This document shows positions 1 through 38,205 of a DNA stretch of 38,205 nucleotides, one piece after another. Made by a program: the position numbers and the translations under genes. The notes below the pieces were generated by a model that saw nothing but the letters and a program-made list of their open reading frames with translations, was not told the origin of the DNA and did not search any database. The DNA comes from a virus. The number at the start of each line of letters is the position of its first letter. Position 1 is the first letter of the stretch. The stretch is from positions 1 to 38,205 of the IMG/VR virus record IMGVR_UViG_3300042981_000154. The stretch is one strand, 5' to 3'.

Positions 1-774
1 GAGGGCCTAGACGCCTTCGGCCGCGCGCCGGCCGCCCCGCCCCCCGCTCTGCCCACTGACCCAGTGACGACGGCACCAGCCGCGCCGCTCACGCCGCAAC
101 AGGCGCTCGACCAATACGGCGCGAGCGTGCCAGCGTTCGAGGGCGCGATCACGGCTGGCATGGCCCCCCGGCACCCGGCGATGAGGTCGAGCGGCCCCAA
201 GGTCGATTTCGGCCGATTCGACTTGGGGGGCGTGGCGCCTGGGCAAGCGCCAGCTGCCGAGCAGGGGCCCGCCGAGGTCGACCGGGCACGCATTGACGCG
301 CTGCTCGGCAATGCGAGCAAAGCAACGAGCGGACTCATGAGCCTGGGCCAGCGCGATCTGCAATTCTCCGCGGCACAGGCGCAGCTGCGTCAGGGACTCG
401 ATCAGGGCCAGAGACAGGCGCTCTCACTCGCGCGCAGCGGATCTCGCCGTGACCGCGCCGCCAATGAGGCGCGGGCCATCCAGGCCGGCACCGAGCTCGC
501 CGCGCAGACGGGCCAGACCGCTGCGGGGCTCCGCGCAACCGAAGAGGCGGCGCAGCAGCAGATTCGGCTGGACGCATATAAGGCAGCAGGCGATCTCGGG
601 CTGAACGCCGGCGCGCTCGACCTGAATGTGCAACAGCTCGACATGAACGCTGCGACTAATTTTCTCAATCAGCTGTTTGCGAGAGAGAACTTGCAGCTGC
701 AAATCGATCAACAGGAGGCCGAGCGAGTGACGAATTTCGTCCGCGACATGGCGCTCATCGAGCGCGATTACTAA
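1..774 (+). CDS. Ejection-type virion protein, 5' end outside the linear window
   Basis: The frame is open from the first base, so the gene begins before the window. A GTG at 64 is the first internal start, but a Pro/Ala-rich segment is already coded upstream of it. The visible 257 residues have a Pro/Ala-rich N-terminal part, then a long Ala/Gln/Arg-rich helical stretch from about residue 100 (many A, Q, R and L, no Cys or Trp), as in coiled-coil inner virion proteins. It is followed closely by a small glycine-rich protein and two larger virion-type proteins, an order typical of podovirus ejection cassettes. If the sequence is circular, the 49 residues coded at 38059-38205 join in frame and give a protein of about 306 residues. 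The ejection role is inferred from context and composition only. Confidence 0.6.
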   Translation, partial: EGLDAFGRAPAAPPPALPTDPVTTAPAAPLTPQQALDQYGASVPAFEGAITAGMAPRHPAMRSSGPKVDFGRFDLGGVAPGQAPAAEQGPAEVDRARIDALLGNASKATSGLMSLGQRDLQFSAAQAQLRQGLDQGQRQALSLARSGSRRDRAANEARAIQAGTELAAQTGQTAAGLRATEEAAQQQIRLDAYKAAGDLGLNAGALDLNVQQLDMNAATNFLNQLFARENLQLQIDQQEAERVTNFVRDMALIERDY

Positions 775-783
775 AAGCTCTCG

Positions 784-981
784 GTGCAAGAAAGACAGGC
801 AGTGCGCGAGGATCTGACGAGGCGATACGGCATCGATCAACAGACGGCGCTCGCGCTCGAACAGCTCGACAGGAGCGATGACATCAACTGGGGCCAGATG
901 GCTGTCGCGGGGCTCGGCGGGCTCATCACGGGGTCGGCGCAGGTCGGCGCGGCGCTGGCGACCAAGAGCGTGGGGGCGTAA
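784..981 (+). CDS. Small protein with glycine-rich hydrophobic C-terminus
   Basis: A 65-residue product. The N-terminal half is charged and helical. The C-terminal half, from about residue 38, is a Gly/Ala-rich hydrophobic segment (AVAGLGGLITGSAQVGAALA) resembling a glycine-zipper membrane segment. It lies 9 bases after the previous stop, and its TAA overlaps the ATG of the next gene by one base. The GTG start lacks a good ribosome binding site; a second GTG at 802 is possible. Its place inside the ejection cassette suggests a small virion protein that inserts into the host membrane during DNA entry, which is inference. No family recognised. Confidence 0.6.
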   Translation: MQERQAVREDLTRRYGIDQQTALALEQLDRSDDINWGQMAVAGLGGLITGSAQVGAALATKSVGA

Positions 982-2495
982 TGGCTGATTGGTTCGAGAC
1001 GAATGACCCCGGCATTGTTGCCTCGCCGGACGGGCGCGAGGTGCCACGATCGCTTTTGCCACCGACAGACCGCATCGTGCCGGCTCCTGCGCAGTCGCCC
1101 ATACCCACGGCGCCGGCGCCCATGGGGACGCCCCCCACGGCGCAGAGCGTGCTCGCCAAGCTCGACGAGCCGCGCATTGCTGCCGCTCGGGGTCAGTTGC
1201 CGATCGCACAGCAAAGCACGACGACCCAAAGCGCAGTCCCGATGAGCACGATCAAGCCTGTCATGGATCGTGGGATGCGGCGCGCCGAAGACCAGGCACA
1301 GGCCACCGTCGACATGGGTGAGGAGAAGGCGCGCATCGGCGAGCAACAGGCCATGACGGCGGCAACGGCCGCATACGGCCAGCAGCAGACGAGCGAGGCT
1401 GATGCGGCGCTCCACGCGCAGCGCGCCGATATCGCGCGGCAGAATCAGTTGGCCGTCGCCGCCCAGGAGGACCCGAGCATCGACCCCGACCGATTCATTC
1501 GCGGAATGAGCACGGGGCAGAGCATCGGCACGGTCATCCTGGCCGCCATCGAGGGGGCGTTCCGTGGCATGACGGGGCAGCCCGGGCAATCCGGCGTGCT
1601 CAACATCTTGGAACGCCGCATCGATCAGGATATCGCGGCCCAGCGTGAGCAGATCGCGAGCGGGCGCATTCGGCGCGGGAACATGCTCGCATACTTTCAG
1701 CAGCAGGGCTTGGACGAGGCCGCGGCAGAGAAGGCTGCGAAGGCGATGGCGCTCGCGCAGGCAGAGAAGCTCACGGCAGCCGAGATTGCGCGTCAAGGCG
1801 CCGGCATGGCGCGCGCCGAAGGCAAGGCGCTCGCTGAGCAGATCAAGGCCGCGCGTGAGCAGGCTAACGACGAGCTGACGCTGACGCTCGGCACGCCGCG
1901 CAGCACGACGACGACCGTGCGCGCACAGCCGGCTGCGGCGAGCGGGGACCCACTCATGCGGGCACTGCAGCTCGACAAGCTGCTGGAGGAGCAGGGTTAC
2001 ACTCGCGAGCAGCGCGCGTCAATGCTGGACGCCGCCGGCATCCCTGCCCCCGGTGGCGCCACCGCGGCGGAACGCAAGGGCGAAGGCGACTTGAGCGAGC
2101 CGCAAGGCAAAGCGCAGGCCGCCGCCGAGAGCATCGACGCGTTCGCGCAAGCAGCGGGACTCGTTCGCGACCCGAGCACTGGCAAGTGGCGGAGCGGCGA
2201 GGGGATTGTGCCGCCGGCGCTGCTGGAGAAGATCAACCCGTTCAGTGACAACACCATCAAATCTCGCTTTGAGGCAGCCGTTGAGGCGTACGGTCGTATG
2301 CAGTCTGGCGGCGTCATAGGCGATGACGAGCGGGCGGCGTTCCGCGAGCAGCTCGGGGGAGAGACCACTACGCGAGAGCAGTTGGCGGCTCGGCTCAATG
2401 CCGCGGACACGACTCTTCGGTCGCGTCAGGCGGAGCGAGCGCGGCGCCCAGAGGGCGGAGCAGAGGCAGCTGGTTTTCGCAAGGTTGGCAAATGA
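981..2495 (+). CDS. Coiled-coil virion protein, probable ejection protein
   Basis: A 504-residue protein. Residues 1-100 are Pro-rich and probably disordered. Residues of about 100 to 310 are dominated by Ala, Gln, Glu, Arg and Lys with long uninterrupted helical stretches, consistent with a coiled coil. There is a small hydrophobic patch near residue 180. The C-terminal third is mixed and ends in a basic tail. It overlaps the gene before by one base (TAATG) and the gene after by four (ATGA), so translation is probably coupled. Size, helicity and neighbours resemble the second protein of podovirus ejection complexes (compare T7 gp15 or P22 gp20 by position). No sequence family was recognised. 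Confidence 0.65.
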   Translation: MADWFETNDPGIVASPDGREVPRSLLPPTDRIVPAPAQSPIPTAPAPMGTPPTAQSVLAKLDEPRIAAARGQLPIAQQSTTTQSAVPMSTIKPVMDRGMRRAEDQAQATVDMGEEKARIGEQQAMTAATAAYGQQQTSEADAALHAQRADIARQNQLAVAAQEDPSIDPDRFIRGMSTGQSIGTVILAAIEGAFRGMTGQPGQSGVLNILERRIDQDIAAQREQIASGRIRRGNMLAYFQQQGLDEAAAEKAAKAMALAQAEKLTAAEIARQGAGMARAEGKALAEQIKAAREQANDELTLTLGTPRSTTTTVRAQPAAASGDPLMRALQLDKLLEEQGYTREQRASMLDAAGIPAPGGATAAERKGEGDLSEPQGKAQAAAESIDAFAQAAGLVRDPSTGKWRSGEGIVPPALLEKINPFSDNTIKSRFEAAVEAYGRMQSGGVIGDDERAAFREQLGGETTTREQLAARLNAADTTLRSRQAERARRPEGGAEAAGFRKVGK

Positions 2496-5400
2496 CGATT
2501 TTCGTCGACCCGAAAACGGGGGAGAAGTTTGAGAATGACGCCCCGGACGCCGAGGTCAAAGCCGAAGAATTCGGCCTCGTAACACAGGCAGCGTATGAGG
2601 CTGAGCAGCGCAGCGGCGGGTTCATCCCAACCGTCCAGGCCGTTGGCGAAGAAGCCGTGCGGCAGGTGGTCGGTGGCATCCAGGCCGCGCAACGCGCAAT
2701 TGGCCAGGGCCAACAGCGACTCGCGGACGCTGGCGCAACGCCGGGCTTGCCCGCCACGGGCGCAGTGGACCCAGCGACGGGTCTGCCCGTCGGGGCAGTG
2801 GGGACAGCGGACCCGACGGCTACCATTCGCAGCGCGACGCCGGGCCTGCTCTCACCTGAGGCCTTGGAGCGGCGCGAAGTCAACCCGATAGCGACCGGGC
2901 TCGGCGCGACGGCGCCGTCCGTCGCGGCCTCCCTTTTTTTGCCTGGGTCTGGTGCAGCTGGGCTCGCCGCCACTCTCGGCATCGATTCGATCAGCGGGAT
3001 CGGGCAAGCCGCGGTGGACGCAGAATTGGAGAACCGCGAGATCTCGGGCGAGGACGTGCTGCGCAACGCGGGGCTGAATCTGGCGTTTTCCCTGCCCCTC
3101 TACGGCCTCGGTGAGGGCGCGCGCGTCGCGCTGCAGGGCAGGCGCATCTCAGCGCTAGAGCGGGCCGCGAGCGCCGCCAAGGACACCGCTGGACAGCGCG
3201 CCGCGGCCGCCGAGGGGGCAGATCTGGCGCGTGCCGCCGCCGACCCCGCGGTGCAAGCCGACCTGCTCGACCGCGTGGCGTCGAACACAGACGATGCCGT
3301 ATCCAGAACGCATTCGCGCCTCGAGGGGGTCGCGCCGCCTGTCGTGGCGCGTAATCCTCGCGCGCAGCGCGAAGCCGTTGGCGCCATCGCTGACGTCGTG
3401 CGCACGGCAGACCCTGACTTAGCGGCGCGACTCGATGGCCTCACCAAGGGGTCCAGCCGGAAGCGACTCGAGGGGCTACGCGCCATTCGCGACGAGCTCG
3501 CATCCGCGGGGGAATCGGACACGTTGACGGCCATTGAGGCCACGATTGGTCGCGAGGATTTGTGGGGGTCAAAAGCCATCCGTGGATCGTCCGATCTCGA
3601 CGCCGCGATTGGCGCGAGGCCAGCCCCCGGCGCCGCGCCGGAGGATCTCATTGATTATGCGGCGAAGGTGCGGTCAGTCCGGAGCGGCGAATTTGCTGGC
3701 TTGGCAGATGAGATCGAGCAGTTGGCTGAACGTCAGATTGAGATTCGCACTGCTTCGGCGATTGGAGATGTTGCGCCACAGGCAGCCAATGACGCGGTCG
3801 ATTACGCGGCGGCGATGCGCGCCATCGACCCGAACGAGGCGTGGCGACTGACGCAGGACGGCGCCGATGAGGGGTTGCGCCGACTCGAGTCCGCCAGCGT
3901 GTCGGATGCCTTACAGCGCGTCGACGACGTCCTGCGAGAGGACGTTGCAATGGCCGTCAAGCGCGAGGATTTCGTCAAGGGCGCTGAGAGCTGGACGCCG
4001 GCTCAAATCGAAAAGCAGGGCCAATGGGGCGCTGACATGCGGGGGCGCGCCATGGCGCTCGCCGGCAAGCTCGCTGATGCCGAGACGCTTGGCTACCGCA
4101 TCGGTGGGTTCCGCGCAGAGGCCACGAGCCTCATCGACCGCACCGTGCAGCGTCTCGCCGAAGCGGACCCTGTCACAGTCAACCACGAGTGGGACAATCT
4201 CAAGCGCGGGCTCGACTCGCTTGGCAAGCGGCTGGCAGCGACTGGCCCATCGATCGACGAGGCGAGCAAGGTATGGGGATCGAAGGCAATCATCGAGCTC
4301 GCGGACGACATGCGCAGGGGGCTCGAAGACGCAGAGCTGTGGGGCCGCAATGCTGGCTTGCAGAAGGAGACCAACGCCGCATGGGTCAACATCATCGACC
4401 CATACAGCCGCGTCACCAAGCGCATGAGCGAGTTCCTTGGACGCCAATTCGGCGTTGTTGGGCAAGCCGGCATTCGGCGCCGATTCGATCCCGACATGAT
4501 CGAGTCGATCATGAAGGGCGGCTATCAGCGCAACCTGCGCGCCGACATCGATGCGAGCGTCGACGCGCTGGACCAGATGATGCGCGCGCGCCAGAGCCAG
4601 GGCCTGTCGCATCTGGAACGTCTGAGCAAGGCGAGAGAGGACCTGGTGCGCATTCGCCAGGGCTTTGACTTCGCCGACCTGCTTGCTGTCGCCAAGAGCA
4701 AAGCCAAGGCGCCGCTCGGGCTGGAGATCGCCGAGCGCGTCGCCGGCAACGCCGCCCCGGGTGGGATCATTGGGTCTGTCGCTGGCCCCATCGCGGCGCG
4801 CGCGCGCGGAGCCATCGTTGGCGAGTTGCCCATGCTGACCCCCGGCAGTAAGTCACCGCTCGCGGCTGCCGTGCGCCGGCACCTCGGGCTTACGCGAGGG
4901 GAGCAGGCTGCGATGCTCGCGGACCCTGCTTTTTACGAGCGTTTGCCGGGTTCACTGCAGAGGCAGATCATGGCGGGTGGGGCGGGCGGAGATCGCGCCG
5001 TCGAGATGGCATCCGTCGCCGCCGATGCCGCGAAACGTGACCGCGAGCTGACCGCGCGTCTCATGGTCAATCCCGAGGACGCGAAGCGCGCGAAGAAACT
5101 GCGGCGAAAGAAGGCCACTCCTGCGGTCGACCGCGCGCGCGCGCGCGTCACACAGAGCGGATCGGTATCGATTGGAGCGGCGCATCGCATCCCGCTCGAT
5201 GACGTCCGCGTGCGCGGTTCGGACGGCCTTTTGGAGCGAGCGTCCAAGGCCCAAGCCAAGCAACACGCTGCTGACATCGAGCGCGTGGCGTCCGACGCAT
5301 TCGCCCGCAAGTCGCTCGATGATCTCGGCGCTCTGCCAATCGACGAGGGCGACACCGCCAGCCGAGCCAAGATCGATGCATTCAAGCGCGACCGCGAATT

Positions 5401-6571
5401 CACGTCCAAGGGCATGTTGCCATCGAACAACGACCGGGGGCGTGGCGGTCTGCCAGCGCTGTCCGTTGACGCCGACGGCAGTGCCTATCTCAGCAACGGT
5501 CGGCACCGATTCACGGCCGCGAGAGAGAGCGGGCAAGAGTGGATCGTTGCCAACGTCAAGCGTTACGACACCAACGGCGACACGGTCTGGGATTATGTTG
5601 GCCCCGTACGGATCAACTCACCCGGCGGCGCGCGCATATCTCGCCACGAGCAGGCCATCGTCGAGCGGCTCAAAAAGCTCAAACCGGGGACCGTCGAGCA
5701 CAGTCAGCTGTCGCGCACGTTGGGCCGAGTCCGAGAGCGCGGAGCGGAGCGCGGCATGGTCGACGTTGGGCCGGGGCAGGCGGCAAAATCAATCGCGACG
5801 AGCCCGCTCGGCGTAGGAGCCGGGGCCGCCGGCGCGGTCGTCGCCTACCATCACCTGGCTGAGCCTGCGGCGCCGGACCCGGAGAGCATGACGGCGTTGC
5901 AGCGATTCTCGGACGGCTACGACCGACCCATCGATGCGTTCCGCGCCGCGCGCAAGATGATCCTGGACTGGCAGCAGAACCCCGATGCGCTGATAGAGAT
6001 GATCGCGGGCCACATCGGTGACGTTGGGCAGCTATCGCCAAAGCTCGAACGTGAGATGACGGCGCAAGCCATGCGCATCGCCGGATACCTGCAGGACAAT
6101 CTGCCTGGGCAGCGGAATGTGAGCGTCGTCTACCCGGATGGCACCCCGCCGAGCCGCGCCGAGGTGCGGCAGTTCGCACTGCGATTCGGGGCCGCTGTTG
6201 ACCCGGCAGGTGTGCTCGCTGACGCGCGCGCGGGGCGCATCGAGCGGACGCAGTTGGAAACGCTGCAGGCGCTCTGGCCGCGCGAATACGATGCCCTCAG
6301 GGCTGGCGTGATCCAAGAGCTCGGGGGAGGCCGCGCAACGCCTCAGACCCGGCAGCGCATGAGCCTGTTATTCGGCTTCCCGAGCGGCGTCGACCCGGCG
6401 CTGGGGCCTCGCACGCGCGCCGTCGTTGCCGCCGCCAGAGGGGCCCAGGAGAGCCGTGCGCGCGCGCCGCGCGGCTCAGGAATGAATCGACAACGGCTCC
6501 CCAGCACTGCTACGATGCAGCCTGCGGGCATGGCGGCACTGTCGCTGGGCGCGCAGATTGGAGCACCCTGA
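2492..6571 (+). CDS. Giant virion protein with embedded ParB-like domain, probable ejection protein
   Basis: At 1359 residues this is the largest protein in the window. In order: a charged N-terminus; a Gly/Ala-rich hydrophobic stretch around residues 130-175 that could interact with membrane; a long helical Ala/Arg/Asp-rich body; a distinct domain at about 888-1043; a second Gly/Ala hydrophobic patch near 1110; and a C-terminal helical region of the type seen at the ends of large phage virion proteins (IERTQLETLQALWPREYDAL). The 888-1043 domain has the ParB/sulfiredoxin-like signature, a conserved strand followed by N1002-G-R-H-R-F-T-A-A. ParB-like folds can bind nucleotides or act as nucleases. 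Transglycosylase motifs were not seen. Ejection function is inferred from size, position and composition. Confidence 0.7.
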   Translation: MTIFVDPKTGEKFENDAPDAEVKAEEFGLVTQAAYEAEQRSGGFIPTVQAVGEEAVRQVVGGIQAAQRAIGQGQQRLADAGATPGLPATGAVDPATGLPVGAVGTADPTATIRSATPGLLSPEALERREVNPIATGLGATAPSVAASLFLPGSGAAGLAATLGIDSISGIGQAAVDAELENREISGEDVLRNAGLNLAFSLPLYGLGEGARVALQGRRISALERAASAAKDTAGQRAAAAEGADLARAAADPAVQADLLDRVASNTDDAVSRTHSRLEGVAPPVVARNPRAQREAVGAIADVVRTADPDLAARLDGLTKGSSRKRLEGLRAIRDELASAGESDTLTAIEATIGREDLWGSKAIRGSSDLDAAIGARPAPGAAPEDLIDYAAKVRSVRSGEFAGLADEIEQLAERQIEIRTASAIGDVAPQAANDAVDYAAAMRAIDPNEAWRLTQDGADEGLRRLESASVSDALQRVDDVLREDVAMAVKREDFVKGAESWTPAQIEKQGQWGADMRGRAMALAGKLADAETLGYRIGGFRAEATSLIDRTVQRLAEADPVTVNHEWDNLKRGLDSLGKRLAATGPSIDEASKVWGSKAIIELADDMRRGLEDAELWGRNAGLQKETNAAWVNIIDPYSRVTKRMSEFLGRQFGVVGQAGIRRRFDPDMIESIMKGGYQRNLRADIDASVDALDQMMRARQSQGLSHLERLSKAREDLVRIRQGFDFADLLAVAKSKAKAPLGLEIAERVAGNAAPGGIIGSVAGPIAARARGAIVGELPMLTPGSKSPLAAAVRRHLGLTRGEQAAMLADPAFYERLPGSLQRQIMAGGAGGDRAVEMASVAADAAKRDRELTARLMVNPEDAKRAKKLRRKKATPAVDRARARVTQSGSVSIGAAHRIPLDDVRVRGSDGLLERASKAQAKQHAADIERVASDAFARKSLDDLGALPIDEGDTASRAKIDAFKRDREFTSKGMLPSNNDRGRGGLPALSVDADGSAYLSNGRHRFTAARESGQEWIVANVKRYDTNGDTVWDYVGPVRINSPGGARISRHEQAIVERLKKLKPGTVEHSQLSRTLGRVRERGAERGMVDVGPGQAAKSIATSPLGVGAGAAGAVVAYHHLAEPAAPDPESMTALQRFSDGYDRPIDAFRAARKMILDWQQNPDALIEMIAGHIGDVGQLSPKLEREMTAQAMRIAGYLQDNLPGQRNVSVVYPDGTPPSRAEVRQFALRFGAAVDPAGVLADARAGRIERTQLETLQALWPREYDALRAGVIQELGGGRATPQTRQRMSLLFGFPSGVDPALGPRTRAVVAAARGAQESRARAPRGSGMNRQRLPSTATMQPAGMAALSLGAQIGAP

Positions 6572-6867
6572 TGGCACTGCGTACAGTGAAGAGCTCTGAC
6601 CCGCCGTGCGTGGCGAAGGTAATCGCCAAGTCAACCGCTGCCGTTCTGCATGGCGCCGACGCGCCGGACGGATGCAAACATCTGCCGGCCGGAGTCATCT
6701 TCCACGAGGTGGGCAATTTCGTCTGGAAGGACGCTCTCGGCAACTCGGTCACGACCGTCGTGGCCGCTGTGGCGAGTGGTGGGGTGGTCGGCGTGTTCGT
6801 CCCAATCGCGCCCGCCGAGATCGACGCGAGCAATGGCGTCGCGCTCACTGTTTTCTGGCGCAAATAA
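6571..6867 (+). CDS. Small virion-type protein of unknown function
   Basis: A 98-residue product with alternating hydrophobic and polar residues that suggest a beta-rich fold (several V-V-A-A-V and V-F-V-P strands) and a single aromatic cluster, FVWKDALG. Its ATG overlaps the stop of the giant virion protein by one base, so it is the last gene of the ejection operon. A hairpin follows four bases after the stop. A small head or tail accessory protein is the simplest reading. No family recognised. Confidence 0.6.
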   Translation: MALRTVKSSDPPCVAKVIAKSTAAVLHGADAPDGCKHLPAGVIFHEVGNFVWKDALGNSVTTVVAAVASGGVVGVFVPIAPAEIDASNGVALTVFWRK

Positions 6868-6870
6868 CGT

Positions 6871-6899
6871 AGCCCCGGCATCGCAAGATGACCGGGGCT
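6871..6899. terminator. Hairpin between convergent operons, probable bidirectional terminator
   Basis: AGCCCCGG (6871-6878) and CCGGGGCT (6892-6899) form a perfect 8-bp stem with a 13-base loop, four bases after the stop at 6867. It sits between the plus-strand ejection operon and the minus-strand operon that ends at 7053. Read on the minus strand, the stem is followed by a short T-rich stretch; there is no T tract on the plus side. The remaining 6900-7052 holds no convincing gene, only a weak CCCC/GGGG hairpin at 6982-6993. Confidence 0.55.
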
Positions 6900-7052
6900 G
6901 GCGGAGAGGGGGTTGGGCGTGGAGTCGGAGGGTCGGTCGCAGCGCTCACGTTCCCGTGTCTGGTCGCCTGGCCCTACTGCACCCCTCGCGGGGGCCTTCG
7001 TTCGTTTCCGTCGCCGCTCTCATCAGAGATGAACGGGCGGCGGCGAAGCCCC

Positions 7053-7364
7053 TTAATCACCCCCAGGGGTGATGCGGCGCGCGGGGCGCAATGGCCACCT
7101 ATTGACCAATGGGAACGGCTCGTGGTCGAGCCGCGGTGCCGGCAGCCCGCGCAGTGTGCGCGCGGCAGCGGCGTGGACCGTGGCGCGCGACTGGGCGCGC
7201 AAGCGACGACGCTCCGCGTCCTGGCGCAGCCGCCAGCGGCGAGAGAGCTGGGCCAGCGCGGCGTATGCCTCGATCTCGGCGCCGTCCCGCACGGCTCCGC
7301 TAACGACCGCGACGTCGGTCGGGTTGGCTGCGGCATAGGCCCGGAGGCGATCCAGGAGACTCAT
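7053..7364 (-). CDS. Small Arg/Ala-rich protein, last gene of the minus operon
   Basis: A 103-residue product starting MSLLDRLRAYAAANPTDVAV. It has an N-terminal helical segment and an Arg/Ala-rich central helix with strong positive charge (RRWRLRQDAERRRLRAQSR). I chose ATG at 7364 because it overlaps the stop of the upstream gene as ATGA; the longer upstream extension in this frame lies over that gene and has unlikely composition. The last codons lie in an 18-bp palindrome and give a C-terminus ending ITPGGD. Function unknown; possibly nucleic-acid or scaffold associated given its basic helix, but that is a guess. Confidence 0.55.
   Translation of the reverse strand: MSLLDRLRAYAAANPTDVAVVSGAVRDGAEIEAYAALAQLSRRWRLRQDAERRRLRAQSRATVHAAAARTLRGLPAPRLDHEPFPLVNRWPLRPARRITPGGD
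7056..7073. repeat. 18-bp palindrome, copy 1 of 3
   Basis: ATCACCCCCAGGGGTGAT, a perfect inverted repeat with 8-base arms and a 2-base centre. It lies immediately inside the 3' end of the last minus-strand gene, next to its stop codon. Two other sites of the same length and pattern occur at 7915-7932 and 13464-13481. Confidence 0.75.
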
Positions 7365-7549
7365 CGCGCCCCCCAAGGCAAAGGGATCAGCGCGGGCCGC
7401 GTCGCCCGTGGCGTGTCCCAGATGACCGTTGGGGGGCCCGGCGGGGGCTCGGTCTGGCGCTCGTGGGCACTCTCGACGGCGCGGTAGCGCTCGGATTCGA
7501 GCGCCGGGTATGCGCCCGGGATAATGGTCGGCTGGCTGTGGATGTTCAT
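7361..7549 (-). CDS. Small proline-rich protein
   Basis: A 62-residue product starting MNIHSQPTIIPGAYPALESE. It is Pro-rich, charged, has no Cys and is probably extended or disordered. The ATG at 7549 overlaps the stop of the gene before it (ATGA), and its own stop overlaps the next ATG (ATGA). These tight junctions are the main support for it being a real gene. No function can be assigned; by position it belongs to the operon of portal, scaffold and probable small terminase. Confidence 0.5.
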   Translation of the reverse strand: MNIHSQPTIIPGAYPALESERYRAVESAHERQTEPPPGPPTVIWDTPRATRPALIPLPWGAR

Positions 7550-7743
7550 CGGGCCATCTGTGCGACGTTGTAAGTGGACTGCAGAGCCTCTGCGAGGCAC
7601 AAGCAGACTGCGCTGTCACGCACGTTGCTAGTACTGGCGACGACCTTGGCGCCGCTCATGACGACGCCGCGGAAGAGCGTTGGTTTACCATCTGCACCGT
7701 ATGCGACACGCAGAATGCGGACCCGTGTGACTCGTTGGTTCAT
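7546..7743 (-). CDS. Small protein of unknown function
   Basis: A 65-residue product beginning MNQRVTRVRILRVAYGADGK. The second of two ATGs (7743) is preferred because GAGGT lies six bases upstream of it; the first ATG (7749) would touch that site. The protein is beta-like in its first half, with a helical second half holding two Cys (VCLCLAEALQ). It overlaps the next gene by four bases. No family recognised. Confidence 0.5.
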   Translation of the reverse strand: MNQRVTRVRILRVAYGADGKPTLFRGVVMSGAKVVASTSNVRDSAVCLCLAEALQSTYNVAQMAR

Positions 7744-7752
7744 TGACATACC

Positions 7753-7860
7753 TCATCGAAACAGTCGGATGATGCCGACTCGGGCAAAAACCACGGCGAC
7801 GATGGTCGCAACGCCGATCATCGCAACTCCCTGCAGCATATCGTTCACCGCTTGTGCCAT
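7753..7860 (-). CDS. 35-residue single-span membrane protein
   Basis: A very small ORF coding MAQAVNDMLQGVAMIGVATI followed by VAVVFARVGIIRLFR. Residues 10-31 form one hydrophobic membrane-spanning helix and the C-terminus is basic. It lies between the probable small terminase gene and the next small gene, ending ten bases before that gene's preferred start, in the same orientation. The GGGG upstream of the ATG is only a weak ribosome binding site. It could be a holin-like or other membrane peptide, but the lysis cluster is elsewhere, so its role is open. Confidence 0.5.
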   Translation of the reverse strand: MAQAVNDMLQGVAMIGVATIVAVVFARVGIIRLFR

Positions 7861-7890
7861 GCCCCAATGAACGGCTGGCAGCGGACAGTC

Positions 7891-8406
7891 TTAATCGTCA
7901 GACGCGCCGGTGCCGTCACCCCCGGGGGTGACGCCCGATTCGGCACAGAGCAACGGCAGCAACGCCTCGCGGTTCGCTCGCATGGCGTCGAGCAACTCCG
8001 GCGGGGGGGCGCTCATCAACTCGCCCAGCGTGCGTTGGCGCGCCGCGATTTCGTCGATGAGTTCGCCAATGTCGACCCTCTCTCGCGGCCCGCCCACGGG
8101 CACCAGCTTGCCCCATCGGCGCGGCGCCCACCGCTCGAGCAACCACGCGCTCGACTCCCATCCCTTGATGCCGCTTTGCACGCGCGCGAGCGCTTGCGCC
8201 TCGAGGTCGTTTGAGGCCTGGATGTAGTTGGCGGCGAATTGCGCGCACATGGTCGATGGGTCATCGCGCATGCCGCGGCTGATGACGGCGCGCAGTGTGG
8301 CCCCGTCCAGGCCCACCTCGTGAGCGATCTGGTCGTCGAACAGCCAGGTCTCACGGCGCAGATCGAGCGCTGCGTCGAGTTGCTGCTGTGTCGGCTCAGA
8401 CGGCAA
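7891..8406 (-). CDS. Probable terminase small subunit
   Basis: A 171-residue product. The N-terminal region (residues 20-50) looks like a helix-turn-helix (FDDQIAHEVGLDGATLRAVI). The middle has the signature often seen in small terminases, a helix ending WESSAWLLERWAPRRWGKL (about 83-101). The C-terminal part is helical and acidic and ends in a flexible tail. The start appears to be TTG at 8406, overlapping the previous gene by 11 bases, with GGGAAAG upstream. Small terminases recognise phage DNA and recruit the large subunit to begin packaging. The assignment rests on the HTH, the WLLER-type motif and the packaging and head neighbours. The large subunit lies on the other strand about 3.7 kb away, which is unusual. 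Confidence 0.6.
   Translation of the reverse strand: MPSEPTQQQLDAALDLRRETWLFDDQIAHEVGLDGATLRAVISRGMRDDPSTMCAQFAANYIQASNDLEAQALARVQSGIKGWESSAWLLERWAPRRWGKLVPVGGPRERVDIGELIDEIAARQRTLGELMSAPPPELLDAMRANREALLPLLCAESGVTPGGDGTGASDD
7915..7932. repeat. 18-bp palindrome, copy 2 of 3
   Basis: GTCACCCCCGGGGGTGAC, a perfect palindrome of 9-base arms with no spacer, inside the last codons of the probable small terminase gene, where it codes VTPGGD on the minus strand. Copies 1 and 3 are at 7056-7073 and 13464-13481. Confidence 0.75.
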
Positions 8407-9226
8407 TCAGGTTGGCTTTCCCGCGTTCAATGGCATCGGCCAGGATAGCGGCGTCGTCGATGGCGCCAAGGACGTTGTCGTAGTGCGTGATGCGCCAGAA
8501 TTCGCCCTTGCACCGCACTCGCTGAGATAGGTCGGCGGAGAGTATCACGAGGTCGCCGGGCGCGATATCCGGGGCGCGCTCGGCGCGCTGCGCGCGCACG
8601 CGATCAATGAGCCGCTGCGTGGTGGTATCCATCGCCACCCAGCCTGTGCGCGACGTCAGATCATCGAGCAGCTCGCGCTCTGCGGGCAGCACGTGCCCCG
8701 GCGGCGATCGTCCCGTGAGCTTGCCAATACGCACGACCTCTTCATACAGCACAGTCGTGGCCAACTCCCCACTGCTCGTCTTGCCGCCTGGGATGCCATC
8801 GGTCAGGAGCATGCGCGGAACCTCAACAAGGTCGCTGCCGAACCACGCGATCTTGAAGCGGTCGAGCGCGCGTCGCGTCACCACGTAATTGTCGAGCGGC
8901 ACGATGTCGCCGTCGGCATCATCGTACAATGCTACGAACGAGTCGGCTCCGCACAGATAGAGCTCGTCGCATTCGAGCACGAATCCCTGCTTGCACCAGA
9001 AAAAGTCGATGAAAGCGAGATCGCCTGGCTTCAGATGCGTGACCTGCTCGCCGACGCTCACGATCTCGCAGCAAGCGATGTTGTCGGGAACGCTCGTGAC
9101 CGAGTTGGCGAGCGACACCAGCCCGATGCCCGTCTCGCGATCAACCTCTGAGAACAGGTCCTCACGCGGGCGCAGGATGACGTTCGTCCCGGTCGCGCGC
9201 GTCTTGTAGCTGTCCAGTGGCTTCAC
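8396..9226 (-). CDS. Tandem GroES-like (Cpn10-fold) protein
   Basis: A 276-residue protein built from two Cpn10-like halves. Half 1: strand NVILRP (15-20); a loop holding GIGLVSL (33-39) where GroES has its mobile-loop GGIVL; CEIVSVGE (53-60); LKPGDLAFI (65-73); then a closing CDELYLCGADSFVALYD (86-102). Half 2 repeats the order: NYVVTRRA (113-120), TVLYEEVVRIGKL (158-170), IAPGDLVIL (221-229), then CKGEFWRITHYDNVLGAI (239-256), with an insertion at about 172-220. GroES-type proteins cap chaperonin cages; phages such as T4 encode their own (gp31) for capsid folding. The gene sits between scaffold and small terminase with a GTGA junction and a strong GGAG eight bases before the GTG. The fold call is by pattern only; the protein could instead be structural. 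Confidence 0.6.
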   Translation of the reverse strand: MKPLDSYKTRATGTNVILRPREDLFSEVDRETGIGLVSLANSVTSVPDNIACCEIVSVGEQVTHLKPGDLAFIDFFWCKQGFVLECDELYLCGADSFVALYDDADGDIVPLDNYVVTRRALDRFKIAWFGSDLVEVPRMLLTDGIPGGKTSSGELATTVLYEEVVRIGKLTGRSPPGHVLPAERELLDDLTSRTGWVAMDTTTQRLIDRVRAQRAERAPDIAPGDLVILSADLSQRVRCKGEFWRITHYDNVLGAIDDAAILADAIERGKANLIAV

Positions 9227-10146
9227 AGTCCGTTCTCCTTCACGAATGCCTGAATCTCCTCATCGAGCGTGCGCGGCCGCGTGCTACCACCATCCACACG
9301 CGCTGCGCGCGCTGCAGGTGCCTCTATCTTCTTTTTTTGTGGCGCACCGCGGCCCCCGTCGAACACCTTTTTTAAGCGCTGGAACTGCGCTTTGAGCTTT
9401 TCCTTCACGATCGGCAGAGCCTTCGCCGGCGTCGTGATGCCCTTGCTGTAGCCGGCACGAATCTCGGCCATCACCATGTCGACCACGTCGGGGTGATGCA
9501 GCTCGGGGGCGAGTCGCTTGACGCCATCGTCTGCCCACTTGCGAGCCTCAGCAACAGCCTGCTCTTTCCGGGCGGCTGCTTGCTGCTCGGCGGCCTTGCT
9601 CTCGCGGTCGCGCGCATCGAGCCGTTCCTTGCGCCCCGCGATGCCCTGCGTCGCCCAGCGCATGACGTCGTTCCACGGACGTCCGGACCACTTCTCAACG
9701 AGCGTGATGAACGCATCGACGTCGCCGTCCTCTGCGGCCTTGCGCGCAGCGATCGGGTCGCCATACTTCTCGGCGAGCTGAGTCACGAGCGAGTGCGCGT
9801 CCGAGTCTTTCTTTTGGGCTTTTTCGGCCGCTTTCTCAGCATGCTTGGCGGCGAGCCGCAGGGCTCGGTGCGCCTTGCTGCCGAGCAACTCATCGGCATG
9901 CGGTCCAAGCGCCTTGAGGAATGCCTGGACGTCTTTTGCCTTGATGGCAGCGGTTACCGCTGCGGCGTCGACGTCGGGCACCGTTTTTTCGTCAGGCACC
10001 GCAGGCGGTTCCGGCTCCCCCGACAGGTCCGCTTGATCGTCGCTCGGATCAGGTGCCGGCGTCTGGGCAGCGTCGGTGTCGGCGACGCCAATCTGATCCG
10101 CCGGGGTCTCCGCGATGAACGCGGCAATGTCTGCGTCAATTCCCAT
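9223..10146 (-). CDS. Probable scaffolding protein
   Basis: A 307-residue protein. The N-terminal 60 residues are acidic and Pro/Asp-rich. The middle is a long Ala/Lys/Glu/Arg-rich helix (about 95-210). The C-terminus is basic (QRLKKVFDGG, then KKK), followed by a short acidic helix. An acidic start, coiled-coil body and basic end next to the portal gene are the usual marks of a phage capsid scaffold, which guides procapsid assembly and then leaves. The ATG at 10146 has AGGA upstream. The stop overlaps the GTG of the GroES-like gene. The capsid protein it should act on is coded far away, at 24420. No sequence family was identified directly. Confidence 0.7.
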   Translation of the reverse strand: MGIDADIAAFIAETPADQIGVADTDAAQTPAPDPSDDQADLSGEPEPPAVPDEKTVPDVDAAAVTAAIKAKDVQAFLKALGPHADELLGSKAHRALRLAAKHAEKAAEKAQKKDSDAHSLVTQLAEKYGDPIAARKAAEDGDVDAFITLVEKWSGRPWNDVMRWATQGIAGRKERLDARDRESKAAEQQAAARKEQAVAEARKWADDGVKRLAPELHHPDVVDMVMAEIRAGYSKGITTPAKALPIVKEKLKAQFQRLKKVFDGGRGAPQKKKIEAPAARAARVDGGSTRPRTLDEEIQAFVKENGL

Positions 10147-10149
10147 GCA

Positions 10150-12060
10150 TTATCCTGCCAATTGGAGCCCAGCGGGGACCTGTGGCGCCGGCTGAAGCGC
10201 GGGGCCCGCCGCCGGTGCGCCACCCATCGGTGAACCGTCCATCGGTGCCCCGACACTCGCGGCCTGACCCGTGGATGGGTCAGTGGCAAGCGCCGCGCAA
10301 TCCGCCATGAAGCGGAAAAAGAAGTCGAGCCGCTCGGGTTCGAGGTCATCCATGTCCGCCTCGAGATAGGCTTGCACGACCTGCAGAAGAGCCTGCCCGA
10401 TCTTCATGTGTTCGAACGGCGGACGGTAGAAGTCGGGCTCTTGCACGTCATCGTCGCTGGCGAATTGCCAGCGCCAGATCTGTTTGTCGACCCACTGCCG
10501 TTCAATGTCGGCGTCGTCGACCTCTTCGGGTAGGTCGTACCCTTGGCCCTGCATCGCAGCAAGCGCTGAGTCGCTGAGGATGCCGAGCTGCTTCAATTCG
10601 AGCGCGGTCTGCATGCGGTCAGCTGGGTTACCCTTCTGGCCGCTCACGGCCGCCGGCTGCACCACGTACTTGATCTGCTCGATGCCACGCAACGCGACCT
10701 TGCCGCTGATCTCTTTCAGCGTGTCTTCGCCTGGTGCGAGCCGCATCAGCTTCGGGTCCCCATCGAATATCTCGCACAGGACCTGGATGATAATCTTGGC
10801 CGAGTCGACGGCGACCGCTTGCACGTAACGCTGTTGCAGCGACGCGAATCGTTCGTTGACCAGTGCCGCCACGTAGCGCTGGCCGATGGCCGAATCGATG
10901 CCCTCTTGGCGCTGCCCTGCGGTGTGCGACTGGCTCATGCCGCTGATGTCATGCGCGTCCTGGTAGTGACGGTCAGCGACCTGCAGATGCTCGGGGGAAA
11001 ACCCTGGCGCTTCCACTATGCCAGGTTCATAGGGCTCGTTCGTCAGGATGATCTTGACCTCGTCCGTGGAGGTAAGCGAATCGGGGTTCACGAGCTTGCT
11101 CTGGTCAACCCAGCGCTCCGACTCATTCGTCTTGCTGATGGCGCGGTCGACGCGAGCGAGTACGAGGTTGTCGCGCTTCACGCTCTCGTAGATGTGGTGC
11201 ACCATGCAATGCGCCAGCGGGCCGTACAAGTGCGGAGTGCATCCGAGCCAAACGAATGGCGGGCGCTCGTGTGGATACTCTTCGTTCTCCAGCGCGGCGC
11301 CGTTCTTCACACACACCACGCGGTGCCCTGGTTTTTCTGACGTGCAACCGCTGTATCCCTCGTAAACGGCCACGTACTCGATGAGTTTTTCCCCATTGCG
11401 CGTCGGCATGCGCCATTCATCAGGCGGCTCGCCAGCGCTCAATCGAATGTCGTCCTCGCCGTCGGGCCACATCTCGATGGCGTCCTCGACAGGGAGCCAC
11501 GTCACGCAGACTTGGCGCCGCATATCCTGGCTCCACGCCATGTTCAGAGTGTCGTGGATGCGAGCGTCACACTTGCCATTCGAGGCGAAAAACTGGACCG
11601 CGACGACGCCGGTGCACGCCGCTGCGAGCCGCAGCGCCGCGACCCAGAGGTCATGCAGGTTGGGCCATAGCCCCTTGGGTTGCTTGTACTCGGCACGCAC
11701 CAGCTCTTCGAGGTCCGCGGCCTGGCGCCTGTCCTTCCAGCTGCCGCGATTCGTCAGCATCGCGGGCAATGGCGGGTCAATCGCGCCGATCTTGCTCGTG
11801 AGCGTATCGACGACGGCAAACGCGACGTTGCGAATGATCGGTATCTCCAGGTCATCAAACGTGTTTTGCTCGAATGCGTCGTAACTGTATCCCCACGGCC
11901 CGAGACTCGTCAGGCGCATCCCTTCGACCGCCGTCGCGTACCGCTCGGCGAGCGAACGCCGGTTTTCTTGCACGCTCGCGAATCGAGCAAAGTAGCCGCG
12001 CAGGCGCTCGGCGGCCTCAAAGTCACTGAGGTCATCCGCCCAGAAGCTGCAATCGCCCAT
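10150..12060 (-). CDS. Portal protein
   Basis: A 636-residue protein, within the size range of podovirus-type portals, which form the dodecameric DNA gate of the head and dock the terminase. Recognisable portal traits: a helical N-terminus; an internal beta region; a segment rich in D/N/E before a long helix with RYVAALVNERFASLQQRYVQ; and a helical C-terminal part ending in a Pro/Ala/Gly-rich tail. ATG at 12060 is chosen because GAGGA lies ten bases upstream; the longer frame upstream would run into the large terminase gene. It is the first gene of the minus-strand head operon (portal, scaffold, GroES-like, TerS). Identification rests on size, composition and neighbours. Confidence 0.7.
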   Translation of the reverse strand: MGDCSFWADDLSDFEAAERLRGYFARFASVQENRRSLAERYATAVEGMRLTSLGPWGYSYDAFEQNTFDDLEIPIIRNVAFAVVDTLTSKIGAIDPPLPAMLTNRGSWKDRRQAADLEELVRAEYKQPKGLWPNLHDLWVAALRLAAACTGVVAVQFFASNGKCDARIHDTLNMAWSQDMRRQVCVTWLPVEDAIEMWPDGEDDIRLSAGEPPDEWRMPTRNGEKLIEYVAVYEGYSGCTSEKPGHRVVCVKNGAALENEEYPHERPPFVWLGCTPHLYGPLAHCMVHHIYESVKRDNLVLARVDRAISKTNESERWVDQSKLVNPDSLTSTDEVKIILTNEPYEPGIVEAPGFSPEHLQVADRHYQDAHDISGMSQSHTAGQRQEGIDSAIGQRYVAALVNERFASLQQRYVQAVAVDSAKIIIQVLCEIFDGDPKLMRLAPGEDTLKEISGKVALRGIEQIKYVVQPAAVSGQKGNPADRMQTALELKQLGILSDSALAAMQGQGYDLPEEVDDADIERQWVDKQIWRWQFASDDDVQEPDFYRPPFEHMKIGQALLQVVQAYLEADMDDLEPERLDFFFRFMADCAALATDPSTGQAASVGAPMDGSPMGGAPAAGPALQPAPQVPAGLQLAG

Positions 12061-12084
12061 TGATCGTGTATCCTCGCAGGACGG

Positions 12085-13449
12085 ATGCTCATTCGTCAAG
12101 ATCCATTGGCGGCTCTCCTGGCGCTCGCCCCGATACCAGTGTTGCGCGCCATGTCGGAGGCCCAGCGTCGAGCCCAATCCGGCGCCAAGCGCAAGCGGGT
12201 CTGGTTGGCTGGGCGCCGAGCCGGCAAGAGCTACCTTGCTGCAATCTGGTTGCTCGGAGGCAAACCAGGGCAACGGTCAGCGTTCTGCGCACGCACGCTC
12301 AAGAGCGCCAAAGCCATCATCCTGGGCACATTCGCCGAGCTCAATGCGCACTTCGGGCTCGGGCTCGACATCCGAATCTCGACCGGGACCGTTACCGAGC
12401 CCAACGGGCACGTCATCCAGCTCTACGGGCTGCGCGACATGAGCCAGGCAGACCTCATCCGTGGCCAGAAATTTCGCCGCGTCGTCGTCGACGAGGCCGG
12501 CGCGTTTGACGATGATCTTCTCAAGTATTGCCTAGAAAGCGTCATCCACCCGACGCTGCTCGACTGGCGCGGAGACCTCGTGGTCAGTGGCACACCCGGA
12601 CCAATCCCGAAGGGATATTACTACGATCTCAGCGGCAATCCCGGACTCGATGAGCCCGTCTGCGGCCGGCTGCAGACGCACCACTGGACGTATCGAGAAA
12701 ACCCGCACGTGCCACACGATGATGTGCTCGAAGAGGCATTGGAGCTTTATGGTGCCACAGAGGCAAGCCCGACGTTCCGCCGCGAGTATCTGGCGATCTG
12801 GTGCGAGGACCTCGATGCCATCATCTACCGCTACCGCGGTGAGCAGTGGGCACCGGTGCCGGGTCCCGGCAAGACGGTGCTGGCTATCGATTTTGGCTCA
12901 GGCAAAGAGCGTGCTGACGCGACGACCTTCACCGTCTGGCGCCAACCGCACAACACGCGCACGCACGTGTTCTGTCTGCAGGCCATCGCCAAGGATGAGA
13001 TTGAGCTGCCCGAGACAGCGGCCATCGCGCGCCAGCTGCGCGAGAGATGGGCCGTCAACAAGATCGTCGCCGACGAGGGCGCGCTCGGCAGCGCCATCGC
13101 CAAGGCTCTGCGCGGCCAATACAAGCTGCCGATCGAGGCAGCGAAGAGGCAGGACAAGAAGGGCCGCATCCTGGCCGCGCGCGGCCGCCTGGACGCCGGC
13201 ACGCTGCACCTGTGCGCTGAGGCCAAGCCGCTCGCTGACGAGTGGCTCTCGCTCTGCTGGGACGAGCATCGCCAGGACCATCATCCGCGTCAGGCCGACG
13301 ATCTCAGTGACAGTGCACTCTACGGTCTCGAGGAGTTCAGCGGATGGGAGGCCGAGGGCGAGAAGCCCGTGGTCATCGGTTTGCAGGACCGCATTCGCGA
13401 GCGCGCCATGCGGCGCGCACAGCGCGGCGCGTCGTTCCGAATCGATTGA
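12085..13449 (+). CDS. terL: Terminase large subunit
   Basis: A 454-residue packaging motor. The ATPase half has a Walker A-type motif GRRAGKS (43-49) and a Walker B VVVDEAG (133-139). The nuclease half is RNase H-like, with acidic residues D269 (LAIDFGSG), D330/E331 (VADEGA) and D405/D406/D409 (ADDLSDSALYG). It pumps DNA through the portal and cuts the concatemer. The start at 12085 follows AGGA closely; ATG 12151 is an alternative. It is divergent from the portal gene, with only 24 bases between the two starts, so promoters for either side must lie inside the opposite gene. An 18-bp palindrome lies 15 bases after its stop. Confidence 0.92.
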   Translation: MLIRQDPLAALLALAPIPVLRAMSEAQRRAQSGAKRKRVWLAGRRAGKSYLAAIWLLGGKPGQRSAFCARTLKSAKAIILGTFAELNAHFGLGLDIRISTGTVTEPNGHVIQLYGLRDMSQADLIRGQKFRRVVVDEAGAFDDDLLKYCLESVIHPTLLDWRGDLVVSGTPGPIPKGYYYDLSGNPGLDEPVCGRLQTHHWTYRENPHVPHDDVLEEALELYGATEASPTFRREYLAIWCEDLDAIIYRYRGEQWAPVPGPGKTVLAIDFGSGKERADATTFTVWRQPHNTRTHVFCLQAIAKDEIELPETAAIARQLRERWAVNKIVADEGALGSAIAKALRGQYKLPIEAAKRQDKKGRILAARGRLDAGTLHLCAEAKPLADEWLSLCWDEHRQDHHPRQADDLSDSALYGLEEFSGWEAEGEKPVVIGLQDRIRERAMRRAQRGASFRID

Positions 13450-13463
13450 CTGAACATGCTTGC

Positions 13464-13481
13464 ATCACCCCTAAGGGTGAT
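13464..13481. repeat. 18-bp palindrome, copy 3 of 3
   Basis: ATCACCCCTAAGGGTGAT, 7-base perfect arms around a CTAA centre. It lies 15 bases after the large terminase stop, in a 151-base gap (13450-13600) where no convincing gene is seen. Copies 1 and 2 are at 7056-7073 and 7915-7932, so the three copies flank the packaging and head module. Confidence 0.75.
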
Positions 13482-13600
13482 GGCGGCCTGCCCACTGACG
13501 ATCCATTGTATCTGTGTGGTCGCGAGACGCGGCCCGAAAAGGCAACCAATGACGACAATCGAGACCCACCGGGCGAAGTAGCACAAGAAAGGCACCAACA

Positions 13601-13849
13601 ATGATTGTTGCACACTCCTACCTAACCTGGGCCGGCGACCTCCGGGTCGCCATTGCCCACTCGCCTGCCGGGACCAAGGCCATTAACGGGATGCCCGGCA
13701 CGCGCACCACGATGCTGGACGAGAGCGAGGCGCGTGAGCTGCTCACGCAGCTGCAGCGCGCTCTCGCGACCCCGCCTGAGTGCATCGATTGCGGCAGCAC
13801 CGATCACACCGTGGATGACCCGCGGTGCCCCGCCAACCCCGAGGGATGA
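13601..13849 (+). CDS. Small protein with C-terminal Cys motif
   Basis: An 82-residue product with a beta-like N-terminus, a helical centre (ESEARELLTQLQRAL) and CIDCGSTDHTVDDPRC near the end, which could bind one metal ion. GAAAGG eight bases before the ATG is a good ribosome binding site. It opens the early-type gene cluster after the terminase and overlaps the next ORF by four bases (ATGA). No family recognised. Confidence 0.6.
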   Translation: MIVAHSYLTWAGDLRVAIAHSPAGTKAINGMPGTRTTMLDESEARELLTQLQRALATPPECIDCGSTDHTVDDPRCPANPEG

Positions 13850-14016
13850 TGGCGACCACGAGAGAAGACCACATGGGCATTCGCCAGATGACACAGCTGC
13901 TGCGCAGCGGCTATCCTCTGTCCCTGCGGCTGCAGCAAGCGATCGCTGAGCTCGTATCTGCTGCTGCACAGGCCGCGCGCCGCACAGGGTGGAAGCCGGC
14001 GAAGGAGAAAAAGTGA
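13846..14016 (+). CDS. Small basic helical protein
   Basis: A 56-residue product if read from the ATG overlapping the previous stop. A start at 13873 (MGIRQMTQLL) has the better ribosome binding site (GAGAGAAG, five bases away) and gives 47 residues. It is mainly one long helix with a Lys/Arg-rich tail. It overlaps the next GTG by four bases. No function recognised; a small nucleic-acid-associated protein is possible. Confidence 0.5.
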   Translation: MMATTREDHMGIRQMTQLLRSGYPLSLRLQQAIAELVSAAAQAARRTGWKPAKEKK

Positions 14017-14219
14017 TCCACCACGACCCCTGTCCGGAGTATCGCGCAATCCTGTGTGCTGAATGCGGCGACGAGGCGCTGGTGGTACACAGCAGCACAC
14101 CCGCATCGTCCGTCGACGGGCGACGCCAACGCTGCGAGTCGTGTGGCACGGAGGGCAAAGTAGTGCTGCTCGACGATGAGGATGTTTCATTGATCAAACT
14201 GGAGTTCAGGGCAACATGA
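14013..14219 (+). CDS. Small zinc-ribbon protein
   Basis: A 68-residue product from a GTG that overlaps the previous stop (GTGA), with GGAG seven bases upstream. It has two CxxC knuckles, LCAECG and RCESCG, about 30 residues apart, as in a zinc ribbon, and an acidic C-terminus. Zinc-ribbon peptides are common in phage early regions, often as regulators or adaptors, but no specific role can be given. It overlaps the next gene by four bases. Confidence 0.6.
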   Translation: MIHHDPCPEYRAILCAECGDEALVVHSSTPASSVDGRRQRCESCGTEGKVVLLDDEDVSLIKLEFRAT

Positions 14220-14833
14220 AAGATCAATCAGAGGCTCTCTCGCTGTTGCGCAAGCCGTTCCCACCGAATCAGGTCAGTAAGCTGCCAAAGGGCAAAGGCG
14301 TCGAGCTGGACTACGTCGGACACGCGGCTCTGACCGCGCGGCTGCTCGACGTCGACCCCCTTTGGACTTGGGAGCCGCTCGCGCTCACGCCCCAGGGACT
14401 GCCGCTGTTCGACGACATCGGCGGGCTCTGGATTAGACTCACCGTCTGCGGCATGACCCGGCTCGGGTATGGGCATGCCCCGTCCACCAAATCAGGCGGG
14501 GACCGCATCAAAGAGATCATCGGCGACGCTCTCAGAAACGCCGCGATGCGATTCGGCGCCGCTCTCGACCTGTGGCACAAGGGCGGCGATCTCAACGGCG
14601 ACGATGACATCGAGCGCGATGCCATCCAGAACGAGGGCAAGAGCGCCCCGCCGCCAGGCGCGCAGGCTCGCTTCGGCGAGCTCGCCGCGATGTTCCGCGG
14701 CGCTAAGAACGAAGGCGAGGTCAAAGAGATTGAGGCCATGGCAAAGGCTGAATGGGCAGATCTGCGCGACCTGCCCGGGGCAAGGGAAGGCCTCGCCGGC
14801 GCACGCAACGCCGCGCTGAAGAGGCTGTCGTGA
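14216..14833 (+). CDS. Rad52-like single-strand annealing protein
   Basis: A 205-residue protein. Residues 28-120 show a pattern shared by phage Rad52/Sak-type recombinases: LDYVGHAALTARLLDVDP, WTWEP, LWIRLTVCGMTRLGYG, then the signature helix KEIIGDALRNAAMRFGAALD followed by LW. The C-terminal third is a separate, more flexible helical tail. Such proteins coat single-stranded DNA and anneal complementary strands for recombination-dependent replication and repair. The next gene, a 5'-3' exonuclease, begins within its stop codon (GTGA), the classic exonuclease and annealing-protein pairing. The exact Rad52 subfamily is not certain. Confidence 0.75.
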   Translation: MKDQSEALSLLRKPFPPNQVSKLPKGKGVELDYVGHAALTARLLDVDPLWTWEPLALTPQGLPLFDDIGGLWIRLTVCGMTRLGYGHAPSTKSGGDRIKEIIGDALRNAAMRFGAALDLWHKGGDLNGDDDIERDAIQNEGKSAPPPGAQARFGELAAMFRGAKNEGEVKEIEAMAKAEWADLRDLPGAREGLAGARNAALKRLS

Positions 14834-15552
14834 CCATCACCCTCTACGACCTTTCCGCCGAATTCTGGCGCAACGCACTCGGCGGGAAGAACCCCATCCA
14901 GGGATACGAGCTCACGCTCGACCGCCTGCGCGACATGAGCGGGCGAGTCGTCGTCTGCTGCGACTCACCACGGAGCGAGAGACGAGAGAAGGTCTCGTCA
15001 TACAAAGCCAACCGTCCACCGAAACCACCTGAAGCAGTCGATGCGCTGCGCGCCGTCGAACAGCGCATCAGCGACCGCGGCATCCCAATCGCAGTGGTCG
15101 ACGGATGGGAGGCGGACGACGTCATCGCGACCCTATGCGCGCAGGCGTGGCCAGAGGATGTGCACGTCACCGGGGCCGAGAAGGACTACTACGTGCTGCT
15201 CGACAGCGACCACGTCACGCTCTACGGGCCGCGGGGGCGCGTCGTGGCGGGTGATTGTAAGTTAAAATTTGGCGTGCAGCCTCGCCAGATGACAGATTGG
15301 CTCGCGCTCGCGGGCGACACCGCCGACGGGGTGCCCGGGTGCCCCGGCGTCGGGCCCGGGCGAGCAACGGATCTCCTCGTTCGCTTCGGCACCATCGCTG
15401 CCATCAAAGCGGCGCCACGCACCGAGCTCGGACAGGTGCGCGGCATCGGAAAGAACACGGTGTTTTCGATCCAGGAATGGGACCCGACCGAGTCGCTCGA
15501 CCTGGTCACACTGCGCAGCGACCTGCCGCTGAGACTGGTTGATTTGTTATGA
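14830..15552 (+). CDS. 5'-3' exonuclease of the FEN / PolA N-terminal family
   Basis: A 240-residue protein, the usual length of stand-alone phage flap exonucleases. Visible motifs: DSPRSERREKVSSYKANRPP (about 43-62, the arginine-rich arch side); WEADD (93-97) with metal-binding acidics E94, D96 and D97; VTGAEKDYYVLL; then GDTADGVPGCPGVGPGRATD, the helix-hairpin-helix DNA-binding region, with a second hairpin RGIGKN. It would remove 5' flaps or RNA primers, or resect ends for the annealing protein coded just upstream. Start is GTG overlapping the previous stop. No polymerase domain is attached and none was recognised elsewhere in the window. Confidence 0.88.
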   Translation: MTITLYDLSAEFWRNALGGKNPIQGYELTLDRLRDMSGRVVVCCDSPRSERREKVSSYKANRPPKPPEAVDALRAVEQRISDRGIPIAVVDGWEADDVIATLCAQAWPEDVHVTGAEKDYYVLLDSDHVTLYGPRGRVVAGDCKLKFGVQPRQMTDWLALAGDTADGVPGCPGVGPGRATDLLVRFGTIAAIKAAPRTELGQVRGIGKNTVFSIQEWDPTESLDLVTLRSDLPLRLVDLL

Positions 15553-15740
15553 CAGGCACAATGAGATCGAAGTTGCGCAAGGCCGAGCGCCGTAGAGCCG
15601 TCTACCAGTACGCTCGGCACACGATGGGACTGTCAGTTGACGATGCGCGGGACGCAACGAAGAACGTCAGGCGATTCGTGGGTTCCTTCCCCGACCACGT
15701 GTTCCCTGACACGATCCTGCAATATTTGGTGAAAAGATGA
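15549..15740 (+). CDS. Small basic protein
   Basis: A 63-residue product rich in Arg and Lys at its N-terminus (RSKLRKAERRRAVYQYARH), followed by a helical acidic part. Overlaps both neighbours by four bases (ATGA), between the exonuclease and the helicase, so it is probably translated with them. Possibly DNA or RNA binding, or an accessory factor for the helicase. No family recognised. Confidence 0.55.
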   Translation: MTGTMRSKLRKAERRRAVYQYARHTMGLSVDDARDATKNVRRFVGSFPDHVFPDTILQYLVKR

Positions 15741-17122
15741 AGCTACGCCCATACCAGGAGACCGCTGTCGCGGCGGTTCAGGCGGCGTGGGATGCCGGCA
15801 AGCTGTGCCCATTGCTCGTGGCACCCACTGGCGCCGGCAAAACCGAGATGAGCAAAGCGCTGCTCGCGCCATTCAGATCGCCATGCGTCATTGTTCACAC
15901 CGACGTGCTCTTCGAGCAGACCGCACGTCGCATCCCCAAGGCGCGCGTCTACACCGTGCAGAGCCTCGTCGCCGAGGGCCAGCCCGGCGACATGCGGCGC
16001 GCTGGGCTCGCGCGCCACGACGCATGCTTTATCGACGAGGCGCACCACATCGCGAGTGACTCGTGGCGCCGAGCGCTGCCATATCTCGATCACATGAGCA
16101 GGTTCGGCGCGACCGCGACTCCCAAGCGTGCCGATGGCACCCCGCTCGGCGACATCTTCGATGAGCTCGTGGTCGCGGCCAAATACAGCGAACTCGTGGC
16201 CCAAGGCTACCTCGTCAGGTGCGACGTGTGGAGTCCCGACATCGGGCGCAAGCGCCAGAAGCGAGAGAAAGTGCGCCCCGACGGCGTCGCCGCGTATTTG
16301 GAACACGGCAGACACGCTGACGGCTCGTGGCGACCTGGGATTCACTTTGAGCTCACGATCGATGCGTGCGAATCAGCGGACGCGCGATATCGCGAGGCAG
16401 GGTTGCGCAGCGCCGTTGTCTGCAAAGACACGTGCGCCCGTGAGCGCCGGCGCGTCTTTGATGCCTATTCCGCGGGCGATTTGGACATGCTCTGCTCACC
16501 GACCGCGCTCGCCGAGGGGTTCGATTCGCCACGTGCCGAGGTCTGCGTGCTCCGCCGCAGCTGCGACCACGTCGGTGACTGGATCCAGCGCGTTGGGCGC
16601 GTGCTGCGCCCGGCACCGGGCAAAAACCGAGCGCTGCTCATCGATTGCTGTGACACGCGGAGCAAGCACGGACTACCAACGGATGACCGGAGCTACTACC
16701 TGCATGGCGCGGGCATCGAGGCCGAGCAGCCGCCGGATGTTGAGCAGCCGGAACAGCCAGAAGAGACAGATGAACAGCAGCGCATCCGGCTGGCATACGA
16801 GGCGGTCGAGGCTCGGTACACCATCATCCGTGACACGCTGCTCGCCCGGTATCGCGCGCTCGTTCAGGAGGCAGATGAGCTCGGATACAAGCCGGGATGG
16901 GCGTTTCATCGATTCCAAGAGCAGACAGGCGTCGAGATGCCGCACGCATTTGCGGCCAAATTCAAGAGCGTCTGCAGGGCGTGCAACAAGCGGCTCAACG
17001 TTGGCGATGGCATCTTTTGGATCGGTCCTTCCCACGTCGAGCATCAGGAGTGTTGGATACGTCGACTCGATGGCGAGCGACTCGATGGCGTCGAAGCGGC
17101 GCTAGAAGCAGGTGGACAATGA
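15737..17122 (+). CDS. DEAD/DEAH-box (superfamily 2) helicase
   Basis: A 461-residue protein with the SF2 motifs in order: a Q-like LRPYQETAV at the N-terminus; motif I APTGAGKT (29-36); motif II DEAH (100-103); motif III GATATPKR; and motif VI QRVGRVLRP (284-292). The Rad3/UvsW-like layout suggests an ATP-driven DNA helicase or branch-migration enzyme for replication and recombination. After residue 330 there is an acidic Glu/Pro/Gln linker, then a C-terminal domain with CRACNK and HVEHQECW, a probable zinc site. Its ATG overlaps the previous stop and its stop overlaps the next ATG. Function as a DNA helicase is well supported; the exact task is inferred from neighbours. Confidence 0.88.
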   Translation: MKLRPYQETAVAAVQAAWDAGKLCPLLVAPTGAGKTEMSKALLAPFRSPCVIVHTDVLFEQTARRIPKARVYTVQSLVAEGQPGDMRRAGLARHDACFIDEAHHIASDSWRRALPYLDHMSRFGATATPKRADGTPLGDIFDELVVAAKYSELVAQGYLVRCDVWSPDIGRKRQKREKVRPDGVAAYLEHGRHADGSWRPGIHFELTIDACESADARYREAGLRSAVVCKDTCARERRRVFDAYSAGDLDMLCSPTALAEGFDSPRAEVCVLRRSCDHVGDWIQRVGRVLRPAPGKNRALLIDCCDTRSKHGLPTDDRSYYLHGAGIEAEQPPDVEQPEQPEETDEQQRIRLAYEAVEARYTIIRDTLLARYRALVQEADELGYKPGWAFHRFQEQTGVEMPHAFAAKFKSVCRACNKRLNVGDGIFWIGPSHVEHQECWIRRLDGERLDGVEAALEAGGQ

Positions 17123-17694
17123 CATTCGATTCGCCGCGCGCGCTCCAGCAAGGGGGCCGCGCGATGACGCTAGAGCTCTGTCCCATGACGTTGAGGGAGG
17201 CGCGCGCCTTCGTCGATAGACTGCATCGGCATCACCCCGCACCGCAGGGCGGCCTGTTCGCGATCGGGTGCGCTCGCGGCGTCCGTCGCGAGCGTGTACG
17301 TGATGAGCCGTCGGTATCCCAGATCGCTGTCGAGCAGGTACGGCGCTGGGGCGGCGTGCTCGAGCACCCCGAGGGTTCCGTGCTCTGGCTCGCTGCGCGC
17401 CTGCCCTTGCCCGGTGGTCTGCCCGACGAGCACGGTGGGTGGAGCATCGAGGTGGACCAGGTCTCCTGGGGTCATCGCGCGCGCAAGCGGACGTGGCTCT
17501 ACGTCGTCGGGGTTCGCCCATCCGACATCGTGATCCTGCGCGGTGGCACGCCGACCCATCGCATCGCGGTCGATCGGCGCAAGCCGAACCGGAGCGGACT
17601 GAAAGAGCTCTCGGCGCAGGGCCGTCGGCGCACGCCTCGGGCGTTCGCTGAGTTCCTTGTCGCTATTGCGAGGGGGTGCCGCCGTGTCGACTGA
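17119..17694 (+). CDS. Composite ORF of two unrelated phage protein pieces
   Basis: A continuous 191-residue frame with an unusual make-up. Residues about 16-48 (LELCPMTLREARAFVDRLHR, then HHPAPQGGLFAIG) match the start of a small phage/plasmid family often named XF1762. From about residue 72 (VEQVRRWGGVLEHPEGSVLW, later GGWSIEVDQVSWGHRARK) the sequence matches the C-terminal part of a different phage hypothetical family, ending PRAFAEFLVAIARGC. The stretch between (17265-17330) reads, on the opposite strand, LGYRRLITYTLAT, a core motif of the XF1762 family. So the gene looks fused across an inverted fragment. An inverted repeat CGCTCGCG/CGCGAGCG lies at this junction. Family memories are mine and unverified. 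ATG overlaps the helicase stop. Confidence 0.55.
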   Translation: MTFDSPRALQQGGRAMTLELCPMTLREARAFVDRLHRHHPAPQGGLFAIGCARGVRRERVRDEPSVSQIAVEQVRRWGGVLEHPEGSVLWLAARLPLPGGLPDEHGGWSIEVDQVSWGHRARKRTWLYVVGVRPSDIVILRGGTPTHRIAVDRRKPNRSGLKELSAQGRRRTPRAFAEFLVAIARGCRRVD

Positions 17695-17923
17695 ACGCAT
17701 TTGGCTGCTCGTCAACAAGCGACGCGCAGCCCGCGGCCGAGAGCCTGTCAGCCTGAGTCACGTGCAGCGCGTCATACGACTCGTGTTCGAGTCGCCGGCT
17801 CGATCGACACAAAGGCACGCCGCTTTCTCGCAGCCACCGACTCTGCCGATGCCTCATCAGCGATGGGACACGACCGCGCCAAACGGCGGGCGCCCGCCGT
17901 ACAAGCGCGACAATCGGCGTTGA
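17684..17923 (+). CDS. Small basic protein
   Basis: A 79-residue product from GTG at 17684, with GAGGGGG seven bases upstream, overlapping the previous stop by 11 bases. Residues 1-35 form a helical, possibly HTH-like part (RIWLLVNKRRAARGREPVSL, then SHVQRVIRLVF). The rest is Pro/Arg/Gln-rich and probably unstructured. A terminator-like hairpin follows 46 bases later, so this is the last gene of the first early segment. No family recognised. Confidence 0.45.
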   Translation: MSTERIWLLVNKRRAARGREPVSLSHVQRVIRLVFESPARSTQRHAAFSQPPTLPMPHQRWDTTAPNGGRPPYKRDNRR

Positions 17924-17969
17924 CTCGCTTGTTGCACGGTGCCACGATGGCTTCGCGTTGCTCATGCGC

Positions 17970-17992
17970 CCGCCCGGCTAACCACCGGGCGG
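17970..17992 (+). terminator. Terminator-like hairpin
   Basis: CCGCCCGG (17970-17977) and CCGGGCGG (17985-17992) form a perfect 8-bp stem with a 7-base loop, followed by a pyrimidine-rich CTCTCCTTCTG. It lies in the 125-base gap between the small gene ending at 17923 and the primase gene at 18049. A weak T tract makes it a partial or factor-dependent terminator. Confidence 0.55.
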
Positions 17993-18048
17993 CTCTCCTT
18001 CTGCTGTGGTGGCAGTTGGATTGTAATGGGTCGGAACGGAGATGATTC

Positions 18049-18858
18049 ATGGCTGACATGTCCCGCAATCATATTGCGGCGCTGGGCTATGCCGAACAGT
18101 GCGGTTTGCCTGTGTTCCCGCTTGCGCCTCGCAGCAAGCGACCGATGTGCGCTCACGGTGAGAACGATGGCACGACAGATTTGGTCCAGATAGACGACTG
18201 GTGGGGCACCGAGCCCGATGCCGGCATTGGATGCGCTCTTCGGTTCACGCCTTGGTTTGTTGTCGACGTTGACGCGCGCGCCCGCGGCGACGAGTGGATG
18301 GCGGCCCAAATTGGACTCGACCCGATGCCAACACCGCTCATCTGTGAGACTGGATCCGGGTGGCCCAGTGCGCATTATTGGTTTCGGCGCAGCGAACGGC
18401 TCATGCAGATCAACGCCAAAAACGTTGCGCATGCGAGCGGCGTCGACCTCAAGGGTTTGCCCTATGGCTACGTCATTCTGCCGCCGACGAGGCACCCGGA
18501 CACTGGGCGCGAGTATGCGTGGTGGGACGGGTGCGATCCGGTCGATGCCTATCCGAGCGATCCGCCGAACTGGCTTGAGGACAGAATCCTCGGAATGGCC
18601 ACCGTGATAGACCACTCGCGTCCGCCGGCGCTCGACATGGGTCTGACGTTTCCGCGCGCCCTGGAACTCATAGAGAACGGATGGGCCATCGGTGAGCAGG
18701 TGGGCGTCGGCAAGTGGATTGTCGCGTGCCCGAATGCCGCGCAGCACACGAGCAAGCCAGGCAGGCGCGACTCTAGCACCGTGCTGTTTGCCCCGAGCAG
18801 ACCCGGTGGGCATGGACGCGTCTGGTGCTCTCACGCCCATTGCGCGGGTGTCCGATGA
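18049..18858 (+). CDS. Primase-polymerase (prim-pol, AEP type)
   Basis: A 269-residue protein of the archaeo-eukaryotic primase type. Visible: ALGYAEQCGLPVFPLAPRSK (N-terminal hallmark); FVVDVDAR with catalytic D73 and D75; TGSGWPSAHYWFR with H109; then VDLKGLPYGYVILPPTRHP. The C-terminal 50 residues hold CPNAAQH and VWCSHAHC, a likely zinc site. Such enzymes make primers and can extend DNA. The gene after it is a DUF3987-type ATPase, a common partner that resembles the other half of larger primase-helicase proteins. Its stop overlaps the next ATG. ATG at 18049 has GGAG upstream. With no family A or B polymerase seen in the window, this enzyme may be central to replication. Confidence 0.85.
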   Translation: MADMSRNHIAALGYAEQCGLPVFPLAPRSKRPMCAHGENDGTTDLVQIDDWWGTEPDAGIGCALRFTPWFVVDVDARARGDEWMAAQIGLDPMPTPLICETGSGWPSAHYWFRRSERLMQINAKNVAHASGVDLKGLPYGYVILPPTRHPDTGREYAWWDGCDPVDAYPSDPPNWLEDRILGMATVIDHSRPPALDMGLTFPRALELIENGWAIGEQVGVGKWIVACPNAAQHTSKPGRRDSSTVLFAPSRPGGHGRVWCSHAHCAGVR

Positions 18859-20378
18859 GGCCGCCGCTTAGGGCCGTCGATGCCAAGTATCAGGGCATCA
18901 AGGCGGATCCGCTTGAACCCGAGACCGGCACCGACGAATGGGAGACGTGGTGGCTACCTGACCCGGTGAAGGATTGGGTTGAGGCCGTTGCAGCCGCCTA
19001 CGATGTGCCGTTCGTGATGCCAATCGCGGCAGCAATCTGCGCCGCGAGCCTACTCCTGCAAGGCAAAGCCAAGGTCAGGATCGCTGGGCAATGGGAGGAG
19101 GAACTCAGCATCTATTGGATTCTTTTCGCGCCAACGGGCGCGCGCAAGTCACCGGTGATGCGGGCGGCGTTGGCTCCAATCCGCGCGATGCATCGCGCCC
19201 TCGAAGAGGAGATTGCTCCAGTCATTCGCGATCGCAGCAACGAAAAGGCTCGGCTCGAAGCGCAGATCTCGCGGATGCGGCGCGCAACGAAGGCACACAA
19301 GTACACCGATGGCGCGCAAGAGCATCTGCAACAGTTGCGAGAGCTCGAACACGAACTCGGAGAGATCAATGTCCCGAAAGTGCCCGAATGGCTGCACACC
19401 GACTGCAACCCAACCGTCATCCCGCGGCTGATGGCGCACAACCTCGAAGCCGAGGGCGTGGCGCGCATCGCGATATGCGACTCCGAGGGCACGTTCCTTG
19501 CCAATTTGCTCGGACGCCACAGCGGCAACCTGAATGCTGACCCGTTGCTCGCCGGCTACACGGGCGAGCCCATCGAGATGACGCGGATGGTGCACGGCAG
19601 CAAAGACGTGGCCAAGTACCGCCTACCTTCGGCCCACGCAACACTATGCGTAATGGTCCAACCGCATTACCTTGACAAGATCCGCGCCAACCCAGAACTG
19701 GCAGACAACGGATTCGTCGGGCGCTGCATCATGTCACACGTCGGCACGGTGGGAGATCCGCGGCTCAACGCCCCCCCCATTCCAGATGCCGTTTCCGCCG
19801 CCTACGCGGCGTGGCTGGCGCGTTTTGCCGCCGTCCCCGCAGGAACGGTCTGGGATATACCGAGCGAGCTGCACAGCGACCTGGAGAGGTTACTGGAGGT
19901 CGTCAGAGACGATGGGCAACTGTCACAGGATGCGGCAGGGTGGCGAATACGCTGTGTCGGTAGAATCTGCAGGATTATCGCCATCTTGTGCCTTACTGGC
20001 GAACTGTCACACTGTCACGTGTCCGGCCCGGGGGGCCGCGCGTACGAGGGTATTGGTAAAATCTTATCTTATTTAATTACTCCCCTATATTTACGCGGTG
20101 TTAGACACGCCCAGGCCGTCGAGCCTGCCCGCCGCACCCTCCCCTCCCACGCGCGGCGCCTTGGGGCCTGGCTGCGACGGTGTGACAGTTCGCCAGGATC
20201 TCACGTCACGTTGCGTCAGGCATGCAGAGCGCTGCATTGCACGCGCGACGATGCCCTCGGCGCGCTCGATCTGCTGGTTGAGCACGGCTACCTCGCGATG
20301 ATCGACGAGAAGCGGCGTCACAACCAGACGCTCAGCGTCACGTACGCGGTTCTGGCTATTCCCGGAGAATCTGACTGA
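18855..20378 (+). CDS. DUF3987-type ATPase / primase partner
   Basis: A 507-residue protein. The segment WLPDPVKDWVEAVAAAYDVP (about 34-53), then PIAAAICAASLLLQGKAKV and IYWILFAPTGARKSPVM, is the pattern of DUF3987 proteins (YfjI-like), which sit next to or fused with prim-pol. The Walker A region reads APTGARKS (92-99), with Arg where Gly is usual. A long charged helix (125-175) and the E-T-F-L/LLAGYTGEP region follow, the latter typical of the family. The C-terminal 110 residues look like a winged helix (LRQACRALHCTRDDALGALD). ATG overlaps the previous stop. It probably works as a hexameric replicative helicase or loader with the primase; this is inference. Confidence 0.7.
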   Translation: MRPPLRAVDAKYQGIKADPLEPETGTDEWETWWLPDPVKDWVEAVAAAYDVPFVMPIAAAICAASLLLQGKAKVRIAGQWEEELSIYWILFAPTGARKSPVMRAALAPIRAMHRALEEEIAPVIRDRSNEKARLEAQISRMRRATKAHKYTDGAQEHLQQLRELEHELGEINVPKVPEWLHTDCNPTVIPRLMAHNLEAEGVARIAICDSEGTFLANLLGRHSGNLNADPLLAGYTGEPIEMTRMVHGSKDVAKYRLPSAHATLCVMVQPHYLDKIRANPELADNGFVGRCIMSHVGTVGDPRLNAPPIPDAVSAAYAAWLARFAAVPAGTVWDIPSELHSDLERLLEVVRDDGQLSQDAAGWRIRCVGRICRIIAILCLTGELSHCHVSGPGGRAYEGIGKILSYLITPLYLRGVRHAQAVEPARRTLPSHARRLGAWLRRCDSSPGSHVTLRQACRALHCTRDDALGALDLLVEHGYLAMIDEKRRHNQTLSVTYAVLAIPGESD

Positions 20379-20424
20379 CCATTATCAGTGGACAACGGAT
20401 GGTTGACGTGGCAAGGTGTCCGGG

Positions 20425-21153
20425 ATGACCAACACCACTCACATCGAATCGCTCCGAAAGCACATCTCCGAGGGCACGCTCATCCGTGGCGCCTGGACTG
20501 GCACCGATGCACAGGGACGCCATACTGCGTGCTTGCTCGCTGCCCTGGCCCCCCGGTGCGGCGTCGAACAGAACTCCTACTGGTGCCCAGCCAACGTCAT
20601 GCCGAAATGGCTCGCGCACTTGACGCCGTACATCGACGACAACGGGTCGCTCGAGGCGTGGCCCGCAATGGTGGAGCGCTTCGCTTCTCTCGCCGCGCGC
20701 TGGCACGTGCTCGACGAGCCCGCTTGGCAGCGCGTGAAATTCGCTTGGCTCGGAGCGGTCGTGCGCGAGGCCGCTGCCCACACGACCGACGGTAACGCCA
20801 AAGCCATCTGCGAACGAGTGGCAGCGCTCTGTGATGGTGTCGTGGCCACAGGCATCGTCGATGAGTCCTCGTTCGATTCAGCACGGCTTGATGCGTTGAC
20901 GGCGGCGGCCGGCTCGGCGTCGTCGTCGGCGTTGGCGGCGGCGGCGGCCGGCTCGGCGTCGTCGGCGGCGTTGGCGGCGGCGGCGGCGGGGGAGGCGTCG
21001 TCGGCGGCGTTGGCGTCGTCGGCGGCGTTGGCGGCGCGGGCGGCGCGGTCGGCGGCGGCGTCGTCGTTGGCGGCGTCGGCGGCGTTGGCGGAGGCGGTCT
21101 GGGACCGGCTAACCACCGTGCTGTTTGACCGCATCGAGCAGGAGCTCGGATGA
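20425..21153 (+). CDS. Protein with Ala/Ser low-complexity C-terminal half
   Basis: A 242-residue product. Residues 1-155 are an ordinary globular-looking domain (Trp, Cys and charged residues). Residues about 158-226 are almost only Ala, Ser and Leu, in repeats like GSASSAALAAAAA, then a normal helix VWDRLTTVLFDRIEQELG closes it. Phage proteins of similar design (globular head plus variable Ala-rich repeats) are known as hypotheticals. AAGG eight bases before the ATG at 20425 decides this start over a GTG at 20416. It overlaps the next gene by four bases. Function unknown. Confidence 0.6.
   Translation: MTNTTHIESLRKHISEGTLIRGAWTGTDAQGRHTACLLAALAPRCGVEQNSYWCPANVMPKWLAHLTPYIDDNGSLEAWPAMVERFASLAARWHVLDEPAWQRVKFAWLGAVVREAAAHTTDGNAKAICERVAALCDGVVATGIVDESSFDSARLDALTAAAGSASSSALAAAAAGSASSAALAAAAAGEASSAALASSAALAARAARSAAASSLAASAALAEAVWDRLTTVLFDRIEQELG
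20899..21090 (+). repeat. GC-rich low-complexity repeat inside a gene
   Basis: About 190 bases made almost only of GCG, TCG and TTG codons, with a recurring block GGCGTCGTCGGCGGCGTTGG. Runs such as GGCGGCGGCGGCGGGGGAGG on the plus strand could form G-rich structures. Repeat length probably varies by replication slippage. Confidence 0.75.
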
Positions 21154-21332
21154 TTGCGCTGGAGATCAAGCTAAGAGCAAAGCTCGCGTCCACGATTGAG
21201 CGGCATGGGGTCAACGATGTCCTGGCGTGGCTCGGATGTGACGAGCAGACGATGATGCGGGCGGCGATCGGCATCCCACTGAGGGACGGTGTCGCTAAAC
21301 GTATCGCCAAGGTTGTGGGAGAATGGGAATGA
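21150..21332 (+). CDS. Small HTH-like protein
   Basis: A 60-residue product, wholly helical. The segment RHGVNDVLAWLGCDEQTMMR followed by AAIGIPLRDGVAKRIAKVV reads like a small Cro-type helix-turn-helix. GGAG lies six bases before the ATG, which overlaps the previous stop. Possibly a regulator, but the HTH call is weak. Confidence 0.5.
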   Translation: MIALEIKLRAKLASTIERHGVNDVLAWLGCDEQTMMRAAIGIPLRDGVAKRIAKVVGEWE

Positions 21333-22402
21333 CTGAACATGACAACGGCGGCGGAGCTGCGAGCGGCCTCCCGAGCGAGCGTGTGAGACCAGAATGCTCG
21401 CACGTGTTCCGCGACAGTGCGTTATGCATGCACTGCGGAATCCCTGAGCTGGTACCGCTGCGACGCGAGCGCAACGAGGGACTCAAGCTTCTTTCGGAGC
21501 TACGCGCCGAGCCCGGTGCGGCAAGCGTCGAGCTGAAACAAGCGAGCGAATGCGCTGCGGCGCTGTCATTGGCCGTCGAAGGCCACAAGGCGCGCGCCGA
21601 GAAGTACGAAGCCAAGCTCGCCGCCGCGAACGCGCTGCTGGCTCAGTGCCTGCGCGACCTGGAGACGGACCCACACGCCGAGGAATACTACGCTGGCCTG
21701 ATTGATGGCCTGCGGGGACACCTCGCCGGGCTGGCCGCTGCCGGTGAGCACCCGTCAGAGCCATCAACCGACACCCTGCGGCATCAGGCCGAATACTGGC
21801 GCAACGAAGCGCTCGCAGGTAACGCGCTTCTGAAGCGGTGGAGCAATTTCGATTTCGATTGCCCGGACGAATACAACCAGGAGACCGGCGAGGAAGAGGA
21901 AGATGGCTGGGCACTCGGGAAGCTTTATGAAGACACGGCAGCTCACCTCGCCGGGCAGCCGCGGTGCGCGTGCACTCACGACAGTTCATGCCCGGTGCAT
22001 CGCAACTGCGCCGGATGCGGTGCCACTCCTGAAGACTGCGCAGTTCGCAACGCACCGCTGAAGTGCTGCCCTGACTGCGACCACGGGCCGTTGAATCAGT
22101 GCCCGCTGTGCGAGGGTACGGGCGTGTGCGAGGCAACGCAGCCGCCGAAAGATGGGGTTCTTCGCTGCGGCGCATGCACAGCTGGCAAGCCAGAAGACTG
22201 CAGCGGGTGGTGCGGCAAGGCGTCCACCTCGGAGTGGTTCGTTGAGCATCTGGCCACGCGCATCAAGGCAGGCTGGGACAATGCATTAAATCGCATCGCC
22301 GCCGAGCAAACGGTGCTGGATGCCGTCAAAGACTGGGTGGACCGCAAGGTCGCGGCGGGGCACGTTCGTAGAGCCGAGCTCGCGCGCCGGGAGGTCAAGT
22401 GA
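21329..22402 (+). CDS. Cys-rich, coiled-coil protein of unknown function
   Basis: A 357-residue product. It starts with a small Cys knuckle (CSHVFRDSALCMHCG), then has a coiled-coil stretch (residues of about 45-120), an acidic segment, and a Cys-rich region around 207-295 with several CxxC pairs (CAGCG, CCPDCD, CPLCEGTGVC, CGAC, CSGWCG) resembling a DnaJ-type zinc centre. The last 60 residues are helical. The ATG at 21329 has GGGAG seven bases away and overlaps the previous stop; ATG 21323 is the alternative. No known family. Protein-protein or nucleic-acid contact through zinc is likely but not provable here. Confidence 0.6.
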   Translation: MTEHDNGGGAASGLPSERVRPECSHVFRDSALCMHCGIPELVPLRRERNEGLKLLSELRAEPGAASVELKQASECAAALSLAVEGHKARAEKYEAKLAAANALLAQCLRDLETDPHAEEYYAGLIDGLRGHLAGLAAAGEHPSEPSTDTLRHQAEYWRNEALAGNALLKRWSNFDFDCPDEYNQETGEEEEDGWALGKLYEDTAAHLAGQPRCACTHDSSCPVHRNCAGCGATPEDCAVRNAPLKCCPDCDHGPLNQCPLCEGTGVCEATQPPKDGVLRCGACTAGKPEDCSGWCGKASTSEWFVEHLATRIKAGWDNALNRIAAEQTVLDAVKDWVDRKVAAGHVRRAELARREVK

Positions 22403-22662
22403 GCGTCACTCGCACGTACATGTGTATCACGCACGGAGTCGTGTTCGAGGCCGAGCAACGCATCAGCGATCCACCGCTCACGCAGTGCAGCCATTGCACG
22501 CTGCCCAAGTGCGCGCCGAAGCGACTCATCAATCTCGGACCCGAGCCACACTTAATCTCGGGCCCGACTGGTGGATGGTCAGAGACAGGCTACAGTAAGC
22601 GACCACACGAAAGGCGCGCCGAGGCGAAACTCGGCCGCAGGCTTATCAAATCGGAGAAGTGA
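22399..22662 (+). CDS. FmdB-like zinc-ribbon protein
   Basis: An 87-residue product from a GTG overlapping the previous stop (GTGA). It starts with a short strand and a single knuckle (YMCITHGVVFE), then CSHC and KC, then LINLGPEPHLISGPTGGWSE with a basic tail (RRAEAKLGRRLIKSEK). The layout (ribbon, then a hydrophobic-Gly turn, then a basic helix) resembles the phage FmdB-like regulatory zinc proteins, with a degenerate first knuckle. Role unknown. Confidence 0.5.
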   Translation: MSVTRTYMCITHGVVFEAEQRISDPPLTQCSHCTLPKCAPKRLINLGPEPHLISGPTGGWSETGYSKRPHERRAEAKLGRRLIKSEK

Positions 22663-22904
22663 TGTCAGAAGAAACTACGGGTCAGAAACCCAAGCGCGTG
22701 CGTACCAAAGACGAGTCAGCCATCGCCCATGCGAAGGTCGCGGCGACAACGCTTCGCTATTTCGATGCCAAAAAAGGCAAGTGTCTACTGGACATCGATC
22801 GGCTCAAGGCGAAGGTCGTTGCCCAGGACGAGGAGCGTGCCAAGTATGTCCTGACGCTCGGCGACGATGTTGTTGCCATCCTGAAGGCTGGGGGTGTGCT
22901 GTGA
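22662..22904 (+). CDS. Small Lys/Asp-rich protein
   Basis: An 80-residue helical product. ATG at 22662 has GGAG six bases upstream; a GTG directly before it is possible. Lys-rich N-terminus (GQKPKRVRTKDE), then an amphipathic helical part. Overlaps both neighbours by one to four bases. No family recognised. Confidence 0.55.
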   Translation: MSEETTGQKPKRVRTKDESAIAHAKVAATTLRYFDAKKGKCLLDIDRLKAKVVAQDEERAKYVLTLGDDVVAILKAGGVL

Positions 22905-23053
22905 GCGGGAACCCGCACATCTCGACGGACAAGCTGTTGCGCGCGCGACTCATCGCGAGCGGGCGGCTGCGGCCAAATCACAACGAGTTCGACCCGATCC
23001 AGCTGCCACCCGGCACAGTCGTCTTTCGCGTTGAGCCAGAGGTGATCCAATGA
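22901..23053 (+). CDS. 50-residue small protein
   Basis: A GTG overlapping the previous stop (GTGA) opens a 50-residue frame: an N-terminal helix (HISTDKLLRARLIASGRLRP) and a C-terminal strand (PPGTVVFRVEPEVIQ). Its stop overlaps the next ATG. Support is the tight coupling on both sides and ordinary composition. Function unknown. Confidence 0.5.
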   Translation: MSGNPHISTDKLLRARLIASGRLRPNHNEFDPIQLPPGTVVFRVEPEVIQ

Positions 23054-23178
23054 AACTGAGCCGGTACACAGACACAGCGCCAGTCGATTACATGATCGCG
23101 TCGCCAGACGGCGAATGGGTCCCGGCGTCAGAGGCGCTTGCGGTCGCATTCGTAAGAGCCAAGGAGCAGTCGAAATGA
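23050..23178 (+). CDS. 42-residue small protein upstream of SSB
   Basis: A short frame, MKLSRYTDTAPVDYMIASPD then GEWVPASEALAVAFVRAKEQSK, with ATGA overlaps on both sides, directly before the SSB gene. Ordinary amino-acid composition supports it as a real small gene. Function unknown. Confidence 0.5.
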   Translation: MKLSRYTDTAPVDYMIASPDGEWVPASEALAVAFVRAKEQSK

Positions 23179-23546
23179 TGGTCCTGACAATCGGCGGCCG
23201 GCTCGGCGCAGACCCGACGGTAGGCAACGCCAACGGCACTCCCGTGATCAACATGAGCGTAGCGTGCGACGGCTGGGACCCCAAGGCGCGGGAGAAGATC
23301 ACGACCTGGGTCCGAGTTGCGTTCTTCGGGACGCGCGCAGAAAAGCTGTCAGAGTATCTGAGCAAGGGCTCGTCGGTTATGTGCACGGGAGAAGCACGGC
23401 TCTCCGAATACAAGGGCAAGCAGTACATCGAGCTCACGGCATCATCGGTGATGATGATGGGGTCCAAGCCGAGCAGCAGCAGCGAGCCCAAGCGGGAAAA
23501 GCGAGAGCAGCGCTCGACTTCGAGCGATGACGACCTCCCGTTCTGA
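23175..23546 (+). CDS. ssb: Single-stranded DNA-binding protein
   Basis: A 123-residue OB-fold SSB. The opening VLTIGGRLGADPTV, the strand with PVINMSVACDGW, KITTWVRVAFFGTRAEKLSE, then YLSKGSSVMCTGEARLSEY are the standard SSB sequence blocks. A Ser/Lys-rich linker leads to an acidic tip ending SSDDDLPF, the usual partner-binding tail. It would coat single-stranded DNA for the primase, exonuclease and annealing protein of this module. Two neighbouring ATGs (23175 and 23178) are equally good. It overlaps the preceding small gene by four bases. Confidence 0.93.
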   Translation: MMVLTIGGRLGADPTVGNANGTPVINMSVACDGWDPKAREKITTWVRVAFFGTRAEKLSEYLSKGSSVMCTGEARLSEYKGKQYIELTASSVMMMGSKPSSSSEPKREKREQRSTSSDDDLPF

Positions 23547-23802
23547 GAAGATCCAGGCCGCGCGCTGAGAGCGGACCACGGCATTGGCCACGAAAACGGT
23601 ATAGCGCGCGCGAATCGTGGCCCCCAAGCTGCTATGGTGATAGGGTGAGCGTGACATCCAATAGGCAGCAATCACGCCCATTCGGGGGCCCTGATCTGGG
23701 CGTCATCGGGCTCGCGTGGGATAAGACCCGCGGGAGACCAAACGACTGGTTGCCCCAGCGCCCGATGTCGCCCGGAGCAAGGCCAACGAATGGGAGTGAA
23801 GC
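23547..23802 (+). other. Gap with no confident gene
   Basis: Between SSB and the endonuclease gene. It contains a possible GTG ORF from 23645 that runs into the next gene in another frame, and the first copy of a 15-base direct repeat CAAGGCCAACGAATG (23778-23792; second copy 23959-23973 inside the endonuclease gene). No tRNA, strong promoter or terminator was seen. Confidence 0.5.
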
Positions 23803-24285
23803 ATGGGTGACGGCACCGAGTTCACCAGTCGCAAGGGCTGGCCCGACGGCACCCATGGCGTGCAGCCCGACGGGCGTTGGAATTTCATTCACTCGCACGT
23901 CAGCAATCGAAAGCTGCGCCGAGCCGAGAAGGCCAAAAATCGGCACGATACCGGGGCACAAGGCCAACGAATGAGCAAGCAAGAGGAACTGCTGGCAGCA
24001 TCGCTCGCTGCGCGTGCGCTGCCAGGAATCGAGATGGTGCGCGAGCACCGCTTTCACCCGAGCCGAAAGTGGCGCTTCGATTTCGCGTGGCCGTCGATAA
24101 AGCTCGCGGTGGAGCTCGATGGTCGCGGTCGGCACCAGACCGTGAAGGGCGCGCGCGACGACTGCGCCAAGCACAACGCAGCCGTGCTGCTCGGGTGGCG
24201 CGTGCTGCGCTATCCAGCCACGGACATTGCGGACGTGGATTCGTGGGTGGATGAGATTCTCGCTGCCATGTTCGATGGTGCTTGA
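23803..24285 (+). CDS. Vsr/DUF559-type endonuclease
   Basis: A 160-residue frame. Residues about 57-160 form the known domain: SKQEELLAASLAARALPGIE, EHRFHPSRKWRFDFAWP, KLAVELDGRGRHQT, CAKHNAAVLLGWRVLRYPATD. D93 and E104 with nearby basic residues fit a PD-(D/E)xK nuclease like those of Vsr and DUF559 proteins, found in phages as repair or restriction-type endonucleases. The first 56 residues are not part of that domain. ATG 23803 has GGGAG eight bases upstream; ATG 23971 (MSKQEELL) would give just the domain. The second copy of a 15-base repeat spans this internal start. Its stop codon overlaps a TTGACA box. Confidence 0.75.
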   Translation: MGDGTEFTSRKGWPDGTHGVQPDGRWNFIHSHVSNRKLRRAEKAKNRHDTGAQGQRMSKQEELLAASLAARALPGIEMVREHRFHPSRKWRFDFAWPSIKLAVELDGRGRHQTVKGARDDCAKHNAAVLLGWRVLRYPATDIADVDSWVDEILAAMFDGA

Positions 24286-24313
24286 CACTCGCCACCGATC
24301 GTGGTTGTCTACT
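24282..24313 (+). promoter_or_regulatory. Candidate promoter ahead of the capsid gene
   Basis: A perfect -35 box TTGACA (24282-24287), overlapping the stop of the endonuclease gene, precedes the capsid start by about 130 bases. The best -10 candidates are weak: TTGTCT at 17-base spacing or TCTACT (24308-24313) at 20. The 134-base gap holds no gene, which is unusual here and fits a late promoter region. Confidence 0.4.
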
Positions 24314-24316
24314 CGC

Positions 24317-24337
24317 GACCGTAGTAGCCCCACGGTC
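24317..24337. terminator. Short hairpin between replication and capsid regions
   Basis: GACCGT (24317-24322) and ACGGTC (24332-24337) form a 6-bp stem with a 9-base loop, 80 bases before the capsid gene. No T tract follows. It could be a weak terminator for the upstream operon or a structure in the capsid mRNA leader. Confidence 0.35.
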
Positions 24338-24419
24338 CGCTCTCCGGCGTAACCGGCAGTAGCGCGGCGCGGCGTAATGCGTAGCGGGTCAACGACCCAG
24401 AACTACGCGGAGCGCCAAA

Positions 24420-25709
24420 ATGGGCACCTTTGAGAACAAGTTCCTCAAGAAGCAATTCGCATCGCCTGGCAAACTTCAGGCAATCGGCGACCGTGCGGCA
24501 CCATTCGCCGCGCTGTGCAGCAAGCCCGTCCAAGGGGGCGCGAGCGTCGCTGAGCCGGTCATCATCAGCGGCCTCAAGGCGCTGAGCTACACGGTTGCGG
24601 GGGCCAAGGCGGTCTCGGACCAGGACGACCACGGCGCGAGCGATTACGACGAGTTCAACTCGACGTTCGGGCAGTATTTCGGACACGCGCGCATCACGAG
24701 CCGCGCGGTCGCGGGCGGCAAGACGAACGCGGCGGCGTACCTGCGGCAGCTCTCCGAGATCCTGGGGACGAGCGTCGGCTCGTTTATGAGCGTCGGCGAG
24801 CGTAAGTTGCTGGGACCCATCGGGGGCGCCATTGGGCGAATCAGCAACGTCACCATCGGTGCCGACGGCGAGATGAGCCTGACGATCGATGGCGATGCGC
24901 AGAACTTCGCCGCGGGCATGATTCTGCAGGCTGCGAGCGCTGACGGATCGAGCGCAAGCATCACGGCGCGCGCTGGACTCGGTTACCCCTACGCTGTGTT
25001 CGTCGACGGTGATTCCAACGGCGCCCACATCCACGTTGCCACGAGCACCGCAAACGCGACGGCAAAGACCGCCGGCACACCGAGTGAGTGGGCCAACAAC
25101 GATTACCTGTTCCGCAACGGCGACGTCGCGAGCTCGACCGACTTGAGCGACAAGCAGGTCAGGTCGATCCAGGCGTGGATTACGCTCGCGGCAGCGACGA
25201 ACACGTATAACGCGGTTGACCGCTCGCGCGACTCGCGTCTCAGTGGCTTCCGGCTGAGCTCGAGTGCCGTTGCCGGCATGAGCATCCTCGATCGGATGCA
25301 GCTGCTCGCGACGGCTGGGCGCCATCAGTGCGGCGCCACGGAGGCAACCCTCTTCGTTGTCGGGCCTCAGACTGGCCGCCAGCTCGCGCAGGAGATGCAG
25401 AGCTATGGCCAGATCCAGTTCTCGGAGAACACGAGGGTCGGGATCAAGATGATGCAGGTCATCGGCGAGAACGGCGCATCTGACGTGCTCGTCAGCCCGA
25501 GCTGCCAAGAGTCCGACATCTGGTTGTTCACCGAGAGCACGCTCAAGATCTACAACTACGATGGGTTCCCGGCGTTGGATGATGCCGATGGCAACGAAAT
25601 CCTCAAGCAGGAAGGCGCCGCCGGCTACTTCATCCGATTCCACGCATTCAACTGCGTCACGGTGTCGGGCCGTCCGCATCATAATGGTCGTTGCCCCTCG
25701 GGCAACTGA
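24420..25709 (+). CDS. Major capsid protein
   Basis: A 429-residue protein of HK97-type capsid character: a charged N-terminal helix, a Gly/Ala/Ser-rich body with few Cys, a segment SRAVAGGKTNAAAYLRQLSE that fits the spine helix, a beta-rich middle (residues of about 140-215), a region with DRMQLLATAGRHQCGATEAT, and a C-terminal strand region. GGAG seven bases before the ATG, a long leader and a candidate promoter suit a strongly expressed late gene. It forms the head shell with the portal and scaffold, which are coded 12 kb away on the other strand. A minus-strand frame of similar length across this gene is only its antisense shadow. Confidence 0.8.
   Translation: MGTFENKFLKKQFASPGKLQAIGDRAAPFAALCSKPVQGGASVAEPVIISGLKALSYTVAGAKAVSDQDDHGASDYDEFNSTFGQYFGHARITSRAVAGGKTNAAAYLRQLSEILGTSVGSFMSVGERKLLGPIGGAIGRISNVTIGADGEMSLTIDGDAQNFAAGMILQAASADGSSASITARAGLGYPYAVFVDGDSNGAHIHVATSTANATAKTAGTPSEWANNDYLFRNGDVASSTDLSDKQVRSIQAWITLAAATNTYNAVDRSRDSRLSGFRLSSSAVAGMSILDRMQLLATAGRHQCGATEATLFVVGPQTGRQLAQEMQSYGQIQFSENTRVGIKMMQVIGENGASDVLVSPSCQESDIWLFTESTLKIYNYDGFPALDDADGNEILKQEGAAGYFIRFHAFNCVTVSGRPHHNGRCPSGN
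25690..25706. terminator. Hairpin at the end of the capsid gene
   Basis: GTTGCCC (25690-25696), loop CTC, GGGCAAC (25700-25706): a perfect 7-bp stem ending directly before the capsid stop codon. No T tract follows. Together with the next hairpin it may stabilise or partly end the capsid mRNA. Confidence 0.5.
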
Positions 25710-25795
25710 TGAGTCTGGCGGGTATCCCGGGCTGGATCCGGGGACCCGCCGCCAACTCCGATGAAGCCGGATACGTCCCGGCAGAGGCGAGGTAA
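25709..25795 (+). CDS. Possible 28-residue peptide
   Basis: An ATG overlapping the capsid stop (TGATG) opens the frame MSLAGIPGWIRGPAANSDEA then GYVPAEAR. Most of it lies over a strong hairpin (25717-25750), so the sequence may be kept for RNA structure rather than for coding. It could still couple translation from the capsid gene to the next gene. Confidence 0.3.
   Translation: MSLAGIPGWIRGPAANSDEAGYVPAEAR
25717..25750. terminator. Strong bulged hairpin after the capsid gene
   Basis: GGCGGGT (25717-25723) pairs with ACCCGCC (25744-25750). Inside it, CCCGG (25726-25730) pairs with CCGGG (25738-25742), with one bulged A and one T-G pair. The stem is about 13 bp with a 7-base loop. No T tract follows, so attenuation or mRNA protection is as likely as full termination. 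Confidence 0.55.
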
Positions 25796-25798
25796 TCA

Positions 25799-26188
25799 AT
25801 GCTCAGAGGATTGTTTCCGAGGTTGTTTTCGCAATTCCGCGAGGGCGGCCTCATCGTTGGCCAGTTCTTGGTCAGCGGCTCCGGCGCCACGTTGACGCCG
25901 ACTGCGAATTGCTACAGCGGGCTCACCGCGTCCGGCGACACCGGCCAATACATCGTGACGCTCGCAGGCGGCGCGCGGCAGATTGTCGTCGTGGCTGCGC
26001 ACGCCTCGCTCGTCGATGAGGACGACAACGTCGGCGACGGGCGCGTCGTGAGTGTCAACGAGGAGGATGGTATCAGCGCGAGCGCTGGCACCATCCCGCT
26101 CTCGGTCGCCAGCATGGCCAGCACCGTGGACGAGGCCGACCTGCCCGATGGCAGCGTTCTAACCATCACCCTGTTGGTAAACAAGTGA
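25799..26188 (+). CDS. Small head protein of unknown function
   Basis: A 129-residue, beta-rich product (YIVTLAGGARQIVVVAAHAS; GSVLTITLLVN) with a short basic N-terminus. It lies directly after the capsid gene, with GAGG eight bases before the ATG. Small beta-rich proteins in this position are often decoration or cement proteins on the head surface, which is the best guess. No specific family recognised. Confidence 0.6.
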   Translation: MLRGLFPRLFSQFREGGLIVGQFLVSGSGATLTPTANCYSGLTASGDTGQYIVTLAGGARQIVVVAAHASLVDEDDNVGDGRVVSVNEEDGISASAGTIPLSVASMASTVDEADLPDGSVLTITLLVNK

Positions 26189-26195
26189 GGATGAG

Positions 26196-26738
26196 ATGGC
26201 CACATTCGCAGTAACGCGCACTACAAACAACTGGACCGTCCTACCCAAGGATTCGCCTCAGCGGATCTCGGAGGCGGTATGGCCAACTGGCGGCTTCAGC
26301 GGGCTCGCGTCACAGCAAGGCTTGCTTGGCCAGCCCGATTTCATCGTGTACGGCACGACCGACACGAACACGGCCGACTCTGACGCGATCAACCTCAGCG
26401 ACATGGGAGTAAATTTCCCAGCGGACACGCTGCGAGAGATCGTGGTCGTCGCGTATGCCGCCGATGGCTCCGCGGCGTGCAAGCGCACCGCGGCGGCCCT
26501 CGTTATTGGTGGCACGACGCCTTCGTTTGGCGGCGAGGCGCAAGAGGTGGCGTCTGTTGGCGCGGCGACGTCTGACTCTGTCTCCGTGGCCAGCTACGGA
26601 GACGCGCCCGTTGTCACTATTGACTTCGAGGTCGTAAACAACGAGGTCATTGTCGAGGCAGTCGGCGAATCTGGCGATGCGGTGACGTGGGTCATCGAAG
26701 TCTACGTGGGTCGTCTCATTCCGATGACTCTGGTGTGA
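26196..26738 (+). CDS. Structural-type protein of unknown function
   Basis: A 180-residue, beta-rich and acidic product (many V, T, D, S; few K). The opening ATFAVTRTTNNWTVLPKDSP and the repeated V-x-V strands suggest an immunoglobulin-like or jelly-roll virion protein. It is close behind the previous head gene, with GAGGATGAG upstream of the ATG. Probably a second minor head protein. No family recognised. Confidence 0.6.
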   Translation: MATFAVTRTTNNWTVLPKDSPQRISEAVWPTGGFSGLASQQGLLGQPDFIVYGTTDTNTADSDAINLSDMGVNFPADTLREIVVVAYAADGSAACKRTAAALVIGGTTPSFGGEAQEVASVGAATSDSVSVASYGDAPVVTIDFEVVNNEVIVEAVGESGDAVTWVIEVYVGRLIPMTLV

Positions 26739-26741
26739 CGC

Positions 26742-27464
26742 ATGGATCCAGAGACCCTTGCGCAGGCATTCGACCTTCCGGCGCCCCCCGAAGAGGCGCC
26801 GGACGATGACGAGGCCATCGAGGCAGATGAGGCCGACCTCGATGCTGACGTGGCCATGGCATTCGACACGAGCGCGTCGCCCGAGGATCGGCGCGAGGCG
26901 TTCGTACGCGCGGTGAAGGCCGCAATGAAAGGCTGGGGCAGTGGAATGGTCAAAACTCATCGAGGGCGCGCTCACGACGAGTCCCATGGCGCTCGTTCTG
27001 GGGTTCGCGGTGTGGAGACTGTGGCAGAAACTAGAGGCGAAGGACGCGGAGATCCAGCGCTTGAACGAGGCGAGAGCGAAGGACCTGTTGAGTATCTCGC
27101 ACGGATCGGGCGACGGCTGAACGTGGCGCCGCGGGCCGTGCGCGCGTCCCGCGCTCGGCAGCTGCTCGCGCTGCTCGGGGCGTCCCTGATAGCAGGGTGT
27201 GCATCGCTTGGCCAGCTCGCGCCCAAGGCCCAGCAGGCGGCAGAGACGCTCGACTGCTACGTCGCGGTGATCAGCCCGTACGTGGGCGATGCGCTCGACG
27301 CCACCGAGCTCATCCGCGATGCCATCCGTGGCCGAGCCGACCTCGCGCGCGCGCTGGTGATGCTCGGCGCGACCGCAGCCGATATCGCGGCCATTGACGA
27401 CGCGATGACGGCATGCCGGCCTGGCTCCGCGCCTGCGTCGCCTGAGATGGCGATGGTCGAATGA
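26742..27464 (+). CDS. Long frame joining an acidic protein to a lipoprotein sequence
   Basis: A 240-residue open frame in three parts. Residues 1-66 are an ordinary acidic protein (PEEAPDDDEAIEADEADLDA; RREAFVRAVKAAMKGWG). Residues about 67-127 have unlikely, His/Arg/Gly/Glu-rich composition because this DNA codes a membrane protein in another frame (26941-27120). From residue 128 the frame reads a lipoprotein signal (LLALLGASLIAGC, Cys153) and its mature domain. Either the acidic gene lost its stop codon and now reads through, or the lipoprotein is made only from its own start at 27123. The acidic N-terminal part is very likely coding; the full fusion product is doubtful. Confidence 0.45.
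   Translation: MDPETLAQAFDLPAPPEEAPDDDEAIEADEADLDADVAMAFDTSASPEDRREAFVRAVKAAMKGWGSGMVKTHRGRAHDESHGARSGVRGVETVAETRGEGRGDPALERGESEGPVEYLARIGRRLNVAPRAVRASRARQLLALLGASLIAGCASLGQLAPKAQQAAETLDCYVAVISPYVGDALDATELIRDAIRGRADLARALVMLGATAADIAAIDDAMTACRPGSAPASPEMAMVE
26941..27120 (+). CDS. Small membrane coiled-coil protein, nested in another frame
   Basis: A 59-residue product from GTG at 26941, with AAAGG eight bases upstream. It has a short N-terminus, one hydrophobic helix (about 14-28, SPMALVLGFAVWRLW), then a charged coiled coil (QKLEAKDAEIQRLNEARAKD). This layout, one span plus a coiled coil followed by a lipoprotein gene, resembles a miniature inner-membrane spanin or a holin accessory. It lies wholly within the longer frame of 26742-27464, in the +1 register. 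Its composition is far more protein-like than the overlapping frame here. Probably involved in lysis; inference from layout. Confidence 0.6.
   Translation: MEWSKLIEGALTTSPMALVLGFAVWRLWQKLEAKDAEIQRLNEARAKDLLSISHGSGDG
27123..27464 (+). CDS. Lipoprotein, possible outer-membrane spanin
   Basis: Read from GTG at 27123 the product has 113 residues: an Arg-rich start (APRAVRASRARQ), a hydrophobic core (LLALLGASLIAG) and lipobox Cys26, giving a classical signal peptidase II site. The mature part is helical, with two further Cys (LDCYVAVI, MTACRPG). The gene begins two bases after the nested membrane protein ends, as outer spanins follow or overlap inner ones. It is in the same frame as the long ORF from 26742, which may be accidental. 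A lipoprotein implies an outer membrane, hence a Gram-negative host. The mature part is larger than most Rz1 proteins, so another lipoprotein role is possible. Confidence 0.55.
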   Translation: MAPRAVRASRARQLLALLGASLIAGCASLGQLAPKAQQAAETLDCYVAVISPYVGDALDATELIRDAIRGRADLARALVMLGATAADIAAIDDAMTACRPGSAPASPEMAMVE

Positions 27465-27652
27465 GCATCGCTCGCCTGCTCTACGAGCTCGGTCACGAGG
27501 TGGTCGTGGAGTGGCTGCGCGGTCGTCGCGAGGCGAAGACTGCGCGCGCGTGGGCGGCGGGTCCGGCGGCCATCCGCGGCTGCCCGCGCTGCCGCGCGAT
27601 CGCGTACACGCCGGGGCTCACGGTGTGCCCCAAGTGCGGGGCGGCGCTGTGA
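27461..27652 (+). CDS. Small zinc-ribbon protein
   Basis: A 63-residue product. The N-terminal helix (SIARLLYELGHEVVVEWLRG) and basic linker are followed by CPRC and CPKC, fifteen residues apart, a compact zinc ribbon at the very C-terminus. ATG overlaps the lipoprotein stop, and its stop overlaps the next GTG. Function unknown; it is placed in the lysis-like cluster. Confidence 0.6.
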   Translation: MSIARLLYELGHEVVVEWLRGRREAKTARAWAAGPAAIRGCPRCRAIAYTPGLTVCPKCGAAL

Positions 27653-27900
27653 GCGCGATCATCGTCGCTGTCGCCGGCGTGCTCGTGTTGACCGCGGCTC
27701 TCATCGCCCTGGTCTACGTGTCTGAGGCGCGGCTCCGTCATGTCGTGGTTGAGCAGCGGCGTATCCACCGGCAGCAAGCCAACATCGTAGCGATGCTGCT
27801 TCGAGCTGGTTTCCGCCCACCGAGCCAGCGCGACTGGGGAGACAGCGGGCATTGGACCCAGGTGCGGCAGGCGGACCCGGATGATGCGAGGCGCCAGTAG
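27649..27900 (+). CDS. Single-span membrane protein, possible holin or spanin
   Basis: An 83-residue product from a GTG overlapping the previous stop (GTGA). Residues 3-24 form a strong membrane helix (AIIVAVAGVLVLTAALIALV). The rest is a charged helical tail (RLRHVVVEQRRIHRQQANIV) and a polar C-terminus. Small single-span proteins near a lipoprotein and an endolysin gene are often holins or inner spanins. Which of the two it is cannot be decided from sequence alone. Confidence 0.55.
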   Translation: MSAIIVAVAGVLVLTAALIALVYVSEARLRHVVVEQRRIHRQQANIVAMLLRAGFRPPSQRDWGDSGHWTQVRQADPDDARRQ

Positions 27901-27917
27901 CGTAGCGCCGCATCGCC

Positions 27918-27931
27918 CGCGGTCCACCGCG
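27918..27931. promoter_or_regulatory. Dyad upstream of the winged-helix gene
   Basis: CGCGGT (27918-27923) and ACCGCG (27926-27931) form a perfect inverted repeat with a 2-base centre, in the 80-base gap before the winged-helix gene. It could be an operator for that protein or part of a terminator for the cluster before it. Confidence 0.4.
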
Positions 27932-27980
27932 AATCCACTAGAGATCCAGTCTGGCGCGAGGCGTGCACTATGCCCGCGCC

Positions 27981-28328
27981 ATGAACCAAGCCCAAAAACA
28001 GTTACAGGATCACTTCGATACCCTGCAGGCGATGATTTCGGACCTGAAGGCCAAGATTGAGGCGCGTCAGGTCACGCCATTGCGGGTGGCCCCGCCGCCG
28101 CCCGAGGAGCGCTTAGACCGTGTCCGTCGCCTGTTGTCGGGTGCGGGGTCCGTGACGGCGTCCGAGGTCCAACTCGACCTCGGCGTGAGGCACTCGACGG
28201 CGATGCGCGCCATCCGCGACCTGGCTCGCGCCCAGGAAGGGATCATGGTGTTGGAACCGACGGGTCCCACCTTCCGGGTGCGCCTGTGGCATCCGGATCG
28301 GGTGATTCTCGACGCGCCAACGCACTGA
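27981..28328 (+). CDS. Winged-helix DNA-binding protein
   Basis: A 115-residue product. Residues 1-30 are an amphipathic coiled-coil-like helix (AQKQLQDHFDTLQAMISDLK), followed by a Pro-rich linker. The C-terminal 70 residues resemble a winged helix: LDRVRRLLSGAGSVTASEVQ, then LDLGVRHSTAMRAIRDLARA as the recognition part, then a wing with VLEPTGPTFRVRLW. It probably binds DNA as a dimer and may be a late-gene regulator. ATG 27981 is chosen; GTG 27963 is possible, with GAGG one base before it. It stands between membrane genes and structural genes. Confidence 0.6.
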   Translation: MNQAQKQLQDHFDTLQAMISDLKAKIEARQVTPLRVAPPPPEERLDRVRRLLSGAGSVTASEVQLDLGVRHSTAMRAIRDLARAQEGIMVLEPTGPTFRVRLWHPDRVILDAPTH

Positions 28329-28344
28329 TGGTAGCGTGCCAGGG

Positions 28345-29064
28345 ATGGCATTCTCCCTGGCACTCTCCGATGCGCGCACCGAGGTCGTCCACCTCGCCGG
28401 CATTGATGGGCAGACGGGCGCGAGCGGGCGGCACAGCCCGACGCGCCTCAACGCCGTCCTGAATCGCTGCTACCGCGAGCTGCTCGCGCGCGCTGGGCAG
28501 CTCGGCATCGACCACGGGCGACAGGCGGCGACGGGCACGCTCGGGTCAGCGGTGAGCGGCGAGGACTTTATCGACTTGCCGATTCCGTCGTCATCGGCTG
28601 ACGTCATCGGGGTCGATGTCCTCGATGGCGACACCTGGTCCGAGCTCGATCCAATCGTCTGGCATCAGCGGCGCGACGTGAAGTGCCGGGTCGATCCCCC
28701 GCACGGAACGGGATGGTGGACGTTGCGCAACGGGCCCTCGGTGAGCGGATCGACCTTGACCCAGGGCTCGCTCGCCATATTCCCGACGCGCCTCGCCGGA
28801 TACAGCTACACGCTCTACAGCGTGAAGCAGTGGCCCGGCATCAGCTCGGACACGGACGTCTTCCTGCTCCACGACGGATGGGACCAGTGGCTCATCAATC
28901 GCGCGGTGATGCAGGTAGCTCAGCGCGACACCAACAAGCGTGGCAACTGGGACACGGCGAATGCGGCATGGGTCAACGCTGACGCGATCCTGATGAGCCA
29001 GGCGCGCAGACTGCAACGGTCTGGAGTCATTGTGCCGACGGCGTATCGCGGGGTGGCGCTGTGA
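28345..29064 (+). CDS. Probable head-tail adaptor protein
   Basis: A 239-residue product. The N-terminal helix bundle (RHSPTRLNAVLNRCYRELLA) and the C-terminal helical part with DQWLINRAVMQVAQRDTNK fit head-tail adaptors of short-tailed phages (gp4 of P22, gp11 of T7 by position and layout), which join the portal to the nozzle. A beta-rich centre lies between. The nozzle-like protein is coded 0.4 kb downstream. ATG 28345 has AGGG directly against it; GTG 28336 is an alternative. The stop overlaps the endolysin GTG. No direct sequence family was identified. Confidence 0.55.
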   Translation: MAFSLALSDARTEVVHLAGIDGQTGASGRHSPTRLNAVLNRCYRELLARAGQLGIDHGRQAATGTLGSAVSGEDFIDLPIPSSSADVIGVDVLDGDTWSELDPIVWHQRRDVKCRVDPPHGTGWWTLRNGPSVSGSTLTQGSLAIFPTRLAGYSYTLYSVKQWPGISSDTDVFLLHDGWDQWLINRAVMQVAQRDTNKRGNWDTANAAWVNADAILMSQARRLQRSGVIVPTAYRGVAL

Positions 29065-29447
29065 GCCTAGGAAAGCTTTCGCTCGAACGGCTGGCGACGT
29101 GCCATCCGGAGCTGCAGACGCTTATCGTCACCGTCGCGAAGGGCATCGACGATGGCGACCTCGCCTACGCCGGCATCCGTGACATGACCGTGCTCTGTGG
29201 GCATCGCCGGCAGGCTGAGCAGGACGCTGCCGTGGCCCGTGGCGCGAGCAAGACGCCCTGGCCGCGCAGCAAGCACAACCGCAGCCCCAGCGACGCGGTG
29301 GACGTCGCGCCATACCCGATCAACTGGAACGACACACACGCGTTCGACGTGCTGCACGCCTACGTGGCCGGCGTGGCGCATGCCCAGGGCATCGACCTGT
29401 TCGACATCGACTGGGATCGCCCACACATCCAAAGGAACGTGCCCTGA
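29061..29447 (+). CDS. Endolysin, M15 D-Ala-D-Ala / L-Ala-D-Glu peptidase type
   Basis: A 128-residue, single-domain peptidase. Zinc ligands and surroundings match family M15: H72 in SKHNRSPSDAVDVAPY, D81 in the AVDVAP box, and H122 in DWDRPHIQ, with D119 nearby. The segment DMTVLCGHRRQAEQDAAVAR precedes them as expected (an arginine and a Q-D/E helix). It would cut the peptide stem of peptidoglycan to release progeny. There is no cell-wall binding domain and no signal peptide, so it needs a holin, for which the small membrane proteins upstream are candidates. GTG overlaps the adaptor stop; its stop overlaps the next ATG. Confidence 0.85.
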   Translation: MSLGKLSLERLATCHPELQTLIVTVAKGIDDGDLAYAGIRDMTVLCGHRRQAEQDAAVARGASKTPWPRSKHNRSPSDAVDVAPYPINWNDTHAFDVLHAYVAGVAHAQGIDLFDIDWDRPHIQRNVP

Positions 29448-32400
29448 TGCCGCGCAAGGTCAGCATCCCATTCGCATTCGGGCGCACTGATCGAGTCGAG
29501 CCCAAGCATGCGCCATTCGGCGTGTTGCGCTCGGCGACCAATCTGCGTGTGCAGAAGGACGGGCGCCTCGTTTCGCGGACGGGTTACCAGGCGCTCACGA
29601 TGGGCGACGTGGTCGCTTACGACCTGCATGAGTTTGGCTCTGGTAGACTCTGTGCACTCGCTGCCGAGCAGGGCGAGGGATTCCCTGTTGACTTGTACGA
29701 GCACACTGGCATCCCGAGCGCTGCTCCGTGGCGCGCGTCGGCGCAGGCGACGGACGGCGTCATTCGTCCGGCGCTGACGCCATTCACTGCGCCGCGCGAG
29801 GTGTGCGGTGTGCCGCAGCCATCCGGGGGCGTGGCGAGCGTCGATTGCGCTGCGGGGGCCGGCTACGTCGCCACGGTGTACAATGGCGACCGCCTACAGG
29901 TCGTGCGCGCGTCAGACGACCAGGTCATTCGCGCCGCTGACCTGGCCATGTCTGGCGCGCGCATCTGCTTCAGCGTCGACCGCTTTTACATCCTGTGCCT
30001 CAACAGCTCGAACGATCTCATCCTCATGAGCTACGTGCCGAGCACTGACACGCTCGACACCAGCCTCGGCACGGTCGAGAGCGGAGGCAAAGGCAAGCGG
30101 TTTGACATCGAGGCCGTGGGCAACCCTACCAACTCACACGTCATCCTCATCTACCATGAGGTAGATGCCGGCGCGAATGACGTGCTGATCAAGCGCTACG
30201 ACTCGACCGGCACACAACAGGGGTCAACCATCACCATCTCCGTGTCCGGCGAGACCGCCAACGCCAATTGCGCGATCGAGGCGGACGATGCTGACGAAAC
30301 AATCAACTCGGTCATCCGAGACAGCAGCAGCGCCGGAGCAACATCGCTGCGCACGCATGACCTCGACGGCAACTTGCTTAATGGTCCAACAGCGGTAACC
30401 GACGGCAACTATCACACCATCTGTCGATTGCCTGCGCGCACCGGCTGGAATGAGCACGTTGCGATCGTGAGCACGGACGCCACGTCGACGCCTGATGTGA
30501 CGGTGCAGTGGGTCGACATCGACGCGCACACGACCACGGCCACGAGGGTCGTGGCCAATGCCGCGCAGCGCACGGCCGCAATCCCAGCATCGGCCGAGGG
30601 ACAGCCGAGCGGCGTCGTGTTTGGCGGTTTCGTCGAAGGCAGCGGCGACGACTCCACCAACGCGCTCTGGTATGTCAGTACGAGCATGATCCACATGGTG
30701 GCGCGCGACCTGAGGAACAGCGCCGAAGGGGCAACCTCGCCCCTTTCTCCGCTCGGGCTGTCGCTCGATGATTCGACGGGCCGCCTCGCGTGGGCGTCGC
30801 TATACAAGACGAGCATCGCTGCGCAGAACAAGAGCGGCGCCGCCGTTTTCACAGAGAGTTTCAGCGTCACGACGCTTGCGCTCAACTCAGCGGAGCGCCG
30901 GCAAGCGACGATGGCAGGCGGGCAACTATATCTCGCGGGCGGGCCCGTTCAGGTCTATGACGGGCGCATCCTGACCGAGTGCCAGTTCCTCGAGGTTCCG
31001 CGCATCATCTCGATCACCGCGGACACGAGCGGCTCTCTCACGGCTGAGGCTGATTACTCCTACGTGCTCGTGTTTGAGTACGCGCTACCTGATGGCACAT
31101 TCGTTCGCTCGCCTCCGAGCCTTTCGTTTGCTTTCTCGACGGGTGCCGGCGAGGACGAGGCGGTCATCACGTTCCAGGGCCCGCATACGTCGCGCGTTTC
31201 GCTTGGCGATGCGCTTCTCGGGTCACAGGTCACGGCTGTCCTGTATCGCACGGTCTGGGATGCGACCACCAGCACGCAGAGCAGCACGTTCCACGAGGTT
31301 TTGCGCGTCGAATGCCCGTCGCAGCTCACTGATTATGGCGACGACATCGTCGAGGACGATGGGCTATCGGACACGTCGGCGGCGACGCGCGCCGTGCTCT
31401 ATACGCAGGACGGCCCAGTCGAAGACAACGCGCCCGAGATGGCCACATATGTCAGCGGGTCATCGTCGCGACTCACGGTCGCTGGGCTCGCCCGATCCGC
31501 AGAGGTTCAGGAGAGCAAAGAACAAGCAATCGACCAGGGCGTCGCATTCAGCGGGCTTTCCTCGTTTTTTACCCGTTGTCCCGAGCCGGTCGTGGGAGTG
31601 GTCAGCCTGGACGGCATCCGGCTCGTGATGAGCCGTTCTGACATTTACGGCATCCAGGGCGAGGGCCCCGCCGACGATGGGTCTGGCGCGTTGCCCCCTC
31701 CCGTCACCCTTGGTAGCCCGAGCGGGCTCCGAGATTGGCGTAGCCTGCTCGTGGCCCCGGATGGGGTTTGGGCTCAATTCGATGACAGCAAGCTCTACCG
31801 CATCCCGCGCGCGGGCGCGGCGCCTGAGTGGCTCGGCATCGACGTGCAAGACACGCTCGCGGCGTACCCGGTCATTACCGGCGCGGCGCGATGCAGGCAG
31901 GATGACACCATCGTTTTCGCCTGCCAGACCACAGGCGGCACGGATGGTCGCATGGTGCTCAGGAGCCTGCGCACCGGCATCTGGCTGGAGGACGATCCGC
32001 CGCTCGGGACGGGTGCTGGGATTGAGGCCCTGTCGAGTTTCGGCGACCGCGTCGCGTACGTTTCGGGCGGCGCGGTGTACGCGCAGAGCGAGAGCGGGCA
32101 CACGGACGGCGCAAGCTCGGTCATCGTCACCGAGTGGCAGACGGAACCAATCTATCCGTTTGAGGTCGGTGGCAACGGGCACATCCATGACCTGCAAGTC
32201 ACCGGTGAATTTCGATCAGCTGGCACGCTCGCGCTGCGCGTGAGCTATGACGATGGCGTGAGCTTTGAATCGCACGATAGCTTTGCGTTGACCGGCACGG
32301 CTGGAGACACGATCAAGCGCCGATGGGCACTACGACGCTCGGATATCCAGAGCATCGTGGCCGAGCTGACGTACACGCCGGACTCTCCGGGTGAGGGCCT

Positions 32401-32479
32401 GGTGCTGACGCAGATGACTCTGCTCGTGGACCCGAGCCAAGGTCTCGAGGATCTCGACCCAGGAGAGATGGGGAGCTGA
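29447..32479 (+). CDS. Large tail protein, probable nozzle (tail tubular B-like)
   Basis: A 1010-residue, almost wholly beta-stranded protein. The start (VSIPFAFGRTDRVEPKHAPF, then GVLRSATNLRVQKDGRLVSR and TGYQALT) resembles the N-terminus of short-tail nozzle proteins (T7 gp12 and P22 gp10 type), where N-R/K-x-x-x-G-R-L-x-x-R-x-G is typical. The body has repeated strand pairs of a beta-propeller kind. The position (after adaptor and endolysin, before the fibre) fits. It is longer than T7 gp12 (about 790 residues). The nozzle forms the short tail tube that DNA passes through. ATG overlaps the endolysin stop by one base (TGATG). Confidence 0.65.
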   Translation: MPRKVSIPFAFGRTDRVEPKHAPFGVLRSATNLRVQKDGRLVSRTGYQALTMGDVVAYDLHEFGSGRLCALAAEQGEGFPVDLYEHTGIPSAAPWRASAQATDGVIRPALTPFTAPREVCGVPQPSGGVASVDCAAGAGYVATVYNGDRLQVVRASDDQVIRAADLAMSGARICFSVDRFYILCLNSSNDLILMSYVPSTDTLDTSLGTVESGGKGKRFDIEAVGNPTNSHVILIYHEVDAGANDVLIKRYDSTGTQQGSTITISVSGETANANCAIEADDADETINSVIRDSSSAGATSLRTHDLDGNLLNGPTAVTDGNYHTICRLPARTGWNEHVAIVSTDATSTPDVTVQWVDIDAHTTTATRVVANAAQRTAAIPASAEGQPSGVVFGGFVEGSGDDSTNALWYVSTSMIHMVARDLRNSAEGATSPLSPLGLSLDDSTGRLAWASLYKTSIAAQNKSGAAVFTESFSVTTLALNSAERRQATMAGGQLYLAGGPVQVYDGRILTECQFLEVPRIISITADTSGSLTAEADYSYVLVFEYALPDGTFVRSPPSLSFAFSTGAGEDEAVITFQGPHTSRVSLGDALLGSQVTAVLYRTVWDATTSTQSSTFHEVLRVECPSQLTDYGDDIVEDDGLSDTSAATRAVLYTQDGPVEDNAPEMATYVSGSSSRLTVAGLARSAEVQESKEQAIDQGVAFSGLSSFFTRCPEPVVGVVSLDGIRLVMSRSDIYGIQGEGPADDGSGALPPPVTLGSPSGLRDWRSLLVAPDGVWAQFDDSKLYRIPRAGAAPEWLGIDVQDTLAAYPVITGAARCRQDDTIVFACQTTGGTDGRMVLRSLRTGIWLEDDPPLGTGAGIEALSSFGDRVAYVSGGAVYAQSESGHTDGASSVIVTEWQTEPIYPFEVGGNGHIHDLQVTGEFRSAGTLALRVSYDDGVSFESHDSFALTGTAGDTIKRRWALRRSDIQSIVAELTYTPDSPGEGLVLTQMTLLVDPSQGLEDLDPGEMGS

Positions 32480-34893
32480 TGGCCAAAGATCGCCTCGTAA
32501 TCCCCGGCATCCCGAGTGATGCCGCGCGCGCAATCATCGAGCGGCTGCGGGCGGCCGAAGAGCGGCTGGCGCTGCTCGAGCGCAAGGGCGGGCGGCCCGG
32601 CGTCGTCACGTCGGATACGGCGGCGAAAGTCGGCGAGCTGCTCAACATCGAGGGCCCGAGCGGGTCGACCCTCACCGTCATTCTGCCCGAGTCGACGCCA
32701 GCGCTGCGCAATGGGCGCGTGACGCTCGCGTTTCGCAACAACAACCCGGTACGAGTCGTTGCCGTGCAAGGCACCGTGAACGGTGCAGCATTCGTGCTCA
32801 ACGACCGCCCCGGCACCTACGACGCCGTCGCTGATGGACTAGGGGGCTGGGCTGTCCAGGTCGGAGTGTCCGATGCGGGTTCCGGTGCAGGCGGGGGTGG
32901 CGGCAGCGTAGAAACGGATCTTGCCGGCCTGTCCGTGCTCGGCCGCGCAGCGAGCACGGACGGCGCCATGGCTGCGATCACGGCGACGGCTGCGCGCCAG
33001 ACACTCCGGGTCAACGATGCCGGAACGGCGCTGGAATGGGGCCACCCCGTAGAAATTCGAGACGATGGCTCCGACCTGGGCGATGTCTACGCCATCGACT
33101 TCGCCGGTGCGACCACCGTCGATGTGACGGATGGCGTTGCCACGATTGGTCCGCTCGTGGGCCCCACTGGGGCGACCGGCGCAGACGGGGCGGACGGCGC
33201 TGATGGTGCTCAGGGAGCTCAGGGCCCACAGGGCAGCGCCGGAGCGACGGGATCAACGGGCGCTACCGGACCCACCGGTCAATTCGGGGGAGCCATCTCG
33301 ATCCCGATGACCTTCGACTCCACCACTACGGACAGCGACCCGGGCCAGGGCAAGGTCAGGCTCGACAACTCCGTGCAGTCGAGCGCGAGCACGATGCGTG
33401 TCGATGTGCTCGACGTCAACGGCGTCATCATCAGCAGCGCACTCAACCTCATGGGACTCAGCACGAGCACCGTGAAAGGCTACGTCCGTCTCGTTAGCAC
33501 GGGCAGCGCTGGTAACGTGTTGGTGTGGCCCGTCTCTGCCGTCACCAATGCGAGCGGGTATTACAACATCGGCCTTGGCACCGTCGTTGAGGCCGCGCCA
33601 GACTCAACGCCGTTCGACGACGGCGACCCGATCATCCTGTGCTTCTCGCCCAATGGCGACAAGGGAGCGACCGGATCAACGGGTGCCACGGGTGACGACG
33701 GACCGCAAGGTCCACAAGGTGCCCAGGGTCCACAGGGCGTTCAAGGCGCTACGGGCGCGACCGGGGCCACTGGTAGCGATGCTGACCTCGAGTGGAGCGA
33801 GCGTGAAGAAACTGGGGCGGGCCCGTTCTCTCCACTCACACGTCCCAGCGAAGAGCAACACGTAATGCTCACCAACGGCGGCTCCGTGACTGTGAACGGG
33901 ATGACCGCGGGTGACTATCGAGGGCAGTTGGCGGTCACCAGTTGTCAGAGCACGACAGCGACGTACGTCGATAACTCGAATTCCGTGAACGCCTCCGATA
34001 GATTCGCCATCACGAGAGACGCAGACATCATCTGTGGTGACGATGACTTTCTGCTTTGGGCGTGCCTAGACGATGCCGCTGGCGCAACGGACGCTCCCAG
34101 GTGGTGTCTGTTGAATCGCACGTTGCCGTTCGCTAACACGGCAGACAACGTTGAGGGCGACAAGTTTGCGCACGACGGATCCGAATGGGTGGTTACGCAG
34201 TCGGTCCGCAAGAGCCGGCGCATATGCGAATGGTGGGAAGACTTCGAGTGCGTCAACAGCACTAGCTCTACAGGGCCGCACCATTTCGGTAGCACGGTCT
34301 GGATAACGACCGCGCTGAGCACGGGAGGTTCTGTCGCATTCCTGACAGGCGAGGGCGGGCACCCAGGCATCTGTCGCATCTCGACGGACGGCGGGGATAA
34401 CTCGGTTTATTGCATGCACCGAGGCGGCCCCAACGCTGACAGCGCCTGGATCATTGGAAGCGACATCAAGGAACTGAATGTTATTGCGCGCCTTAACACC
34501 GGTGGCAACACGGGCGCGTTCTTTATTGGTTTCAGCGAGGCAGTGCAGAGCCTGGCCATCACGGGCACAACGAACAGCCATATCATGGGTTTCCTGCATG
34601 ATCCCGACAACGACTCATCAATTCACTGCATCACACGCGAGAGCGATGGCGTCGCCACCGATACTGACTCGGGCACTTTGCCAGGCACAGGGTGGCACCG
34701 TTACACAATCCGTCAGACCACACTGGGAACGGTAGAGTTCCTGATCGATGGATCTGTGGTGGCGACTCACACCACGCAGGTTCCAGACGTAGAGGCTATG
34801 AATCTAGGAATCACACTCGTGGCCAGGGCTGCGGGCGTCCGGAGCTTGGATGTGGACTACGTTGACTTTACCAGTCAAACGCTATCAAGGTGA
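32479..34893 (+). CDS. Collagen-repeat tail fibre / spike protein
   Basis: An 804-residue fibre protein. Residues 1-40 include a coiled-coil-like helix (AARAIIERLRAAEERLALLE). Two blocks of collagen-like Gly-X-Y repeats lie at about 227-270 (GPTGATGADGADGADGAQGA and on) and 392-435 (GATGSTGATGDDGPQGPQGA and on), typical of trimeric phage fibres. The C-terminal 250 residues are beta-rich (WITTALSTGGSVAFLTGEGG, FIGFSEAVQSLAITG), possibly a lectin-like receptor-binding domain. It would bind the host surface. The ATG overlaps the nozzle stop by one base. The last nine bases overlap the 3' end of the convergent gene on the minus strand. Confidence 0.8.
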   Translation: MAKDRLVIPGIPSDAARAIIERLRAAEERLALLERKGGRPGVVTSDTAAKVGELLNIEGPSGSTLTVILPESTPALRNGRVTLAFRNNNPVRVVAVQGTVNGAAFVLNDRPGTYDAVADGLGGWAVQVGVSDAGSGAGGGGGSVETDLAGLSVLGRAASTDGAMAAITATAARQTLRVNDAGTALEWGHPVEIRDDGSDLGDVYAIDFAGATTVDVTDGVATIGPLVGPTGATGADGADGADGAQGAQGPQGSAGATGSTGATGPTGQFGGAISIPMTFDSTTTDSDPGQGKVRLDNSVQSSASTMRVDVLDVNGVIISSALNLMGLSTSTVKGYVRLVSTGSAGNVLVWPVSAVTNASGYYNIGLGTVVEAAPDSTPFDDGDPIILCFSPNGDKGATGSTGATGDDGPQGPQGAQGPQGVQGATGATGATGSDADLEWSEREETGAGPFSPLTRPSEEQHVMLTNGGSVTVNGMTAGDYRGQLAVTSCQSTTATYVDNSNSVNASDRFAITRDADIICGDDDFLLWACLDDAAGATDAPRWCLLNRTLPFANTADNVEGDKFAHDGSEWVVTQSVRKSRRICEWWEDFECVNSTSSTGPHHFGSTVWITTALSTGGSVAFLTGEGGHPGICRISTDGGDNSVYCMHRGGPNADSAWIIGSDIKELNVIARLNTGGNTGAFFIGFSEAVQSLAITGTTNSHIMGFLHDPDNDSSIHCITRESDGVATDTDSGTLPGTGWHRYTIRQTTLGTVEFLIDGSVVATHTTQVPDVEAMNLGITLVARAAGVRSLDVDYVDFTSQTLSR

Positions 34894-35505
34894 GTTTTCA
34901 GGATGAAACACCGAACACGGCTGCGTGTAGCAGATCAACGCGAGCGAAGCCGTGTCCAGCATAGCCGACTTGTCCTCGGACTCGCCGGAAGCCATCAGCC
35001 CCGTGAAAGAGTGCCGCTTCATCCTGGCGAGCGCGTGACCGATCTCATGAGCAACGGCCCATTCGGGCTCGCAATTGCCGTAGGTGAGCGACGCATCGAT
35101 CATGCGCACGGCGGAGTCATCATCCGTCCAAGTCGAGAGCCCGCAGATGTGACGCATCGTGCCTCCATGGTTGATCGCTGATAGCAAAGCGTGACCGTCG
35201 GCGGTGTACTCCACGAACAGGCTCGCCCATGCCTTGACCGGGAGCCCCCCTGCCCCGACCCGCACGTCCCAGCCGGTAGCCGCGCTCCACCCCTCCGCTG
35301 CGGACTCGGTTGCTGCCAGGAGCTCTGGCGCTGGATCGAATGCCATACCGCACCGAGCGGGCTCGGCTTTGGCGACGGGCTCAGCAGACGCCAACTCGAC
35401 CACCGGATCACTGGTCTCGCCCGCGGCCGAACACGCCATGGCGAAGCACAGAGCGAAGTGGGCGATGCACGCCATCCACACCGCCCCATCCCACTCGTCA
35501 TTCAC
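34885..35505 (-). CDS. Secreted zinc metalloprotease lipoprotein
   Basis: A 206-residue product from a GTG overlapping the stop of its upstream partner (GTGA). A signal peptide (WMACIAHFALCFAMAC) ends in a lipobox-like Cys near residue 25, suggesting an exported lipoprotein. The catalytic site is HEIGHALARMKRHSFTGLMA: H153, E154 and H157 as the HExxH zinc motif, with H165 as a probable third ligand, then a Met turn (GLM). Metzincins usually have HExxHxxGxxH; here the third His comes two residues later and the Gly is missing, an unusual variant. Six or more Cys suggest disulphides in the periplasm or outside the cell. Substrate unknown. It is convergent with the tail-fibre gene and overlaps it by nine bases. 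Moron-like placement. Confidence 0.7.
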   Translation of the reverse strand: MNDEWDGAVWMACIAHFALCFAMACSAAGETSDPVVELASAEPVAKAEPARCGMAFDPAPELLAATESAAEGWSAATGWDVRVGAGGLPVKAWASLFVEYTADGHALLSAINHGGTMRHICGLSTWTDDDSAVRMIDASLTYGNCEPEWAVAHEIGHALARMKRHSFTGLMASGESEDKSAMLDTASLALICYTQPCSVFHPENSP

Positions 35506-35780
35506 GACGGCATCGTCCGTTTGATGAGGTCGTTGACCATCGCGTTGCGCTTGTCGTCCTGCGCACAAGCCACTGCGGCGCAGCGCAGGGCTTGCTGGCT
35601 AAGCACCATCAGCTTGATCAATGGGCAGACCCCAGATTGGAGCATGTCGGACACCTGGCGACACAGTGAGATGAGCGCGAGCGCCTCGCGCTCGGCCGTC
35701 ATGAAATCTGGCGTGTCGGGCGCGCCAATGGCCTCGCCCAGCTCCGAATAAAGCTTGGACTGATGTGTTTTTTCGGTCAT
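35502..35780 (-). CDS. Small helical partner of the metalloprotease gene
   Basis: A 92-residue product beginning MTEKTHQSKLYSELGEAIGA. It is helical, with three Cys (ISLCRQVSD, GVCPLIKL, RCAAVACAQ) and a charged C-terminus. No signal peptide is visible from this start; an upstream start at 35822 would add residues MALASSRQLIHHAW. Neither start has a strong ribosome binding site. Its stop overlaps the GTG of the metalloprotease, so the two are a two-gene cassette. It could be an inhibitor or regulator of the protease, a guess from linkage only. No family recognised. Confidence 0.55.
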   Translation of the reverse strand: MTEKTHQSKLYSELGEAIGAPDTPDFMTAEREALALISLCRQVSDMLQSGVCPLIKLMVLSQQALRCAAVACAQDDKRNAMVNDLIKRTMPS

Positions 35781-35839
35781 CCACGCATGGTGGATCAATT
35801 GTCTTGACGACGCAAGCGCCATCAGTCAGTTTGCCCAGA
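35781..35839. promoter_or_regulatory. Divergent intergenic region
   Basis: A 59-base gap between the minus-strand protease cassette and the plus-strand helicase-methylase. It contains TTGACG on the plus strand, a possible -35 box, and a small inverted repeat TCAATTGTCTTGA. No clear -10 box follows. Divergent promoters may lie here or within the gene ends. Confidence 0.35.
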
Positions 35840-38044
35840 ATGAGATACGCAGATTTCCTCACCACCAAAGCGCGCACACACGTGCCCACAGGAATCGTCG
35901 ATACCCCGGCTCTGTCCGAGAAGCTCAAGCCGTTTCAACGTGACTCGGTGCAGTGGGCGCTCCGAAAAGGGCGCTGCGCGTTGTTTCAGGAGTGCGGCTT
36001 AGGCAAGACGTGGCAGGCCCTGGAGTGGTCACGATGCGTCGTCGAGCACACTGGAAAGCCAGTGCTCATCCTGACGCCTCTCGCCGTCGCAGCGCAGTTC
36101 GTGCGCGAGGGAGCCAAGATGGGAGTGCTCGTGGCGGATGCGCGCGCGCCCGCCGAGCTTGATGACGATTGGTCGCCGATGCCCTGGGTAGCGAACTACG
36201 AACACCTGCATCACCTGGATCGGCTCATCCCGCAGCTCAGCGGCGTCGTGCTAGACGAGAGCAGCATACTCAAGAGCTACTCGGGCAAGACGCGCACGGC
36301 GCTCATCGAGATGTTCGCGCGGACGCCGTTCCGCCTCGCGTGCACGGCCACGCCGAGCCCGAATGATGTAACCGAGCTCGGCAACCACGCCGAGTTCCTC
36401 GGCGCGATGAGCCGCGTCGAGATGCTCGCGACGTTTTTCTGTCACGACGGTGGCGACACTAGCAAATGGCGACTCAAGGGCCACGCTGAGGGGCAATTCT
36501 GGCAGTGGGTCCGCACATGGGCGATGTGCCTCAGCAAGCCGAGCGACATGGGATACCCCGATGACGGATATGACCTGCCGCCGCTGGAGATATATGAACA
36601 TGTCATCGACATGGACGAGCGCATGGCGAAGCAAGTAGGGCTTCTCTTCGCGTTCGAGGCAGCGACGCTGGCTGATCAGCGCGCGGTCAAGCGCGATACC
36701 ATCTCCGAGCGGGTCGAGCTGGCGGCGCGCCTGGCAAACGACTCCGGCGAGCAATGGATCGTGTTCTGCGACCTAAACGACGAGAGCAAGCGCCTCGCGA
36801 CGCTCATCCCGGATGCAGTCGAGGTCACGGGGTCAGACAGCGTCGAGCATAAGGAGGCGAGCGTCATGGCGTTCGCGGATGGTGCTAGGCGCGTGCTCGT
36901 GAGCAAGACGAGCATCTGCGGGTTCGGCGTGAATCTGCAGAATTGTCACAATGTCCTGTTTGCCGGCAGCGACCACTCGTATGAGCGATTCCACCAGGCG
37001 ATCCGTCGGTGCTATCGCTTCGGTCAAGAGCGCGGCGTCAATGTGCATCTCATTCGGACAAGCGCCGACGGGCGCGTGGCGCACAACCTGGAGAGGAAGC
37101 GCCTCGCGCACGAGGCAATGGTGAAAGGCATGGTGAAGGCAGTGGAGGCAGAAGTTGGCAGGCAGCGAATCGAGCACGTGGACAACGTCCGAGAGACCGG
37201 CAACGGATGGGAGATGCGCATGGGGGATTGCGTGGAGCTATTGCGTGACGTGCCATCCGATCATCTTGGATTCAGCGTCTTTTCCCCCCCATTCGCGTCC
37301 CTCTATACGTACTCTGACAGCGACCGCGACATGGGCAATTGCCGCTCGCACGATGAATTCTTCGTGCACTACGGCTATCTCATTGAGCAGTTGTTGCGCG
37401 CCACGAAACCAGGTCGACTCTGCAGCGTGCACTGCATGATCATGCCCACGAGCAAAGAGCGCGACGGTGTCATCGGGCTCACTGACTTTCCCGGGCGCAT
37501 CATCGCAGCGCATCAGGCGGCTGGCTGGGTCTATCATTCGGACGTGACTATCTGGAAAGACCCGGTGACAGCGATGCAGCGCACCAAGGCGCTCGGGCTA
37601 TTGTGGAAACAGATCCAAAAGGACAGCTGCATGAGTCGCATGGGCTTACCGGACCGCGTGCTAACGTTCCGCAAGCCCGGCGCCAATCCTGAGCCTGTAG
37701 GGCATAGCAAGGCCGAATTCCCTGTCGACCAATGGCAGCGTTGGGCATCCCCCGTCTGGGATGACATCAACCCGAGCGACACTCTGCAATACCAGAGCGC
37801 GCGCGAGGAAAGGGACGAACGGCACATCTGCCCGCTGCAACTCGAGGTCATTCGGCGGTGCATCAGGCTGTGGAGCAATCCCGGCGATTTGGTGCTCTCG
37901 CCGTTTGCCGGCATCGGCAGTGAGGGTTACGTCGCGATGCAAGAGAACAGGCGATTCCTTGGATGCGAGCTGAAGCCGTCGTACTTCCGGCAGGCGGTCG
38001 CGAATCTGCGTGCCGCGGAAAGCGTGCAGTTCAGCCTGTTCTGA
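35840..38044 (+). CDS. SNF2-like helicase fused to a DNA methyltransferase
   Basis: A 734-residue fusion. The N-terminal 450 residues are an SNF2-type helicase: LKPFQRDSVQWALRKGRCAL, GLGKT (Walker A, about 53-57), VVLDESS (139-142 as the DExx box), TATPSPN, then FHQAIRRCYRFGQERGVNVH as motif VI. The C-terminal 270 residues are an N6-adenine or N4-cytosine methyltransferase of permuted (beta) order: catalytic SPPF (482-485), then a target region, and last the SAM-binding motif FAGIGS (689-694). Such a fusion could modify or remodel phage DNA against host restriction, as DarB of P1 does by a different layout. ATG 35840 is chosen; upstream starts would overlap the divergent gene. It is followed 14 bases later by the first ejection gene. 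Confidence 0.85.
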   Translation: MRYADFLTTKARTHVPTGIVDTPALSEKLKPFQRDSVQWALRKGRCALFQECGLGKTWQALEWSRCVVEHTGKPVLILTPLAVAAQFVREGAKMGVLVADARAPAELDDDWSPMPWVANYEHLHHLDRLIPQLSGVVLDESSILKSYSGKTRTALIEMFARTPFRLACTATPSPNDVTELGNHAEFLGAMSRVEMLATFFCHDGGDTSKWRLKGHAEGQFWQWVRTWAMCLSKPSDMGYPDDGYDLPPLEIYEHVIDMDERMAKQVGLLFAFEAATLADQRAVKRDTISERVELAARLANDSGEQWIVFCDLNDESKRLATLIPDAVEVTGSDSVEHKEASVMAFADGARRVLVSKTSICGFGVNLQNCHNVLFAGSDHSYERFHQAIRRCYRFGQERGVNVHLIRTSADGRVAHNLERKRLAHEAMVKGMVKAVEAEVGRQRIEHVDNVRETGNGWEMRMGDCVELLRDVPSDHLGFSVFSPPFASLYTYSDSDRDMGNCRSHDEFFVHYGYLIEQLLRATKPGRLCSVHCMIMPTSKERDGVIGLTDFPGRIIAAHQAAGWVYHSDVTIWKDPVTAMQRTKALGLLWKQIQKDSCMSRMGLPDRVLTFRKPGANPEPVGHSKAEFPVDQWQRWASPVWDDINPSDTLQYQSAREERDERHICPLQLEVIRRCIRLWSNPGDLVLSPFAGIGSEGYVAMQENRRFLGCELKPSYFRQAVANLRAAESVQFSLF

Positions 38045-38058
38045 GGTAGGCTGCCGCC

Positions 38059-38205
38059 ATGACTCAGCCCTACGACCCACGGTCCGAGGAAGAGATCATG
38101 GCGGCCGCTAATCAGTGGGGGTCGACCCCTGTTAGCACCCCGATCGGCCAAGCAAACCACTCCGATCCCGGCGGCGCCCACCCGCTGCAGATGGGGATGA
38201 CCGCG
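38059..38205 (+). CDS. Start of a virion protein gene, 3' end outside the linear window
   Basis: ATG at 38059 opens a frame that runs to the last base (49 residues, MTQPYDPRSEEEIMAAANQW at its start). The frame ends on a codon boundary, and the frame at base 1 of the window is open in the same register, so in a circular molecule it continues into the gene ending at 774. No strong ribosome binding site is seen. Content is polar, as expected of the N-terminus of an ejection protein. Confidence 0.6.
   Translation, partial: MTQPYDPRSEEEIMAAANQWGSTPVSTPIGQANHSDPGGAHPLQMGMTA

Follow-up and report, generated by a model that had tools for sequence, protein, structure and literature searches.

Double co-chaperonin lids are familiar chiefly from chloroplasts and have received very little notice in phages. 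Some phages replace GroES, T4 among them with its co-chaperonin gp31, which probably makes the folding chamber larger. T4 gp31 substitutes for GroES on GroEL to fold gp23 (PMC3012670); it has no roof loops, and its mobile loop is longer, with 22 residues versus 16 (PMC6318259). Both Cpn20 and GroES concatamers built of six to eight domains function with seven-fold GroEL (PMC5780408), and the apicoplast cpn20 can stand in for GroES in E. coli (PMC3542282). For Pervagoviridae, a family of Cellulophaga phages, a 2021 paper names chaperonin cpn10 as a core protein (PMC8776804). The phage protein described here, encoded in a conserved head gene block, carries two Cpn10-type domains, one with the roof hairpin missing and the other with a helical insertion at its place.

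The gene and its place in a conserved head gene block

The window analysed in this study is an entire IMG/VR record of 38,205 bases. On its minus strand, an ORF with a GTG start (8396..9226) encodes a tandem Cpn10-like protein of 276 aa (30.3 kDa and pI 4.7, computed from the ORF), as indicated by the ORF itself, its homologues, and the profile and fold evidence given below. The GTG overlaps the stop of the upstream gene as GTGA, and a Shine-Dalgarno-like AAGGAG (9235..9240, minus strand) lies 8 nt before it, inside the end of that upstream gene. In addition, the 3' end of the gene overlaps the start of the next one.

The surrounding block, also on the minus strand, begins with the portal gene (10150..12210; P22_portal, E 3.8e-5, and phrog_156), the homologues of which are 47-66% identical. 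It is followed by a gene for a putative scaffolding protein of 307 aa (9223..10146), directly upstream of the tandem Cpn10-like gene, with homologues that are 34-41% identical and occupy the same place in the relatives. The small terminase subunit (7891..8406; phrog_4102, E 1.1e-5) is encoded directly downstream in an overlapping ORF, and its homologues are likewise found at the same place. The large terminase gene (12085..13449, plus strand; phrog_2, E 2.4e-32) is divergent from the portal gene, in the relatives as well. The order portal, putative scaffold, tandem Cpn10 gene and small terminase was kept in the window and in all relatives, and in all relatives the genes of the block overlap or are closely spaced. 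The sequence-only reading had placed the gene in a head operon beside the scaffold gene; the head operon is borne out by this conserved block and the adjoining gene does exist, while its identity as a scaffold was assigned solely from position, size and composition.

Three distinct homologues of the 276-aa protein, with 43-50% identity, are present in four IMG/VR records. They were reached by way of the putative coat protein of 429 aa: scanning with it led to L017, L018 and L019, which carry the gene (45% identity, E about 1e-57), and a further coat scan brought in L034/L036, whose protein is 50% identical. Scans with the family alignment (viral and genome contigs), the portal and a coat motif yielded no further family members. 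L017 and L018 are IMG/VR records of different metagenomes, and they are identical across the 21,293 bases compared.

The 429-aa protein of 45 kDa encoded at 24420..25709 (plus strand) was taken as the putative major coat protein from its size, its conservation and, in L017 and L019, its position following the small terminase; it has no profile match. A correction concerns its gene, which is not adjacent to the block in the window: there, as in L034/L037, it lies far off on the opposite strand, whereas in L017 and L019 it follows the block directly downstream on the same strand. This difference in coat placement between records is a rearrangement of the head module. No Cpn60 (GroEL) gene was found in the five phage records searched; thus, the partner chaperonin would be that of the host.

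Other features were observed in these records. The portal and large-terminase ORFs of the window overlap by ~126 bases at their 5' ends (12085-12210), provided that the assigned ATG starts are correct. In L024 and L025 (G001 and G002), the portal match holds one in-frame TGA, which may sit at a margin of the match or point to an unusual start. Right after the large terminase, L017 encodes a small protein with a sigma-70 region 2 (3234-3827, minus strand; Pfam E 1.7e-6), and a similar ORF occurs in L019 (2582-3214, minus strand); these are possibly phage sigma factors. L019 also carries a GIY-YIG endonuclease gene (9283-9990, plus strand; E 6.6e-12) between the small terminase and coat genes that is missing there in L017 and looks like a homing endonuclease insertion. 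On the plus strand of the window, a 759-aa protein (35765-38044) joins an SNF2-type helicase part to an N6/N4 DNA methylase (Pfam 1.8e-18), an unusual fusion. A 1359-aa protein (2492-6571) with no convincing family match has relatives in L037 and L038 and is possibly a large virion or ejection protein, and the second half of a 245-aa ORF (20416-21153) is a degenerate Ala/Ser repeat.

Relationship of each half to the Cpn10 family

The N half of the protein contains, in order, the blocks NVILRPRE, GIGLVSL, CCEIVSVGE, LKPGDLAFIDFF and ELYLCGADSFVALY, and the C half contains PLDNYVVTRR, YEEVVRIGK, IAPGDLVIL and GEFWRITHYDNVLGAID. Thus, all of the blocks that had been quoted in support of a Cpn10-like order in both halves are present, and in that order.

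Searches with the single sequence gave faint signals. Pfam Cpn10 (PF00166) gave zero matches to the 276-aa protein, also when searched within the record alone, and the sole Pfam match was to ADH_N ('GroES-like'; E 0.034). In the PHROG search, residues 8-71 were matched by phrog_931 (E 0.04; 3e-4 for this model against the window record alone), the family of T4 gp31, for which gp31 itself scores 3.7e-50. For comparison, Pfam Cpn10 likewise finds nothing in Aeromonas phage 31 gp31, an annotated member of the gp31 type; the homologue in L036 reached 18.4 bits, just under the cut-off of 21.1. As a lone query, the protein retrieved no relatives among phages, viral contigs or bacterial genome contigs. 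The top PDB sequence for the family profile was GroES (E 0.017), and the PHROG 'co-chaperonin GroES' matched two homologues, one in its C half and the other in its N half. No Cpn20 sequence was among the phmmer and profile matches in the PDB, though Cpn20 chains are present there; by sequence, the phage protein does not appear to belong to the plastid Cpn20 lineage. Weak phmmer matches to FadR-type regulators were confined to a 20-residue stretch at the insertion described below and were taken as chance.

Comparison between profiles linked each half separately to Cpn10. A Cpn10 profile was built from 13 phage and bacterial GroES sequences, in which E. coli GroES agrees fully, by score, with PDB 1aon over 97 residues, and a gp31 profile was built from four sequences. 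With hhalign, whose E-values here refer to single comparisons and not to database searches, the N half matched the Cpn10 profile (prob 85.5, E 5.7e-6), the gp31 profile (prob 92.5, E 4.9e-7) and, most strongly, the combined Cpn10 and gp31 set (prob 96.4, E 1.1e-9). The C half matched the Cpn10 profile with prob 86.3 and E 4.8e-6; without its insertion the E-value was 5.7e-8, and a global alignment covered 98 columns with prob 92. The C half did not match the gp31 profile (prob 0.4). In 100 column shuffles per comparison the prob never exceeded 8, and when alignments of the portal, coat, scaffold and terminase from these phages served as controls, the prob was 0.5 or lower.

The earlier proposal of two GroES-like domains therefore stands, since each half matches a Cpn10 profile (prob 85-96), and a Cpn10 profile search came out positive for both halves between profiles and negative with Pfam. 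These comparisons argue that both halves are homologous to the Cpn10/GroES family. Because the score falls below the curated Pfam cut-off, we regard the product as a divergent Cpn10/GroES relative and do not claim curated membership of PF00166. The two halves showed no detectable similarity to each other (score 19.2, below the best shuffle at 21.4), and the idea that they are recognisable repeats is unsupported. Their dissimilarity may reflect either an old duplication with very uneven divergence or a fusion of two kinds of Cpn10.

Predicted fold and asymmetry of the two domains

A single-sequence AlphaFold2 model was unusable (pLDDT 34). With four sequences, one of the five models was usable (pLDDT 60, pTM 0.61; the others <40), and because only this one could be used, it was weighed together with the sequence evidence. 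The strands of its two halves run in parallel order. The top Foldseek matches were the tandem Chlamydomonas co-chaperonins 7ekq R and Q, named Cpn20 and Chaperonin 23 (E 1.2e-7 and 1.1e-6, ~265 columns), followed by single Cpn10s, with gp31 and GroES among them. VIA-align gave Z 10.8 to 7ekq_R over residues 3-254, compared with 8.6 for GroES (5opx), 7.3 for gp31 (1g31) and at most 7.2 for alcohol dehydrogenase-type chains. As the VIA list probes mainly residues 4-108, the predicted fold of domain 2 rests on the two-domain match to 7ekq and on the sequence profiles. This moderate-quality model predicts the Cpn10 beta-barrel fold, and the structure comparison suggested beforehand thus favoured the tandem lids first and then GroES and gp31.

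Domain 1 (8921..9205, minus strand; residues 8-102 by hhalign) is of Cpn10 type and gp31-like, and the VIA-align rows to GroES and gp31 span residues 6-103. A short turn, GEQVTHLKPGD, takes the place of the GroES roof hairpin. The predicted mobile loop (9083..9148, minus strand; residues 27-48, pLDDT <50) aligns with the mobile loops of GroES and gp31 and contains GIGLVSL, in agreement with the position proposed for this motif from sequence. The hydrophobic residues of the loop are present, and the motif is not strictly conserved, being GIGLV, GIELV or GTKLPGLQLF in the homologues.

Domain 2 (8453..8911, minus strand; residues 106-258 by hhalign) is also of Cpn10 type. At the mobile-loop position, as judged from pLDDT and the alignment, it has a loop (8756..8863, minus strand; residues 122-157) with pLDDT <50 at 124-129 and 131-147. 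An insertion of ~47 residues (8576..8716, minus strand; residues 171-217) occupies the position of the roof hairpin; it is mostly helical, with helices at 181-191 and 199-214 in the model, and its sequence and length vary among the homologues.

Proposed function and alternative explanations

We consider it fairly probable that the protein is a phage co-chaperonin of two fused, dissimilar Cpn10 domains that acts as a lid for host GroEL and is adapted to a head protein encoded nearby. The ring capping host GroEL would be assembled from three or four copies, giving six or eight domains, perhaps with host GroES mixed in, and the mobile loops, clearest in domain 1, would grip the chaperonin. The absent roof hairpin of domain 1 and the helical insertion of domain 2 would reshape the dome to allow the folding inside it of a phage head protein, for which the coat protein is the likeliest candidate. 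The client is likely the putative coat protein at 24420-25709, a guess from the neighbourhood. Ring formation, GroEL binding, the client and the effect on the chamber are what we infer by analogy with known lids.

This lid reading draws on several lines of evidence. Both halves match Cpn10 well beyond the level reached by the shuffles and by other proteins from these phages, and the top fold matches are tandem co-chaperonins, then GroES and gp31. The head block is conserved, and the five records searched gave no Cpn60 gene; similar neighbourhoods occur in the unrelated phages PBR31 and phi18:3. There are also precedents, both for gp31 (PMC3012670, PMC6318259) and for two-domain lids on GroEL (PMC5780408, PMC3542282). 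Counting against it are the strong divergence from GroES, with which the interaction with GroEL could have been lost, the loop motif that is not strictly conserved, and the single usable model of five with its pTM of 0.61.

A bolder version of the lid reading, which we put forward only tentatively, is that the protein is a chimera of a gp31-like roofless domain and a GroES-like domain with a helical-bundle roof. Seven-fold GroEL would be capped by six or eight such domains, and the helices would enter or crown the chamber for one capsid protein.

An unlikely alternative is that the two Cpn10-type barrels have been reused in a virion or prohead component, of the head or the connector, with no role at GroEL. 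The location of the gene among structural and packaging genes would suit such a component, as would the variable loop motif and the strong divergence of the domains from GroES, yet both domains have kept a Cpn10 profile signal. A weak and indirect argument against it also comes from phi18:3, where the annotation of gp096 rests on similarity, whereas 'MS/MS' is given as the evidence for the portal and several virion proteins.

There is a slim chance that the protein chaperones assembly independently of GroEL or caps a different host ring such as ClpP. Chains R and Q of 7ekq, which gave the best structural matches, derive from a chloroplast ClpP complex in which they form such a cap, and the helical insertion could bind a partner other than GroEL; however, these chains are themselves co-chaperonins of chloroplast Cpn60 (PMC5780408), and ClpP is not indicated by anything in the window. 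Finally, a lack of any co-chaperonin kinship, with an alcohol dehydrogenase GroES-like barrel or chance resemblance behind the ADH_N match and the ADH barrels at lower Z in the fold list, is very improbable, as the protein has such a domain twice and revealed no nucleotide-binding domain, the ADH chains rank below Cpn20, Cpn10 and gp31, and neither the shuffles nor the control proteins match.

If the lid reading is true, a natural tandem lid with two different roofs, encoded close to its likely clients, would probe how client specificity is set by lid shape and by symmetry mismatch, an even number of domains on a seven-fold ring. Work on this question has so far relied chiefly on Cpn20 of chloroplasts and on GroES concatamers made by engineering.

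Comparison with known co-chaperonins

The phage protein resembles the plastid Cpn20/Cpn23 in having two Cpn10-type domains head to tail, and these proteins are its best structural match across both domains. It differs from them in being encoded in a phage head block, in its sequence (~15% identity), and in its roofs, as domain 1 lacks the hairpin and a helical insertion replaces that of domain 2. T4 gp31 (phrog_931) is likewise phage-encoded, and its profile is the single-family profile that domain 1 fits best (prob 92.5); both domain 1 and gp31 lack the roof hairpin and have a loop of about 22 residues. However, gp31 has a single domain, and domain 2 of the phage protein is unlike it (prob 0.4). 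E. coli GroES shares the block order and the mobile-loop position with both halves, whereas it is a single domain with a roof hairpin, and the phage protein fails Pfam Cpn10.

Among other phages, Xanthomonas phage PBR31 carries its Cpn10 gene in a head module of similar make-up, which runs from GroES through a small ORF, terL, portal and scaffold to capsid, but its GroES has one clear Cpn10 domain. PBR31 was rejected as a sequence relative, its head proteins having no detectable similarity to those of the present phage. A further phage parallel is gp096 of Cellulophaga phage phi18:3 (200 aa, phrog_13932), which is annotated as 'co-chaperonin GroES' and encoded just upstream of terL and portal. 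Its C half matches Pfam Cpn10, its N half is weakly Cpn10-like by sequence, and in the viral structure library it aligned to the phage model over both halves, as did further unnamed viral entries of 183-304 aa. It is very probably a tandem Cpn10, so the view in the sequence-only reading that phage GroES analogues are single-domain does not hold. Both gp096 and the present protein are encoded close to genes for packaging and the head, and gp096 too is probably a tandem Cpn10. It is too diverged to be found by a sequence search from the window protein, has no comparable insertion within its 200 aa, and lies upstream of terL and not after a scaffold gene.

Our literature search found no description of tandem phage co-chaperonins, phi18:3 gp096 included, which is not proof of absence. 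Taken together, these comparisons suggest that phage tandem co-chaperonins occur in unrelated lineages and are able to stay hidden from Pfam. A tandem phage co-chaperonin as such thus has a precedent in phi18:3 gp096, and the variant with two different roofs is new.
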